This document shows, one piece after another, positions 1 to 64,000 of a stretch of 64,000 nt of DNA. A model generated the notes under the pieces. That model ran no database searches and was not told the DNA's origin. It worked only from the letters and a program-made list of their open reading frames with translations. This stretch comes from Chlorobaculum tepidum TLS. GTDB taxonomy: Bacteria > Bacteroidota > Chlorobiia > Chlorobiales > Chlorobiaceae. Each line of letters starts with the position of its first letter. Positions within the stretch are counted from its first letter, which is position 1. The stretch lies in assembly GCF_000006985.1 (NCBI RefSeq), contig NC_002932.3, positions 209,501 through 273,500 of the forward strand. Reading direction: 5' to 3'. A program made the translations under genes and the position numbers.

Positions 1-969
1 CGGCTGATGCTGGCGGGCTATTCGGTCTCGACGTTGAGCCGTCCGCTGATGGCGCTGGCTGGCGGCTGGCATCAGGTGCTGGCCGCGCGTCTCGTTGACC
101 GCTTCGGCAAGGGCGTCCGCACCGCGCCGCGTGACGCCATTATTGCGGATTCCACCGAACCGTCATGGCTTGGCCGCGCTTTCAGCTTTCACCGCTCGAT
201 GGACACTATGGGCGCGGTTGTCGGCCCGGCCATCGCCTTTATCGGCTTGCAAGTGTACCACAGCTCTTACCGTCAGCTTTTCTGGCTCTCGAGCCTGCCG
301 GGCGTTCTCGCCGTGCTCATCATCGTCTTCTTCATCCGGGAAAAGCGGGACGCGCCGGTCAGGGCTGACGCTGAAAAGCCGCGGAGTACCGGAGGCGGGA
401 AGCTCGACCGGCGGGCGTGGTTTTTCATCGTGATCGTCGCGGTCTTCGCGCTGGGCAATTCGAGCGATGCGTTTCTGATCCTCCGTGCCGGCCAGCTCGG
501 CGTTCCGGCGGCGATGATTCCCGCCGTTTATCTGCTCTTCAATCTCGTCTATTCCATCACGGCCATTCCCGCCGGAATCGTCGCCGACCGGTATGGCCGC
601 AAGCGGCTCATTCTCGCAGGATTCGTGCTGTTCGCCGCCCTGTACGCAGGGTTCGCCGTGGCGGGAAGTCCGCTTGCCGTGTGGGTTTTGTTCGCACTTT
701 ACGGAGTCTTCATGGGGCTGACCGAGGGGATCCAGAAGGCGTTTCTCGCTACGCTGACGCCGGAAGGTCTCAAAGGCACGGCATTCGGCCTCTATGCCGG
801 AGCCGTCGGATTGGCGGCATTGCCGTCGAGCCTGATCGCCGGAGTGTTGTGGGACAGGGTTTCGCCATCAGCGACATTCTGGTTCGGCGCGGCGACAGCC
901 TTGCTCGCAGCCGCGCTGTTCGCGGTGTTTATCGCGGGGATAAAGTCGAAGCCCTCTTTCGGGGAGTGA
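1..969 (+). CDS. MFS transporter, 5' end cut by the window
   Basis: This is the C-terminal part of a major facilitator superfamily permease, an inner-membrane carrier of about twelve helices. The frame is open from base 1, so the true start lies upstream; the first internal ATG is at 7. The visible 322 residues hold a loop with GKGVRTAPRDAI, then several hydrophobic segments and a second cytoplasmic loop with DRYGRKR, an MFS motif-A relative that marks the start of the second half. The protein ends just before a tRNA gene on the other strand. The substrate cannot be told; the family includes drug, sugar and organic-acid carriers. Confidence 0.85.
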   Translation, partial: RLMLAGYSVSTLSRPLMALAGGWHQVLAARLVDRFGKGVRTAPRDAIIADSTEPSWLGRAFSFHRSMDTMGAVVGPAIAFIGLQVYHSSYRQLFWLSSLPGVLAVLIIVFFIREKRDAPVRADAEKPRSTGGGKLDRRAWFFIVIVAVFALGNSSDAFLILRAGQLGVPAAMIPAVYLLFNLVYSITAIPAGIVADRYGRKRLILAGFVLFAALYAGFAVAGSPLAVWVLFALYGVFMGLTEGIQKAFLATLTPEGLKGTAFGLYAGAVGLAALPSSLIAGVLWDRVSPSATFWFGAATALLAAALFAVFIAGIKSKPSFGE

Positions 970-980
970 GGGAGGAGTTG

Positions 981-1066
981 TGCCGAAGGCGGGAATCGAA
1001 CCCGCACGTCCATTGCTGAACACGGGATTTTAAGTCCCGGGCGTCTACCAGTTCCGCCACTTCGGC
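981..1066 (-). tRNA. tRNA-Leu (anticodon UAA)
   Basis: Read on the minus strand, the 7-bp acceptor stem GCCGAAG pairs with CTTCGGC, followed by discriminator A. The D-arm contains AACTGGTAGACGC, the anticodon loop reads CTTAAAA (UAA anticodon), and the T-arm contains GGTTCGATTCC. A long variable arm of class II type and a length of about 86 nt fit leucine. The CCA end is not encoded. It lies between the MFS gene (plus) and thiL (minus). Confidence 0.97.
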
Positions 1067-1142
1067 AACCTTTCCGGTTGGAACTCGTTTAATGTACTAT
1101 CTTTAAAGGGAATGCACAAGCTTCAGGGATCGTCGTCCGCCC

Positions 1143-2213
1143 TCACCCCGCGAAGTGATCGAATCCCCGTTTCATGTCGGCCATGTCGATGGTCATGCCG
1201 AAGATGTCGGTCAGCATCATGCCCTCTTCTTTCTCGGAGATTTCGCCGATGACCGTGATGTCGCGGTGGCTGGCGATGAGGTCGTACTGCGATTTCGGGA
1301 CGGTGAAGAGGAGCTGGTAGTCTTCGCCGCCGGTGAGCGCCCAGTCGAAGACGTCCTGCTGGAACTCTTCGGCCACGGCTCGCGCTTCGGGCAGGACGGG
1401 CAGCTTGCTCTCGTCGATCTTCGCGCCGACACCGGAGCGGCGGCAGAGGTGGCCGAGGTCGGAGACCAGGCCGTCCGAAATATCGATCATGGCGGTCGGT
1501 ACGATGCCCTCTTCGCTGAAAAAGTCGATGATGTCGATGCGTGCTTTCGGCAGCAGGTGGCAGCGAATTGCTTCGGTGTATTCCTGCAACTCGGCCATCA
1601 CCTCCTTGTTGTACGGTTCGTTGTTGCGCATCTGCTCGATCATCGTCGCCTTTTCACGCTGCAACAGGTGCAGGCCGGCGGTCGAGCCGCCAAGCGTTCC
1701 CGTCACACAGATCAAATCGCCCGGCGACGCGCCTTTGCGCAATGTGAGCAGCTCCGGCGTTGTCGTTCCGGTCATTGAAACCGAGATGAACAGCCCCGAC
1801 GCCGACGACGAGGTGTCGCCGCCCGCGATGGCGAGGCCATAGATTTCGGCGGCGTGGTTCATTCCCTTGTACAGCTCTTCGACCATCTCCACTGGCATCT
1901 TCGGCGGTACGGCGATCGAGATCACGGCGTAATCCGGCATGGCGTTCATCGCGCAGATGTCCGAGACGTTGACGCTGATTGCCTTGCTTCCGAGGTGGTG
2001 TAGTGGCGTGGTCAAGAGGTCGAAGTGGACGTGTTCGGTCAGAATGTCGGTCGTCGCGACCTGCACCACCGACTCGTCGCTTTGCCACACCGCGCAGTCG
2101 TCGCCGATCCCTTCGATCAGCTCCGGTCGCTGCTTTGTGGAGGGGGCGGTAATCTTTGCAAGCCGGTCGATCAGACCGAATTCGCCAATCTCGGAAATAG
2201 GGTTATATGACAT
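1143..2213 (-). CDS. thiL: Thiamine-monophosphate kinase
   Basis: ThiL phosphorylates thiamine monophosphate with ATP to thiamine diphosphate, the last step of cofactor synthesis, in the cytosol. The 356-residue protein has the expected N-terminal pattern ISEIGEFGLIDRL, the metal/phosphate motif GIGDD at residues 35-39, the segment SVNVSDICAMNA, the glycine-rich GGDTS and a C-terminal ALTGGEDYQLLF. These are hallmarks of the PurM/ThiL (AIR synthase-like) fold, and the length is near the family norm. It is divergent from ftsY with only about 80 bases between starts. No TPP riboswitch was seen upstream. Confidence 0.95.
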   Translation of the reverse strand: MSYNPISEIGEFGLIDRLAKITAPSTKQRPELIEGIGDDCAVWQSDESVVQVATTDILTEHVHFDLLTTPLHHLGSKAISVNVSDICAMNAMPDYAVISIAVPPKMPVEMVEELYKGMNHAAEIYGLAIAGGDTSSSASGLFISVSMTGTTTPELLTLRKGASPGDLICVTGTLGGSTAGLHLLQREKATMIEQMRNNEPYNKEVMAELQEYTEAIRCHLLPKARIDIIDFFSEEGIVPTAMIDISDGLVSDLGHLCRRSGVGAKIDESKLPVLPEARAVAEEFQQDVFDWALTGGEDYQLLFTVPKSQYDLIASHRDITVIGEISEKEEGMMLTDIFGMTIDMADMKRGFDHFAG

Positions 2214-2291
2214 ATATTTGCGTACATTGAATTCAATCCGGAATCCGTTCCGATCCCTTCGTCTGTAAACATAGCCAATTTCTCATTTTCC

Positions 2292-3242
2292 ATGGGCTTT
2301 TTTGACAAGTTAGGGCTGTCGCGCCTCAAGGAGGGGCTCACCAAAACCCGCGACACGCTTCGCGACAAACTGGCGTTTGTTTCCCGGGGCAAAACCGAGG
2401 TGGATGACGAGTTCCTCGAAGAGCTCGAAAACATTCTCGTTGCCGCCGATGTGGGTGTCGAGACCACGCTTGACATTGTCGATGCGGTCACCGTGCGCTC
2501 CAAAGGCAAAACCTACCGTTCGGAGGAGGAGCTGAACGAGATGGTGATGGGCGAAATTCGCAACCTGCTTGTCGAGTCGGGCCACGAGCATCCGGTTGAT
2601 TTCGACGCGCCGTTGTCGGCAAAACCCTACGTCATCATGATCGTCGGCGTCAACGGCGCGGGCAAGACCACCACCGTGGCCAAGCTGGCGCACAACTACG
2701 ACAAGGCGGGCAAGAAGGTGGTGATCGCCGCCGCCGACACCTTCCGCGCCGCGGCCTACGAGCAACTCAAAATCTGGGCTGATCGCGCCGGAGTGCCGAT
2801 CATCGGCCAGGGGCAGGGAGCCGATCCGGCCTCGGTGGTGTTCGACTCGGTCAGCTCGGCGGTTTCGAAGGGCACGGATGTGGTGCTGGTCGATACGGCG
2901 GGCAGGCTGCACAACAAGAGCCACCTGATGGAGGAGCTGGCCAAAATCATGCGCGTGGCCAAGAAAAAGATCCCCGAAGCGCCGCACGAAGTGCTGCTGG
3001 TGCTCGACGGCACCACCGGCCAGAACGCCGTACAGCAGGCTCGCGAGTTTACGAAGTTCGTCAACGTCACCGGCCTCGTCATGACCAAACTCGACGGCAC
3101 CTCAAAAGGAGGCATCGTGCTTTCGATCTCCCGCGAACTGAACCTGCCGGTCAAGTACATCGGGGTCGGCGAAAAGATCGACGACCTCCAGCTCTTCGAC
3201 CGCAAGAGCTTCGTCGAAGCGCTGCTCGAAAAAGAGAAGTGA
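2292..3242 (+). CDS. ftsY: Signal recognition particle receptor FtsY
   Basis: FtsY is the SRP receptor GTPase that docks ribosome-SRP complexes at the inner membrane. All NG-domain motifs are present: P-loop GVNGAGKT (119-126), DTFRAAA (149-155), DTAGR (201-205) and TKLD (265-268). At 316 residues it is a short form. The N-terminal helix (MGFFDKLGLSRLKEGLTKTR) begins almost at once, without the long acidic A domain of E. coli FtsY. It converges on the DUF123 gene, with 6 bases between the two stops. Confidence 0.96.
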   Translation: MGFFDKLGLSRLKEGLTKTRDTLRDKLAFVSRGKTEVDDEFLEELENILVAADVGVETTLDIVDAVTVRSKGKTYRSEEELNEMVMGEIRNLLVESGHEHPVDFDAPLSAKPYVIMIVGVNGAGKTTTVAKLAHNYDKAGKKVVIAAADTFRAAAYEQLKIWADRAGVPIIGQGQGADPASVVFDSVSSAVSKGTDVVLVDTAGRLHNKSHLMEELAKIMRVAKKKIPEAPHEVLLVLDGTTGQNAVQQAREFTKFVNVTGLVMTKLDGTSKGGIVLSISRELNLPVKYIGVGEKIDDLQLFDRKSFVEALLEKEK

Positions 3243-3248
3243 AAACGT

Positions 3249-3827
3249 TCAGCCTTGCCGGATCAGATCAGGCATTGCTTTTTCGAGGCACGGCAACAAG
3301 GGTTCCAGCTTGTCAATCCTGAAAAGATGCGTACCTGCGGCGGCGTCCTGGGCGCCGAGGCGGTCGGCGACGGGCGTGGTTTCTGGCATTGCGGCGAGCG
3401 TTGCGGCGAGTCGCGCTTCAATGCGCTCCGCTCCCGGAAAAATAAACACATGCGCGAGTTCGGCTTCCTCGCGGTCGAGCAAAAAGTCGATGTGCCAGTG
3501 CAGTTTTTTATCCCCCCGACTGGCCGGCGCGCGGTATCCCCATGACATGAACAGTTCGAGCAACGCGCTCCTGATGGCGTGCGGCGGCTTGCTGTCGCTT
3601 CGCGAGGCGTGACGGAGCAGGCGCGAGGCGAGCGGGAAGCGCCCTTTCGCGCTGCCGAGCGCCGAGCCGACGTAGAGGTAGTGGCTCGGTTGCAGTTCGA
3701 GCGGTTCACTTTTGCGGAATTTGCCGAACGCCACTTTGATTGCGCGGTCGAGGTTGATCAGCAAGATGTAGCTGCCCTGTCGGGAATTCTGCCCGAAAAT
3801 GGTATACTGCATTGCCCGGAATTGCAT
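3249..3827 (-). CDS. DUF123 / GIY-YIG-like nuclease-fold protein
   Basis: The 192-residue protein matches the DUF123 family, a variant of the GIY-YIG nuclease fold. The two fold-marking strands read GSYILLINL and YLYVGSALG, followed by a conserved basic stretch with RLLRHAS and the LHWHIDFLL segment. DUF123 domains are often linked to endonuclease III-like DNA repair enzymes, but here the gene stands alone. DNA or nucleotide processing is inferred from the fold only. A second in-frame ATG at 3812 gives a protein five residues shorter and may be the true start. Confidence 0.85.
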   Translation of the reverse strand: MQFRAMQYTIFGQNSRQGSYILLINLDRAIKVAFGKFRKSEPLELQPSHYLYVGSALGSAKGRFPLASRLLRHASRSDSKPPHAIRSALLELFMSWGYRAPASRGDKKLHWHIDFLLDREEAELAHVFIFPGAERIEARLAATLAAMPETTPVADRLGAQDAAAGTHLFRIDKLEPLLPCLEKAMPDLIRQG

Positions 3828-3907
3828 TATCTTTTATCAGATGCAATAGTAGCGAATCTTCGGCGGATTCCATGACGGTGTGCTGACTGGAACAGGTTGG
3901 GAAACGT

Positions 3908-4573
3908 ATGAGGATGCAACAGGATGACGACATGGCTCGGGAGCGCCAGGAGATGGTGGTAGAGCTCAAGCGTTACGGTATCAGCAACGCCCGAGTGCTC
4001 GATGCGTTTCTGACGGTCAGGCGTCATCTCTTTGTCGATGCACAGAGCCGGCCCTACGCCTACAGCGACAATGCTATGCCGATCGGATTCGGCCAGACCA
4101 TTTCGCAGCCCTATACGGTGGCGTACATGACTTCGCTGCTGGTGGAGCGCGTTCCATCCGGCAAGGTGCTTGAAATCGGTACCGGTTCGGGCTACCAGGC
4201 GGCTATTCTCGCCGAGCTTGGCTATCGTGTCTATACCATCGAGCGGATTGCCGGGTTGTACGCAGCGGCGGGGCGCGTGCTCGATGCGCTTGGTTTGCCC
4301 GTTCACCCGCGTCTCGGTGATGGAACGCTCGGCTGGCCGGAGGAGGCGCCGTTCGACGGCATCATCGTGACCGCCGCCGCGCCGCGCGAGCCGCATACGC
4401 TCATGAGCCAGCTTGCCGAAGGCGGCGTGCTCGTTGTGCCGATTGGCGACCTCGGTTCACAGCAGATGACCGTCATTCGGCGCAGGGGCGAGCGGTTCGA
4501 GCATGAGATTTTTCACAACTTCGCCTTCGTGCCGCTCTGCGGGCGTGAAGGTTGGGCAGACAACAACGAATAA
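3908..4573 (+). CDS. pcm: Protein-L-isoaspartate O-methyltransferase
   Basis: Pcm methylates isoaspartyl residues in aged proteins, using S-adenosylmethionine, to start their repair. The 221-residue protein has the family motif GQTISQP (62-68) and the SAM-binding VLEIGTGSGYQ (87-97), then the DGIIVTAAAP strand and a C-terminal hydrophobic LVVPIGD. The length is normal. It lies 26 bases ahead of the PpiD-like gene on the same strand, so a protein-quality pair is plausible. Confidence 0.95.
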   Translation: MRMQQDDDMARERQEMVVELKRYGISNARVLDAFLTVRRHLFVDAQSRPYAYSDNAMPIGFGQTISQPYTVAYMTSLLVERVPSGKVLEIGTGSGYQAAILAELGYRVYTIERIAGLYAAAGRVLDALGLPVHPRLGDGTLGWPEEAPFDGIIVTAAAPREPHTLMSQLAEGGVLVVPIGDLGSQQMTVIRRRGERFEHEIFHNFAFVPLCGREGWADNNE

Positions 4574-4599
4574 ACAGTCAAAGACAGAAAAGAGAAGTT

Positions 4600-6702
4600 A
4601 TGGCACTAATGAGCAAGTTGAGGGATAAAACGCACATCGTGTTGTTTGTCCTCGTGGCGGCGTTCCTTGCCCTGATCGTTTTCGAGTGGGGGATGAACTT
4701 CACCGGCCCCACCAGAAAAGCGGGCGTAGCCGGGAAGGTCAATGGCGAGTCGATCTCCATGAATGAATACGAAGCGTTGTACAACAACATTGTCGCCGGG
4801 TTCCGGCAGAGCAATCCAGGCGTAGAAATCACCTCCGGCCTCGACGCGAAGTTTCGCGAGCAGGCCTGGAACTATGTTGTCGATCAGACGCTTCTTGCCC
4901 AGCTTCTCAAGAAATATGGCATCACCGTCACCGACCAGGAGGTGCTCGACGCGGTCAATAATCCCGTCAATCCGCCAGCGATCATTCGCCAGAACTTCAC
5001 CGATCCCAGGACTGGCAAGATCGACCGCCAGTTGCTTGAACAGGCGCGTAGCGATCCGAAAGCCAAAGATTTCTGGCTCAACGCCCAGGAGGCGATCAAG
5101 CGCGAACTGATGGTCAACAAGCTGGTTATGACACTGAGGACCATGGTTTTCGTTACCGATCCCGAGCTTACTGAAGTGGTGCAGCGCCAGTTCACCACCT
5201 TTGCCGGTTCGTTTATTCCCTTTCCGTACAGCTATGCGGGCGCGGAAACCAATTTTCCGGTCAAAGATGACGAGATCAAGGCCTGGTACGACTCTCACAA
5301 GGAGCAGTTCCGGGAGGAGCCGGTGCGTAGCGCTGAGTTTGTCTTTTTCCCGTTGACTCCCTCCAGGCAGGATAGCCTTCAGGTTAAAAAGGAGATCGAC
5401 GGGCTGATTCCGCAGTTCGCTGCGGCAAAGAGCGACAGCGAGTTCGTCAAGATTCAGAGCGACCTGCCGAATTCGGCGAATGTTACGCTTTCAAGAGCGG
5501 ACTTTTCGCCCGCCGCAGGGCAGGCGCTGTTCAGCTCGCCGAAGCTCGTGCCCGGCCAGATTGTCGGCCCCATCGCCGACGAGGGCTACTACCGCTTGCT
5601 CAAGATTAAGAGCGTCACGACCGGCGAACCGGTTGCGAGCGCCTCGCACATTCTGATTCGCCTTAATCCGGCGGACAAGGCCGAGGCCGCGCGCGCCATG
5701 GGCCTGCTCAAAAAGATTTCCGAGGAGCTGAAGGGAGGCGCGTCATTCGCCTCGCTGGCCGCTAAATATTCCGAGGATCCCGGCAGCGCCCGCAACGGCG
5801 GTTTTGTTGGCTGGTTCACCAAGGATCGCATGGTGCCCCAGTTCGCCCAGGCGGTCTTTGCCGGCAAGCCCGGTCAGATCGTCGGGCCGGTGCAGACCCA
5901 GTTCGGCCTGCATATCATCAAGATCGAAGGGTTTGACAACCGGCGCATCGTCTGCTCGGAGGTCGCCCGCCAGATCAAGGCATCGACGCAGACCTCCGAA
6001 ACGATCAAGCGTCAAGCGCAGGCTTTCCTGACCGAGGCAAAGTCGAAGGGATTTGAAGCGGCGGCGAAGGCGCAGAGGCTCGAAGTGGGCAAAACCGGCG
6101 ACTTTACGCGCCAGAGCCTGCTCGCCGTGCCGGGCATGGGCGAGGCGATTACTGGCTTCGCATTCAAGGCCAAAGATAGTGATATTTCCGACGTGCTCGA
6201 TGCCGAGAAGGGATTCGTGGTCGCGAAGTTGTTGACGCAAAACGATACCGGTTATCACCAGCTCGACGCCCAGCTCAAGGAGATGATCAAAACCGAACTG
6301 GTTCGTGAAAAACAGGGCGCGGCGCTGAAATCGAAGCTTGTCGCTTTGTCGAAAAGCTCCGGCGGCTCGCTCGACGCCATCGCCGCAAAGGACCCGTCTC
6401 TGCGTAAAATCACCTCGAAGGAGATTCGCTGGCGCGACGGCTACATCGACGGGTACGGCGTCGATCCCCAGCTCGTGGAGGGAATGGCGGGCATGAAGCT
6501 CAACACGCTTTCGCAGCCGGTACAGACCAGCGGAGGATATGCGCTCGTGCAACTGACCAGCCGCCAGCTTGCACCGGGCACCGATCTTGCCGCCGAGAAA
6601 CAGAAGGTTTTGCCGCAACTGATGCAGGCCAGGCAGCAGCAGTTCCTTTCCGAGTATCTGCAATCGTATCGCCGGAACGCCAAAATCGAGGATTTCAGGT
6701 AG
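4600..6702 (+). CDS. ppiD: Membrane-anchored peptidyl-prolyl isomerase, PpiD/SurA type
   Basis: This is a periplasmic folding helper of about 700 residues held by one N-terminal membrane segment (about residues 12-29). A SurA-N-like helical region follows (GVAGKVNGESISMNEYEAL, then a long helical stretch). One well-conserved parvulin rotamase domain lies at about 346-447 (ASHILIRLN ... AAKYSEDPGSARNGGFVGWF ... FGLHIIKIEG). The C-terminal third resembles a degenerate repeat of the same layout. The ATG at 4600 was chosen because it follows AGAGAAG and directly precedes the membrane anchor; an upstream ATG at 4552 would overlap pcm. It may act on outer-membrane proteins with the OmpH/Skp protein encoded at 53.3 kb. 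Confidence 0.92.
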   Translation: MALMSKLRDKTHIVLFVLVAAFLALIVFEWGMNFTGPTRKAGVAGKVNGESISMNEYEALYNNIVAGFRQSNPGVEITSGLDAKFREQAWNYVVDQTLLAQLLKKYGITVTDQEVLDAVNNPVNPPAIIRQNFTDPRTGKIDRQLLEQARSDPKAKDFWLNAQEAIKRELMVNKLVMTLRTMVFVTDPELTEVVQRQFTTFAGSFIPFPYSYAGAETNFPVKDDEIKAWYDSHKEQFREEPVRSAEFVFFPLTPSRQDSLQVKKEIDGLIPQFAAAKSDSEFVKIQSDLPNSANVTLSRADFSPAAGQALFSSPKLVPGQIVGPIADEGYYRLLKIKSVTTGEPVASASHILIRLNPADKAEAARAMGLLKKISEELKGGASFASLAAKYSEDPGSARNGGFVGWFTKDRMVPQFAQAVFAGKPGQIVGPVQTQFGLHIIKIEGFDNRRIVCSEVARQIKASTQTSETIKRQAQAFLTEAKSKGFEAAAKAQRLEVGKTGDFTRQSLLAVPGMGEAITGFAFKAKDSDISDVLDAEKGFVVAKLLTQNDTGYHQLDAQLKEMIKTELVREKQGAALKSKLVALSKSSGGSLDAIAAKDPSLRKITSKEIRWRDGYIDGYGVDPQLVEGMAGMKLNTLSQPVQTSGGYALVQLTSRQLAPGTDLAAEKQKVLPQLMQARQQQFLSEYLQSYRRNAKIEDFR

Positions 6703-6734
6703 CGCCATTCAGGCAGACCCGATGCCGGAACAGC

Positions 6735-6770
6735 AAAAAGCCGCCCGGATAATTCCGAGGCGGCTTTTTT
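6735..6770 (+). terminator. Rho-independent terminator after the PpiD-like gene
   Basis: An 11-bp inverted repeat, AAAAAGCCGCC (6735-6745) and GGCGGCTTTTT (6759-6769), with a 13-base loop, ends in a run of six T. It sits 32 bases after the plus-strand stop. The A-rich 5' side could also help terminate ptsI transcripts coming from the other strand. Confidence 0.9.
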
Positions 6771-6829
6771 GTTATCGAGCTCTTACGGTCTTGCGTGTGA
6801 TATGCAGGCGGCGGAATCCGGCGCCAGGT

Positions 6830-8629
6830 TCAGTGCGCCTTGACGAACGCTTCGAGGTGCGCCTTGATGGCCGAGGCGCTGGAGAGTTTCAGGCATTCGG
6901 CGGCGAGCGCTTCGCACTCCTCGACCGTGTATTTACCTACCATCGCCTTGAGTGCCGGGATATCAGAGCTGACGATGCTGAACTCCCGGAGGCCGCAGCC
7001 AATGAGGTATGGTGTGGCCAAGGGGTCGGAACCCATGTCTCCGCAAAGCGAGACCCGGCAGTGGTTTTTCTGCGCGGTCGAAATGACGCGGTGAAGCTGG
7101 CGGATGACCGCCGGGTGGAATTTCTCGAACAGATCCTGCACGATCAGGTTGTTGCGGTCAACGGCAAGGGTGTACTGGGTCAGGTCGTTGGTGCCGATGC
7201 TGACGAAATCGACGATTTGCGTGATTTCGTCGATCAGCTCGACGGCCGCCGGCACCTCGATCATGGCGCCGATGCCCGGTTTGTCCAGCGGCTCGGTGGT
7301 GAGTGATCTGATATGTTTATAATGCTCCTCGACTGCCTGTTTGATGTGCATGATCTCCTCGACCGACGAAATCATGGGGATCAGCACGTCGATGTTGCCG
7401 TGAATGTTGGCCCTGATGACCGCCTGGAGCTGCGCGTCGAGAATCTCCGGCACGTCGATCAGAATCCTGACGCCCCGCCAGCCGAGGTTCGGGTTCGGCT
7501 CCTTGACGGGCGAGTAGATGAGCTTGTCGCCGCCGATGTCGAACAGGCGGATGACCAGCGGCTTCGGCGCGAGCATCTCGCCCATCTTGCGGTAATACTC
7601 CTGTTGTGCCGCCTCTTTTGGAGGCTTGAGATCGTCGAGGAAAAGATTTTCGGTTCTGAACAATCCCACGCCTTCGGCCCCCATCGAGTCGAGATGTTCG
7701 ATCTCCTCCTTGAAATCGATGTTCGAATAGACTGAAATCCTCACGCCGCAACGGGTAAAGGCGTGACGATGAGCCATGATCGAGTCATCGGCCTCGCGTT
7801 TGCTCTCCTCTTCCCGCTTTTTGAGATAGGTATCGACAGTTTCATCCAGCGGATTAGTGATGACAAGGCCTTCGTTGCCGTCGAGAATGATGCGTTCGCC
7901 CGAAACCGCCTTCTGCGAAAAGTTGCCCAGGCCGACTACAATCGGGATGTTGAGCGATTTGCAGATCAGCGAGACGTGCGAAGTTTTGCCGCCGGTGTCA
8001 GTGGCGAAGCCCTTGATGTTGCTGCGGCTGAGGAGAATGATGTCCGCCGGCGAGAGGTGGTGCGAGACCACAATGGAGCCTTCGGGCACCCAGGAGTGCA
8101 GCTTGCGAATGTGCAGATTTCGGATGATCCGCTCCTTGAGGTCGTGCAGGTCGGCGGCCCGCTCGCGGAAGATGACGTCGTCGGAGTTGAGGAAGTGTTC
8201 GAGAAGTTTGCCGAACTCCTGCTCGATAACGATATGCGCGGGCTTCAGCTCCTGGCGGATGCGGCGGGTGATGTTGCCGGTCAGCACCGGATCCTTGAGC
8301 AGCATGATCTGCGCCTGGAACAGATCGGAGTAGAGGCGCCCGATTTTGCGGGTGGTCACCCGTTCGATCTTTTTCAGCTCCTTTTCCGACCGGTGCAGGG
8401 CGGTCATGAAGCGCTCGATCTCCCCCTCGATGTTCTCCGGCGAGAGGTCGGCGGTTTCGTGCTCGATGGTCTCTCTGACGAATTCGTAGGTCTCTCCGAT
8501 GGCGAATCCCTTCGCGCTGCCGATGCCTTGATAACGGCGCTCCTTGCCTGTCGAAGCAGGGCGATCGGCAGGGTTTGCGCTCGAGTCCGGCGCGTCGCCG
8601 GAATGTTTCGGGGCTTTTCTGTAAACCAT
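6830..8629 (-). CDS. ptsI: Phosphoenolpyruvate-protein phosphotransferase (PTS enzyme I)
   Basis: Enzyme I takes phosphate from phosphoenolpyruvate and passes it to HPr. The 599-residue protein has the phospho-histidine motif GGKTSHVS (His218), the PEP-binding segment GVGLFRTENLFL, GGDK, a GTNDLTQY strand and the catalytic Cys529 in SLCGDMGSDP. The first 30 or so residues are a Ser/Pro-rich extension absent from typical enzyme I. It is the last gene of a minus-strand run after dnaB (11-base gap). An EIIA-like protein is encoded at 37.9 kb, but no EIIB/EIIC is in the window, which suits a regulatory phosphorelay. HPr was not found here. Confidence 0.95.
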   Translation of the reverse strand: MVYRKAPKHSGDAPDSSANPADRPASTGKERRYQGIGSAKGFAIGETYEFVRETIEHETADLSPENIEGEIERFMTALHRSEKELKKIERVTTRKIGRLYSDLFQAQIMLLKDPVLTGNITRRIRQELKPAHIVIEQEFGKLLEHFLNSDDVIFRERAADLHDLKERIIRNLHIRKLHSWVPEGSIVVSHHLSPADIILLSRSNIKGFATDTGGKTSHVSLICKSLNIPIVVGLGNFSQKAVSGERIILDGNEGLVITNPLDETVDTYLKKREEESKREADDSIMAHRHAFTRCGVRISVYSNIDFKEEIEHLDSMGAEGVGLFRTENLFLDDLKPPKEAAQQEYYRKMGEMLAPKPLVIRLFDIGGDKLIYSPVKEPNPNLGWRGVRILIDVPEILDAQLQAVIRANIHGNIDVLIPMISSVEEIMHIKQAVEEHYKHIRSLTTEPLDKPGIGAMIEVPAAVELIDEITQIVDFVSIGTNDLTQYTLAVDRNNLIVQDLFEKFHPAVIRQLHRVISTAQKNHCRVSLCGDMGSDPLATPYLIGCGLREFSIVSSDIPALKAMVGKYTVEECEALAAECLKLSSASAIKAHLEAFVKAH

Positions 8630-8640
8630 GACCGGCAGGG

Positions 8641-10176
8641 TTAAAAGGGTGCGGCGTCCGAATTGTTGATAAAGCTGTCCATATCGAGCGGCGGCGGCTC
8701 CGGCAGGGATGCCTCCGGATAGCCATCTCCACGGGCGGGTTCTGGCTGCTGCTGTCCGCTATCGGCGGCTGTCAGGTAGCTGTTGGCCGTGGACTGGAAG
8801 CGCCCGTACTTTTTCAGGAAAAGCAGCCTGACCGTGCCGATCGGGCCGTTTCGCTGCTTGCCGATGACCACCTCGGTTATGTCCTTGGTCGAGGAGCCAT
8901 CCTCGAAGTTCTTGATGCCGTACATCTCCGGTCTCGACAGGAATATCACCATATCGGCGTCCTGCTCGATCGAGCCGGATTCGCGAAGGTCGCTGAGCTG
9001 AGGCCGGCGGTCGCCGGAGCGCTGTTCGACCGAGCGGTTGAGCTGCGCCAGCGCGATCACCGGAATGTTCAGCTCCTTGGCGAGCGCCTTGAGCGAGCGA
9101 GAAATCTGCGCGATCTCCTGCTCGCGGTTCGAGCGCCCGTCCCTGACCGGCGTGACGAGCTGGAGGTAGTCAACCACCACCATGCCGATGCCATGCTCCT
9201 GCTTCATGCGGCGGGTCTTGGCGGTCAGCTCCATGATCGAGATGCCCGGCGTGTCGTCGATGAAGAGCTTGGCGTCGGCCAGCGCGTCCATGCTGTTGAT
9301 GATCTTGTTCATCATCTCCGGCGAAATCTGGCCGCGCCTCACGAGCTGCGACTCGACGTAGGCTTCGGCGCACATCAGCCTGAGCGCGAGCTGAATCTCC
9401 GCCATTTCGAGGCTGAAGAAGAGCACCGGCGTGTTGAAGTTCACCGCCGCGTTTCGCGCCAGTGCCAGCGCGAAGGCGGTTTTACCGGCGGACGGACGGG
9501 CGGCGATGATAATCATGTCCGACGGCTGGAAGCCCGCCGTGTACTCGTCGAGTTCCGAAAATCCGGATCCGATGCCCGTGACCGACGAGTGTGACGAGCC
9601 GAGATTCTCGATCATTCTCGTGGCGGTTTTGAGCAACTCCTTGATGCTGGTGGCCTTTTTCTTGACACCCGCCTGCGAGATGTTGAAGAACTGCTGCGAG
9701 GCGTTTTCGACCAGATCGAAGATGTCCATCGAGGTGTTGTAGGCTGCGCTCGAAATGTGCGACGAAATCGAGATCAACCGCCGGTAGAGGTATTTCTCCT
9801 TCACCAGCCGGGCGTAGAACTCGATGTTCGCCGAGCTGATCACCTTTCCCGAAAGTTCGCCGAGGTAGGGGCGTCCGCCGATGTTCTCCAGCTCGCCTAT
9901 GCGCGACAGCTCTTCGCTTACCGTGATGAGGTCGATGGCCTGCCGCTTCTGGTAGAGCAGCATCATCGCCTTGTAGATGATCTGGTGGCGCTTTTCGTAA
10001 AAGACCGCTTCGCCGTTGTCGCCGAAAATCTGGATCACCTGTTCGATCGGATCGTCTTCGAGCAGGATGCAGGCAAGCACCTCCTGTTCGACCTCCAGCG
10101 AGTAGGGGGGCACCCGGCTCTCCTTGCTGAAGTCGATGTCACGGCTCAAATCGAGTTGCGGTTCGCGCGGCTTCAT
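8641..10176 (-). CDS. dnaB: Replicative DNA helicase DnaB
   Basis: DnaB is the hexameric fork helicase. The 511-residue protein starts at the ATG at 10176 (MKPREPQL), with GAGGA just upstream; the frame stays open to 10266, but that part overlaps the upstream gene. The N-terminal DnaB domain begins with PPYSLEVEQEVLACIL. The RecA-like domain has Walker A ARPSAGKTA (226-234), FFSLEMA, the VVVDYLQL Walker B strand, the LKALAKELNIPVIALAQLNR segment and DLRESGSIEQDAD. There is no intein. The C-terminal tail is acidic and proline-rich. It lies between udg (40-base gap) and ptsI. Confidence 0.96.
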   Translation of the reverse strand: MKPREPQLDLSRDIDFSKESRVPPYSLEVEQEVLACILLEDDPIEQVIQIFGDNGEAVFYEKRHQIIYKAMMLLYQKRQAIDLITVSEELSRIGELENIGGRPYLGELSGKVISSANIEFYARLVKEKYLYRRLISISSHISSAAYNTSMDIFDLVENASQQFFNISQAGVKKKATSIKELLKTATRMIENLGSSHSSVTGIGSGFSELDEYTAGFQPSDMIIIAARPSAGKTAFALALARNAAVNFNTPVLFFSLEMAEIQLALRLMCAEAYVESQLVRRGQISPEMMNKIINSMDALADAKLFIDDTPGISIMELTAKTRRMKQEHGIGMVVVDYLQLVTPVRDGRSNREQEIAQISRSLKALAKELNIPVIALAQLNRSVEQRSGDRRPQLSDLRESGSIEQDADMVIFLSRPEMYGIKNFEDGSSTKDITEVVIGKQRNGPIGTVRLLFLKKYGRFQSTANSYLTAADSGQQQPEPARGDGYPEASLPEPPPLDMDSFINNSDAAPF

Positions 10177-10216
10177 TCCTTTTCTTTTCCTCGTCTTCTC
10201 ATGGTTTCCTGTGCGG

Positions 10217-10843
10217 TCAGCCGTTCGGGCAGACCTTGTCGTAATGCGCCCGGAGCATCTGCACATCCTCCCAGCAGAGGCGCTTCCAGTTCGGATTGCG
10301 GAGCAGCGCCGCCGGGTGGTAGGTCACGACGCAGTCAAACCCTTTCCACTTGATGATGCGACCTCGCATCAAACCCATCGATTGCGTGTTTTCGAGTATC
10401 GTGTTGGCCGCCACTTTGCCGAGCAGGAGCAGCACCTTCGGTTTGATGATGCCGAGCTGTTGCATGAGCCACGGCTTGCAGCAGTCGATTTCGTCCGCGA
10501 GCGGATTGCGATTCTCCGGCGGACGGCACTTGATGATGTTGCCGATATAGACGTCTTGGCGCTCGAAGCCGATGGCGAGCAGTATCTTGTCGAGCAGCTG
10601 GCCCGAGCGGCCCACGAAGGGGCGGCCCTGCGCATCTTCATCCGCTCCCGGAGCCTCTCCTATAACGAACAGACCGGCCTGGGGATTCCCTTCGCCGAAG
10701 ACCACGTTTTTGCGCGTTTGGGCCAGACGGCACTTGCGGCATTCGACGGTGATGCGGCACAATTCGCCGAGGCCCTCCAGCGGAGAGTTCGGCTGCGCGG
10801 CTTCTTCCGGAGCGGGATCGAACAGGGATTCCTGCGTTATCAT
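10217..10843 (-). CDS. Uracil-DNA glycosylase, family 4 (Fe-S)
   Basis: This enzyme removes uracil from DNA to begin base-excision repair. The 208-residue protein has the family 4 motifs GEAPGADED (62-70) and YHPAALLR (175-182). Cysteines fit the [4Fe-4S] cluster pattern: Cys35 and Cys38 (CRKC), Cys106 (IKCRPPENRNP) and Cys121/122. It sits 19 bases after coaBC in the same transcript direction. Confidence 0.94.
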   Translation of the reverse strand: MITQESLFDPAPEEAAQPNSPLEGLGELCRITVECRKCRLAQTRKNVVFGEGNPQAGLFVIGEAPGADEDAQGRPFVGRSGQLLDKILLAIGFERQDVYIGNIIKCRPPENRNPLADEIDCCKPWLMQQLGIIKPKVLLLLGKVAANTILENTQSMGLMRGRIIKWKGFDCVVTYHPAALLRNPNWKRLCWEDVQMLRAHYDKVCPNG

Positions 10844-10862
10844 GAACGGTCGTGCTTTGAAA

Positions 10863-12083
10863 TTAACGGGGCAGAAGCGATTCGACCGCGTCGAGCAGTC
10901 TGGCTGCGGCCTCTTCCTTCGGGAGTAGCGGCAGTTCGGTGACGCCGCCGTCGCGAGCGAGGAGCGTCAGTGCGTTGGTATCGACTTCGAAGCCCGAAGT
11001 GCGGCCATCGTACACGTTGAAGGCGACCAGGTCGAGCTTTTTGTCTGCCAGTTTTTTCCGTGCGTAATCGATGCCGCCGGCCGTCTCCAGCGCGAAGCCG
11101 ACGGCGAGCTGGCCTAGCTTTCGGTTCGTCGCGAATTCGGCGAGAATGTCCGGATTCCTGACAAGACGAATCTCCATCTCCGCTTCGTTCTTCTTGATCT
11201 TGCCCTCGACCGGCGCTTCGGGGCGGTAGTCGGCCACCGCCGCTGCGCCGATGAAGAGATCGCATTCGCCGAACAATGGTTGTGCCGCTTCCAGCATTTC
11301 GACCGCGCTCTCGACGTCGATTCGCTCCACGCCCGACGGCGTCGGCAGATTGACTGGCCCCGTTACAAGGTGAACCCTTGCGCCGCGCCGCGCTGCGTTG
11401 GCGGCGATGGCGAAGCCCATCTTGCCGGAGGAGTAGTTCGAGAGAAAGCGCACACCATCGATTTTCTCCCGCGTTGGCCCGGCGGTCACGACCACCGATT
11501 TGCCGCAAAGCGCGGACGCTTCCGGCGCGGCGAGCATTCCTGTGAGCGCCTCGAAGATCGTCTCCGGTTCGGGCATTCGCCCCAGGCCGCACTGGCCCGA
11601 GGCGAGCGAGCCGCTTTCGGGTTCCATCAAGCGGCACCCCTGCGCCCTGAGCGTCGCGAGGTTGCGCTGCACCGAGGGGGAGTCGTACATATGGCCGTCC
11701 ATCGCCGGAACGATGAGCACCGGCTTGCCGGGGCGGAGGGTGAGAAAACAGAGCGAGAGCATGTCGTCGCAGAGCCCGGTGGCGAGGCGAGCGAGGGTGT
11801 TGGCGGTGGCGGGTGCGATGACGAACGCGTCGGCCCACTCGCCGAGCGCAATGTGGCGGGTGTATTCGTCTTCCCGTGCCTCATGGCTTGGGAAAATGCC
11901 TGTGAGCACTGGATGGTTCGAGACCGTAGCAAGCGACAGTTCGCTGACAAACTTCAGCGCCGACGCGGTGGCCAGCACCTGCACGCCGGCTCCCGACTTT
12001 TTCAGAAGCCTGACCAGTTGCGGCGTTTTGTAGGCAGCGATGCCGCCGGAGATGCCGAGAAGAATGTTTCTGCCAGTCAGCAC
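10863..12083 (-). CDS. coaBC: Bifunctional phosphopantothenoylcysteine synthetase/decarboxylase
   Basis: CoaBC carries out two successive steps of coenzyme A synthesis. The N-terminal flavoprotein half has GISGGIAAYK, the catalytic His77 (TRHIAL), the FMN-binding APATANT (90-96) and the substrate segment PAMDGHM, with Asp where many homologues have Asn. The C-terminal CTP-dependent ligase half begins near residue 195 with VVTAGPTREKIDGVRFLSNYSSGKMG. The start is GTG (12083). At 406 residues it has the usual length. PanD, which supplies beta-alanine for the same pathway, is encoded at 52.3 kb. Confidence 0.96.
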   Translation of the reverse strand: MLTGRNILLGISGGIAAYKTPQLVRLLKKSGAGVQVLATASALKFVSELSLATVSNHPVLTGIFPSHEAREDEYTRHIALGEWADAFVIAPATANTLARLATGLCDDMLSLCFLTLRPGKPVLIVPAMDGHMYDSPSVQRNLATLRAQGCRLMEPESGSLASGQCGLGRMPEPETIFEALTGMLAAPEASALCGKSVVVTAGPTREKIDGVRFLSNYSSGKMGFAIAANAARRGARVHLVTGPVNLPTPSGVERIDVESAVEMLEAAQPLFGECDLFIGAAAVADYRPEAPVEGKIKKNEAEMEIRLVRNPDILAEFATNRKLGQLAVGFALETAGGIDYARKKLADKKLDLVAFNVYDGRTSGFEVDTNALTLLARDGGVTELPLLPKEEAAARLLDAVESLLPR

Positions 12084-12160
12084 TGTTGACTCAGGAATCG
12101 ATGGTTCCGTTCTGTGAAAAATATTCTTAAAGGTATTAAAAATAACAACTATACGAAGCT

Positions 12161-15100
12161 TTACTCTTTTTTGTCTTTGTCTTTCTCCCGCCCCTTCTTT
12201 TTCCCGCCGAACAGGTGATCCCAGAACTGGCTCCAGGTGTGGAATTTTTCGCGGTATGACACGCTGACGCCCCAGTTTTCGGTCGGCTTTTGCAGGTTGG
12301 TGTAGGTTGCGTCGCTGGTGGTCATGCCATAGGAGCGGAACGCTTCGACGTACACTTTTGGCGTGACGCGGTATTCGATCTTCTGCGACGAACCGTTGTA
12401 GTAGTTCGTGGTGGTTCTGCTGCCCGCGACGGGCGTTGTGTTGGTGCCGACAAACCTCACCTTGCCGCCGGTGCCCGGCACGAGCATGGCGTAGGAGACC
12501 TCCAGGCCGCTGAGGTTGCCGTTCGCGCCAGCGCCGAGGTTGACGTTGAAGCTCTCAAGCCCGGCCAGATTCTGCACGATACTCGAAACCTGCGAGGAGA
12601 GCAGGCCGGTTCCGGCAGAGATGCCGACGCTTGATACGGGGCTGACTCCTCGCGAACCCTGCCGTTCCGGATTGAGGTACCACTGCCTTGAAAAGAGCAT
12701 CGAGATGACGTTCAGATCGGCGTTTGGATCGACGTGGCTCGACTGGCGCCCGATCATGTTGGCTGATGAGTACGGCTGCGTATCATCGTTCAGGTAGTAG
12801 CCCATGCGCACGTCCGGCTTTTCGATGGTGCCGCTGACGGCGATGAGCAGCCGGACGTTGTCGCGCTCGCCGGTCTGGACGTCGGTTGCCGTCACCTGTT
12901 TGACGCCATAGATGTCGATCAGGCGGCCATCCCTGATCTCTTCGTTATTCCACGCCACTCGTCCGCTGTTTTCGAGCTCGAAGCTCGTGTTCGAGAAGGT
13001 GTACTTGCCGCCGGTAATATCGATCGAGCCGAACAGGCTGAATCGCTGGCCGGTTTTGTTGACCACGAGCGAGAGGTTGTTCATCTGCGCTTCGACCCGT
13101 TCGCCCCTGATCCGGTCGAAAATCATGGTGCCCTTGACCGGCGCGCTGTTCGAGAGCCTGAGATTTTTGATTTGCAGGATGTCGAGCAGGTTGTAGTGAA
13201 ACTCCAGCTTTTCGGGTGGCGCGGCGGCTTCGACCGGTTTTGGCGCGGGACGGCGCGGCACGAATTTGATGAATTTTTCAACGCCGATGTACTTGGCGCT
13301 TTCGTTCGATCCTTTGCGGTAAAGGCTGAAGTTGACCGAATTCAGCACCAGATCGCCCTCGGCGACGGGCGCACTCAGCTCGCCGTAGAAACGAAGGTTG
13401 CCGGTTGTGCCCCGGATGGTGCCGAAGGAGGTGTCGTCCTTCATGTCCTTTTTGTTGTAGAGCAAGAGGTTGCTGAACGAGCCGCTGAGGTTGACCGTGA
13501 CCGGCTTGAGGCCGTCGAGGCCGATCATGCCGCTGACCGCGCCCGTGCCATTTTCGGCGTCCTTCACTTCGAGGCGGCCAAAGTCGATGCGCGATGGCGT
13601 GCCGATGATCTGGCCGTTGACGCGGTAGGTGACTTGCGTCGGCGCGATGCGGACGTCGGTACCACGGAGGCGGGTGGTCAGGAATATCTCCGGCTTCGGC
13701 ATCCGGCCAGTAACGCGCAGGTCGGTCGGGATGACTCCTTCGGCATGGTCGAAAATCGGGACGATGTAGGTGATGATGCTGGCCGACAGGTCGTCCGAAC
13801 GCATCGAGATGCTGACTGGCCGGTTATCGGGAATCCGCGCCTCGAACGGCGAATAGCGCAGTACCAGCGGGATCGATCCGGAACCCGTGATGGTGTTGAC
13901 TGGTACCGTTGCGGTAGTTCCGGCTGGCGTGGCCGCACCCCGGCTGTTGTACTCGAAACGGAGCTGCTCGCCAGCGTGGCGGGCCGTCAGGTGCACCGCA
14001 CCGACATTGAGCTGGTCCCAGGTTACGCCGGAGCCTCTCAGGTCGAGGTCGCTCGTCTTCGAACCTGGTGCACCGCTGACGGTAAAGTCCGCGTTGATGG
14101 TGCCGCTCATTGGCTTCTGGGCGGAATCGGGCAGGAAGTATTTCGCTTCGGTCAGGTTGATGCCGGAGAGCGTTCCGCGGAAGGTTCCGGAGACGCTGTT
14201 GCTGAGCAGCCCGTTCAGTTGCAGCGACTGCGTGCCCTTCGCGAATCTGACGCGGTTGAAACGGATAAACTCTTTTGCGACATCGAGTGTGCCGCCGGGC
14301 GCGGTTTGCCAGACGCCACTCGGGGTGGTGAAGGCAAGCCGGTCGATGGAGACGGCGGCAGCGTTGCCGGAGCGCCGGGCAGTGAAGGCTGCGCTTAGCT
14401 TTTCCGAGAATCTGGGTATGGCAAGATCGAGCGAGGCCGCAAGGCGGCCATTGTCGAACGATGATACCAGGCGCAGGTTTTTCAGCTCTCTGCCGAACGT
14501 GTTTACCGTGCCTGCCGTACCGGAGAGGCGAGCCGCGGCAACGCCAGCCGCCGTGCATTGCATCGAGCCCGTCATCGCGGTGTTGTTCAGCTGGAACGAT
14601 GGCCCGTTGGAAAGCGTGGTGCTGGAGAGAGCGGTATCCATCGAGAGGCGGCCTCCCGACAAGGTGGCTTTACCGGAGGCGGAGCCTTTGAAGCGGAACT
14701 CTTTTGCCGGAAGCAAAGGCTTGAGTGGCGTGAGGTCACGCACGGCAAGTTTGTAGTTGAAGGTCCAGGGCGAAGGTCCGCGCGGAAGCCGAATGGCCGC
14801 GGTGCTGCCGGTTTCTCTTGCAATGCAGGCCGCCGCCATTTGAAGGGCCTCAATCATCTGGCTCATCGACGCAGAGCCCTGGACGGCAAGGTCGACGGCT
14901 TCACTTTCGAGTGACACCGCCGAGGAGCCGGCGCTCTGCGCGATGCTGGCCGAAATCGCCGAGCGCTCCCTGAAGTGGAAGTCGCTGAACGACGACGGCT
15001 CCAGCACGAAGCTGGCCTTGATGTTCAGCGAGGCGGGATCGAACCCCCGCCCTTTCAGATCGAACCGGCCGTTGAGGTCGCTTCTGTAATCCTGAAGTCC

Positions 15101-16678
15101 GGTGGCTTTGGAGAGATCGAGTTTTTTGACGCTGCCACCAACGCTGTACGAAGGCGCCAGGCTTGAGAAATCGATGAGGCCCGCCATGATGAGGCTGCCG
15201 CCGTCAGGGCTTTTGAGGTCGCTTGAAAGATCGGCCTTCTTGCCCTTCAGGTCGAGTGTGACCGAGCCCGACGAGATAGTCTGCTGCTGCCAGAACGCGC
15301 TCTTTACGGACGTTTCGAGATGGGCGTTTTCGATGCCGGAAGCGCTGCCGGTACCATTGAACGAGCCCGAACCGGAAAAGCCACTTTTGACGCCTCTGAT
15401 GCCAAGCAGTCGGTGCGGTTCGGTTTTTTCAATGTTGAAGTCCCCGTCAAGCTGATACTTTCCGCCGCCCAGCCGCTTGGTGTCGAATTTGGTCGATCCG
15501 CTGCCGAGGCCAGTCTTGAAATCGATACCGGTCATCCACTGGTCAAGCCGTCCCCTCAACATGCCGCTGAAGTTCACATCACCAGCCTCTTTGGCGAGCG
15601 AGCGGTAACGCTCGTCAGTGAGCACCTTCGTGAGCAGTGCTGAAGAGATTTTCGATTTGTCGATTTGCAGATTGAACGAGAGGCTCTCCGGATCGAGGAG
15701 GTTGAGTATTTTCCCCTGGAGCGCTACGCTGCTGCCGTCATGCTCGATGCTTACCGGCAGCATTTCGAGGTCGCTGAAGGTGCCTTTCGCATCGCCTTTG
15801 ATACGGTACACGCCGGAGGGGAGCGCCGGAATCGGGATGAACCGGTTCAGCTCGGAGGTGTCGATGCCCAGCGATTCGATATGGATGAATGTTTTTTTGT
15901 TCAGCAGGCTCTTTTTCGAGATGCCGGAGAAAATGTCGAGTCCGTCGATGGAGACCGACAGCTTCGCGTGGCTTTTGGCGGTTTCGAGGTCGAGACCGAG
16001 CACGTCGCTTCGTACCGATGAAAAGGCCAGCGATCCGGAACCCTTCTTGAGCGTCAGCCCACGGTCGGGCATGGTGAACTGCATCTGTTTGATCGTGCCC
16101 ATGAACTCGTACTTGGCAACAAACGCCCTCGACATGTCGAGCTGGAGGTTTTGCAACCGGTAGGCGGGCGCGTTGGCCGGTTTCCATGACACCGTGCTGT
16201 TTCTGAGCTTGAGCCGTCTGGCGCGAAATTTCTCGATAGCCAGCATTTCAGGCAATTCCGGATGCCTTCTGGTGAAGATTTTCCCGATATTGAGCTGCCC
16301 GTCGGGATACTCGGCGATGCTGGCATGGCCACCGTCAACATCGACCTCCCTGAACGACAACAGCGTGATCTTTGGTCTGAGCAGCGAAAGAAAATTGAAC
16401 TTCAGGGTGAGTCTGTCCGCGCGGGCCGCGGGTTTTGCGGCTCCTTCCTCGAAGATGCCGGGGCCGACGAGGGTGACCTCATCAGGGAAGCGCAGTTTGA
16501 CCTCTTTCAGTTCGAGACGTCCCCGGTACTCATTGTTGAACATCGACAGGAGCTGCTTTTTGGCAAACAGATCCACCATGCCGCTGTTGAGCACCAGGGC
16601 GGCGGCGATGCAGAGAACGATGACGACGGCCGATGCGGCGGTCATCACGAACAAACTGAATTTCTTGACTCTATCCAC
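12161..16678 (-). CDS. TamB-like (DUF490) inter-membrane protein
   Basis: This very long protein (about 1505 residues) has one N-terminal membrane anchor (about residues 8-30) and then beta-rich, low-complexity sequence typical of the TamB/AsmA-like bridge proteins that span the periplasm and carry lipids or help outer-membrane assembly. The C-terminal region resembles the DUF490 domain ([16 protein letters not shown] ... [19 protein letters not shown]), followed by a Lys/Asp-rich tail. The GTG at 16678 is preferred because it places the anchor near the N-terminus and overlaps the rfaE2 stop by only a few bases; an ATG at 16744 gives 22 extra residues and a 74-base overlap. No TamA-like gene is adjacent. 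Confidence 0.85.
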
Positions 16679-17168
16679 CGGTCTGTTGGGGGCAATGAAG
16701 TTGAATGATGGTCTCGATGATGCCGGTTGTCGAGCGGCCCTCAAGCAGCGGCACGGTCAAAACGGAGCCGCCGTGTTCGATGACGGCTTTGGCTCCCGCG
16801 ATTTTTTCGACCGGCCAGTCAGCCCCTTTGACCAGAATGTCCGGCAGGAGCAATTTGATCAGCGTTTCAGGCGTATCGTCGTCGAAGAGCGTGACGGCAT
16901 CGACCGACGCCAGCGCCGAGAGTACATCAGCCCGGTCTTGCTCCGGCACCACCGGTCTGTTTGGGCCTTTGAGCCGTCTGACCGAAGCGTCAGTGTTCAG
17001 CCCGACAACGAGCCGGTCGCCCAGTTCCCGGGCTGCTGAAAGATAGCGCACATGACCGGCGTGGAGAATGTCGAAGCAGCCATTGGTGAAGACGACTTTT
17101 TCTCCGGCAGCCTGCCAGTTTCTGGTCTTCAGCACGATTTCGTCTCGGGTGAGCACTTTGGGGGGCAT
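16671..17168 (-). CDS. rfaE2: D-glycero-beta-D-manno-heptose 1-phosphate adenylyltransferase
   Basis: The 165-residue protein is the stand-alone nucleotidyltransferase half of HldE. It has the T/HIGH-type motif [13 protein letters not shown] (28-40), the [19 protein letters not shown] segment and the C-terminal [16 protein letters not shown]. It would form ADP-heptose for the LPS inner core. The sugar-kinase half is absent from this gene and must be encoded elsewhere. It leads the minus-strand run and overlaps the tamB-like start. A GT9 heptosyltransferase-like gene lies at 26.8 kb. Confidence 0.92.
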
Positions 17169-17493
17169 CTCTCTTTTCGGGTCTTCAGATTTCAGGCCTG
17201 AAATTCATATTAATAGTAAATATAATCCGAGACGCAAGAGTCCCTAAAAAGTTGTTCGCTCCGTTCGCGGGCGTCTCATTGCCGGTGAAATTTGCCGCCT
17301 GCCGTTGTTGCGGTATTCTCTGACCGAGGCCGCACTTTGTGTTTCCCATGTTTTTTCCGGTTTCGTACCTTCAGAAAGGCTTTGCGCTCAGGATTGCTTA
17401 TTCAGGCGCAGTGCGGCCCTTTTTGACCGTTTTCCGGGATAAAGGATGATTTCAAAGTATGGTGGTTATGAATATGAATGAGGTGCGTGTTTC
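17169..17493. other. Intergenic region between rfaE2 and the LpxL-like gene
   Basis: This 325-base divergent intergenic stretch has no supported gene. It probably carries promoters for both strands. It holds a 9-bp inverted repeat, GGCCGCACT at 17328-17336 and AGTGCGGCC at 17410-17418, followed by CTTTTTG, which could form a long-loop leader structure on the plus strand. Confidence 0.6.
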
Positions 17494-18426
17494 ATGAGCA
17501 TCGAGCGAAACAGGCGCACAAAGAGAGTTAAACGCACCATGCGCTCGGCATCGAATACCGTGACCTATGGGGCGGTCATGTTGCTTGGCGCTCTGGTTCG
17601 GAAGTTGAGCCGGAAACAGACCCGGCGTCTGGCCTGCGTCATCGGGGACTTCATGCACCGGGGCATCGGGCTCAGGCGGGATCTGGTTTACAGGAACCTC
17701 AGCCTGACCTTCCCTGAAAAATCTTCAGAAGAGATCGGCCGCATCGCGACGGCCATGTATCGCAATGTTGCCGGTACGCTGCTCGAAGTGCTGCGGCTGC
17801 CCTTGATCTGCAACCGCGACGACGCGGCGGCGCTGGTCGATATCAAAGGCGACGAAGCCTTCTGGGAGTGGCATCGTAGCGGGACGACGGGCGCTGTGAT
17901 GGTGTCAGCCCATTATGGCAACTGGGAGTTGATGGCGATGGCCTTCGGCCTGTTGATCTGCCCCGTTACCATTATCGTCAAGCGGCTGCGCAACGAACGG
18001 GTTGATCGCAAGATGAACGAGTACCGGACCATGCGCGGCAACAGCGTGGTCTATCCGAAGCAGTCGGTCAGGGAGGGCTTGCGCCTGTTGCAGAGCGGCG
18101 GTACACTGGCCATTCTCGGTGATCAGTCCGATCCCGATGAAGTCAATTTCGGCGAGTTTCTCGGTCGTCGCACCACCATGTTCCACGGCGCAGCCTTCTT
18201 TGCGCTCCGGGCGAACGTGCCATTGTTTGTGCCCACGTGCACCAGTAACGGTGATGGACGGTACACGATCAACATTACTCGGGTCAACACCGCTGACCTT
18301 ACATTCAACAAGGCCGATATTGCCACGCTCGCCGTACGCTACACCAGCGCGATCGAAGCACAGATTCGCCGTCGTCCCGAGGAATGGTTCTGGCTGCACG
18401 ACCGCTGGAAGCGGGGTCGTGATTGA
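17494..18426 (+). CDS. LpxL/HtrB-like lipid A biosynthesis acyltransferase
   Basis: This 310-residue enzyme belongs to the lysophospholipid acyltransferase superfamily that adds secondary acyl chains to lipid A at the inner membrane. The catalytic H-x4-E motif is HYGNWE (His140, Glu145) within MVSAHYGNWELMA. The second family block is LAILGDQSDPDE with downstream GRRTTMFHGAAFFALR. The end WFWLHDRWKRG is typical. The N-terminus is basic, then a hydrophobic stretch (about 21-35). It opens the envelope-glycan region and is followed by a DUF616-like gene on the same strand. Confidence 0.92.
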   Translation: MSIERNRRTKRVKRTMRSASNTVTYGAVMLLGALVRKLSRKQTRRLACVIGDFMHRGIGLRRDLVYRNLSLTFPEKSSEEIGRIATAMYRNVAGTLLEVLRLPLICNRDDAAALVDIKGDEAFWEWHRSGTTGAVMVSAHYGNWELMAMAFGLLICPVTIIVKRLRNERVDRKMNEYRTMRGNSVVYPKQSVREGLRLLQSGGTLAILGDQSDPDEVNFGEFLGRRTTMFHGAAFFALRANVPLFVPTCTSNGDGRYTINITRVNTADLTFNKADIATLAVRYTSAIEAQIRRRPEEWFWLHDRWKRGRD

Positions 18427-18473
18427 GGAAAAAGTGGATTTTCAGTATTCTTGATTATTGACGCACACACTTT

Positions 18474-19331
18474 ATGAACGCAGGGAAAAAAGGCGTTATC
18501 TACACCTGTATTACTGGTGGGTATGATGAGTTATTGAACCATACATTTATCAGTCCTGAGTGGGATTATGTCTGTTTTTCCGATGATATGGGTATCAACA
18601 ATGAAAAAAACGCTCAATGGGAAATCAGACCATTGCGTTTTGAAAAACTTGATGATGTTAGGAATCAGCGATGGCACAAGCTGCATCCTCATCTCCTGTT
18701 TCCGGAATCTGGGTTGAGTTTGTGGGTTGATGGTAATGTTGATATTTTGGATGGAGAGATCTTTCATGATATAGACAGGGCACTAAACGCCAATCTCTTG
18801 ATAGCTCCTTCGTTGCATCCGGAGAGGAATTGCATCTATGATGAGTTTGATGCATGTCGTCAGCTTGGTAAGGATGATCCGGATGTCATGGGAAGACAGG
18901 AGTATTTGATAAAAAAAGATGGTTTTCCAAAGGCAAAGGGGTTGTTTGAAACAAATATTATTTTTCGATGTCATTCTCACCCGATGGTGATCACTATTAT
19001 GGAAGAGTGGTGGTATTGGGTGGAGCAGTATTCGAGAAGAGATCAGCTTGGTTTTACCTATGTCCTCTGGAAAAATAATTATACTGTTGAACCTCTCTCG
19101 CCTGTTTCGTACAGATTTAGTCCCGGTGTCAGGTTCAGGTATGGTGCTTTTCATATAACAAAGGAGCAGCTGATAAAGGAAAAGGCGGCACTTGAAATAA
19201 AGGTGCAAAGATTTGAGGCGTTGATATGCGGGCGACTTGTTAAGGTATTGTACAAAATCAGGAAGTCAACGGTCAAAAGGTGGTGTCGTGTGAAAATGCA
19301 GTTACTTAACTCTCTATGTTGTCGTAAATGA
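18474..19331 (+). CDS. TOD1/MUCI70-like (DUF616) putative glycosyltransferase
   Basis: The 285-residue protein begins KKGVIYTCITGGYDELL and contains WDYVCFSDD, LRFEKLDDVRNQRWHKLHPHLLFPE and SLWVDGNVDI. Together these match the glycosyltransferase-like DUF616 (TOD1/MUCI70) family, with the acidic WVDGN as likely metal or nucleotide site. A basic C-terminal tail (KIRKSTVKRWCR) may touch the membrane. Codon use is AT-rich compared with neighbours, which suggests transfer. The sugar and acceptor are unknown. It is followed by a convergent GT2 gene. Confidence 0.8.
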   Translation: MNAGKKGVIYTCITGGYDELLNHTFISPEWDYVCFSDDMGINNEKNAQWEIRPLRFEKLDDVRNQRWHKLHPHLLFPESGLSLWVDGNVDILDGEIFHDIDRALNANLLIAPSLHPERNCIYDEFDACRQLGKDDPDVMGRQEYLIKKDGFPKAKGLFETNIIFRCHSHPMVITIMEEWWYWVEQYSRRDQLGFTYVLWKNNYTVEPLSPVSYRFSPGVRFRYGAFHITKEQLIKEKAALEIKVQRFEALICGRLVKVLYKIRKSTVKRWCRVKMQLLNSLCCRK

Positions 19332-19357
19332 TGGGCGTTTCAAGTCTGCCAATAGTT

Positions 19358-20527
19358 TCAGAATCTTGTTCTTTTTCTTATTTCTCTTTCGACATGCTTT
19401 GCTGTTTTTAGTAATCTGTACAACGGTTTTTCTTGTAAGGTTTTATAGAAATTATCAATGAGCGCAGTGTTTTGTGTTCGCAGGGTTTCTGATAGCATAA
19501 TCATCTCACTGATACTTATTTGCGTTTCGTCTCCGCTATCTTTTTCGATTGTTTTTTCCCCGATCATTGAGAGGTCCCCGGATTGAAAACCCTTTTCAAG
19601 AAAGTCTGTCGTTTTTGTTATGATTTCGCTGAATCGTCGGTCAATGATGTGCGCTGGTCCCAAGCTTTTTGATGTTGGCTTGTCAGGCATGGAGTGCTTC
19701 TCCCAGAACCAGTCTAACCGCCCTTCTTGCGCTATCTTGTAAACAAGTTGATTTTGCCAGCCATGGTTTGGGGGAAATTTGTTTTTTATCTTGAATTCTC
19801 CATGTTCTGCCTTGTTTTGCAGGCGTTTCTTTGTTGGATAGGTTAAGTGGGCTGCTTCAATTTCTTTTATGTGTTTGCCTTGGACGTTGCCTTTGAAGTG
19901 AATTGCTGAATGTGCCCCTGCTGTTATTTGTAAAAAATCACTGAGTCTTATGATTACTTTTGAAGGAAATGGTATGTCAAAAAATGTGGCATCTCCATCA
20001 TAAATCAATTCGGGGATCGTTTTGTTTTTTGTGAGGCTTTTATATGGGCGCGTGTTTGCCTTTTTCTCTATCTCTGGATTGGGGACGGATTTATGGATAA
20101 TGTTTTTGTAGTTATCGAGTATGAGGTCATTAAAATGTCTTGTTGAGATATAGTTGTTGACTGTGTATCTGATTGCCTGGTGACATTTTTCTGTATTTGA
20201 CAGTATTTTTCTTAACGAAGTTGATTCGTCTACTAATAAGAATTCGTCGGCATCAAAAACATATATCCAGTCAGGGTTTGATTTTTTTGATATCTGTATT
20301 ATTGTGTTGGTTGCTGCCTCTTGAAAAAAACCGATATTGTTTATCGTTATAATGTGAAGACGTTCTCCCCAGAGTTTTTTAAGATGGTTTAGACCATGAA
20401 AGGTTTGGTCTGTGCTGGCGTGGTCAACCACATAGACTTCGTCTACATGGTTTATCAGTGCATGCGATATGGATACGGCGATCAATCCCCATTCATTATG
20501 GGCAAAAACAATTCCAACTATCTTCAT
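19358..20527 (-). CDS. Glycosyltransferase family 2-like protein
   Basis: The 389-residue protein has a GT-A fold start (MKIVGIVFAHNEWGLI), a nucleotide-binding VDEVYVVDHASTDQT and the DxD-type YVFDADEFLLV. This form of GT2 (family 2_4, with DADEF) is common in surface-polysaccharide loci. The C-terminal 100 residues are helical and charged, with no clear membrane segment. The gene is AT-rich: hand counts of two 60-base lines gave 35 % and 43 % G+C. It probably entered with the DUF616-like gene. The substrate is unknown. Confidence 0.85.
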   Translation of the reverse strand: MKIVGIVFAHNEWGLIAVSISHALINHVDEVYVVDHASTDQTFHGLNHLKKLWGERLHIITINNIGFFQEAATNTIIQISKKSNPDWIYVFDADEFLLVDESTSLRKILSNTEKCHQAIRYTVNNYISTRHFNDLILDNYKNIIHKSVPNPEIEKKANTRPYKSLTKNKTIPELIYDGDATFFDIPFPSKVIIRLSDFLQITAGAHSAIHFKGNVQGKHIKEIEAAHLTYPTKKRLQNKAEHGEFKIKNKFPPNHGWQNQLVYKIAQEGRLDWFWEKHSMPDKPTSKSLGPAHIIDRRFSEIITKTTDFLEKGFQSGDLSMIGEKTIEKDSGDETQISISEMIMLSETLRTQNTALIDNFYKTLQEKPLYRLLKTAKHVEREIRKRTRF

Positions 20528-20610
20528 TGTTTTTTTTGTGAAATATGTAAAAGCCTATATGCTATAGCGTTAACCATGATACTACGCCACGCCAGACATG
20601 GTCTTTCAGG

Positions 20611-22572
20611 TCACGTTGTTTGTTGCCGATTGGCAGCCTGTCCCGTAAACTGGATGTCGTAGAGCATTTTGTACACGCCATTCTTTTCGAGCAGCGCGGC
20701 GTGGTTGCCAGCTTCGACCACCTTTCCTCGTTCCATGACGATGATCTTGTCGGCATTCTTGATAGTTGAGAGACGATGTGCCACAACCAGCGCCGTGCGG
20801 TTTTCCATGGCGTGGTCGATGGCGTCCTGCACCACCTTTTCCGACTCGTTGTCCAGCGCGCTGGTGGCCTCGTCGAAGATGAGCAGTTCTGGATTCTTGA
20901 CCATAGCGCGGGCAATGGCAATGCGCTGGCGCTGGCCGCCTGAGAGCTGAATTCCCCGGTCCCCGATCATGGTATCGTACTGTTCCGGTTTTTCCATGAT
21001 GAACTGGTGCGCATTTGCCAGCTTTGCGGCTTTTTCGATCTGGTCGTGCTCAATCTCTTCATGGACGCCATAAGCGATATTCTGCTCGATGGTGTCGTTG
21101 AACAGAATCACCTCCTGGCTGACCACACCGATCATCTTTCTCAACTGTTTGTAATCAAACTCGCGAATGTCAATGTTATCGATGGTGATGCGCCCCGAAT
21201 CGACGTCATAGAAGCGCATGAGTAGATCGACAGCTGTCGATTTGCCCGATCCCGACTGGCCTACGAGCGCCACCATTTCACCCTTTTTGATTTCGAAGGA
21301 GACGTGATCGAGGATGTTCGGGGCGTTGGGATCCTCCTTGTTGTATTTGAAACAGACATCCTCGAAACGAATTGCCTCGTTGAAGGTACTGATGGATCGG
21401 TTGCCGTTGACAATCTCTGGTTCGGCGTCCAGCACTTCAAACAGGCGTTCGACTGACACCAGTCCGGCCTCGATAGCGGTGTTTGCGTCGCCAAGCTGCT
21501 TGATTGGTCCCATGGTCGAGTACAGCGTGAAGGCGAAGAGCAGGAGTTCATTGGCGGTCATCATGCCGTTGAAGACCTGCAGGCCGCCAAACCAGAGCAC
21601 CATGGCGATGGCCGCAATCATGAGCGTTTCATTGAGAGGGCCAATCATGTTCTTGAGCTGCGAGATGCGTATGCCGAGCGTACGAAACTCCTTGGTGAAC
21701 GCCTTGAACTTGTTGAACTCGACCTCTTCGAATGCCGTGGATTTGATGATCTTGATGCCGTTGAATTTTTCCTGCAATACAGAGTTCATGTTGCCCATGT
21801 TTACCTGGTAACGGCGCGCCAGGCCCCTGATTTTCTTGCCGATCATGCGGACGAACACAAGGATAAAGATCGACGTGACTGCTGAAAAAAGGGTCAATTG
21901 CCAGCTCAGCGTGAGCAGCACGGCAAGAAAGACGATGATGGAAAAAGGGTTTTGCAGGAAGTTGACGAAGGTCGCGCTGATGCTGTTGTTGACGTTTTCG
22001 ACGTCGTTATAGACGTAGTTCATCAGGTTGCCGACCCGGTTCTTGTTGAAGTAGTCGAGCTGCATTTCGATGATACTGCTGAAGACGTCGTCACGGAGTT
22101 TCTTGGCAGTTTTGGTCTGGATGCGGAAAATGATCTGCTTGTTTAGATAGATGAACAGGTTTTTGAGGGCGAATGCCGAGATCAGGAACAGGCAGATTTT
22201 TAGGAGCGTCTCTTCTTTGGTGGGAGCGTTGAACATTGCCTGGAACTTTTCGAGAGCCCAGGTTTTCAGCTGAATGGCTTTGCTTTTGAGTGTTTTGTCC
22301 CCGGGGTTTTTGCCTGTCGCATCTGTTGTCGATAAACGCTGATCCGGTTGGGGCGGCCTCGTTTTTTGCAGGGCCAACGTTGGATGGGTGGTGGTAGCTG
22401 GTTCGGCTTTGAGGGCCGTTTGGTTGGTGGAAAAAACCTCGTTGAGCAGCGGAAGAATCGAATAGATCGACACGACGCTGAAAAGTGAGGTAAGCATGCT
22501 CACAACAATGACCAGAGCGATTTTCCCTTTCGATGGAGCTAGGTAGCGAAGTATTCTCAGCAGTATCTTCAT
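20611..22572 (-). CDS. ABC exporter, MsbA-like (fused membrane and ATPase domains)
   Basis: The 653-residue half-transporter has six expected N-terminal helices and a C-terminal nucleotide-binding domain with Walker A GQSGSGKST (about 437-445), signature LSGGQRQR, Walker B LLIFDEATSALD and the His-loop VVAHRLST. The context of lipid A and polysaccharide genes points to lipid A-core or glycolipid flipping. A notable extra Thr/Pro/Lys-rich segment of about 70 residues (about 50-120) lies between the first two helices on the periplasmic side. The ATG at 22572 begins the hydrophobic region; upstream ATGs at 22584 and 22602 are alternatives. Confidence 0.9.
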   Translation of the reverse strand: MKILLRILRYLAPSKGKIALVIVVSMLTSLFSVVSIYSILPLLNEVFSTNQTALKAEPATTTHPTLALQKTRPPQPDQRLSTTDATGKNPGDKTLKSKAIQLKTWALEKFQAMFNAPTKEETLLKICLFLISAFALKNLFIYLNKQIIFRIQTKTAKKLRDDVFSSIIEMQLDYFNKNRVGNLMNYVYNDVENVNNSISATFVNFLQNPFSIIVFLAVLLTLSWQLTLFSAVTSIFILVFVRMIGKKIRGLARRYQVNMGNMNSVLQEKFNGIKIIKSTAFEEVEFNKFKAFTKEFRTLGIRISQLKNMIGPLNETLMIAAIAMVLWFGGLQVFNGMMTANELLLFAFTLYSTMGPIKQLGDANTAIEAGLVSVERLFEVLDAEPEIVNGNRSISTFNEAIRFEDVCFKYNKEDPNAPNILDHVSFEIKKGEMVALVGQSGSGKSTAVDLLMRFYDVDSGRITIDNIDIREFDYKQLRKMIGVVSQEVILFNDTIEQNIAYGVHEEIEHDQIEKAAKLANAHQFIMEKPEQYDTMIGDRGIQLSGGQRQRIAIARAMVKNPELLIFDEATSALDNESEKVVQDAIDHAMENRTALVVAHRLSTIKNADKIIVMERGKVVEAGNHAALLEKNGVYKMLYDIQFTGQAANRQQTT

Positions 22573-22799
22573 GGATAGACACATCCCTCGTTCATATGGC
22601 ACAAACTTTAATATAATGCAATAATCTGAAACAAAGGGAACCGTTCGTCAGATTATGCTGGCGTGATTTTACTGTGTTTTGTTTAGTGTTTTGACCTTTG
22701 CTTGCGGTTTTTTATTTTTTTCAAGCCCTGCTCTATCCCTGAGTACCCCGGCTTCATTTACCCCTACAAAACAAGCCTATACAACAAGCCTATACTCCT

Positions 22800-23807
22800 A
22801 TGAGCTGCTCTTTTCAAACCAATCATGAAGGGACTCCCTTTTCAGTATCGGCTGTTATGGCGGTGTATAATCCCAAGCCTGAATTCTTCAGACAGGCCGT
22901 TTTGTCGGTGCTTGGCCAGACGATGCCTGTGCTTGAACTGGTGTTGGTTAATGACGGTGGCAGTGATGAGTTCAAGAGCGTTTTGCCGGACGATGATCGG
23001 ATCAGGGTGTTTACAAAGCCGAATGAAGGGGTGGCTGCAACGCGTAATTTTGCCATTAAGCAATGCCGTGGCGAGTACATTGCGTTTCTGGATCAGGATG
23101 ATTACTGGTATTCTGACAAACTGGCCGAGCAAATGGCTATGATTTCCGTTAAAGGGGAGGCGTGTATGGTGATTTCCCCGGTGGATATTGTCGATAATCA
23201 GGGCGTGCCAATCATAAAACAGAATCGTAAAAAAGTCACAAATAGGTATTTTAGGAAAATAGCGCATCCGGATATTCGTTTTCCGCTTGCCGACGGCAAT
23301 TTCATATACTCTTCAACTCCGCTCATTCATCGCCGGGTTTTTGAATGTGTCGGTCTGTTCGATTCTTTTACCCAGCCGCATGACGACTGGGATATGTATC
23401 TCAGGATCGCTTTAGCCGGGATTTCTGTTCATTGTTACCGTGAACGAGCATTGTCGGTCTGGCGTATGCATGATTCCAACGAGTCACAGAAGCGAATGGC
23501 CATGATGCTCTCGAAGTGCGAGGTGGAGTGGAAGATTCTGCAGGGGGGCGTGCCAGAGCCTGTCGCGAAGATCATGCACTCCAATCTTGCGCTGGACCAG
23601 ATCGTGATGGATAACCTGTGGTACAATGAACGGGAGTTCGCCAGGTTCAGGGAGACGGTGCGTCGTGATCTGCCCGGACTGATGAGGTGCGCCGTGAACA
23701 GTGGTCGGCACGATCGTTATGTGACAGGCTATCGAAAGCGGGCTGCCAGCGCAATCATAAAGTCTGCTCGTCGTTACCTGCTCTCTCTTTTCAGCCGCCA
23801 GCGATAA
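22800..23807 (+). CDS. Glycosyltransferase family 2
   Basis: This 335-residue GT-A enzyme starts with SVSAVMAVYNPKPEFF and carries LVLVNDGGSD, NEGVAATRNFAIKQCRGEYIAFLDQDDYW (DxD site DQDD) and RRVFECVGLFD with PHDDWDMYLRIAL, the usual acceptor-side elements. It probably adds one sugar to a lipid-linked glycan on the cytosolic face. Its 3' end overlaps the 3' end of the convergent YrbL-like pseudogene by 17 bases. Sugar specificity cannot be read from the sequence. Confidence 0.9.
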   Translation: MSCSFQTNHEGTPFSVSAVMAVYNPKPEFFRQAVLSVLGQTMPVLELVLVNDGGSDEFKSVLPDDDRIRVFTKPNEGVAATRNFAIKQCRGEYIAFLDQDDYWYSDKLAEQMAMISVKGEACMVISPVDIVDNQGVPIIKQNRKKVTNRYFRKIAHPDIRFPLADGNFIYSSTPLIHRRVFECVGLFDSFTQPHDDWDMYLRIALAGISVHCYRERALSVWRMHDSNESQKRMAMMLSKCEVEWKILQGGVPEPVAKIMHSNLALDQIVMDNLWYNEREFARFRETVRRDLPGLMRCAVNSGRHDRYVTGYRKRAASAIIKSARRYLLSLFSRQR

Positions 23808-24392
23808 CACGTTGTACGGTATTGTTGTCCGGAAACTTTTTAAGCAGATCGGCTTCAAACGTGTTCCATTTTCTCAGAATGACCCGTTTAGCAAAGGTGC
23901 TCATGTAGTTTGCGATGGGCAGGCACTGGTTGTTGCCGAGTCCGTCGATCAGGATGAGGCGCTGCTGGTTGGGCGTCAGGCGTTGCAGGACGATGTTGTC
24001 GGGCTTCAGCTCCCTGACGACAATACGCTCCCTGAGCATGTAGCTCCGGAAGTTGCTGAACAGTTCCGTCAAAACCGTGGCCGGAGGCGTGAGCCGGTCG
24101 TCGGCCAGGTAGCTATCGAGCGTGCGGGAGATCGAACCGTCGAAGTCTCGAGCCAGGCTGAACATCACGCCCGAACCCGCGCTGTTTTCTACAGAACCGT
24201 AGGTTTTTGCCAGCATTTCCCATGAGATACCGCGTCGCTGGTGGCGACGGTAGTACTTCAGCTCCTGCTTTTCGACATCAGGATTACGGGTATAAGTGAT
24301 CTTGATGCACTTGTCGGGGTCATCGGGGTGTGCAAGTAACAGAGCCGTGAAGAGCCTTTACCAAGCAATGGTGAATCGGTCAGGTCGAGCAC
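23791..24392 (-). pseudogene. YrbL-like (kinase-fold) gene broken by a frameshift
   Basis: Two minus-strand frames together give one YrbL-like protein of about 200 residues. The first, from a possible GTG at 24392, reads LDLTDSPLLGKGSSRLCYLH. The second continues HPDDPDKCIKITYTRNPDVEKQ and runs through ERIVVRELKPDNIVLQ (kinase-like catalytic loop) and LILIDGLG to the stop at 23791. The frame change lies in a CACAC stretch (plus strand about 24328-24333) and corresponds to two extra bases or one lost base. A sequencing error is possible. In LPS loci, similar kinase-fold proteins may modify core sugars; that role is inferred. Confidence 0.75.
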
Positions 24393-24525
24393 GCTGGTTA
24401 CGATTGTTAAGAATGTCAACAAATAGTTTTCGTAATTGTAATAAAAAAAAGTTTGTTGCAAAAGCGTGTCGCGTTCTGGATTGTTTTCAGATGTTTGGAG
24501 TGAGGCCTATGGCAAGAGCATCGTT

Positions 24526-24560
24526 ATCCCGATCCCGATCCCGATTCGGTTGGGGGGGGG
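24526..24560. repeat. Hexamer tandem repeat and G9 tract
   Basis: Three tandem copies of ATCCCG plus AT (24526-24545) are followed six bases later by a run of nine G (24552-24560). The stretch lies in the 180-base gap between the YrbL-like pseudogene and the GT4-like gene, upstream of the former. Such tracts can change length by slippage. No gene reads through it, so any effect would be on expression. Confidence 0.7.
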
Positions 24561-24641
24561 CTGTTGGTCATCTGAGAGCTACGTCATGATGTTGTTGGGG
24601 CAATCTCTTGCGGTTGCTCTTCTGTCGTCAGTCAGGTCGGG

Positions 24642-25676
24642 TCAGCGTGAATGGTGAATTTTCGTTTGCCGGAAATGATCGTGCAGGATGGTTGCCATCT
24701 GTTCTTGAACCCGCTGCCGTTCGTATGTTTCCAGAAAGTGTCGGAGGCTTTCCTGGCCCATATTTTTACGTTGTTCTGGATTCAGAATAAGAACTTCGAA
24801 AGCTTTTGCCCATTCTTCTTCAGTGTCGGCAAGTATGCCACTTATTCCGTGGATGACTGCTTTTGTATTCGCGCCCACCTTCGAGGCTACGACTGGTTTG
24901 CCGTGAGCCATGTATTGCAGCAGTTTGAAGGCGCATTTGCCACGGCTCCATTCGTCATCTTCCAGTGGCATGATGCCGATATCGATCGAATCGAGCCAGC
25001 TCTCTTCCGCCTCTTTTGACCACGGCGTGAACTCCCAGCGGGTTTTGAGGCCTTCAGGGGGCTTGCCGCTCATGACCGAAAATCTGACCGATGGGTGGCT
25101 TTGCTGGATCGTCGATGCGGCCTGATCAAGCATTTTCAGGAAATAAAGGTTGCCGGTGTTGCCGATCCAGCCGATGGTGACCGTCTCATCGGTCGTCTTT
25201 GGTGACGGTGGCTCCAGAAGTTTTCGGTAGGCGGTCGGGACGACGAAGGTGTGTTCGGGATTGAACCTGCGAGCATACTCCGCCAGGGCATCGCTTCCGG
25301 CAAAGACCAGTGACGAGTATTTCAGGGCAGTGTTTAGGCGACGGATGATCTGTTTTGATCCCGGCTGGGTCGGTTTTGGCTTGCCATTGAGATAGCTTTC
25401 GACAGCATAGAGTGCGTCGTCGTAATCGTAGATGAGCCGGGTTTTTCGTGCAATGATCGAGGTGAAAATGGTGGACAGTGGTTTGCGTTGCAACCAGACG
25501 TAATCGTACTCTCCGCTACGGAGCGCAATCGAGAGTTTTTCAGGATAGCTTTTACTGGTGATGCGGAGTGGCTGCATATCAATGCCGTACTCCTTCCAGT
25601 AGGGGAGGAACTGCTCGACGCGGTAACGGTAGCTGGCTTGGTTTTCTGCGAGATGCAGACAGAGTATCCGGATCAT
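24642..25676 (-). CDS. GT4-like glycosyltransferase
   Basis: The 344-residue enzyme has a GT-B fold. The N-domain begins IRILCLHLAENQASYRYRVEQF and the C-domain has TIGWIGNTGNLYFLKMLD, DIGIMPLEDDEWSRGKCAFKLLQYMAHGKPVVAS with the family's acidic-to-KLLQYMA element, and a C-terminal helix. The ATG at 25676 is preferred; the frame upstream opens with a TTG at 25706. It is the last gene of a minus-strand group with the GIPC-transferase-like and GT9 genes. Confidence 0.9.
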   Translation of the reverse strand: MIRILCLHLAENQASYRYRVEQFLPYWKEYGIDMQPLRITSKSYPEKLSIALRSGEYDYVWLQRKPLSTIFTSIIARKTRLIYDYDDALYAVESYLNGKPKPTQPGSKQIIRRLNTALKYSSLVFAGSDALAEYARRFNPEHTFVVPTAYRKLLEPPSPKTTDETVTIGWIGNTGNLYFLKMLDQAASTIQQSHPSVRFSVMSGKPPEGLKTRWEFTPWSKEAEESWLDSIDIGIMPLEDDEWSRGKCAFKLLQYMAHGKPVVASKVGANTKAVIHGISGILADTEEEWAKAFEVLILNPEQRKNMGQESLRHFLETYERQRVQEQMATILHDHFRQTKIHHSR

Positions 25677-25756
25677 TGGGAGTTCTCGGATTTGTTGCTT
25701 ATTCAATAGGTATCATTTTGCCGTGAAGCCCGTCCGCATTTGGAGCGCCAGATTCA

Positions 25757-26725
25757 TCATGACCTCAATTTGTCTTCCAGTCCGTCAACCAGCGCGATCC
25801 AGCGGCCATCGGGCATCCGGTGCGGATCGACGGTGTGCATCCCTCTGCCGTTCCAGACCTCGTTTCCTTCTTGGACGACCGGCGTGTCGGAAACTGCCTC
25901 CTCGCGGTAGGCGGTAGGCGTCAGCTCGGTGATGCGAAAGCCCCACACCTTGCTGCCGTAGCGAGGCTGGCCGTCCTGCGCGAAGCGGTAGAGCGCCGCG
26001 CCGTTCTTGACGACCCGACCGCCGGGTCGCGCGAAGTGGTCGCTGTTTTTGACGACCGGACTTGCCGGATGCTCCCGCCATGGCCCGGTGAGCGTTTCGG
26101 CGACATGCAGATGGAGATTGTTCACCTTGCGCATGTAGCTGAAGAGGTACCAGTGGCCGTCGTGAAAGATGATCGACGGGTCGAGCAGCGCCACCTCGCG
26201 TTTGTTTCCGCTCAGGAGCGTGGCGATTGGCCGCCAGTCGTCCGGAAACGAGGCGGCCCGGTAGAGGCGGATCGATTTTGATTTGGCGCATTCGGGAATC
26301 ATGTACACTTCGCCATCGTGTTCAAAAACATAGGGATAGGAGAGGTGGAACCGTTCCCGGAGCACGACGTGGCTGTAGCGCCATGTTTTCAGGTCGTCGC
26401 TGACGGCATGGCCGATTTCGCCCATCTTCCGCTTCGTGTTGAGCAGCTCGAAAAAGAGGTGGAACGCGCCGTCCCGCTCTATCATGAACGGATCGGCGAT
26501 GAATCTCGCGGGCGCATCGGTGACCTCCTTGGCCGTCAGGATCGGATTGCGGATTCCGGCGGCGGGCGAAAGCGTGACGGGATCCGGCCCTTCGTACAGG
26601 CCGATCGACCAGACATCGTTTTGCTGCCGCAGCTGCTTTTGCTTCCAGCGCTTGATGCGGTACTTGACGAGCAAGCTGAGTCCGGTAAAGAGCACGATTG
26701 CGGTGATGTTGAGGACGAGGGTCAT
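25757..26725 (-). CDS. GIPC-transferase N-domain-like protein (five-blade propeller type)
   Basis: The 322-residue protein has a membrane segment at about 3-20, then a basic RIKRWKQKQL. The rest resembles the N-terminal domain of plant glucosamine inositolphosphorylceramide transferase, a GH43-like beta-propeller: DAPARFIADPFMIERDGAFHLFFELL, GEIGHAVSDDLKTW, HLSYPYVFEHDGEVYMIPE, LLDPSIIFHDGHWYLFSY and DHFARPGGRVV. The repeated [D/Y]PF/I-hydrophobic-acid blades are clear. The anchor suggests action at the inner membrane on a lipid-linked glycan. It may transfer or trim sugars; the reaction is not known. Confidence 0.82.
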   Translation of the reverse strand: MTLVLNITAIVLFTGLSLLVKYRIKRWKQKQLRQQNDVWSIGLYEGPDPVTLSPAAGIRNPILTAKEVTDAPARFIADPFMIERDGAFHLFFELLNTKRKMGEIGHAVSDDLKTWRYSHVVLRERFHLSYPYVFEHDGEVYMIPECAKSKSIRLYRAASFPDDWRPIATLLSGNKREVALLDPSIIFHDGHWYLFSYMRKVNNLHLHVAETLTGPWREHPASPVVKNSDHFARPGGRVVKNGAALYRFAQDGQPRYGSKVWGFRITELTPTAYREEAVSDTPVVQEGNEVWNGRGMHTVDPHRMPDGRWIALVDGLEDKLRS

Positions 26726-26777
26726 GTGCAGGGGCGATGCTTGATCGGAGAAATTGTGCCCGTTAATTTAAACGATT

Positions 26778-27878
26778 TCACGCTTCTCTCCCAATGGCGC
26801 GGGCCATGAGCCGCCTCACGGCGTCAGCGACGCTTTCCGGCTTGATGCCGCTCACTTCGCCGGTCGGCGAGATGACGATTTCGTACGGAATGGCGTAGGG
26901 GCCGAAGCGCGAAATGTCCTGCGGCGCTTCGCGGTACAGCCCGGCGACGGGTGTGCCGGTGGCCGAGGCGACGTGCACCATCGAGGTGTCGGGCGTCACC
27001 AGCAGCCGCAGCTTCGCCACGATGCAGCTCGCTTCGTAGAGGTTCCGCGTTGGCGGCGAGGCGACGGCGTTCGGGCACTGCTCTTCGAGGCGGCGCTTGG
27101 CATCCAGATCGTCCGGCCCGGAGAGCACCACGAAGCGCTCACCGGGGAAGCGTTCGAGCAGCGCCCGCCACTTCGCCTCCGTCCAGAGCCGGTTCGGCTC
27201 GCCCGCGCTGATGTTGACGCCGATCGGACGTATGTCTTCTGCCAGCCGTGATAGCAGTTGCCATATCTCGTTTGATACCGGCATGGCGGGCAGCGATGGG
27301 CGGCACGCCTCTGTATCTGCCGTGACGCCAAGCAGCGGGAGCAGGGCGCAATTTTTCACCGCCATGTGGGCGTGAAACTCCGTGTCGAGCAGGCGGTCGT
27401 AGAGTCCTTCGTGGAACGGGTTGTTGTGCCCCACCTTGAAGCGGGCGCGAATGAGCGCCGACTGGAGCAAAAACCAGGTCGAGGGGTGATCCTTGGTGTT
27501 GAAGAGCAGGTCGAACTTCCGCGAAAGCACTTCCCGGAAATAGCGCCGGGGCTGTTTCTTGACGAGGTGAACTGCCGTGACCTGCGGGTCGTTCATGAAG
27601 AAATTTGCTGAGGCGCGGCTGAAGGTGATGAGGTGAATTTCGAGATCGGGAAAGGCCTGCCGCAGATTCCTGACGAGCGGCGTGAGCAAGACGCAGTCGC
27701 CGAGTTTTTCCTGCGCGAGAATGGCGACGGAGCGCAACGGGCCGCTGAATTCGGCGCTGCCGCTTCTCGTGCGGGCGAGGCGTTGCAGCGAGCGGGCGAA
27801 AAGCTGGCGGAACTGCCGCTTCTTCTTTTTTCGGGGCTTCATCTCCGGGCTGTTTTTCCGGGCCGCATCCGGCGTCAT
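26778..27878 (-). CDS. Glycosyltransferase family 9 (heptosyltransferase-like)
   Basis: The 366-residue protein has the GT9 pattern: EKLGDCVLLTPLVRNLRQAFPDLEIHLIT at the start of the N-domain, then NISAGEPNRLWTEAKWRALLERFP and the sugar-nucleotide site LRLLVTPDTSMVHVASATGTPVAGLYR. GT9 enzymes add heptose from ADP-heptose to the LPS core. A Lys/Arg-rich N-terminus precedes the fold. The start at 27878 was chosen over a second ATG at 27842; the longer open frame upstream runs antisense to the gene at 27978 and is not supported. Confidence 0.88.
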   Translation of the reverse strand: MTPDAARKNSPEMKPRKKKKRQFRQLFARSLQRLARTRSGSAEFSGPLRSVAILAQEKLGDCVLLTPLVRNLRQAFPDLEIHLITFSRASANFFMNDPQVTAVHLVKKQPRRYFREVLSRKFDLLFNTKDHPSTWFLLQSALIRARFKVGHNNPFHEGLYDRLLDTEFHAHMAVKNCALLPLLGVTADTEACRPSLPAMPVSNEIWQLLSRLAEDIRPIGVNISAGEPNRLWTEAKWRALLERFPGERFVVLSGPDDLDAKRRLEEQCPNAVASPPTRNLYEASCIVAKLRLLVTPDTSMVHVASATGTPVAGLYREAPQDISRFGPYAIPYEIVISPTGEVSGIKPESVADAVRRLMARAIGREA

Positions 27879-27977
27879 CGATGTTTCGGGATTTTTCGTT
27901 ATCGAGCAAATCAATGTACGCCATTTTTTATCTTTATGCAGGTCTATCGATTTTCCTGGCAGTAATCTTTTCAAACC

Positions 27978-28736
27978 ATGAGCTTGACAAAAAAGCTGGT
28001 CGTGGTGCTCGGCTCCAAGCCGAACGCGGATATTCCTCTGGGAGACGCGGTCTATTGCGCTAACGCCGCCATCGGTTATTACGCAGAGATGGTCAGCCGA
28101 TTTCCGCGCGTGGTGAGTGTTATGAGTCCGGATGTGATCCATCCTAAAGAGTTCAGGGAAGGGGTGCCGGATAGAGCGTTGAATCAGCGGCAGTTTCAGA
28201 TGGTCCTCGCCTCGCGGCCCGAAAAAATGATTCTGACAAGAACCGGTCATTTTGAATTTCTGAAGGAGACGCTTGCCGGGGCCGGGTTCAAATCTCCCAT
28301 GGAGGCTGTTTCGGCGCAAGAGCGGCGAGCGCTTGTCGGCAAAATCAGCGGCTGTTATGATCCGATTGTCACGAGCGATTTTTTCCGGCTGCCGCTGGAC
28401 AGGAAAATCCGCTACGCCGGTTCGCTGGCAAGCACTTTCCTGAAGCGTCTGCTCAATAAGCGCAAAGATTGCGGGGCTGTTTTCAGGCCATCGACGGGCA
28501 TTCTCGCGCTCGTTTTCGCCATCGCCGAACATGGCCGGACTGCTGACTACGTCATTTGCGGTATTGGCGTCCGGAAAAGGAACGAATACCTCAGCGGCAA
28601 GCAGGTGAAGGGGCATGATCTTCCGCATCATGTTTTCGCCGATGTCAAGGTGCTCCGCAAGCTGGCCCGCCGCTACAATCTTTTCACCACCGAGCCGGAG
28701 CTGGAGCACCTCGTTCCGCGTTACCGCTCCGGTTGA
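27978..28736 (+). CDS. Unrecognised protein of the polysaccharide locus
   Basis: I do not recognise this 252-residue protein with confidence. It starts LTKKLVVVLGSKPNADIP, then YCANAAIGYYAEMV, and later FRPSTGILALVFAIAEHGRTADYVICGIGV with a final HHVFADVKVLRKLARRYNLFTTEPEL. A strand with GSKP, a later STG-hydrophobic helix and a DYVICGIG strand resemble the arrangement in bacterial sialyltransferase-like (GT29/GT42-like) enzymes, but that is only a guess. It is divergent from the GT9 gene with 100 bases between starts. No signal peptide or membrane helix is obvious. Confidence 0.75.
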   Translation: MSLTKKLVVVLGSKPNADIPLGDAVYCANAAIGYYAEMVSRFPRVVSVMSPDVIHPKEFREGVPDRALNQRQFQMVLASRPEKMILTRTGHFEFLKETLAGAGFKSPMEAVSAQERRALVGKISGCYDPIVTSDFFRLPLDRKIRYAGSLASTFLKRLLNKRKDCGAVFRPSTGILALVFAIAEHGRTADYVICGIGVRKRNEYLSGKQVKGHDLPHHVFADVKVLRKLARRYNLFTTEPELEHLVPRYRSG

Positions 28737-29104
28737 GCGCTCGCCGCGATTGCTCCGTTTTCCTCGGGAGCTTTATGGCCTTTGCTGTCGTCATCGCGAG
28801 CCATCCCGACAAGTCGGGACACGATACCCCGCGCGAACCTTGAACATCCAGACAAAAACCAATCATTCTCGATTGTAGGAGCGGGTTTTGTGCCCGTCTT
28901 CTTCCTCGGTCAGTTCATGGAATGCTGCGAAGCGAAGCGGCAATCCACCCCGCTTGCGCTGGTTTATCGCCATGTCTTTCGTTGCCTGATTGCCATTGAA
29001 TAACCATCGCAAGAGGGCGAACACACAGGTTCGCCCCTACGGTCGGGAATGACGGGTAATCATGTTTTCCGTCATCATCGCTCGTGGTCAGACTGGCGCG
29101 CCGG
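28737..29104. repeat. Intergenic cluster of dispersed palindromic repeats
   Basis: This 368-base stretch has no gene. It holds a CGTCATCGCGAG element (28789-28800), the palindrome TCCCGACAAGTCGGGA (28804-28819) and GCGAAGCGAAGCGGCAATCC (28926-28945). It also holds two inverted copies of a repeat beginning GTAGGRGCG, one plus (28875-28897) and one minus (29015-29041) with arms GGGCGAAC/GTTCGCCC. A last inverted repeat is ATGACGG (29049-29055)/CCGTCAT (29069-29075). They resemble short non-coding repeats scattered in many bacterial genomes. Confidence 0.7.
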
Positions 29105-30217
29105 TCAGCACCGCCCGGCTTTTTCAGCGAGCTTCGATTGCAGGTGTTTTTCGAGATTGTCGATCATGATTGGCACGGTGAAGTGCGTTTCGACGCGCTG
29201 GTGTCCGGCTTTGCCGTAGGCTTCGAGGAGGGCGGGGTTGTCGATGATTTGTTCGATGGCCTCGGCGATGGCTGCCGGATTTTTCGGCGGGATGATGAGA
29301 CCGGTGTCGCAGACGAGGCTTTCCGGGCTCGCGCCCATCAGCTCGCGCGCGCCGTTCACGTCGGTGGCGATGACCGGCTTCTGCATGGCCATCGCCTCCA
29401 TGACGACGTTCGGCATCCCTTCGAAAAGCGACGCCAGCACGAAGAGGTCGCACCCTTTGAGGAAGGGGTAAATGTCGGGCGTGAAGCCGAGGAAGACGAA
29501 CGACCCTTTGAGGCCGAGCGCCGCGACCCTGTTTTTCAGCTCGATTTCGAGCTTGCCTTCGCCCGAAATGGCGAAGAGGAGGTCGTCGCGCTTGCGCTTC
29601 AGCATGGCGGCGGCGTCGATCAGGTACTCGAACCCCTTCTGTTTCGATAAACGTCCGGCGCTGTAGATGATCTTTTTGCCGGGGTAGCGCGAGGCGAAGT
29701 CGAACGCCGTGACCTCTGCCGGAATAGTGAGGCCGTTGTAGATCACCTTGACGAAATTTTCGCTGAACCAGCCGTACCCGGCGTAGGCTTCGCGGATGGT
29801 GCGGCTGTTGGTGACGATGCCGTCGGTCAGGCGCGTGAGCGAGAGTTTGTGCTTCCATTTCTTGCTGCACAGCAACATGCCGTGTCGCGCCAGCACCACG
29901 GGCCGCCCGACGAGCCGCGCGGCGAGGCCCGCCACGCGCACATCCTTGTTGAGGTTGCAGATGAGGATGTCGGTCTGGTGGCGTTTCATCCACGCGGCGA
30001 TTTTCAGCGTCGCCAAGGGGCTGAAGTCGCCGCGAATCTCCATCACCTCCGTACGGACGCCGCTCCCGGCGGCGTAATCGAGCAGCCGGGAGTTGCGCTT
30101 GCTGGCGAGCACCACGTTATGGCCGCGATCGGTCAAGCCTTTGGCGGCGTTGACCATCCACTTTTCGCCGCCGCCGAATTTGTTGCGGCCAATGGAGTTG
30201 ATGAAGAGTATGTTCAC
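29105..30217 (-). CDS. GT4 family glycosyltransferase (paralogue 1)
   Basis: The 370-residue GT-B enzyme begins MNILFINSIGRNKFGGGEKW and has KIIYSAGRLSKQKGFEYLIDAAAML and the donor-site block GCDLFVLASLFEGMPNVVMEAMAMQKPVIATDVNGARELM. The GTG start (30217) overlaps the upstream gene's stop as GTGA, so translation is probably coupled. Its N-terminus closely resembles the next two genes upstream, a sign of tandem duplication. It probably extends a surface glycan in the cytosol. Confidence 0.92.
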   Translation of the reverse strand: MNILFINSIGRNKFGGGEKWMVNAAKGLTDRGHNVVLASKRNSRLLDYAAGSGVRTEVMEIRGDFSPLATLKIAAWMKRHQTDILICNLNKDVRVAGLAARLVGRPVVLARHGMLLCSKKWKHKLSLTRLTDGIVTNSRTIREAYAGYGWFSENFVKVIYNGLTIPAEVTAFDFASRYPGKKIIYSAGRLSKQKGFEYLIDAAAMLKRKRDDLLFAISGEGKLEIELKNRVAALGLKGSFVFLGFTPDIYPFLKGCDLFVLASLFEGMPNVVMEAMAMQKPVIATDVNGARELMGASPESLVCDTGLIIPPKNPAAIAEAIEQIIDNPALLEAYGKAGHQRVETHFTVPIMIDNLEKHLQSKLAEKAGRC

Positions 30218-31296
30218 GTGCCTTTTTTTCGATCATTGATTTCTGAACAGAATTCGAACAGGTCTTTGCGCATCAGCTCGATCGAGAATCGCTGCATTAT
30301 CGTTTGGTGTGCATTTGCCGCGACAGAGGCGATTTTGCCGGGGTTTTTGTAAAGCTCGCTGAATATCTCCGCAAGCCGTTTTTCGTCACCGTAGCGGACA
30401 AGAAAGCCATTCCGGCCATCTTCGATCAGCTCATCGGCTCCTCCAGAGAGCGTACTGACGGGGACGCAATGGAGCGCCATGCTTTCAAGAAGCACGTTTG
30501 CCAGACCTTCGGATGTCGATGCCGAGACAAACAGGTCGCAGGCGCGCATCACGGGATAGGGATTGGTCAGATGGCCGGTAAAGCGCACCCGGCCAGAGAT
30601 GCCGAGATCAGCCGCAAGCTTTTCGAGCGACTCCCGCTCAGGACCCGTTCCCGCGATCACGAGTCCGGCATCGGTTATCTCGTTGCTGCCAGCGCTAAAG
30701 CGGGCGAAAGAGCGAATGAGGTAGTCGAATCCTTTGCGCGGGATGAGCGCTCCGGCAGCGCCAATCGTGAATGAAAAAGGTTTTTTACAGGGCAGCACGG
30801 AGTCTGGTTCCAGTTTTTCCCGGTCGATGCCATTGTAGATTACCCTGACCTTGTCCGGGTCGATCCACGGAGAGAGAGCAAGGGTTCGCCGAATTTTGTC
30901 GGCATTGACGATAATGCCATCGGCCAGCCAACCGTAGATCAGTCGCTGAACAGGCGTATTTTTTAGCGGGCGGTCGATGCCGAGACGGAGGATGTTTGCT
31001 GCTCCGGTGAGGCGGCAAACCAGACCGGCAAGTACGTAATCCTTGCGTTTCGTAGGGATCAGAATGTCGATTTTTTTTCGCCAGACGAGTCTGACCAGGC
31101 TGAAGATGGTGGGTAGATCGAATTCCCAGCGGAATGGCAGGCGAACTTTTTGGACGTCGATATGGTCGCCGATTGCTGGGTCGCGGTACGCGAGCATCAC
31201 CAAGTGTTCATCGGCGAGGGCTTCGGCGGCCATTTTGGTCCATTTTTCGTTGCCACCCCATCCGCGACTCGCGGAGTTCAGGAAGAGGAAGTTCAC
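30214..31296 (-). CDS. GT4 family glycosyltransferase (paralogue 2)
   Basis: The 360-residue GT-B protein begins NFLFLNSASRGWGGNEKWTK and has FTIGAAGALIPRKGFDYLIRSFARF, RVRFTGHLTNPYPVMRACDLFVSASTSEGLANVLLESMALHCVPVST and GGADELIEDGRNGFLVRYGD. The last two are the conserved E-x7-E-type donor site and the loop after it. The start is GTG (31296). It lies 46 bases after paralogue 3 and overlaps paralogue 1 by four bases. The C-terminus is Lys-rich. Confidence 0.92.
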   Translation of the reverse strand: MNFLFLNSASRGWGGNEKWTKMAAEALADEHLVMLAYRDPAIGDHIDVQKVRLPFRWEFDLPTIFSLVRLVWRKKIDILIPTKRKDYVLAGLVCRLTGAANILRLGIDRPLKNTPVQRLIYGWLADGIIVNADKIRRTLALSPWIDPDKVRVIYNGIDREKLEPDSVLPCKKPFSFTIGAAGALIPRKGFDYLIRSFARFSAGSNEITDAGLVIAGTGPERESLEKLAADLGISGRVRFTGHLTNPYPVMRACDLFVSASTSEGLANVLLESMALHCVPVSTLSGGADELIEDGRNGFLVRYGDEKRLAEIFSELYKNPGKIASVAANAHQTIMQRFSIELMRKDLFEFCSEINDRKKGT

Positions 31297-31342
31297 CGGT
31301 TCGCGGGTTTGCGGAATTTATCGAAATCTGTACGTGCTTCTC

Positions 31343-32410
31343 TCATCGTTTCGCCGCCACCTCCCGGCAGAAGCTGGCGATTTCGCTCGCCATCCGCTCC
31401 ATCGAAAATTGCTCGACGATCCGCGTCGTCGCTTGCCGCGCGAACTCCGCTCGGCGCTCCGGCGATTTGACGAGCAGTTGCAGGGCACTCGCCAGCGCCT
31501 CCTCGTCGCCGTAGTCGAGCAGAAGTCCGTTCCGGCCGTCGTCGATCACCTCTTCAACGCCGCCCGCCCGCGTGCTGATCGGCGCGTTGCCGAGGTACAT
31601 CGCTTCGAGCAGGGCGTTGGGCAAGCCCTCGTTGGTCGAGGTGACGGCAAAAATGTCGCTCGCGGCGAGCCACGAGTAAGGATTTTGCTGGAAGCCCGGA
31701 AAGAGCACGCGATCCGCGAGTCCCAGCTCGTCAGCCAATTTCGCGAACTCCTTTTTCTGCGCGCCGTCGCCGATCAGCACGATTCCGGCGTCACGGTTGC
31801 CGCTCGCTTCGACGAAGCGCGAGAAGCTGCGGATGAGGAAGTCGTACCCCTTGTTCCAGGTGAGCCGTCCGAGGCCGGTGATTGTCACCGGGAATGGCTT
31901 GGCGACGGTCTGTTCCGAGCGCCGCCGGTCGAGTTCGGCGATGTCGAGGCCGTTGTAAATGACGCGGATCTTCGCTTCGGGGATGTAGCCGGTTTCGAGC
32001 AGGGTCTTTTTGATTTTGCTCGCGTTGACGATGATGCCGTTGCTGAGGGTGTGGTACATGAAGCGCTGCCAAGGCCATTTCAGCTTGCGGTCCGCGCCGA
32101 GGCGTAGAATCATCGCCGCGCCGGTCATTTTTCCGGCCAGACCGCCGAGGAGGTAGTCCTTGCGCTTGGTCGGGATGACGACCTCGATGCCGTTTTGGCG
32201 AATGATCGCCACCATCCGGAAGAGCGTGTAGAGATCGATGTGGCTGAGGCAAGGGAGGCGGAATTTCGGCAGGTCGAAGTGTTTGCCCACCGCCTCCTTG
32301 CGATAGATGAGCGAGACCTCATGCTGCTCCGAAAGCTTGCGGGCGGCCATCCGCGTCCATTTTTCTGTGCCGCCCCACTCCCGCGCGGAGTTGACGAAGA
32401 GAAGCTTCAT
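31343..32410 (-). CDS. GT4 family glycosyltransferase (paralogue 3)
   Basis: The 355-residue GT-B protein starts MKLLFVNSAREWGGTEKWTR, nearly the same layout as paralogue 2. The C-domain has VTITGLGRLTWNKGYDFLIRSFSRF and ASDIFAVTSTNEGLPNALLEAMYLGNAPISTRAGGVEEVIDDGRNGLL. It is separated from the UDP-sugar dehydrogenase by three bases, so both are probably in one transcript. The donor is unknown; an acidic sugar from the upstream enzyme is a reasonable guess. Confidence 0.92.
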   Translation of the reverse strand: MKLLFVNSAREWGGTEKWTRMAARKLSEQHEVSLIYRKEAVGKHFDLPKFRLPCLSHIDLYTLFRMVAIIRQNGIEVVIPTKRKDYLLGGLAGKMTGAAMILRLGADRKLKWPWQRFMYHTLSNGIIVNASKIKKTLLETGYIPEAKIRVIYNGLDIAELDRRRSEQTVAKPFPVTITGLGRLTWNKGYDFLIRSFSRFVEASGNRDAGIVLIGDGAQKKEFAKLADELGLADRVLFPGFQQNPYSWLAASDIFAVTSTNEGLPNALLEAMYLGNAPISTRAGGVEEVIDDGRNGLLLDYGDEEALASALQLLVKSPERRAEFARQATTRIVEQFSMERMASEIASFCREVAAKR

Positions 32411-32413
32411 GCC

Positions 32414-33712
32414 TCAGAGTCTGCCGTCGATGGCGTCGGTTGGCAGTACGCCCTTCACGTCGTAGATCACGGCGTTATCGCCAGAGCGGAGTTTGCCGAT
32501 GGCCATTTCCGCGAACGCCGCGTGCGCGACGGCGAGAATGATGGCGTCGTAACCGCCTTCGACCGGCGCGTCGATACAGTCGAGTCCATATTCATGTCGC
32601 ACCTCCTCCGGGTTAGCCCAGGGGTCGTGAATGTGCACCTGCGCGCCGTACTCCCGCAGTTCGGCCACAATGTCCACGGCGCGGGTGTTGCGGATGTCGG
32701 GGCAGTTCTCCTTGAAGGTGATGCCGAGCATGAGCACCTTTGAGCCTTTGACCTTCAGGTCGCGCGAAATCATCAGCTTGACTACCTCCGAGGCGACGTA
32801 GCGCCCCATGTTGTCGTTCAGGCGGCGGCCCGCCAGAATGATCTCCGGGTGGTAGCCGTACTCCTGAGCCTTCTGCGCCAGGTAGTAGGGATCGACGCCG
32901 ATGCAGTGGCCGCCGACCAGACCGGGCCGGAAGGGCAGGAAGTTCCACTTCGTCCCGGCGGCCCGGAGCACGTCGAGCGTGTCGATGCCCATGCGATTGA
33001 AGATCATCGCCAGCTCGTTGACGAAGGCGATGTTGATGTCGCGCTGGGAGTTCTCGATCACCTTGGCCGCTTCGGCGACTCTGATCGACGAGGCCAGGTG
33101 CGTGCCCGCCGTGATGACCGAAGCGTACAGTTCGTCGATTTTGCGGGCGGCTTCGGGCGTGGAGCCGGAGGTCACCTTTTTGATTTTCGTGACCGTGTGC
33201 TCCTTGTCGCCGGGGTTGATCCGTTCGGGAGAGTAGCCCACGAAAAAGTCCCGGTTGAACGTGAGGCCCGAGACCCGTTCGAGCACCGGCACGCAATCCT
33301 CCTCGGTAGCGCCGGGATAGACGGTCGATTCGTAGATGACGATGTCCCCCTTTTCGAGCACCTGTCCGACCGTTTCGCTCGCCCGGATGAGCGGGGTGAG
33401 CACGGGGCGGTTGTGCTTGTCGGTCGGTGTCGGCACGGTGACGATGTAGATGTTCGCTTTGGCGATCTCCGCGATCGAGGAGGTGACGAAGAGGCCCTTG
33501 TCGCCATCGGCGGTCAGCGGGTTGCTCGCTGTGAGCACCGCGCCGAGCGCCTCCGCATCGACTTCGAGCGTCGAGTCGCACCCGTTGTTGAGCTCTTCGA
33601 TCCGCTCCTGCTTGATGTCGAAGCCGGCCACCGGAAATTTTTTCGCGAACTCGACGGCGAGAGGCAGGCCGACGTAACCCAGGCCGATCAATGCGATCCT
33701 TGTTTTGTCCAT
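32414..33712 (-). CDS. UDP-sugar 6-dehydrogenase (WbpA/TviB-like)
   Basis: The 432-residue NAD-dependent enzyme oxidises C6 of a UDP-sugar to the uronic acid. It has the Rossmann start [18 protein letters not shown], the [14 protein letters not shown] loop, [11 protein letters not shown], and catalytic Cys270 in [14 protein letters not shown]. The DLRNTR-type C-domain appears as [15 protein letters not shown]. This layout fits the UDP-GlcNAc/GalNAc-type group (WbpA, TviB) better than the UDP-glucose type, but the sugar is uncertain. It heads the minus-strand GT4 cluster. Confidence 0.9.
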
Positions 33713-33952
33713 TGTTACTGGTTGATCATTGAGAGTTTCGCTCAGGCATTTTCGTTATGGCGCTTCCGGGGATTTGCTCTTCGGACAGGCGGCGAGGCTG
33801 TTCGCGTTCGGTATAGGCTCAGCTCGGGCTGCAAAATCGGATAAAAAAGCAATGTAACTGCCAGCCAATATAAAAAATCGTCGTGATTTTTAGCTGGCGC
33901 GGCTGGTCTGGCGCGCTTGCTTTCTCGTTATTTACAAATGATATTGCTGTAA

Positions 33953-34385
33953 TTATTTGCTGGCAAAGCCAAGCTGTATAGGGGAACAATGGTTCCTCGC
34001 TGTTCCAAGTGGGTAGGGCGACATTGAGTTTGCCGCCCGGAAATACCACTTTTTCAGAAACGATTCGGCCAGTGCTGGCGGCTGACTAAAAAGTCCTGAA
34101 ACGCCAGACGCATCCGGCCTATTGTGCTCGTCGACTATCGTGGCGATCGTCTTGACCGCCATTGACCTGGCCATGAACATAAGGAAACGGATTGCAGCTT
34201 GAGAAGACCGCACTCAGGAGAGGAGATTTGCGGTACTCTGGCCGTCAGACAGGCCTTGTGCTGAAAAAAGTTGAGGTGACGCCAGGTTGCCTCTGAAGTT
34301 TCACATAGGCTTTCATGCCTTTTTGGCCGCACTCTGGGCAGCAGAATACGCTACCCGGCACGGTACGTCGGACGTTAAAAAAACG
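33953..34385 (-). pseudogene. ISL3-family transposase remnant
   Basis: Three minus-strand frames in sequence recall the N-terminal part of ISL3-type transposases. VPGSVFCCPECGQKG gives the zinc-finger-like start, then SEATWRHLNFFQHKACLTARVP, then a new frame with MARSMAVKTIATIVDEHNR, and later FLKKWYFRAANS, which normally lies much nearer the C-terminus. The order is right but frames change at least twice and the catalytic middle is missing, so it is inactive. No terminal inverted repeats were recognised. It lies between the UDP-sugar dehydrogenase and the epimerase. Confidence 0.6.
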
Positions 34386-34443
34386 AACTCAAGCCGTGGA
34401 AGCAGCAAGGATGGGTAAGCCCGCCGAAGCAACTTGATCGCCG

Positions 34444-34487
34444 AAAGCCGTGGCCGGAGCAGTTGGAAACTCCAGCCACGGCTTTTT
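34444..34487 (-). terminator. Hairpin terminator at the end of the epimerase gene
   Basis: A 10-bp inverted repeat, AAAGCCGTGG (34444-34453) and CCACGGCTTT (34476-34485), is followed by a T run on the plus strand and matching A/T on the minus strand. It lies 30 bases beyond the minus-strand stop of the epimerase, so it probably ends that transcript. Confidence 0.7.
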
Positions 34488-34516
34488 CTGTTCGGCGACA
34501 GGTCGCCCGTAAACGC

Positions 34517-35569
34517 TCAGACCTTGAAGAACTCGCGGTACCAGGCGATGAAACGGTTGACGCCCTCCTGCACCGTGGTTTCGGGCTTGTAGTCAAAGTC
34601 TTTGACCAGGTCGCTGACATTGGCCCAGGTCGAAGGCACGTCGCCCGGCTGGATCGGTAACAGATTTTTTTCGATGGTGACACCGAGTGCGTTTTCGAGT
34701 GCTTCGATGTAATCCATCAGCTTGACCGTCTTGTTGTTGCCGATGTTGTAAACGCGGTACGGGGCGGACGAGGTGCCGGGATCGGGGGCCGCGCCGCTCC
34801 AGTCGGGGTTCGGCTGGGCCGGATGGTCGAGCACGCGCACGACGCCCTCGACGATGTCGTCGATGTAGGTGAAGTCGCGCTGCATGTTGCCATAGTTGAA
34901 GACATCGATCGGGCGGCCTTCGAGCGCGGCTTTGGTGAAGAGGAAGAGCGCCATGTCGGGCCGTCCCCACGGGCCGTAGACCGTGAAGAAGCGCAGGCCG
35001 GTGGTTGGAATGCCGAACAGGTGGCTGTAGGTGTGGGCCATCAGCTCGTTGGACTTTTTGCTGGCCGCGTAGAGGCTGACCGGGTGATCGACGTTGTCGT
35101 GCACCGAAAAGGGCTGGCGTTCGTTCAGGCCGTAAACCGATGAGCTTGACGCATAGCAGAAGTTGCCGAGGCTGTTGTGGCGGGCCGCTTCCAAGAGGTT
35201 CACGAAGCCGACGATGTTCGAGCTGACGTAGGAGGCGGGATTGGTGAGCGAGTAGCGCACGCCCGCCTGGGCGGCCAGGTTGCAGAGCGCGTCGAACTTC
35301 TCCGCCTTGAAGAGGTTGTCGATGCCCTCCTTGTCTTCGAGATTGAGCTTGACGAAACGGTAGTTCGGATATTTCGACGACTGCACGGTTTTGCCGTATT
35401 CGATGGCGGATTCAGCGATGCCCGAGTACGCCAGACGCCCGTACTTGACCCGCTGGTCGTAGTAGTCGTTGATGTTGTCGATGCCGACCACGTCGTCGCC
35501 CCTCGACGCGAGTCGTTCGCAAAGATGGAAGCCGATGAATCCGGCAGCGCCGGTAACGAGGATTTTCAT
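34517..35569 (-). CDS. NAD-dependent epimerase, UDP-glucuronate 4-epimerase-like
   Basis: The 350-residue short-chain dehydrogenase-fold enzyme has KILVTGAAGFIGFHLCERL, the DNINDYYD loop typical of UDP-glucuronate 4-epimerases, the catalytic Tyr/Lys in SLYAASKKSNE and the TGLRFFTVYGPWGRPDMA block. It would convert UDP-glucuronate to UDP-galacturonate for surface glycans. The ATG at 35569 begins the Rossmann strand; the frame reads on to 35629 but without family sequence. The IS remnant separates it from the UDP-sugar dehydrogenase, and the two may have been adjacent before. Confidence 0.92.
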   Translation of the reverse strand: MKILVTGAAGFIGFHLCERLASRGDDVVGIDNINDYYDQRVKYGRLAYSGIAESAIEYGKTVQSSKYPNYRFVKLNLEDKEGIDNLFKAEKFDALCNLAAQAGVRYSLTNPASYVSSNIVGFVNLLEAARHNSLGNFCYASSSSVYGLNERQPFSVHDNVDHPVSLYAASKKSNELMAHTYSHLFGIPTTGLRFFTVYGPWGRPDMALFLFTKAALEGRPIDVFNYGNMQRDFTYIDDIVEGVVRVLDHPAQPNPDWSGAAPDPGTSSAPYRVYNIGNNKTVKLMDYIEALENALGVTIEKNLLPIQPGDVPSTWANVSDLVKDFDYKPETTVQEGVNRFIAWYREFFKV

Positions 35570-35813
35570 GCAGTGTGTATGATTTGAAGCCCATCTGTGG
35601 GGCTGTTTTCGGGAGCAGGTACGCCACAATCTGGCGGTTCGACTGCGCCGGGAATGTGTTTGTGAACTTAAAGATAATCAGCTTTTTGGGAAAAAAGCGT
35701 TTCATTCAGGATGAAAACGAACGCTGTTTTTGCCCATTGTCTGCTCTGTCGAAAATAGGGTATCTTTCTGCCTGCAATGATACAATCATTTTTCAACCGA
35801 TGAACCGTGCTTC

Positions 35814-36782
35814 ATGAATTTCCCTGACGATCCGAAGCCGCACCGGCGGCCCCGTTTTTTCGATACCGTTTTGGTTTTGCTTTTCGTATTGGCCGCCTAT
35901 CCGATTGTTGGCGCGCTTCTGACCATACTGGTGGCGGGGGGTAATCCTTTCGGCAATGGATTCGAAGCGGCAACCCATTCGTTCGTGGTGCGTCTTCTCG
36001 TAGCTCAGGCATTCGGGCAGATGGTGGTGCTTGCGCTTCCGGTGTTCTGGCTTGCAAGGCGCTTTTCCGGCGACGGATTGTTCGGCAATACAACGCTTGA
36101 GTGGCTGGGGATCAGAAAGCACGGCGGCAGCCGACCTGCGTTGATAGCCGGGGCCGGAATGCTGCTGTTGCAACCCGCGCTGTACAGCATTGTCGAGTTG
36201 CAGACGCTTCTGCTGCCTTATCTTGGCACTTTTGGGAAGTCGCTTCTGCAGGAGCAGGCCACGCTTGACATTTTTCTCAAAAAACTTGCCGGAGGTGCGT
36301 CGATCGGGGGGAGCGTCCTGTCGATTCTTGTGCTTGTCCTGACTCCGGCGATCTGCGAAGAGCTGTTTTTTCGCGGGTACATCCAGAAAAGTTTTGTCCT
36401 GAGCCTTTCCCCGCAAAGGGCGGTGCTTTTTACAGGGATTGTGTTTGCCCTGTTTCACATGGAGTGGTTCAATTTCGTGCCGCTGACTTTGCTCGGGTGG
36501 TATATTGGGTATATTTACTGGAAATCTGATAATCTCCTGGTTCCCGCCGTCGCGCACGGCACCAACAATCTGGCCGCGCTCGTTCTGCTAAAAAGCGGCA
36601 TCGATTCAGGCAGCGCAACTGATCCGTCTTCCGGATTGCTTGTTTCCTGGCCGTGGTGGGGTCTTGTGGTGGTTTCGTTGTCTCTTTTTTTTCTGCTGAT
36701 CCGGTATTTTCCGGTGAGGCCGGCATTGCAGGATGCCGATAACCCGATGCCTCCCGGGCATCGCTGGAAATCTCAGTGTTGA
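35814..36782 (+). CDS. CPBP family intramembrane glutamic protease
   Basis: The 322-residue membrane protein has several hydrophobic segments and the CPBP (Abi/CAAX-like) motifs: EELFFR (182-187), FALFHMEWFN (His215) and PAVAHGTNNL (about 244-253). The family includes Rce1-like proteases and bacteriocin-immunity proteins. The role here is unknown. Its stop overlaps the ATG of cdsA (TGATG), so translation is probably coupled. Confidence 0.9.
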   Translation: MNFPDDPKPHRRPRFFDTVLVLLFVLAAYPIVGALLTILVAGGNPFGNGFEAATHSFVVRLLVAQAFGQMVVLALPVFWLARRFSGDGLFGNTTLEWLGIRKHGGSRPALIAGAGMLLLQPALYSIVELQTLLLPYLGTFGKSLLQEQATLDIFLKKLAGGASIGGSVLSILVLVLTPAICEELFFRGYIQKSFVLSLSPQRAVLFTGIVFALFHMEWFNFVPLTLLGWYIGYIYWKSDNLLVPAVAHGTNNLAALVLLKSGIDSGSATDPSSGLLVSWPWWGLVVVSLSLFFLLIRYFPVRPALQDADNPMPPGHRWKSQC

Positions 36783-37597
36783 TGCAAAGCAATCTCATGC
36801 AGAGAGTGGCGGTTGCCATTGTGGGCATTCCGCTGTTACTCTGGCTCAATATGCAAGGTGGTTTGTATTTTCTGGGGCTGGTGCTCGCGCTCAGCCTCAT
36901 GGCGACCTGGGAGTTCTGGCGCCTGGCCACGCATCGGGCACATCCGCCGTCGGTTGTTATTCTGCTGCCGCTGACTGCCTTTGTGCAGCTCGATTTCTAT
37001 TACGGCTTCATCGGCTACTGGGAGGCGATTCTCGCCGTGGTCATGCTTCTGTATGTGCTTGAAATATGGCGGAACCAGGGTTCCCAGTTCATGAACCTCG
37101 GTGCGACGCTTGTCGGTCTGCTCTACGTGAACCTAAGCTTTGGTGCGTTGCTCAGGCTCCGCTTGTCGGAGACCACCGGCGAGGGTTCCGGCGAGGCGCT
37201 GGTGCTGCTCATGTTGCTGTGTGTCTGGGCGGCGGATATTTTCGCCTATTTCGGCGGACGCGGATTCGGAGGCAAGTTTATCAAAAAGAGGCTCTTTGCG
37301 CGCATCAGCCCGAAGAAGACCTGGGAGGGCTATCTTGCTGGAATTGCCGGAAGCGCGCTGGCGGCGTGGGCCTGCTCGGCGTACATCTCCGGCTGCCCCG
37401 ACGGGCGGGCGATACCGGCGGGCCTGCTCATCGGCGTGGTCGCGCCCGCAGGCGACCTGCTCGAATCGATGTTCAAGCGTGATGCGGGAGTCAAGGACTC
37501 ATCGGGTGTCATTCCGGGGCACGGCGGTGTGCTTGACCGCTTTGATACCGTGATGTTCGTCTCCCCGCTGCTCTATTTCCTCGTGCATCACTGGTGA
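36782..37597 (+). CDS. cdsA: Phosphatidate cytidylyltransferase
   Basis: CdsA makes CDP-diacylglycerol from phosphatidate and CTP at the inner membrane, the branch point of phospholipid synthesis. The 271-residue protein is mostly membrane helices and ends with the family signature, beginning SMFKRDAGVKDSSGVIPGHG and followed by GVLDRFD. The segment ISPKKTWEGYLAG is also typical. The start is the ATG at 36782 inside the CPBP stop; a GTG at 36776 is an alternative. Confidence 0.95.
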   Translation: MQSNLMQRVAVAIVGIPLLLWLNMQGGLYFLGLVLALSLMATWEFWRLATHRAHPPSVVILLPLTAFVQLDFYYGFIGYWEAILAVVMLLYVLEIWRNQGSQFMNLGATLVGLLYVNLSFGALLRLRLSETTGEGSGEALVLLMLLCVWAADIFAYFGGRGFGGKFIKKRLFARISPKKTWEGYLAGIAGSALAAWACSAYISGCPDGRAIPAGLLIGVVAPAGDLLESMFKRDAGVKDSSGVIPGHGGVLDRFDTVMFVSPLLYFLVHHW

Positions 37598-37874
37598 TCT
37601 TTCACCGGTTGATGCCGGTACATAAAAGAATGTTTTTCTTATATTCCGGTTTTGTTTTTAGAGGAACTCCTCTGTTGACGGTATCGTGATCTTCGGTTTG
37701 CCGGAACCAGGTCTGGAGCACCTGCGGCAGTCTTGCTGTTCGCGGGTTTTCCCCGTTTTTGGCTACTCTGCCTTTTTTCGGTTCTGCGGCTCGCGGCCAG
37801 ACAATCCGGCATGGTTCCCCGGAGAATGCGGTTTCCCGATCTTGCGTCCACACTCTGCAATGCTGTCATCGACC

Positions 37875-38345
37875 ATGAAAATCGAAGCCCTTCTCACAGA
37901 AAAGCACATCAACCTGAATCTCGGTTCCAGTTCAAAGGACGAGGTGATCGATACGCTGATCGCTATGGTGGCTGATCATGACAAGGTCAGGGATTTAAAG
38001 CAGCTTGCCGAGGATGTACGAAAGCGGGAACGAGAGATGTCCACGGGCATCGGCAAGAACATCGGGTTGCCGCACGCCAAGACCTCGGCGGTGACCGAAC
38101 CGGTGCTGGCACTCGCCACGCTTTCCAATGAGGTCGATTTTGAGTCGATCGACAACCAGCCGGTGAAGATCGTGTTCCTGCTTGCCACGCCGGAGACCAT
38201 GCTTGCCGAGCATCTCAAACTGCTCGGACGCATCACCAGGCTTGCGGGCCGGGACGATGTTCGCCGCAAGCTCATCGACGCGGCAACCCCCGCAGATGTG
38301 CTCGAACTTTTCAAGCAGGAGGAGAGGGATCTCCCCCAGATTTAA
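37875..38345 (+). CDS. PTS EIIA-like protein (PtsN type)
   Basis: The 156-residue protein has the EIIA (fructose/nitrogen type) fold: LLTEKHINLNLGSSSKDEVIDTLIAMV, then the phospho-histidine site GIGKNIGLPHAKTSAV (His67), and LATPETMLAEHLKLLGRI. With enzyme I encoded at 6.8 kb and no sugar permease in the window, a regulatory phosphorelay is plausible. The ATG at 37875 was chosen; another in-frame ATG at 37860 is possible. The 277-base stretch upstream (37598-37874) holds no supported feature. Confidence 0.9.
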   Translation: MKIEALLTEKHINLNLGSSSKDEVIDTLIAMVADHDKVRDLKQLAEDVRKREREMSTGIGKNIGLPHAKTSAVTEPVLALATLSNEVDFESIDNQPVKIVFLLATPETMLAEHLKLLGRITRLAGRDDVRRKLIDAATPADVLELFKQEERDLPQI

Positions 38346-38366
38346 TTTGATGACCGCAAGGCAGCT

Positions 38367-39659
38367 ATGACACAGTTCCAAGGAGTGAAAGGGACGAGAG
38401 ATATTTTTCCTGATGAGATTTCGAGATGGCACTATGTCGAGGGGGTTGTCCACTCGGTAGCCGCGCTGTACGGATTCAGCGAAATCCGTACGCCTGTTTT
38501 CGAGTACACCGAGCTCTTTCAGCGCGGCATAGGAGCGACCACCGATATCGTCGGCAAGGAGATGTTCACCTTTCTTCCCGATCCCAATGGCCGCTCCCTG
38601 ACGCTTCGTCCCGAGATGACCGCAGGCGTGATGCGCGCCTGCTTGCAGAAGAACCTGCTCTCGCAAGCGCCAGTGCACAAGCTCTGGTACATTAGCGATC
38701 TGTTCCGCAAGGAGCGCCCGCAGGCTGGCCGTCAGCGCCAGTTCACGCAGTTCGGCGCGGAGCTGCTCGGTGTATCCAACCCGGCGGCGGTGGCCGAAGT
38801 GCTTACCCTCATGATGCAGGTGTTTGAAACGCTCGGGCTGCACGGCTTGCGACTGCGCATCAACTCGCTTGGCGACCTCGACGACCGTGCGCGGTATCGC
38901 GAGGCGCTCCGGGCCTACTTCCAGCCTTACGAGGCCGACCTCGACGAGTTGTCGAAGGAGCGGCTTAAAAAGAATCCGTTGCGCATCCTCGATTCGAAAA
39001 ATCCCGCTTTGCAGGAGATGATCATGGGCGCGCCGAGGCTCTACCATTCGCTCAAGCCGGAGTCTGTGGCCGAATTCGAGCAGGTGCTCGCCTATCTCGA
39101 CGACAGGCAAATCGCCTACAACGTCGATCACCTGCTGGTGCGCGGACTCGATTATTACTGCCACACGGCTTTCGAGGTGACCAGCTCCGAGCTTGGCGCG
39201 CAGGACGCTATTGGCGGCGGCGGGCGCTACGACGGCTTGGCGCGTGAACTTGGAGCTTCCGCTGATCTGCCCGCCGTGGGTTTCGCCGTCGGCATGGAGC
39301 GGCTCATGATTGTCATGGAGAAGCAGGGGCTGTTCGCGACGCTCAATCCGCATGGTCCTCTTGTTTCTGTCATCATACAGCAAAAGGAGCTTGCCGGGCA
39401 TGCCATGCAGGTCGCTTTCCATTTGCGCAAGGCAGGCATCAAAACCGAGATCGATCTTGCCGAACGGAGCATGAAGGCGCAGATGCGTGACGCCAACCGA
39501 ATGGGTTCGGCCTACGCGCTCTTCGTTGGCCAGTCGGAATTCGAGTCGGGCATCTATGCGCTCAAGAATCTCGTCACTTCCGAGCAGACCTCGCTCGATC
39601 TTGACGCCATCATCGAGGTGTTGCGCGAACCGGCGGCGCGGGAGTCGCTCAGGCCATGA
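38367..39659 (+). CDS. hisS: Histidyl-tRNA synthetase
   Basis: HisS charges tRNA-His. The 430-residue class II synthetase has [14 protein letters not shown], motif 2 [23 protein letters not shown], the histidine-specific [15 protein letters not shown] and motif 3 [15 protein letters not shown] with GFAVGMERL. The C-terminal anticodon-binding domain follows. Length is normal. It overlaps the glutaredoxin-like gene as ATGA. Confidence 0.97.
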
Positions 39660-39898
39660 GGCCGCAAGTGACCATCTACGGCAAGCCGGAGTGCTGCCTC
39701 TGCGACGATGCGCTCAAAGTGCTCGAAGCAGTGCGTAAGCGGATTCCGTTCGATATCGAGAAGCGGGACATCTCCGGCAACGCGGATCTCATCGAGCGTT
39801 ACGGGTTGAGCATTCCGGTCATCTTCGTCGATGGCAAACTCGCCTTCAAGCACCGGATCGACAAGGAGCGCCTGATTGCTCTGCTCAAAGGGCAATAA
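39656..39898 (+). CDS. Glutaredoxin-like thioredoxin-fold protein
   Basis: This 80-residue protein has a thioredoxin fold with the redox motif C-C-L-C (Cys13 and Cys16) after VTIYGKPE, and the cis-proline strand [16 protein letters not shown]. It belongs to the DUF836/glutaredoxin-like group with CxxC near the N-terminus. It starts inside the hisS stop (ATGA), so it is translationally coupled. The partner protein is unknown. Confidence 0.9.
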
Positions 39899-40016
39899 CT
39901 GCCTGTACCCAGCAGCATCTGAACTACCGGTTCGGGTTGGTGATTATCGATGGTATCATGCATTTTTTTTCGAAAAAGAGTCCGTACAGACGGAACGATG
40001 TATTGAGGTTGACCAT

Positions 40017-40220
40017 ATGCTGAAATTCATTCTTCTCTTGATCGCCCTGTGGCTGGTTGTGCGTTTTTTGCGGCGTCTGATTGGTTTGACTTTTTTTGTC
40101 AGGAGCGATGATCGTATGGGGGGCGGCCTCTCATCGTTTTCTTCTTCCGCCGGACGCCAGGCGCAGGTTGAGGAGGCAGAGTATGAAGTGATCGACAGCC
40201 AGATCAAACAAAAGGAGTAA
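40017..40220 (+). CDS. Small membrane protein, DUF4834-like
   Basis: The 67-residue protein has an N-terminal hydrophobic helix (KFILLLIALWLVVRFLRR), then a Ser/Gly linker and an acidic VEEAEYEVIDSQ end. This layout matches DUF4834 proteins of Bacteroidota and Chlorobiota. The ATG at 40017 has GAGG seven bases upstream. A terminator-like hairpin follows within three bases. Function is unknown. Confidence 0.8.
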   Translation: MLKFILLLIALWLVVRFLRRLIGLTFFVRSDDRMGGGLSSFSSSAGRQAQVEEAEYEVIDSQIKQKE

Positions 40221-40222
40221 AA

Positions 40223-40246
40223 CGCGCAGATTGCGCGATAGTTTTT
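40223..40246 (+). terminator. Terminator after the DUF4834-like gene
   Basis: A 6-bp inverted repeat CGCGCA/TGCGCG (40223-40237, 3-base loop) is followed by ATAGTTTTT. It begins two bases after the stop codon and would end transcription of the small gene before the rimP leader. Confidence 0.65.
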
Positions 40247-40248
40247 GG

Positions 40249-40275
40249 TTTGTGTTCGATTTTTTTTATATATTG
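40249..40275 (+). promoter_or_regulatory. Possible promoter for the rimP-nusA operon
   Basis: TTTG (40249-40252) and TATATTG (40269-40275), 16 bases apart, resemble the minus-33/minus-7 elements of Bacteroidota-type promoters. The site lies between the terminator of the upstream gene and the leader hairpin, where a promoter would be expected. Chlorobiota promoters are poorly defined, so this is a weak call. Confidence 0.3.
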
Positions 40276-40316
40276 TAAGTCATTGGAGCACTAGTCTGTT
40301 AAAAGCAAAGTTTCTG

Positions 40317-40340
40317 AAAGTGGGGGATCCCCACTTTTTT
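40317..40340 (+). promoter_or_regulatory. Attenuator-like hairpin in the rimP leader
   Basis: A 9-bp stem AAAGTGGGG/CCCCACTTT with a 3-base loop is followed by a T run (40335-40340), a textbook intrinsic terminator. It lies 34 bases before the rimP ATG and downstream of a separate terminator for the previous gene. It would stop most transcripts before the operon unless read-through occurs. In other bacteria the rimP-nusA leader is a known control site; NusA feedback here is inferred. Confidence 0.75.
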
Positions 40341-40373
40341 GTTTTCGGAAATTCGAGCGAAGCAATTGATGCG

Positions 40374-40895
40374 ATGACGGATGATTTGATAAAGAAGGCG
40401 ATTGGCGAAACGATCGGTGAACTCTCTGCCACAAGCGGTGAAGAGATTTACGTTGTCGAAGCTGCCATTCGCGCGGGCGGCAGGAAAATCGAACTGACCG
40501 TCGATACCGACAAAGGGGTCAGCATCGATCAGTGTGCAAAGCTAAGCCGGGCCATCAGGGCGCGTCTTGAAGCGTGCGAAGAGGATAGCATGCTTTCGAG
40601 CGGAGAGTTCGATCTCATGGTTTCATCTCCCGGTATTGGCGAGCCGATCCAGGTGCAGCGTCAGTACTTGCGGCATCTGGGCCGTTTGATCCGGGTGAAC
40701 TACCTCGACGAAGAGGAGCAGCCGAAGGAGATTACGGGCAAGTTGCTCGAAGCCGCCGTCGGGCCCGAAGCCGAGCAGCCATCGATCACCATCGAAGCCG
40801 TCAAAGAGGGGCGAAAAAAGAGAACCGCCGGAGAGCCGCCGGTGACGATTCGCCTTGCCGATGTCGTCAGGGCGGTGGTGCAGACCGAGTTGTAA
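40374..40895 (+). CDS. rimP: Ribosome maturation factor RimP
   Basis: RimP helps assemble the 30S subunit. The 173-residue protein has IYVVEAAIRAGGRKIELTVDTDKGVSIDQCAKLSRAIRARLE and FDLMVSSPGIGEPIQVQRQYLRHLGR, the two-domain signature. The ATG at 40374 is preferred; earlier codons of the open frame would code through the leader hairpin. It is first in the operon rimP-nusA-infB-rbfA-truB-ribF-rpsO. Confidence 0.95.
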   Translation: MTDDLIKKAIGETIGELSATSGEEIYVVEAAIRAGGRKIELTVDTDKGVSIDQCAKLSRAIRARLEACEEDSMLSSGEFDLMVSSPGIGEPIQVQRQYLRHLGRLIRVNYLDEEEQPKEITGKLLEAAVGPEAEQPSITIEAVKEGRKKRTAGEPPVTIRLADVVRAVVQTEL

Positions 40896-40964
40896 TAAGT
40901 TATAGTTCCGTGAAGTGCAAGAACGAATCGCAGACTATTTTATATCAATAAAGATCACACAGCG

Positions 40965-42530
40965 ATGCCAAGAAAGCAGCTAAAGGGTGAAACTCATGAT
41001 CAGAAGGCGCAGATTGCCAGCGCTTTCGGAGAAATCGAGCAGTCGAAGATTTTTCTGGACAAGCGTTCCGAAAGCGCTGCTGTCAAGATGGATATTGCCG
41101 ACCTGCTCAAGGAGATCATCCAGAAACAGCTCAGGAAAGATTACGATCCCGAGGTGGAGTCCAATATCTTCATCAATCCCGAACGCGGCGATTTCGAGGT
41201 CTATATTCTGAAAAAAATCGTCAAAGAGGTCGATCTTCCCACTATCGAAATCGGTCTCGACGAAGTTCGCCAGATCGACGATTCGCTTGAGCTGGGTGAT
41301 TATTACGAGGAAGGGCCGATCAAGCTCGATGATTATCTGACCCGCAAGTCGATACAGATCATCAAGCAGTCGGTGCAGAAAAAGGTTCGCGATCTGGAGC
41401 GCCTGGCCGTGTACGAGGAATGCCTCGAAAAGGTCGGCGAGGTGGTGGCCGGTGAGGTTTACCAGGTCAGACCGAACGAGGTGATTTTTACCTACAATAC
41501 CTCCAAGGATCATCGTGTGGAGCTGGTGCTGCCGAAGTCGGAAATGATGAAGAAGGACAACCCGCGCCGCACGCCGCGTATGAAGTTGTACGTCAAGCGC
41601 ATCGAGCGCGAGAAGGTCAAGGTGCGAAACGACGACGGCACCGTTGAGGAGCGAGAGAAGCCGGACGGCGGTATGAAGGTGATCGTTTCGCGCGTCGATG
41701 ACCGCTTCCTTTACAAGCTCTTTGAAAGCGAGGTTCCGGAGATTCTCGATGGTTTGATCGTCATCAAGGGCATCGCCCGCGTGCCGGGCGAACGAGCCAA
41801 GGTTGCGGTTGAATCGACCAGCTCGCGTATCGATCCGGTTGGCGCTACGGTCGGTTACCGCGGCAAGCGCATCCAGAGCATCGTCAAGGAGCTGAACAAC
41901 GAGAACATCGATGTCATCTACTACACCGACGAGCCGCAGGTGTTCATCGCCCGTGCGCTGCAGCCGGCCAAGATCGACCCGATGACCGTGCACGCCGACA
42001 TGAAGACCCGCAAGGCGCGCGTTATGCTCAAGCCCGACCAGATCAAATACGCTATCGGCAAGAACGGCAACAACATCCATCTGGCCGAAAAGCTGACGGG
42101 CTATGAAATCGACGTCTATCGCGACGTGATCGACAAGTCGCTCGAAGACCCGAACGACATCGACATCATCGAGTTCCGCGAAGAGTTCGGCGACGATATG
42201 ATCTACCAGCTGCTCGACGGCGGTCTCGATACGGCCAAGAAGATTCTGAAAGGCGGCGTCGAAAAAATCGAGGAGGCTCTGCTCGGCACGCAGAAGAGCG
42301 AAGAGCTGTTCGTCTTTAACAAGACTCGCAAGCCGGTCAAGCCAAAAGAGCGCCGGATCACCGACGACGAAAAGCGCTACTGGAAGAAGATCGCCGAGAC
42401 CATCTATCGCACCGTCAGGGAGCAGTTCAACGATGAAGATCTCAAGGCGCTTCTCGATGACAGCCATGAACGGTCGCTCAAGGGCGACGGGATCGATCCG
42501 GAAGAGATTCGGGACAAAGAAACAAACTGA
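40965..42530 (+). CDS. nusA: Transcription termination/antitermination factor NusA
   Basis: NusA binds RNA polymerase and modulates pausing and termination. The 521-residue protein has the N-terminal polymerase-binding domain, an S1 domain (GEVVAGEVYQVRPNEVIFTY) and two KH domains (KGIARVPGERAKVAVES and IKYAIGKNGNNIHLAEKLTGYEIDVY). The C-terminal acidic repeats of E. coli NusA are absent, as in many bacteria. It follows rimP by 69 bases. Confidence 0.96.
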   Translation: MPRKQLKGETHDQKAQIASAFGEIEQSKIFLDKRSESAAVKMDIADLLKEIIQKQLRKDYDPEVESNIFINPERGDFEVYILKKIVKEVDLPTIEIGLDEVRQIDDSLELGDYYEEGPIKLDDYLTRKSIQIIKQSVQKKVRDLERLAVYEECLEKVGEVVAGEVYQVRPNEVIFTYNTSKDHRVELVLPKSEMMKKDNPRRTPRMKLYVKRIEREKVKVRNDDGTVEEREKPDGGMKVIVSRVDDRFLYKLFESEVPEILDGLIVIKGIARVPGERAKVAVESTSSRIDPVGATVGYRGKRIQSIVKELNNENIDVIYYTDEPQVFIARALQPAKIDPMTVHADMKTRKARVMLKPDQIKYAIGKNGNNIHLAEKLTGYEIDVYRDVIDKSLEDPNDIDIIEFREEFGDDMIYQLLDGGLDTAKKILKGGVEKIEEALLGTQKSEELFVFNKTRKPVKPKERRITDDEKRYWKKIAETIYRTVREQFNDEDLKALLDDSHERSLKGDGIDPEEIRDKETN

Positions 42531-42615
42531 GAATGAGTACAGGATTTCCGGGCAGGCGTCGGGGCGGCGAGTGTGAAGGAATTCCGGCAAGAGGATAATT
42601 ATCCAGGAGGAGTCA

Positions 42616-45360
<2,745 letters not shown>

Positions 45361-45378
45361 GCTGAAAGGAGAGCCCTC

Positions 45379-45741
45379 ATGTCAATACGTACCGATAAAG
45401 TCTCCTCGCTGTTGCAGCGGGAGTTGAGTGCTATTTTCGAAAAAGAGCTGCCAAGAAGCGGCCCGCTGGTGACCGTGACCGAGGTGAGAATGACCGCCGA
45501 TCTTGGTATCGCCAGGGTTTATGTGTCGGTGATCGGATCCGAGGCGCAACGAGCAGAGGTGATGGAGTATCTGGATGCCGAAAACAAGATGATCCGCAAG
45601 ACGCTCTCTGCGAAAATTCGCCACCAGTTCAGGCGGATTCCTGAGCTGGAGTTTTACGAAGATCGTCTGTTCGAGCAGGCCAACCGGATCGAGCAACTGC
45701 TCAAATCGGTCAAGCCTGCCCGGGATGAAGAGCAGCATTAA
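45379..45741 (+). CDS. rbfA: Ribosome-binding factor A
   Basis: RbfA is a cold-shock-linked 30S assembly factor with a KH-like fold. The 120-residue protein has the usual start IRTDKVSSLLQRELSAIFEKEL and LGIARVYVSVIG, and the C-terminal FYEDRLFEQANRIEQLL. A ribosome site AAAGGAG precedes the start. It lies 18 bases after infB and slightly overlaps the truB open frame. Confidence 0.95.
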   Translation: MSIRTDKVSSLLQRELSAIFEKELPRSGPLVTVTEVRMTADLGIARVYVSVIGSEAQRAEVMEYLDAENKMIRKTLSAKIRHQFRRIPELEFYEDRLFEQANRIEQLLKSVKPARDEEQH

Positions 45742-45769
45742 CTCCGCATTGTTTGGAATCGGGATCACG

Positions 45770-46492
45770 ATGATCGATCAAGGCCGCATATCCGTTCTGA
45801 GCGAAGAGGGCGACTATCTGCTGGTGGACAAGCCGCTCGACTGGACATCGTTCGATGTGGTGGCCAAGATTCGCGGCGCGTACAAGCGCAATGGCGCAAA
45901 GCGGAAGGTTGGGCACTGCGGCACGCTCGATCCAAAAGCCACCGGTTTGCTGATCCTTGCCACGGGGCGCAAGACCAAGACCATCTCGTCGCTTGAACTG
46001 CTCGACAAAGCCTACGAAGGCACGATCAGGCTCGGAGCCAAAACGGTGAGTCACGATACGGAGAGCGAGGAGTATGATCTTCGCGACGTGCCTAGCCTCG
46101 ACGAGAGGGCGATCCGCGAAGCCGCCACGTCGATGATCGGCGAGCGGATGCAGCAGCCTCCAATGCACTCGGCAGTCTGGCACAACGGCAAGCGCCTCTA
46201 CGAACTGGCGCGGCAGGGTCACGAAGTCAAGGAGCGCAAGGCTCGCCAGATCGAGATTCACCAGTTCGAGATTACCGGTATTGAGTTGCCGTATGTCCAT
46301 TTTTACATCAGGGTCTCCAAGGGTGCCTATATCCGGGTGATTGCCCATGAACTTGGGGAACTGCTTGGTGTTGGCGGTTATCTCAAATCATTGAAACGGG
46401 TTGCGATTGGTCAGTACCAGCTTTCGGATGCGATGAGCGTCGATGCTGTTGTTGACGAAATAACCCGTGCCGCTTCGGTCATCGAAGAGTAA
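45770..46492 (+). CDS. truB: tRNA pseudouridine-55 synthase
   Basis: TruB makes pseudouridine 55 in the T-loop of tRNAs. The 240-residue protein has [16 protein letters not shown], catalytic Asp54 in [16 protein letters not shown] and the YEGTIRLG strand. The ATG at 45770 matches the family N-terminus; another at 45725 lies inside rbfA. It is shorter than E. coli TruB, probably lacking most of the C-terminal PUA domain. Confidence 0.94.
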
Positions 46493-46505
46493 AACCGCAA
46501 GGAGT

Positions 46506-47471
46506 ATGCGCGTCGTAGTTTTGCAGGGCGATACGGTCCTTGATTCCGTAAACGGTTTGCCGGTTCAGCTTTCACCGGAGCCATCGGCGGTGACCATCGG
46601 TTCGTTCGACGGACTGCATGTCGGTCACCGGAAGATCGTCGGTTCCATGATCGGACACGCCAGGGAGCTGGGTCTCAGAAGCGTCGTGGTGACCTTCGAG
46701 CCCCATCCGAGAATCGTGCTCGAAGGTGGCGATGGCTGTCCGGTGCGCTTGCTGACAACCTTCGACGAGAAGATCAGTCAGTTTAGCTCGATGCCGATTG
46801 ACCTACTCTTCGTGGTGCGCTTTGACCGGCAGTTCGCCTCGAAAAGCTCCGAAGCGTTTATCCGCGAAGTGCTGGTGAAGATGCTCGGCGCGCGCCATGT
46901 CACCGTCGGCTATGACCACGGCTTCGGCAAACGGCGGAGTGGAAGCGAAGAGACGCTGCACATGCTCGGCGCGGAGTGCGGCTTCGGCGTCGATGTGGTC
47001 GGCGAAGTGATCGTTGCCGGTTCGCCGGTATCGAGCACTCGGATCAGAGGATTGCTTGAAGCGGCAAGGATACGGGATGCCAACGAATGTCTCGGGGCAC
47101 CGTACGCGATTAGCGGCACGGTGGTCGAAGGCGACAAACTTGGTCGCACCATCGGGTTCCCGACGGTTAATCTCGCCCTTCCCGACCGTTGCAAAATGGT
47201 TCCGGCCCATGGAGTCTACGCAGCCAGTATCGAGATTGACGGCAGGGAGTACTCTGCCATGATGAACATTGGTCGTCGTCCGACTGTATCGGAAGATGGC
47301 GAGGTGAGGGTTGAGGCTCACATCATCGGGTTTTCAGGAGATCTGTATGGACGGTTTCTGATTGTGAGGATGCTCGATTTTATCAGGGAAGAACGGCGTT
47401 TCGCATCAATCGACGAACTCCGGACGCAGCTCGAACTCGATAAAAAAGAGGCGGGATTCTGCAAGAAATAA
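46506..47471 (+). CDS. ribF: Bifunctional riboflavin kinase/FAD synthetase
   Basis: RibF turns riboflavin into FMN and FAD. The 321-residue protein has the adenylyltransferase half (AVTIGSFDGLHVGHRKIVG ... VTVGYDHGFGKRRSG ... SSTRIRGLLEAARI) and the kinase half (GTVVEGDKLGRTIGFPTVNL ... GVYAASIEI ... MNIGRRPTV). The ATG at 46506 is preferred; AAGGAG lies one base before it, a short spacing. No FMN riboswitch was found. Confidence 0.95.
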   Translation: MRVVVLQGDTVLDSVNGLPVQLSPEPSAVTIGSFDGLHVGHRKIVGSMIGHARELGLRSVVVTFEPHPRIVLEGGDGCPVRLLTTFDEKISQFSSMPIDLLFVVRFDRQFASKSSEAFIREVLVKMLGARHVTVGYDHGFGKRRSGSEETLHMLGAECGFGVDVVGEVIVAGSPVSSTRIRGLLEAARIRDANECLGAPYAISGTVVEGDKLGRTIGFPTVNLALPDRCKMVPAHGVYAASIEIDGREYSAMMNIGRRPTVSEDGEVRVEAHIIGFSGDLYGRFLIVRMLDFIREERRFASIDELRTQLELDKKEAGFCKK

Positions 47472-47531
47472 TGTTATATTAAAGGCTATTTTTTATTTCG
47501 TTATTTACTAACATATCATAGAGCAAACATC

Positions 47532-47801
47532 ATGGGTCTGACAAAAGAACACAAAACCGAGATTATTACGAAGTTTGGTGATTCTGCGACGGATACCGGA
47601 AAAGCGGAAGTGCAGGTTGCCCTGTTCACCCGCAGGATCACCGATCTGACCGGTCACCTTCAGCAGCATCCCAAAGACAAACACTCACGCCGTGGCCTGC
47701 TGATGCTGGTCGGCAAGCGCAAGCGTGTGCTGAACTACCTGAAGAAAGTCGATATCGAGCGTTACCGCAAGGTGCTTGCCGATCTCGATCTGCGTAAATA
47801 A
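47532..47801 (+). CDS. rpsO: 30S ribosomal protein S15
   Basis: The 89-residue protein has the S15 pattern KTEIITKFGDSATDTGKAEVQVALFTRRI, HPKDKHSRRGLL and KRKRVLNYLKKVDIERY. Length is normal. It ends the translation operon and is followed by a strong hairpin. Confidence 0.97.
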   Translation: MGLTKEHKTEIITKFGDSATDTGKAEVQVALFTRRITDLTGHLQQHPKDKHSRRGLLMLVGKRKRVLNYLKKVDIERYRKVLADLDLRK

Positions 47802-47822
47802 TGGGCTGTATTGTACGCTGGA

Positions 47823-47848
47823 ACCTGCGGGGCCTCTGCTCCGCAGGT
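47823..47848 (+). terminator. Hairpin after rpsO
   Basis: An 8-bp perfect inverted repeat ACCTGCGG/CCGCAGGT, extendable to 11 bp with one G-U pair and a CTCT loop, lies 22 bases after the rpsO stop. There is only a weak T run (ATCTTC), so it may be a partial terminator or an mRNA-stabilising hairpin before yicC. Confidence 0.55.
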
Positions 47849-47876
47849 ATCTTCAAGAATGTAAGAGGGGACGTGT

Positions 47877-48764
47877 ATGTTGGAAAGCATGACCGGATAC
47901 GGCAGCGCCGAGCGTTCGGAAAAAGGCATGAAGGTGCTTGTCGAACTGCGTTCGGTCAATAATCGTTTTGCCGAAATCGGCGTCAAGCTGCCCAGGCAGT
48001 TGCTGTCGTGGGAGCTGGAGGTTAGGGAGCTGATCCGTGCCAGTTTCCAGCGGGGCAAAATATCGGCGTTTGTCCAGCTTCAGCTCGAAGAGGCCGAAGC
48101 GTTGCCGGTGACTGTAAACCCTTCGAAAGTGAGGGGCTACAAGGCTCTTCTTGAAACCGTCCGCCGGGAGGCGGAAATCGAAGCTCCGGTAACCCTCGAT
48201 CATGTGCTTCGTTTTTCCGAGATTTTCGAGCCTGACCACACCATTCTGGAACACCCGGACGAGATCTGGCCTATCGCTCAGTCGGCACTTATTGAGGCTA
48301 TCGGCAATCTCAAGGAGATGCGCCGGAAAGAGGGTGAAGAGCTTGCGATTGACTTCCTGTCGAGGATCGACGAAATCGAGCGCACGCTCAAAGAGATCAA
48401 GGAGATTGCCGCTGGTAATCTCGAAACGATCCGCAAGCGGCTGGCCTCGAAAATCAGCGCCATTGCTGGGTGCGATGTCGAGTACAGCAAGGATCGCCTT
48501 GAAATGGAGATCGTCATGGCCGCCGAGCGGCTCGACATCACCGAGGAGTGCATCCGCTTCAGCAGCCATAACAAGTTTTTCATCGAAGAGCTGAACAACA
48601 GTTCGAGCGGCTCGGGCCGCAAGCTCAATTTCCTCCTGCAGGAGCAGCTCCGCGAGGCCAACACTATCGCGTCCAAGTCGCAGAATGCCGATATTTCGCA
48701 GAAAGTGGTGCATATCAAGGAGGAGCTCGAAAAGGTCAGGGAGCAGTTGCAAAACATCGAATGA
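47877..48764 (+). CDS. YicC/YloC family endoribonuclease
   Basis: The 295-residue protein begins MLESMTGYGSAERSEKGMKVLVELRSVNNRF and ends with the conserved LNFLLQEQLREANTIASKSQNADIS, both diagnostic for YicC. Members act as RNases on mRNA or small RNAs. It sits four bases upstream of gmk, a frequent arrangement in bacteria. Confidence 0.92.
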   Translation: MLESMTGYGSAERSEKGMKVLVELRSVNNRFAEIGVKLPRQLLSWELEVRELIRASFQRGKISAFVQLQLEEAEALPVTVNPSKVRGYKALLETVRREAEIEAPVTLDHVLRFSEIFEPDHTILEHPDEIWPIAQSALIEAIGNLKEMRRKEGEELAIDFLSRIDEIERTLKEIKEIAAGNLETIRKRLASKISAIAGCDVEYSKDRLEMEIVMAAERLDITEECIRFSSHNKFFIEELNNSSSGSGRKLNFLLQEQLREANTIASKSQNADISQKVVHIKEELEKVREQLQNIE

Positions 48765-48768
48765 GTCT

Positions 48769-49356
48769 ATGAGCGCAGAACAGGTTTTGGACCAGGGCAG
48801 GCTGATCGTCTTTTCCGCGCCTTCCGGCACCGGGAAATCGACGGTTGCAAAACTCGTGATGGAGCGTCTCGGCTCTCTCGAATTTTCTGTTTCGGCTACC
48901 ACGCGCCAGATGAGAGCTGGCGAGCGCGATGGCGTCGATTACCACTTTCTCTCCCGCGAAGAGTTTGAGAAAAAGATCGCTGAAAATGGCTTCATCGAAC
49001 ACGAGTTCTTTTTCGGTAACTTCTATGGGACGCTCCTCGACAAGACCATCGATGCGATCAAAGCGGGCCACAATCTGCTTTTCGATCTCGATGTGAAGGG
49101 TGCGCTGAACCTCAAGAGAATTTTTGGAGACCAGGCGCTGCTCGTTTTCCTCAAACCCCCAAGCATGGAGGAGCTTGCCCGCCGCCTGCAGGCGCGCGAT
49201 AGCGAGAGTGCCGAAGCGCTGAAAAGCCGTCTCGAACGAGCGGAGATGGAGCTTTCCCATGCCGGAGAGTTCGATTTTGTCGTGGTCAACGACGATCTCG
49301 GGCGCACCGTCGATGCGGTTGCGACGCGGATCGCCGAGTTTCTTCCACAACCATAA
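48769..49356 (+). CDS. gmk: Guanylate kinase
   Basis: Gmk phosphorylates GMP to GDP. The 195-residue protein has P-loop SAPSGTGKST (16-25), the GMP-binding SATTRQMRAGERDGVDYHFLSREEF and FIEHEFFFGNFYGT. The ATG at 48769 begins the family sequence and follows the yicC stop by four bases. Confidence 0.96.
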   Translation: MSAEQVLDQGRLIVFSAPSGTGKSTVAKLVMERLGSLEFSVSATTRQMRAGERDGVDYHFLSREEFEKKIAENGFIEHEFFFGNFYGTLLDKTIDAIKAGHNLLFDLDVKGALNLKRIFGDQALLVFLKPPSMEELARRLQARDSESAEALKSRLERAEMELSHAGEFDFVVVNDDLGRTVDAVATRIAEFLPQP

Positions 49357-49368
49357 CGCACTATTGCC

Positions 49369-49722
49369 ATGTCGGTCAAACCTGTCGATTTGAACAAGCT
49401 GAGAAGTACGCATGAAAATCTCTACGAAACCGTTGTAGCCATTTCAAAGAAAGCGAGGGAGATTCAGGAGGAGGAGCGGGCTGAACTCGAAGAGCGCCTG
49501 CTGCCCTACAAGGAGATGATCCGGAACCCCGCGTCGGAGTCCGAATCGGAGAAGGTGTTTCCTGAGCAGATTGCCATCAGCGTGGCGTTCGAGTGCCGCG
49601 AAAAGCCTACACAGCAGGCGCTGGCGCAGTATCTCGATCACCAGTACGATTATGTGCTCGAAAAGAGTCCCGAAACGAAAGTAGCGCAGAACGAGGATGA
49701 AGATGAATCTGACAGGGATTAA
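49369..49722 (+). CDS. rpoZ: RNA polymerase omega subunit (RpoZ-like)
   Basis: The 117-residue protein follows gmk, the usual place of rpoZ. It begins with SVKPVDLNKLRSTHENLYETVVAISKKAREI and later has IAISVAFECREKPTQQALAQYLDHQYDYVLEK, the diverged omega pattern of Chlorobiota. An acidic tail ends the protein. Omega supports assembly of RNA polymerase and may bind ppGpp. Confidence 0.85.
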   Translation: MSVKPVDLNKLRSTHENLYETVVAISKKAREIQEEERAELEERLLPYKEMIRNPASESESEKVFPEQIAISVAFECREKPTQQALAQYLDHQYDYVLEKSPETKVAQNEDEDESDRD

Positions 49723-50197
49723 CCAGATCACGCTCCGGGTCAACGACGTACGGTTGTCCGAAGAGTTCTATGCCGGAATTCTCGGCTTCCGGGTCGATTA
49801 CCGCGCCGGGGCGAACATCTCCTACCTCCGGATCAATTCCGACATGCTTGTGCTGGTCAAGGCGGAAACGCCGGGGACCGCCGATGCGCGCGACATCCGC
49901 GTGGATCACTTCGGATTCAGGCTGGCCTCTGACGCCGAGGTCGATGAGGCCGCCGTCTATCTCGATGACCGCGGCGTGCACCTGGTGACCCGGCCCGCGC
50001 ATCGCCGCGAAGGACGCGCCTTTTTCGTGATGGATCCGGATGGCAACCTGATCGAATTTTATTCGATGAATGCCACCGGCCTTCAGCCCCTGGCGGAAAA
50101 CATTGATACCCGTACGGCCAGCGATATTGCCTCAGACTCCCGCCGGGAGCTTGCCGCTGGCCGCGATCTCAAAAAAACGAGACGCTCACGAAAGTAA
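49703..50197 (+). CDS. VOC superfamily protein (glyoxalase/dioxygenase fold)
   Basis: The 164-residue protein has a betaalphabeta repeat fold: INQITLRVNDVRLSEEFYAGILGF, then DHFGFRLASDAEVDEAAVYL and FFVMDPDGNLIEFYSMN. His and Glu in the last two are likely metal ligands; the first site has Gln where many have His. The ATG at 49703 has GAGG six bases upstream and overlaps rpoZ by 20 bases. A basic C-terminal tail is unusual. The substrate is unknown. Confidence 0.88.
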   Translation: MNLTGINQITLRVNDVRLSEEFYAGILGFRVDYRAGANISYLRINSDMLVLVKAETPGTADARDIRVDHFGFRLASDAEVDEAAVYLDDRGVHLVTRPAHRREGRAFFVMDPDGNLIEFYSMNATGLQPLAENIDTRTASDIASDSRRELAAGRDLKKTRRSRK

Positions 50198-50248
50198 GCC
50201 GGTTCTTGCCGTTTCTTTGCACCCCAACTCTTTGACGGGATAATTGCC

Positions 50249-51421
50249 ATGCATATCGGTGTTTTGACCGGCGGCGGCGACGCTCCCGGCATCAACGCGT
50301 GCATCAAGACCATCGTGACGATCAGCACGGAGAAAGGGTATCGGGTGACCGGTATCCGCAGGGGCTGGAACGGTCTTCTGGCGTTTGATCCCGATGATCC
50401 GGCATCCCGCACGGAGCATATCGTCGATCTTGACTCCGAGCTTGTCCGCAGAATCGATCGTACTGGCGGCACCCTGCTTCACACCAGCCGCATCAATCCC
50501 GGCAACCTCAAAAAGAAAGAAATTCCACCATTTCTTCGCAACTCGCCACACCTGTTGCGCACGGGCTTGCATCACTCCGGAAACTTTGATCTGACCGATC
50601 ATGTGTTGCGGAGTATTGATGCGCTTGGCCTGGATGTCATCATTGTCATCGGCGGTGACGACACGATCGGCTATGCCGATCACCTGGCCAAAGCTGCTGT
50701 CAAGGTGATTGGCGTGCCAAAGACGATGGACAACGATGTTTATGGCTCGGACTACTGCATCGGGTTTGGCACGGCCGTTACCCGCAGTGTCCAGTACATT
50801 CATCAGCTGCGTACCAGTTCCGGCTCGCACGAGCGAATCACTATTGTCGAGCTGTTCGGTCGTAGCACCGGGGAAACCTGCCTCGTCAGTGCCTACCTGG
50901 CCGGTGTTGACCGCGCCCTCATTCCGGAAGTGCCTTTCGACCCCGAAACTCTCGCCGATTACGTTATTCAGGACAAAGCAGCCAATCCGAGCCAATATGC
51001 CATGATTGCTATCAGTGAAGGTGCGCGGATGATTGGCAGCAAGATGATCGAATATTGCGGACGGCGGTACGACGAGGATGGCCATGAGCCTGCCGGAATT
51101 GGCCAATTGACCCGTGAAACCATCTCCATGCTGACCGGCCAGGATGTCATCTGCCAGCAGCTGGGCTATCTGATGCGTTCAGGTATTCCCGATGCTCTGG
51201 ATCTGATGGTCGGCTTCAATTTTGCGCAGCTTGCCGTGGAACTGATTGCAGAAGGCACCTTCGGTGTCATGGTGGCGCTCCAGAAAGGCATCTACACCTG
51301 TCTCCCCCTTGCAGAGGTGTCGTCAAACACCAAGCAGGTCGATATCAGTGAACTGTATGACCCGCGCTACTACCGCCCGAAGATGCGAAGCGTCATGGGC
51401 AAGCCGATGTTTCTTTATTAG
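50249..51421 (+). CDS. pfkA: 6-phosphofructokinase, PPi-type signature
   Basis: The 390-residue protein has the phosphofructokinase motifs GVLTGGGDAPGINACI, GGTLLHTSR and the catalytic TMDND (Asp161). The phosphoryl donor site reads GGDDT (135-139) and the next loop PKTMDND (157-163). Asp138 and Lys158 at these positions mark pyrophosphate-dependent enzymes; ATP enzymes have Gly at both. A reversible PPi-dependent reaction would suit a CO2-fixing organism that also makes sugar by gluconeogenesis. Confidence 0.9.
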   Translation: MHIGVLTGGGDAPGINACIKTIVTISTEKGYRVTGIRRGWNGLLAFDPDDPASRTEHIVDLDSELVRRIDRTGGTLLHTSRINPGNLKKKEIPPFLRNSPHLLRTGLHHSGNFDLTDHVLRSIDALGLDVIIVIGGDDTIGYADHLAKAAVKVIGVPKTMDNDVYGSDYCIGFGTAVTRSVQYIHQLRTSSGSHERITIVELFGRSTGETCLVSAYLAGVDRALIPEVPFDPETLADYVIQDKAANPSQYAMIAISEGARMIGSKMIEYCGRRYDEDGHEPAGIGQLTRETISMLTGQDVICQQLGYLMRSGIPDALDLMVGFNFAQLAVELIAEGTFGVMVALQKGIYTCLPLAEVSSNTKQVDISELYDPRYYRPKMRSVMGKPMFLY

Positions 51422-51518
51422 CGGATTACCGATATGGCTTGGAACACTGGAGATTGGGTGGTGGGGCTGTGCCCGGATTGGCCAGATCAGTCGGATATGA
51501 CCAATCCCACCGATTTTT

Positions 51519-52262
51519 TCAGCAATACTTTTCGCCTTGCAGGAGCAGTTCTGCTTCCCTGAGTTGTTCGGGGGTGTTGATGCCGCGGATTTCGTTGGCA
51601 TCGGCTACCTTGAAGGCGCACACTTTTTTGCCTTTTCCAAAGCAGATACCGAACACATCGGTGAGATAGTACTCCCCTTGGGCGTTTTTGTTGGTGATGC
51701 CGTGCAGGGCGGAAAACAGCTCGTTGGCGTTGAAGACGTAAACGCCGGAGTTGATTTCAGTTACCGCTTTTTCTTCTTCCGTGGCATCTTTCTGCTCGAC
51801 GATTCTGAGCACCTCTTCGCCCGCATCACTTCTGATGATCCGCCCGTATCCTGTTGGGTCGTCCATCTCGGCGGTCAGTACCGTGGCGACAGCTTGCCGC
51901 GAACGATGGAAGTCGATCAGCTCTCTGAGTGTGCGCCCGGTGAAGAGCGGCGCGTCTCCCGAGAGGATGATAATCTCTCCGCTGAAATCTTTCAGGAACG
52001 GTTCAGCCTGCATGATGGCGTGGCCGGTGCCGAGTTGAGGCTCCTGCAAGGCATAATCGAACGGAAAACCGGCGGTTGCAGCCCGAACCAGCTCGGCCTG
52101 ATGGCCGATGATGAGCACGATCTTGTCGGGATCGAGCGCCTGCGATTTTTCGATGACATACGCCACGAGCGGTTTGCCATTGGCCTCGTGCAGTACCTTC
52201 GGGAGAGCCGATTTCATTCGCGTGCCTTTACCGGCGGCCATGATGACGATTGCCAGGCTCAT
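51519..52262 (-). CDS. UDP-N-acetylglucosamine pyrophosphorylase domain (GlmU N-terminal)
   Basis: The 247-residue nucleotidyltransferase has MAAGKGTRMKSALPKVLHEANGKPL, QLGTGHAIM, LSGDAPL and GYGRIIR, the uridylyltransferase half of GlmU. The left-handed beta-helix acetyltransferase half is absent, so the acetyl step must come from another enzyme. glmM is encoded at 60.5 kb. It is the last gene of ompH-lptC-panD-glmU. Confidence 0.92.
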   Translation of the reverse strand: MSLAIVIMAAGKGTRMKSALPKVLHEANGKPLVAYVIEKSQALDPDKIVLIIGHQAELVRAATAGFPFDYALQEPQLGTGHAIMQAEPFLKDFSGEIIILSGDAPLFTGRTLRELIDFHRSRQAVATVLTAEMDDPTGYGRIIRSDAGEEVLRIVEQKDATEEEKAVTEINSGVYVFNANELFSALHGITNKNAQGEYYLTDVFGICFGKGKKVCAFKVADANEIRGINTPEQLREAELLLQGEKYC

Positions 52263-52291
52263 AAAGTTCTTGCTGAGGGGTTGAGATGGCT

Positions 52292-52678
52292 TCAGCCAAG
52301 ATATTCGTCTTCGGAACCTACCCGGTGGCGTCGCTTCGGATTGTTCATCCGGTCAACGATGACAATCATCGGTTTCCAGTTGCGCGCCTCTTCCGGTTCC
52401 ATTTCGGCGAAGGTCATGATGATGATCTCGTCGCCGGGCAGCGCGCAACGGGCCGCCGCGCCATTGAGCTGGATTTCGCGCAGTCCGCGTGTTCCCTCGA
52501 TGATGTAAGTCTCGAATCGCTCACCGTTGTTGTTATTGACAACCAGCACCTTTTCATTGGCGATCATATCGGCCATGTCAAGCAGCTCCTTGTCGATGGT
52601 GATGCTTCCTTCGTATTCCAGGTCTCCACTGGTGACAATGGCGTTGTGGATCTTGGATTTGAGCATGTGTAATTTCAT
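52292..52678 (-). CDS. panD: Aspartate 1-decarboxylase
   Basis: PanD makes beta-alanine for pantothenate and CoA from aspartate. The 128-residue proenzyme has the self-cleavage site [10 protein letters not shown] between Gly24 and Ser25, giving the pyruvoyl group, and the NGAAAR strand (72-77). Normal length. CoaBC is encoded at 10.9 kb. Confidence 0.96.
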
Positions 52679-52699
52679 AACGACGCAAACAGAGTCGAA

Positions 52700-53245
52700 T
52701 TATTTTGATAAGGCTTCACCGCTGGCATGGAAAATCCTGTACCGTTTCATGGCGTCATCGCTTTCAAAGCCATAGCCTCGTATGGTACGGGAGGGGCCTG
52801 AAATGGTGACATATTTGTCGGACCGTATCATACGGTTGCTGCTTGATCGGGAGATATGTTCGGTGCGAATGACCGTGTTGTCCGCTGAACGGATGACGAC
52901 GTTATCGAATGCTTCGATATCCTGATTGTCATGCACGATGCCTCGACCTGCCGTTATCAGGGTTACGCTGCCATCACGGTTGATCAGTTGTACGTTGATT
53001 CCTCCATCGAGCCGGATTTCCTGTTTCTCTCCCTGACGGTATTCAGCTGCATGACGGGCGCTGACAATCGTTTTGGTTCTGCCATTGTCAGAAACCACCA
53101 GGGTGACATTCCAGCTTTCCTGGGAAGGCATATCTTTTGCGTAAACAGCAGCCGCCGGCGTGCGAGCCTCCTTTTTGGGAGCACTACAGCCAGCGGCACC
53201 GAACACTATTGCCAGAGAAAAAAAAGTTGTCCGGCGAAAATTCAA
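52700..53245 (-). CDS. lptC: LPS export protein LptC-like lipoprotein
   Basis: The 181-residue protein has a short signal peptide with lipobox GAAGC (Cys20), so it is probably a lipoprotein rather than membrane-anchored by a helix as in E. coli. The rest is beta-rich with LptC/OstA-like repeats (KTIVSARHAAEYRQGEKQEI, DIEAFDNVVIRSADNTVIRTEHI). It would form part of the bridge that carries LPS to the outer membrane. The start is TTG (53245). It is followed by panD and preceded by ompH. Confidence 0.88.
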   Translation of the reverse strand: MNFRRTTFFSLAIVFGAAGCSAPKKEARTPAAAVYAKDMPSQESWNVTLVVSDNGRTKTIVSARHAAEYRQGEKQEIRLDGGINVQLINRDGSVTLITAGRGIVHDNQDIEAFDNVVIRSADNTVIRTEHISRSSSNRMIRSDKYVTISGPSRTIRGYGFESDDAMKRYRIFHASGEALSK

Positions 53246-53263
53246 AGGGCTTCCAGGCGAATG

Positions 53264-53815
53264 TTACTTGATGTTCAACTTGTCGAGCACCTTGTAGGTG
53301 ATATCGGACTGCTCATCGCCGTACACACGGGCGTTCTTGTCGAAAATCATGCTGTACCCGTCTTTTTTGGCGACCGTGGCAACGGCGACGTCGATTTTCT
53401 GACGGATAGGAATGATAAGCGCCTGCTCTTTCTGAGCGAGCAGCCTCTGTTTTTCCAAAGCGCTTTTCTGCAGGTTCTCCTCTTGAGCGCGAAGCTCTTT
53501 CTCTTTCACTGCGTTTGGTTTCCTTTCTTTCTGATAAGCTTGGATGGCGCTCTGGAGCGCGCTCTGCTGTTTGGCAAGCTCTGCGTTGCTCTGGTTTTTC
53601 ATCGCCTGGAGGGTCTGGTCGGCGGCTTTGGTTTCCGGCATCATCTGGAAAATCTTGCCATAATCGACCACGCCTATTTTCTGGGCATTATCGGCAGCAA
53701 AAGCCTGTGGAGCCGAGAAGCTCATACCGAGCGTGAGCGACATGAACAGAAATCCTGATACCGCTTTTTTGATTCCTTTGAAATCTGACATTATCGGTGT
53801 GTTTAGGTTTTTCAT
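53264..53815 (-). CDS. OmpH/Skp family periplasmic chaperone
   Basis: The 183-residue protein has a signal peptide ending near SAPQAFAADN, then IGVVDYGKIFQMMPETKAADQTLQAMKNQ and a long Gln/Lys/Glu-rich coiled coil, typical of Skp. The C-terminal AVATVAKKDGYSMIFDKNARVY is the family end. Skp carries unfolded outer-membrane proteins across the periplasm. The ATG at 53815 was chosen; 53791 is also possible. Confidence 0.92.
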   Translation of the reverse strand: MKNLNTPIMSDFKGIKKAVSGFLFMSLTLGMSFSAPQAFAADNAQKIGVVDYGKIFQMMPETKAADQTLQAMKNQSNAELAKQQSALQSAIQAYQKERKPNAVKEKELRAQEENLQKSALEKQRLLAQKEQALIIPIRQKIDVAVATVAKKDGYSMIFDKNARVYGDEQSDITYKVLDKLNIK

Positions 53816-53966
53816 GATACAGCGTGTACGGTTCTTTGTTATTGTCATCGAGAATCGATACCCCAAAAAATAACATTTCCGGTTTTAAAATACTATTGCA
53901 GCCGAGAAAAACAGGATGAGAGAAACATTCTCTGCGTTGTCGTTACCGTTTGGTTTTTTGAGCGTT

Positions 53967-55109
53967 TCAGGGGGTACGTTTCCTGAAAATCTGCCCGGGC
54001 TCCTGCTCTATGATCCGTTTTAGCTCAAGCTCGAACAGATGCACCAGAAGGGCGTCTATCTTCAGACCGGTTTTTTCAGCGATCAGGTCGATATGCATTG
54101 CGCCTGACTGAAGCGCTTCGACGATGCACGACTCCTCGATGTTCAGGTCGAACGGTTCGGAAGCTTCGGGATGTGTTTTCAGCGCAGGATGTTGCGCTGG
54201 GTTGAGTTCGGCGAGAATGTCTTCAGCGGAAAATACCGGCTTGGCATGGTTTTGCTGGATGAGGTAGTTGGTGCCGCGTGAGGTGCCTGAAAAAATACTT
54301 CCCGGTATAGCAAATACTTCGCGATTCTGTTCGAGGGCATAGGACGCCGTGATCATCGAGCCGCCCTTGATGTCCGATTCGACGATCAGCGTGCCTTGGG
54401 CCAGGCCGGCGATCAGGCGGTTTCTTCGCGGAAAATTGCCCGGTTCGGGCTTGATGCCGATCCACTCTTCCGAGACGATCGCGCCTCGTTCGAGTATCCT
54501 CGGCCAGAGTCGCCCGGCGGGGTCGGTGTAGATGCGGTCAATGCCGCATCCAAGCACGGCGATCGTCACGCCATTACTCTCCACCGCTGCGCGGTGCGCC
54601 ATCATGTCGATGCCGTATGCCAGGCCGCTGAGGATGGCGTAACCGTTGTTTACCATTTCGCGGCAGATGAACTCGGTGGCCTGCTTGCCGTATGCCGTGG
54701 CCTTGCGGGTGCCGACGACGGCGAGCGAGGGCACGCAGAGCGCCTCGGGATTGCCGCGAGCGAAAAGCAGAAGTGGCGGATCGTAAATCTCTTTCAGGAG
54801 TGGTGGATAAGCCGGGTCGAGAATCGTGATGACCGAGGCTTCCAGCCGTTCCGCCCGTGCGAGCTGATTTTCCCCCTTCTCGCGCGCTTTGTCGCGCCAC
54901 GCCGGGTTTGCGAGCCGCTCGGCGGTTTCGCGGGCGGTGGTCTCTCCAATGCCGGGAATCTGGCGCAGGGCATCATAGTCCGCTTCGAGGAGTGCGGGGG
55001 TCGCACCGAAACGGTTCAGCAGGGCGCGAGCTCTCGAGGGGCCGATGCCGGGAAGCTGCGAAACGATGAGCAGCAAAAGCGCTGCGCCTGGCTCAGGGGT
55101 TGTGGTCAT
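53967..55109 (-). CDS. dprA: DNA processing protein DprA
   Basis: DprA loads RecA on incoming single-stranded DNA in natural transformation. The 380-residue protein has an N-terminal helix-hairpin-helix-like part (LPGIGPSRARALLNRFG ... IPGIGETTARETAE) and the Rossmann-like core with LAVVGTRKATAYG, ILSGLAYGIDMMAHRAAV and LIVESDIKGGSMITA, ending with a winged-helix-like region. The ATG at 55109 begins the family sequence. It follows the prenyl synthase on the same strand. Confidence 0.95.
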   Translation of the reverse strand: MTTTPEPGAALLLLIVSQLPGIGPSRARALLNRFGATPALLEADYDALRQIPGIGETTARETAERLANPAWRDKAREKGENQLARAERLEASVITILDPAYPPLLKEIYDPPLLLFARGNPEALCVPSLAVVGTRKATAYGKQATEFICREMVNNGYAILSGLAYGIDMMAHRAAVESNGVTIAVLGCGIDRIYTDPAGRLWPRILERGAIVSEEWIGIKPEPGNFPRRNRLIAGLAQGTLIVESDIKGGSMITASYALEQNREVFAIPGSIFSGTSRGTNYLIQQNHAKPVFSAEDILAELNPAQHPALKTHPEASEPFDLNIEESCIVEALQSGAMHIDLIAEKTGLKIDALLVHLFELELKRIIEQEPGQIFRKRTP

Positions 55110-55168
55110 GGTTGGGGGCAGGGGAGTTGAAGAGCGTTCGGGGGGAGGGGCGACCCCCCGGAACAAGC

Positions 55169-56167
55169 TCAGAAATCGCGCTTCATGAGAATGTTGGCAA
55201 AGCCTCTCAGATAGCCGCGTCCCTCCTCGAACGGAAGGGCGTCGAGCGCTGCCAGCGCTGCTTCGGTATCCTCGTTGATTTTCGCCCTGGTCTCGTTGAG
55301 CACACCGCACTTCTCGAAGATCGCCTTGACCGCTGGGACGTTGTCGGGCGAGGTGCCGTTGTTGTCGAAGATCGATTGTAAAAGCTCGCGGTCAGCGCCT
55401 TCGGCCAGTTCGAGCGAACGGAGCAGCAGCCAGGTCTTTTTGCCGTTGATGACGTCGCCGCCCGGCACCTTGCCCGACTTGCCGTCTCCGGCCATGATGT
55501 CGAGATAGTCATCCTGAATCTGGAAAGCTCGTCCGATCTTTTCGCCGAAGGTGACCAACGCTGCGATCTGCTCCGGCGTGCCGTCGCCCGCAACGCCGCC
55601 CGCTTCGAGCGCCGCCGAGATGAGTCGCCCCGTCTTTTTGGAGATCATGTCGAGGTAGTCGGCGATGGTGACATCCTTGCGCTGTTCGAGCTCCATGTCG
55701 AGCGCCTGCCCTTCGCAGATCGTGATGTTGGCATCGTTGAAGATGTGGATTATTTCGGCGTGGCGCGAACTGATCGCCTTGAGTGCCAGCTCGTAGGCGT
55801 AGGCGATCATCATGTCACCCGAAAGAATCGCCGCGTTGACATTCCACTGCTTGTGCACGGTGGGACGGCCATGGCGCAGATCGGCCTGGTCCATGATGTC
55901 GTCGTGCATCAGGGTGAAGTTGTGCAGCACCTCGATACCGAGGGCAACGCCAAGCGCGTTGTCGGACTTGCCGCTGACCGCTTCGGCGGCAAGCAAAGTC
56001 AGGAACGGACGGATTCGCTTACCCTTTCCTTCGAGAATGTAGCGCGCAGGGTCGTAAAGGGTTGCCGGCTTCTCTTTCGGAAAGCAGGCGGCAAGCGCTT
56101 CGTTGATCTTTGCATGGTATTGCCGGTACTTGCTTTCAACCTGTGCTTGGGTAATCGGTGAGGACAT
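55169..56167 (-). CDS. Polyprenyl (probably geranylgeranyl) diphosphate synthase
   Basis: This 332-residue trans-prenyl transferase makes C15-C20 diphosphates for chlorophyll tails, carotenoids and quinones. It has GKGKRIRPFL, the first aspartate motif DDIMD (89-93) and the second DDYLD (219-223). Phe84 lies five residues before the first motif and no two-residue insert is present, a pattern associated with archaeal-type GGPP synthases, but FPP production cannot be excluded. It lies between fni (11-base gap) and dprA. Confidence 0.92.
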   Translation of the reverse strand: MSSPITQAQVESKYRQYHAKINEALAACFPKEKPATLYDPARYILEGKGKRIRPFLTLLAAEAVSGKSDNALGVALGIEVLHNFTLMHDDIMDQADLRHGRPTVHKQWNVNAAILSGDMMIAYAYELALKAISSRHAEIIHIFNDANITICEGQALDMELEQRKDVTIADYLDMISKKTGRLISAALEAGGVAGDGTPEQIAALVTFGEKIGRAFQIQDDYLDIMAGDGKSGKVPGGDVINGKKTWLLLRSLELAEGADRELLQSIFDNNGTSPDNVPAVKAIFEKCGVLNETRAKINEDTEAALAALDALPFEEGRGYLRGFANILMKRDF

Positions 56168-56178
56168 GACTGCTGTCG

Positions 56179-57252
56179 TCAGGGTTTACGGTAGATTCGT
56201 GCGTGTTTAAGCTGTTCGATGGTGGCCGATCCGGTCAGGAACATGGCCGCCCGAAGATCGTTTGCCCATGTCCGGATCGTCTCTTCAAGCGTCCCCGAGT
56301 GCAGGGCCTTGAGCAGGTGCTGCGCGGAGGCCGCGATGTTGGCGCCGAGTGCGATTGATTTGGCGATGTCGAGTCCGTTGCGGATGCCGCCCGACGAGAT
56401 GACGCTGAGTGCGTCGTACTCCGGGTTTTGCCGTTTCAGCGTCTGGATACTGGTTAGGCACTCGGCGGTCGGGATGCCCCAGTTCAGAAATTCATCGAGC
56501 GCCGATGGGCTGAAGCGCTCCTCGTGGCCGAAGCGGTCGAGGTAGCGACACTCTTCGACCTTCTGCCAGCTGATGCCGCCCGCTCCGGCCACGTCGATGG
56601 CCCTGACGCCCGCGTCGGCGAGTTTCCGGGCGACGGTCGCCGAGATGCCGCAGCCCACCTCCTTGGCGATGACCGGCACGCCGATGGTGGCGGTGATGTC
56701 GTGCAGCCGGTCGAGAAATCCGCTGAAGTCGGTGCCGCCCTCCGGCTGGAACAGCTCCTGCGCCGGATTGAGATGCACGATGAGCCCGTTGGCCTCGATC
56801 AGATCGATCAATGTCGAGAGCTGATCACGGCTCAGTCCGGCGGCTACTTCGGGCGCGCCGATATTGGCGAAGATCGGCACCGAGGGAGCCGACGAACGCA
56901 CGACCGAGAAGCTTTCGCGATGCGATGAACCTTCGAGCGCCTGGCGCATGCTGCCCACGCCGAGCGGGATGCGGAAGCGCTCGGCCGCTTCGCCAAGAGC
57001 ACGGTTCAGGGCGAGTGCATTACCGTAACCTCCGGTCATCGAAGAGATCATCAGCGGCAAACCGATAGCATGGCCGAGAAACTCCGTCGAAAGGTCGATC
57101 TGCGCAAAATCGACTTCGGGCGCGGCGTTGTGCTCAAATCTCCAGGAATCAAGACCAGTATCCTGCCCGTCGAAACAGACCGGCCGGTTAAGGCAGATAT
57201 CGACGTGGCTATGCTTGCGTTCGGCGGTTATGGCTGCGCTGGCTTCTTGCAT
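56179..57252 (-). CDS. fni: Type 2 isopentenyl-diphosphate delta-isomerase
   Basis: This FMN-dependent enzyme interconverts IPP and DMAPP. The 357-residue protein has [51 protein letters not shown] and [10 protein letters not shown], the TIM-barrel signature. Upstream of the prenyl synthase, it ties isoprenoid precursor supply to chain elongation. It is divergent from an ABC permease gene. Confidence 0.95.
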
Positions 57253-57359
57253 TGACGGATAGCGGCTCCCGGGTTGAACAATTTTTAGAGGTGCTCTGTA
57301 AAGTATAACTTATGGCAAATATACCATAACTTTTTTCGGGCTTGTCCGGTTTGCGCCTT

Positions 57360-58628
57360 ATGTTCAGAACCCTGTTCGATATAGCCATCAGGCACATTCT
57401 CGGGCGCAAGCGCCAGACGCTGACCACTATGCTTGCTGTCTCTGTCAGTACGATGGTGCTCATCACCACCATTTCGCTGACGAGAGGGCTGCTCGATTCG
57501 TTCACTGAAACCATTATCGACGCGGCGCCGCATATCCGGATCAAAGGCGAGAAGATCGATCCGATGCCGACCAACCTTTTTGATTCGCTGGCTGTTTCGA
57601 GAAAGGCTTTCGTGACCGACAATATCGGCAGGGATGAACCCGAGGAGGTGCGCAATTACGGGAGAATCCTCGATATTGTTTCATCTCAGGCGTTCTCCGG
57701 AAAAGTCGTCGCCGCGTCGCCGTTCGTCGAGTCGCAGATCATTGCAGTCAAGGGGAATCGCACCCAGCCGGTGGTGCTCAAGGGAGTGGATATTGATCGC
57801 GAAGATCGTATTAGCCACATCGGGCGCAGCCTTACCTCCGGCGATCTGGTGCTTTTCAGAAAAACCCCAGATGCGCTGCTGGTCGGCAGTTCCGTAGCCA
57901 CAGATCTCGGCGTGGAGCTGAACGACCAGGTCACCATCATTACGCCCGACGGACGCAGTCGGCAGGGCAAGGTCACCGGAATATTTTTTACCGGTATTAA
58001 CGCAGCCGATAACACGATTCTCTCGTCACTCAAACTCGGCCAGATTGTCGAGGGAATGCCACCCAACAAGGTTACCGGCATAGCGCTGAAGGTCGTTGAT
58101 CCCCTCAATGATGCGCCACTGGCTCGGGATCTGGAGCGGATGACCGGCTACCGGTGCCTGACCTGGCAGGAGGAGAATGCCAGTGTGCTGGTGCTGTTCA
58201 AGCGGATCGGTTCCATCGTCCTGTCGCTCGTGGGATTCGTTGGCGTGGTGTCGGGATTTGGCGTGGCCAACATCCTTGTGACGACCGTGTTCGAGAAGAG
58301 CCGCGACATTGCCGTCATGAAGTCGTTCGGCTTCTCGTCGGCGCAGATGGTGGGGCTGTTCGTCTTCGAGGGCTTTCTCGTCGGCCTCGGCGGCGCGCTG
58401 ACCGGCGGCATCTTGGCGACCGGCTCCATTGGCTTTCTGGCCAGCCTGCACATCGAAAGCTCGCAGGGGCCACTCACCAAAAGCGGCTTTAGCATGTCGT
58501 GGAATCCCTGGTACTTTTTCTTTGTCATCGTTGTGACGGTCATCATCAGCACGATTGCGGCAGCGATTCCTTCGCTCCGGGCAGCAAGGCTGGAGCCGGT
58601 GACGGTGTTGCGGGAGAGCAATTTGTAG
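57360..58628 (+). CDS. ABC transporter permease, FtsX/MacB-like (LolCE type)
   Basis: The 422-residue protein has a first membrane helix after RQTLTTMLAVSVSTM, a large periplasmic domain (about 50-270) and three C-terminal helices with GVANILVTTVFEKSRDIAVMKSFGFSSAQM and the end SLRAARLEPVTVLRE. This is the MacB/LolC/LolE layout, used in lipoprotein release or efflux. The partner ATPase is not adjacent. ATG at 57360 was chosen; a TTG at 57342 is in frame upstream. Its 3' end overlaps the next ABC gene's 3' end by 83 bases. Confidence 0.9.
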   Translation: MFRTLFDIAIRHILGRKRQTLTTMLAVSVSTMVLITTISLTRGLLDSFTETIIDAAPHIRIKGEKIDPMPTNLFDSLAVSRKAFVTDNIGRDEPEEVRNYGRILDIVSSQAFSGKVVAASPFVESQIIAVKGNRTQPVVLKGVDIDREDRISHIGRSLTSGDLVLFRKTPDALLVGSSVATDLGVELNDQVTIITPDGRSRQGKVTGIFFTGINAADNTILSSLKLGQIVEGMPPNKVTGIALKVVDPLNDAPLARDLERMTGYRCLTWQEENASVLVLFKRIGSIVLSLVGFVGVVSGFGVANILVTTVFEKSRDIAVMKSFGFSSAQMVGLFVFEGFLVGLGGALTGGILATGSIGFLASLHIESSQGPLTKSGFSMSWNPWYFFFVIVVTVIISTIAAAIPSLRAARLEPVTVLRESNL

Positions 58629-60507
58629 AGGGAAGATCGGCCGGCTCGGACTTATCCGACTGACCTGGCGAATTCTTCACCCCCGCGCCTTCCATTCTGC
58701 CGCGCTCCGGGTGCTGCAATAAATACAGCTTGTAGTACAAACCGCGCTGGGCGAGCAGCTCCTGGTGGGTGCCGGTTTCGCGGATGGTGCCTTTGTGCAG
58801 CACCACGATTTTGTCGGCGTGCTGGATCGTCGAGAGGCGGTGGGCGATGATGATCGAGGTTCGGTGCTTCATCAGCCGGTCGGTTGCCTGTTCGATGAGC
58901 GACTCGGTTTCGGTGTCGACCGAGCTGGTGGCTTCGTCGAGCACGAGAATGTCCGGGTTGTAGAGCAGCGCCCGCACGAAGGCGAGAAGCTGCTTCTGGC
59001 CCGCCGAGAGGCCGGAGCCGTTCTCGCGGATGCGGTAGTCGTAGCCGTCCGGCAGCTTTTCGATGAAACGGTCAGCGCCTACGATGCGTGCCGCCTCGTG
59101 AATCGTTTCGTCCGAAATCGATGGATCGCCGAACGAGAGATTCTCACGGATCGAACCGGTGAAGAGCACCACATCCTGCATCACTACTCCTACGAGCTTG
59201 CGCAGATCGTGGCGGGGAATGTCGCTCAGCTCGATGCCGTCGATGGTCACTGAACCCTTTGCGTAGGGATAAAATCTCGAAAGAATGTTGATGAGTGTGG
59301 TCTTGCCGCTGCCGGTTGCGCCGACGATGGCCACGGTTTCGCCCGCCTTGATCTCCAGCGAAATGTCGCGCAGCACCCAGTGCTCCTCGTCGTAGGCGAA
59401 CCACACCTTGTCGAAACGGATCCGATCCCGAAAAGAATCGAGTGAGTGAGCGCTCTCCGTCGGTTCGGCATCGAGCGGCTCTTCGAGCAGCCGGAAGATA
59501 CGGTCGGAGCTGGTGATGGCGGTCTGCATAATGTTGAACTGGTCGGAGAGGTGCTGCAACGGGCGGAAGAAGAGCCAGATGAACTGCACGAATGACACTA
59601 CCACGCCCACCGACAGATCGGTCTGCATGATGCGCGTCGCGCTGAACCAGACCACCAGACCCGCCGCCGCCGAGCTGAGGAACTCGATCAGCGGGGAGTA
59701 GATCGAAAAGTAGAAGACCGTTTTGATGTTGGCGTCGCGGTGGTCGGCGTTGATGGCGGAGTGCTTCATGAACTCGGCCTCTTCGCGCGAGAAGAGCTGC
59801 ACCACCTTCATGCCGGTGATGTGCTCCTGGAAAAAGGCGTTCAGGCGGGCCAGATGCGTCCGGACATCGAGAAACGCCTGGCGCATCTTGTTCTTGAAAA
59901 AGATGGTCGAGTAGATCATCACCGGCAAAATGCTCAGCACGACCAGCGTCAGCCGCCAGTCGGTCAGGAACATCATCGCCACGATGAAGAGCAGTTGCAG
60001 CATGTCGCCGATGATGGTGATGAGGCTGCTTGACAACATTTCGTTGAGCGCCTCGACGTCGTTGGTGGTGCGGGTGATGATGCGCCCCACCGGGTTTCGG
60101 TCGAAGTAGCGGATCGGCAGGCGCTGCAAGTGGCGGAAGATGTCGAGGCGGATGGCATAGACCGCTTTCTGGCCGATGAGCTGTGTCAGCCAGGTGGCGG
60201 CGTACTGCTTGACGCCGTCGAGCACGATTACGAGCAGCATCAACAGGCTGATGACGGCAAGGCCCTTGTGGTCGCCCTTGGCGATGTGGTCGTCGATGGC
60301 GATGCGGGTCAGCCAGGGGCGCAGCGGCGTCAGGATCGCGCCGAAGGCGGTCAGCGCCACCGCGCCCGCCACCAGCCCCTTGAAGGGCTTGATGTAGCCG
60401 AGCAGCTGCTTGATAATATAGCGGTCAACGGAACCCTTTTTCCGATTGCCGAGGGTTTCGTCCTGCTGCGTGCGGAATCCCGATGCCGCTCCTGCGCCCA
60501 TTCTCAT
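58546..60507 (-). CDS. ABC exporter (fused membrane and ATPase domains)
   Basis: The 653-residue half-transporter starts with a short basic part, then six helices from LKPFKGL-like sequence near residue 38, and an ATPase domain with Walker A GATGSGKTT (about 395-403), LSAGQKQLLAFVRALL signature, LVLDEATSSVDTETE Walker B and IIAHRLST. The substrate is unknown; this group covers lipid and drug exporters. A Pro/Ser-rich tail of about 40 residues overlaps the permease gene. It follows glmM by five bases. Confidence 0.92.
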   Translation of the reverse strand: MRMGAGAASGFRTQQDETLGNRKKGSVDRYIIKQLLGYIKPFKGLVAGAVALTAFGAILTPLRPWLTRIAIDDHIAKGDHKGLAVISLLMLLVIVLDGVKQYAATWLTQLIGQKAVYAIRLDIFRHLQRLPIRYFDRNPVGRIITRTTNDVEALNEMLSSSLITIIGDMLQLLFIVAMMFLTDWRLTLVVLSILPVMIYSTIFFKNKMRQAFLDVRTHLARLNAFFQEHITGMKVVQLFSREEAEFMKHSAINADHRDANIKTVFYFSIYSPLIEFLSSAAAGLVVWFSATRIMQTDLSVGVVVSFVQFIWLFFRPLQHLSDQFNIMQTAITSSDRIFRLLEEPLDAEPTESAHSLDSFRDRIRFDKVWFAYDEEHWVLRDISLEIKAGETVAIVGATGSGKTTLINILSRFYPYAKGSVTIDGIELSDIPRHDLRKLVGVVMQDVVLFTGSIRENLSFGDPSISDETIHEAARIVGADRFIEKLPDGYDYRIRENGSGLSAGQKQLLAFVRALLYNPDILVLDEATSSVDTETESLIEQATDRLMKHRTSIIIAHRLSTIQHADKIVVLHKGTIRETGTHQELLAQRGLYYKLYLLQHPERGRMEGAGVKNSPGQSDKSEPADLPSTNCSPATPSPAPALLPGAKESLPQSC

Positions 60508-60512
60508 GCCTG

Positions 60513-61943
60513 TCAGTTCTTGGCCGGATTTGCCGAAGCGGCGGTTTCGATCTCTTCGATGAAGCGCGCGGCAAGGGCGTCGGCCTCTGCCTGCGTCGAG
60601 GCTTCAGTGTAAATCCTGACGATCGGCTCGGTGTTCGAGGGGCGAAGGTGCACCCATCCATTCTCGAAGTCGAGCTTAAGGCCGTCGAGGCGGTTGCACT
60701 CCGCATCGGGATGGTTTGCCGCCACCGTGTCGAAAATTCTGTCGAGCGACTCTTTCGAGAGCGTCGTTAGTTCGACCTTCTTTTTCGACATGAAGTAGTC
60801 GGGGAAGGTTTTGCGGAACTCCGAGAGCGTGCCGCCTGTTGCGGATTTCCACCCGGCGAAGGCCTGGATGAAGAGCGCGATGCCGGCGAGCGCGTCGCGT
60901 CCGTAGTGCAGCTCCGGCAAAATGATGCCGCCGTTGCCTTCGCCGCCGATTACCGCCTCTTTCTCCTTCATCACCTCGATTACGTTGGCCTCGCCGACTT
61001 TCGCGCTGAAGCACTCGACCTCGTGCTTGCGGGCGATGTCGAAGAGCGCGTGGCTGCTCGACAGGTTGTTGACCACCGGGCCTTTGTGGTGCTTCAGGTA
61101 GAAATCGGCGCATGCGATGAGGGTATATTCTTCGCCAAAGAGCGTCCCGTCCTCGCACACCAGTGCGAGCCGGTCAACGTCGGGATCGACGATGATGCCG
61201 AACTCGCAGCTCTCGCTGGCAAGAATCGCCATCGTCTGGCGGAGGTTCTGCTCTATCGGCTCGGGGTTGCGCGGAAAGATGCCCGTGCCTTCGCAGGCGA
61301 GTGTCTTGATTTCGGTGATGCCCAGCTTGCGGCACAGCTCCGGCACGATGTACGAACCGGCCCCTTCGACGGCGTCGATCAGCACCCGGAAGTTCATGCT
61401 TTTGACGAGGTCGAGGTCGAGGCAGGAGAGCTTCAGGATTTTGTCGATATGTGCGGCGTCCCACGAGCCGTTTGCCGTCACGGTGCCGATGCCATCCCAG
61501 CGGGCGAAGTCGAACGCTTTTTTCTCGGCGATCTCGAGCAGCTCTCCGACGTCGGACGCAGTGAGGAATTCGCCCTTTTCGTCAAGCATTTTCAGCGCAT
61601 TCCACTCGACGGGGTTGTGCGAGGCGGTGACGATCAGGCCGCCGTCGGCGCCTTCACCGGCGGTGGCGATCTCGACTGTCGGCGTGGTGGTCATGCCGAC
61701 GTCGATCACGTCGCAGCCGCAGAGCGAGAGCGCGTTGGAGACCAGACCGGTGATGACGGCGCCGGTCGGACGGCTGTCTCTGCCGATGACGATTATCGGC
61801 TTCGCCAGCGAGCCGGGATTCAGCGCCTGTTTCCGCCGCCTGATCCAGGTGGCGAAGGCCATGGTGAATGCCGTAAGGTTTTCCGGGGTGAGGCTCTTGC
61901 CGACCACGCCGCGGATGCCGGAGACGCTGATCATCAAGCTCAT
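60513..61943 (-). CDS. glmM: Phosphoglucosamine mutase / phosphohexomutase
   Basis: The 476-residue alpha-D-phosphohexomutase has the phosphoserine loop [13 protein letters not shown], metal loop DPDVDRLAL, sugar loop [12 protein letters not shown] and C-terminal [15 protein letters not shown]. The GEGNGG sugar loop fits a phosphoglucosamine mutase better than a phosphomannomutase, but the exact substrate is uncertain. It would feed UDP-GlcNAc synthesis with the GlmU-like protein. The ATG at 61943 was chosen; 61934 is also possible. It is divergent from rpsT. Confidence 0.88.
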
Positions 61944-62155
61944 TGGCTTATAATCGTGAGAGTTGACAGTGATATGCTGTTTTGTTGCGGGGGGAATATA
62001 CAGAAAAAAACACCGAAGCCTGCTTGTCCGTCTGGCGGATTCTGTCAATAATTTGTTTCGATATTTTTTAATTTTCGAGCCGGGTTCGTATATTAAATGC
62101 CTTTTGTTGCGGATACCGCACACTCTTAACAAGCATATTATAACAGCACAAGGTT

Positions 62156-62434
62156 ATGCCTCTACACAAATCAGCCGAAAAAAGACTCAGACAGGCAGCG
62201 CGCAGAAATGAAAGGAACCGTGCCCGTAAAAAGGAACTCAAGGGCGTTTTGAAGAATATGCAGAAGCTGATCGACGCCAACGCAGCAAAGAGCGAAGTCG
62301 AGGCGGCATACAAGGCTGCCGTGCAAAAGCTTGACAGACTTGGCGTGAAGCGCTACATCCACCCCAACAAGGCGTCGCGCAAGAAAGCACAGCTGACCAA
62401 AGCGCTCAACAACTACACGCCGACTGCTAGCTGA
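62156..62434 (+). CDS. rpsT: 30S ribosomal protein S20
   Basis: The 92-residue basic protein begins [28 protein letters not shown] and has [27 protein letters not shown], the S20 pattern. The leader of about 200 bases after the divergent glmM start carries the promoter, not defined further. Confidence 0.97.
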
Positions 62435-62486
62435 TCATCGGGCTTCTGCAAGCGTGCCGCGAGCGGGCGATGTTTCATATTCAGTC

Positions 62487-62541
62487 ATACCCGGCCAGCA
62501 GCTGGCGCTTTGAAGGCGCTAAGAGTTCGCAAACCGGGTAT
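62487..62541. repeat. Inverted repeat upstream of ruvA
   Basis: Eight-base arms ATACCCGG (62487-62494) and CCGGGTAT (62534-62541) enclose two direct copies of GGCGCT (62504-62509 and 62515-62520). It sits between rpsT and ruvA and could be a leader structure or weak terminator; no T run follows. Confidence 0.45.
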
Positions 62542-62558
62542 TGTCCATTCCATTCATC

Positions 62559-63164
62559 ATGTTCGCATTTTTGAGAGGTGAGCTGGTAACAGTCTCCCGT
62601 GAGGAGGCGGTTGTCGAGGTATCCGGCATCGGGTACCTGCTGCACATCTCGTCCGGCACGAGCCGCCGCCTGCCCCCGGAGGGGAGTCAGGTTCGTCTCT
62701 TTACCCATCACTACGTTCGCGAGGATGCTCAGCAACTTTTCGGCTTTCTCGACGAAGAAGAGCTTCAGCTTTTCCGCTTGTTGCTTACCATCGGTGGAGT
62801 CGGACCGAAGCTGGCGATGGCTGTGCTGTCGGGTCTGAGCGTTGGCGAAATCCAGGAAGCGATTGTCGCCAATCGTCCGGAAACCCTTTACGGCATTACC
62901 GGTGTGGGCAAAAAAACCGCCTCCCGTATCATTCTCGAACTGAGGGACAAGATTCTCAAAATCCAGCCAGCGGCAAGCGGCAAAACGGCGGGTGCGCCTC
63001 AAGCTCTTCAACTGAACGAAGATGCCCTCGCGGCGCTCATGACGCTCGGTTTTCCGAAGCCAGCGGCTCAGAAAGCCATTTCGGGCATTCTGGAGACTTC
63101 TCCCGGCTTGTCGGTCGAAGAGGTTGTCAGGGCCGCGCTTATCGCTATTCACAACAACTTCTGA
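62559..63164 (+). CDS. ruvA: Holliday junction DNA helicase subunit RuvA
   Basis: RuvA binds four-way junctions and recruits RuvB for branch migration. The 201-residue protein has the start FAFLRGELV, LFTHHYVREDAQQLFGF, TIGGVGPKLAMAVLSGLS and GITGVGKKTASRIILELRDK, and a C-terminal RuvB-binding three-helix region (ALMTLGFPKPAAQKAI). The ATG at 62559 fits the family start. ruvB and ruvC are not in the window. Confidence 0.96.
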   Translation: MFAFLRGELVTVSREEAVVEVSGIGYLLHISSGTSRRLPPEGSQVRLFTHHYVREDAQQLFGFLDEEELQLFRLLLTIGGVGPKLAMAVLSGLSVGEIQEAIVANRPETLYGITGVGKKTASRIILELRDKILKIQPAASGKTAGAPQALQLNEDALAALMTLGFPKPAAQKAISGILETSPGLSVEEVVRAALIAIHNNF

Positions 63165-63170
63165 GTCACT

Positions 63171-64000
63171 GTGGATTACCAGCAAGCTATCGATTTCCTG
63201 TTTCCCCTTCATCGTTTTGGCATCAAACCCGGCCTTGAACGTATCGAAGCGCTGCTCGACGTGCTCGGTCATCCGGAGCGCAAACTCGGCACCATTGTGC
63301 ATGTCGCCGGAACCAACGGCAAGGGCACGGTAGCTTCGTGCGTTGCTTCGATTTTCAGCACCTCGGGCCGCAAAACCGGCCTGTTCACATCGCCGCACCT
63401 GGTCGATTTCACGGAGCGGATCCGCATCGACGGCCAGCAGATTGGCCAGGCGCGAGTCGCTGAATATTGTACCAAGCTGCAACCGGCGGTCGAAACGGGC
63501 GCGACCTTTTTCGAAACGACCACGGCGATGGCGTTTGCCTTTTTCGCCGACGAAGGCGTCGATGCCGCGGTGATCGAAACCGGCATGGGGGGGCGGCTCG
63601 ATGCGACCAATGTCGTGCAACCGGAGATTGTTATCATTCCGAGCATCGGCATGGATCACACCGAGTGGCTCGGCGGGAGCCTTCGCGAAATAGCCGCCGA
63701 GAAGGCGGCGATCATCAAGCGGTGCTCGCGCGTTTTCACCGCCGTGCCGGAAGCGGGCGAGGCGTTCGCGCCGATCCGCGAGGCCGCCGAAGCGGTGGGC
63801 GCGGAGCTGCATCAGGTTGAGCGGGAGGCGGAGTGTTTGGTGGAGGAGGTTTGCCCGGGCGCTCTCGCCCTGCGAATTTCGCTCGATGGTGGCGAGTCGC
63901 GGCAGTTTCGGGCTGCGCTCACCGGCTCATTCCATGCGCCGAACGTTTGCCTTGCCGTCATGGCCGCCCGTTCCGAGGGGATCTCGTGGGAGCATATCGA
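63171..64000 (+). CDS. folC: Folylpolyglutamate/dihydrofolate synthase, cut by the window end
   Basis: The frame starts at a GTG (63171), six bases after ruvA, and is open to base 64000 (276 residues seen). It has HRFGIKPGLERIEALLDVLG, the P-loop GTNGKGT (47-53), LFTSPHLVDFTERIRIDG and ETGMGGRLDATNVVQPE, the FolC/Mur ligase signature. The enzyme adds glutamates to folate. The C-terminal ligase domain lies outside the window. Confidence 0.94.
   Translation, partial: MDYQQAIDFLFPLHRFGIKPGLERIEALLDVLGHPERKLGTIVHVAGTNGKGTVASCVASIFSTSGRKTGLFTSPHLVDFTERIRIDGQQIGQARVAEYCTKLQPAVETGATFFETTTAMAFAFFADEGVDAAVIETGMGGRLDATNVVQPEIVIIPSIGMDHTEWLGGSLREIAAEKAAIIKRCSRVFTAVPEAGEAFAPIREAAEAVGAELHQVEREAECLVEEVCPGALALRISLDGGESRQFRAALTGSFHAPNVCLAVMAARSEGISWEHI

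Follow-up and report, generated by a model that had tools for sequence, protein, structure and literature searches.

Naville and Gautheret (2010; PMC2965389) described the rimP-leader, whose stem has the conserved form GGGc(...)gCCC and whose likely reader is NusA, as the most ubiquitous attenuator. In B. subtilis, NusA is reported to stimulate attenuation of its own operon (Mondal 2016, cited in PMC12288461), control by NusA of its own operon has been reported in E. coli (PMC6511841), and a terminated leader has been mapped before rimP-nusA-infB in S. agalactiae (PMC4448216). Here, we analyze a 64,000-nt stretch (the window) of the Chlorobaculum tepidum TLS genome, which is a single contig of 2,154,946 bases, and find a terminator hairpin just before rimP (positions 40316-40338 of the window, + strand). 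We propose that this hairpin is probably the form that the rimP-leader takes in Chlorobiota, where an intrinsic terminator would stand inside the rimP-nusA-infB 5' UTR, with a putative NusA step. The rimP-leader being known from earlier work, the Chlorobiota hairpin is a new, well-supported member of it. This reading places Chlorobiota and, by sampling, most of the wider phylum in the most widespread attenuator family described.

Compared with the general form of the rimP-leader (PMC2965389), the C. tepidum element occupies the same 5' UTR, has a G-rich 5' arm and a C-rich 3' arm with conserved letters, and consists of a terminator hairpin followed by a T-run. The T-run is separated from the rimP ATG (40374) by 33 nt, as against 4-130 nt to the gene in the published form, and alignment and folding reveal, as there, neither a larger conserved structure nor an antiterminator. 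The two differ at the inner pair, which is G-C here (GGGG/CCCC) instead of the published GGGc/gCCC while GGG/CCC is shared, and in the near-invariance of the Chlorobiaceae stem within its family. The S. agalactiae leader (gbs0413-gbs0418; PMC4448216) is also a short leader before rimP-nusA-infB, for which NusA feedback was proposed; there, short and long RNAs were mapped by RNA-seq, whereas our description is drawn from sequence. The B. subtilis nusA attenuator likewise sets a terminator ahead of rimP, and Bacillales share the core GTGGG...CCC(A/G)C. The Bacillales stem, however, is longer (GAGTGGG) and its U-tract poorer (TCTTTCGT, versus a T6 with one G here), and a NusA effect is reported for B. 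subtilis (PMC12288461), where that on the C. tepidum leader is putative.

The gammaproteobacterial rimP leader (Rfam RF01770) belongs to the same operon and also has a terminator before rimP, but it carries a second upstream terminator with a possible antiterminator. We found no counterpart of that tandem upstream terminator, CCCg(...)cGGG, in C. tepidum, where the hairpin further upstream reads CGCGCA/TGCGCG and is unconserved. Nothing in the window reaches the RF01770 gathering threshold, while with the same library the leader of E. coli scores 102 bits, and neither strict nor permissive Rfam searches returned a credible family at the hairpin site. Since the Rfam release used has only the gammaproteobacterial form RF01770, standard annotation misses the Chlorobiota leader. 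Our literature searches on C. tepidum RNA ends and on Bacteroides rimP returned no useful paper.

Anatomy of the proposed rimP leader in C. tepidum

The leader hairpin has the form GAAAGTGGGG-GAT-CCCCACTTTT, with nine Watson-Crick pairs and a closing G-T, and we assign it on the basis of its fold, a strict intrinsic-terminator rule, and family conservation. The T-run that follows (TTGTTTTC) has six T at 40335-40340, the first of which also pair with the 5' AAA. The wider T-tract (TTTTTTGTTTTC, 40335-40346, + strand) is interrupted by one G and, as the alignment of the family shows, is conserved along with the stem; it is the predicted region of RNA 3' ends. The fold is worth -14.0 kcal/mol (z -3.0) and was equalled by 2 of 200 shuffles. 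An initial annotation of this DNA had described a perfect 9-bp stem with T6 just before the rimP ATG, and that description is accurate. Under the strict rule, this is the sole passing hairpin in the 64-kb window (1-64000); in 80 kb from each of three relatives, the same rule passes 6-8 hairpins per 80 kb, with the rimP hairpin among them in 3 of 3. Most gene ends in the 64-kb window seem to be without canonical intrinsic terminators, and because the rimP hairpin alone lies above threshold, the comparison of the window's terminators across relatives is without a comparator. Folding of the leader showed no competing antiterminator or other polymerase-releasing alternative. An outer stem in a 125-nt fold (GUUUCUG/CGGAAAU) fits close relatives, but by eye it does not fit a second genus and is not claimed here.

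Downstream on the + strand, the hairpin is followed by rimP (40374-40895; PF02576, PF17384), nusA (40965-42530; PF08529, PF13184), which encodes the candidate regulator, infB (42616-45360; PF11987, PF04760), rbfA and truB. Pfam confirms the identities of RimP, NusA, IF-2, RbfA and TruB, in agreement with the earlier rimP-nusA-infB labels.

A conserved promoter-like block, TTTG-N20-21-TACATT, whose last hexamer directly follows a T-tract, is found about 45 nt ahead of the stem. A strict pattern is matched by 39 of 43 relatives, and the remaining four have variants. The local copy comprises TTTG at 40244-40247 and TATATT at 40269-40274 (both + strand; the latter is TACATT in most relatives), and the putative promoter TTTG/TATATTG (40269-40275 for its downstream half) that had been suggested between two hairpins coincides with this block. 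Our guess is that the transcript starts ~7 nt past TATATT; taken from there to the start of rimP, the predicted 5' leader spans 40281-40373 (+ strand). The family alignment contains no conserved block between the promoter-like element and the stem.

The small gene upstream (40017-40220) lies on the same strand as rimP and ends ~95 nt ahead of the leader hairpin. Its 67-aa product had been called DUF4834-like, a label that lacks Pfam support: we found no match to DUF4834 even at E up to 10. The hairpin just past this gene (40223-40237, + strand) had been taken as the gene's own, with a T-run, and as the first of two tandem terminators. A 6-bp stem (CGCGCA/TGCGCG) does exist there, but it folds only modestly (-8.9 kcal/mol, z -1.3), 23 of 200 shuffles doing as well, and its T-run begins 4 nt past the stem (ATAG-TTTTT). 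It lies outside the conserved element, and among the relatives whose leaders were compared, the closest one (L002; RimP 97% identical) shares it and L003-L006 and beyond lack it. Given the missing conservation and the displaced T-run, we reject this hairpin as a first terminator, and the tandem layout is not a conserved arrangement.

Conservation of the leader hairpin

The initial annotation had staked its reading in part on conservation of the stem in relatives, and the Chlorobiaceae bear this out strongly. Searching with RimP identifies rimP in 79 of 86 genomes of the family, and the leader hairpin stands just before rimP in 79 of these 79, one hairpin per rimP. For the exact pattern AGTGGGG-N1-5-CCCCACTTTTT we counted 77 copies, spread over 76 of the 86 genomes, whereas the reversed control gave zero. 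All 75 copies on rimP-bearing contigs are upstream, on the same strand, and 14-58 nt from the projected rimP start; the other two are on contigs without a rimP match, and the sole genome with two copies has two rimP matches as well. Elsewhere in the rimP-bearing Chlorobiaceae genomes this pattern does not occur, and the five that lack it altogether (G149, G102, G028, G114, G185) carry a variant hairpin at the same position.

Across the family the loop is variable (GAT, TAT, ACT, GTT, CTTT and others) and the arms are nearly invariant. The rare arm changes each affect one side of the stem (A to G on the 3' side, and one G to T), so that within Chlorobiaceae the letters are kept, and not pairing alone. 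RimP identity falls to 36% across the same set, and in these alignments the leader stem is held far tighter than the RimP protein. One Chlorobiaceae genome that is 99% complete (G145) has neither a RimP match (E <= 0.001) nor the leader hairpin; either loss or an assembly gap would account for this.

Beyond the family, the order's other families carry GTGGG...CCCAC and a T-run ahead of rimP, and the spacer between the arms ranges from 3 to 8 across the order. We sampled 90 genomes of the wider phylum: 43 Chlorobiaceae, 6 members of the order's remaining families, and 41 genomes from outside the order. In 81 of the 90, a terminator-like hairpin lies no more than 220 nt upstream of the RimP match, where dinucleotide shuffles lead one to expect 1.5. 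Outside the order the count is 32 of 41; there the stem letters differ (GGGGAC/GTCCCC, GGGAAC/GTTCCC and others), and the hairpin and T-run are retained. Nine genomes (L074, L079, L083, L088, L091, L103, L106, L107, L120) keep the hairpin beside a divergent upstream gene, whose products are Pfam-recognised, and in these genomes the hairpin therefore cannot be that gene's terminator.

Proposed termination and read-through, and alternative readings

We propose that transcription of the operon would start just past the promoter-like block ending at 40274, and that the GUGGGG/CCCCAC stem would form once ~60 nt of leader had been made. As the anatomy of the leader suggests, RNA polymerase would then either stop in the U-tract near 40340 or read through into rimP, nusA and infB. 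Since no competing antiterminator fold is seen, the fraction of read-through most likely depends on a protein that acts at the hairpin, a termination factor being the natural choice. The best candidate is NusA, which the operon's second gene encodes: by analogy with B. subtilis and E. coli, more NusA may cause more termination and hence less operon RNA. On this analogy, NusA feedback on the C. tepidum leader is plausible, and given a better U-tract than that of Bacillales, termination may depend less on NusA here.

On another reading, the hairpin would simply terminate the small gene upstream, and rimP would be served by another promoter. That gene's strand and its end ~95 nt before the hairpin would suit this reading, yet we consider it very unlikely: the promoter-like block sits between the gene and the hairpin, only ~33 nt separate the hairpin from the rimP ATG, the hairpin stays near rimP throughout the family, and it is retained beside the divergent genes of the nine phylum genomes. 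Its fixed place, the promoter-like block, the divergent upstream genes and the match to the published rimP-leader argue instead for an attenuator of rimP-nusA-infB, as the initial annotation had suggested. Still harder to credit is a double-stranded DNA operator, in which a transcription factor would bind the dyad AAGTGGGG-N3-CCCCACTT. Such a site would account for a near-perfect dyad with invariant arms and a variable spacer in the family, but a strand-specific T-tract is conserved alongside the dyad, the spacer length runs from 3 to 8 in the order, and outside the order the letters differ while the hairpin and T-run persist.

A constitutive attenuator that merely lowers operon output, without NusA feedback, deserves more weight than either of these, and we nevertheless regard it as doubtful. 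The terminator looks strong unaided, and the absence of a visible antiterminator fold is likewise in keeping with a fixed effect. Near-invariant stem letters around a free loop suggest, however, that the stem is read by something, and NusA feedback is reported for the homologous B. subtilis leader (PMC12288461). Our preferred reading remains a rimP-leader terminator at which NusA would act.

Stem letters in other lineages

Of 80 Bacillales genomes, 71 have the core GTGGG...CCC(A/G)C ahead of rimP (0.15 expected); the 80 are mutually related and count as one clade, not as 80 independent cases. A covariance model based on Chlorobiales alone recovers many Bacillales leaders, with a best E of 6e-4 and most matches weak. 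Model R1 misses several members of the order's other families because alignment A2 omits some longer-loop sequences. A B. subtilis-like NusA query was used purely as a probe.

We raise as a tentative possibility that a protein, either NusA or RNA polymerase itself, directly recognises the stem letters GUGGG/CCCAC, and that these constitute a sequence-specific termination signal common to Bacillota and Chlorobiota, in which some Bacteroidota families may have changed the letters or swapped the G-rich arm. The invariant stem and freely varying loop make the question of what reads these letters directly testable.

Several further features were observed ahead of rimP in these genomes. Nine Bacteroidota relatives (L081, L085, L090, L098, L101, L107, L108, L112, L115) have a hairpin of reversed polarity before rimP, with a C-rich 5' arm and a G-rich 3' arm, examples being AGTCCCGCC...GCGGGACT and GCGCCCG...CGGGCGT. 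Eight Bacillales genomes (L163, L188, L195, L198, L200, L204, L209, L212) have an extra terminator-like hairpin in the same leader region, which in several of them is CCCTTGCC...GGCAAGGG followed by a T-run. In a Bacillus genome, a match to the group II intron family RF00029 (L166:609-704) lies upstream of the rimP region.
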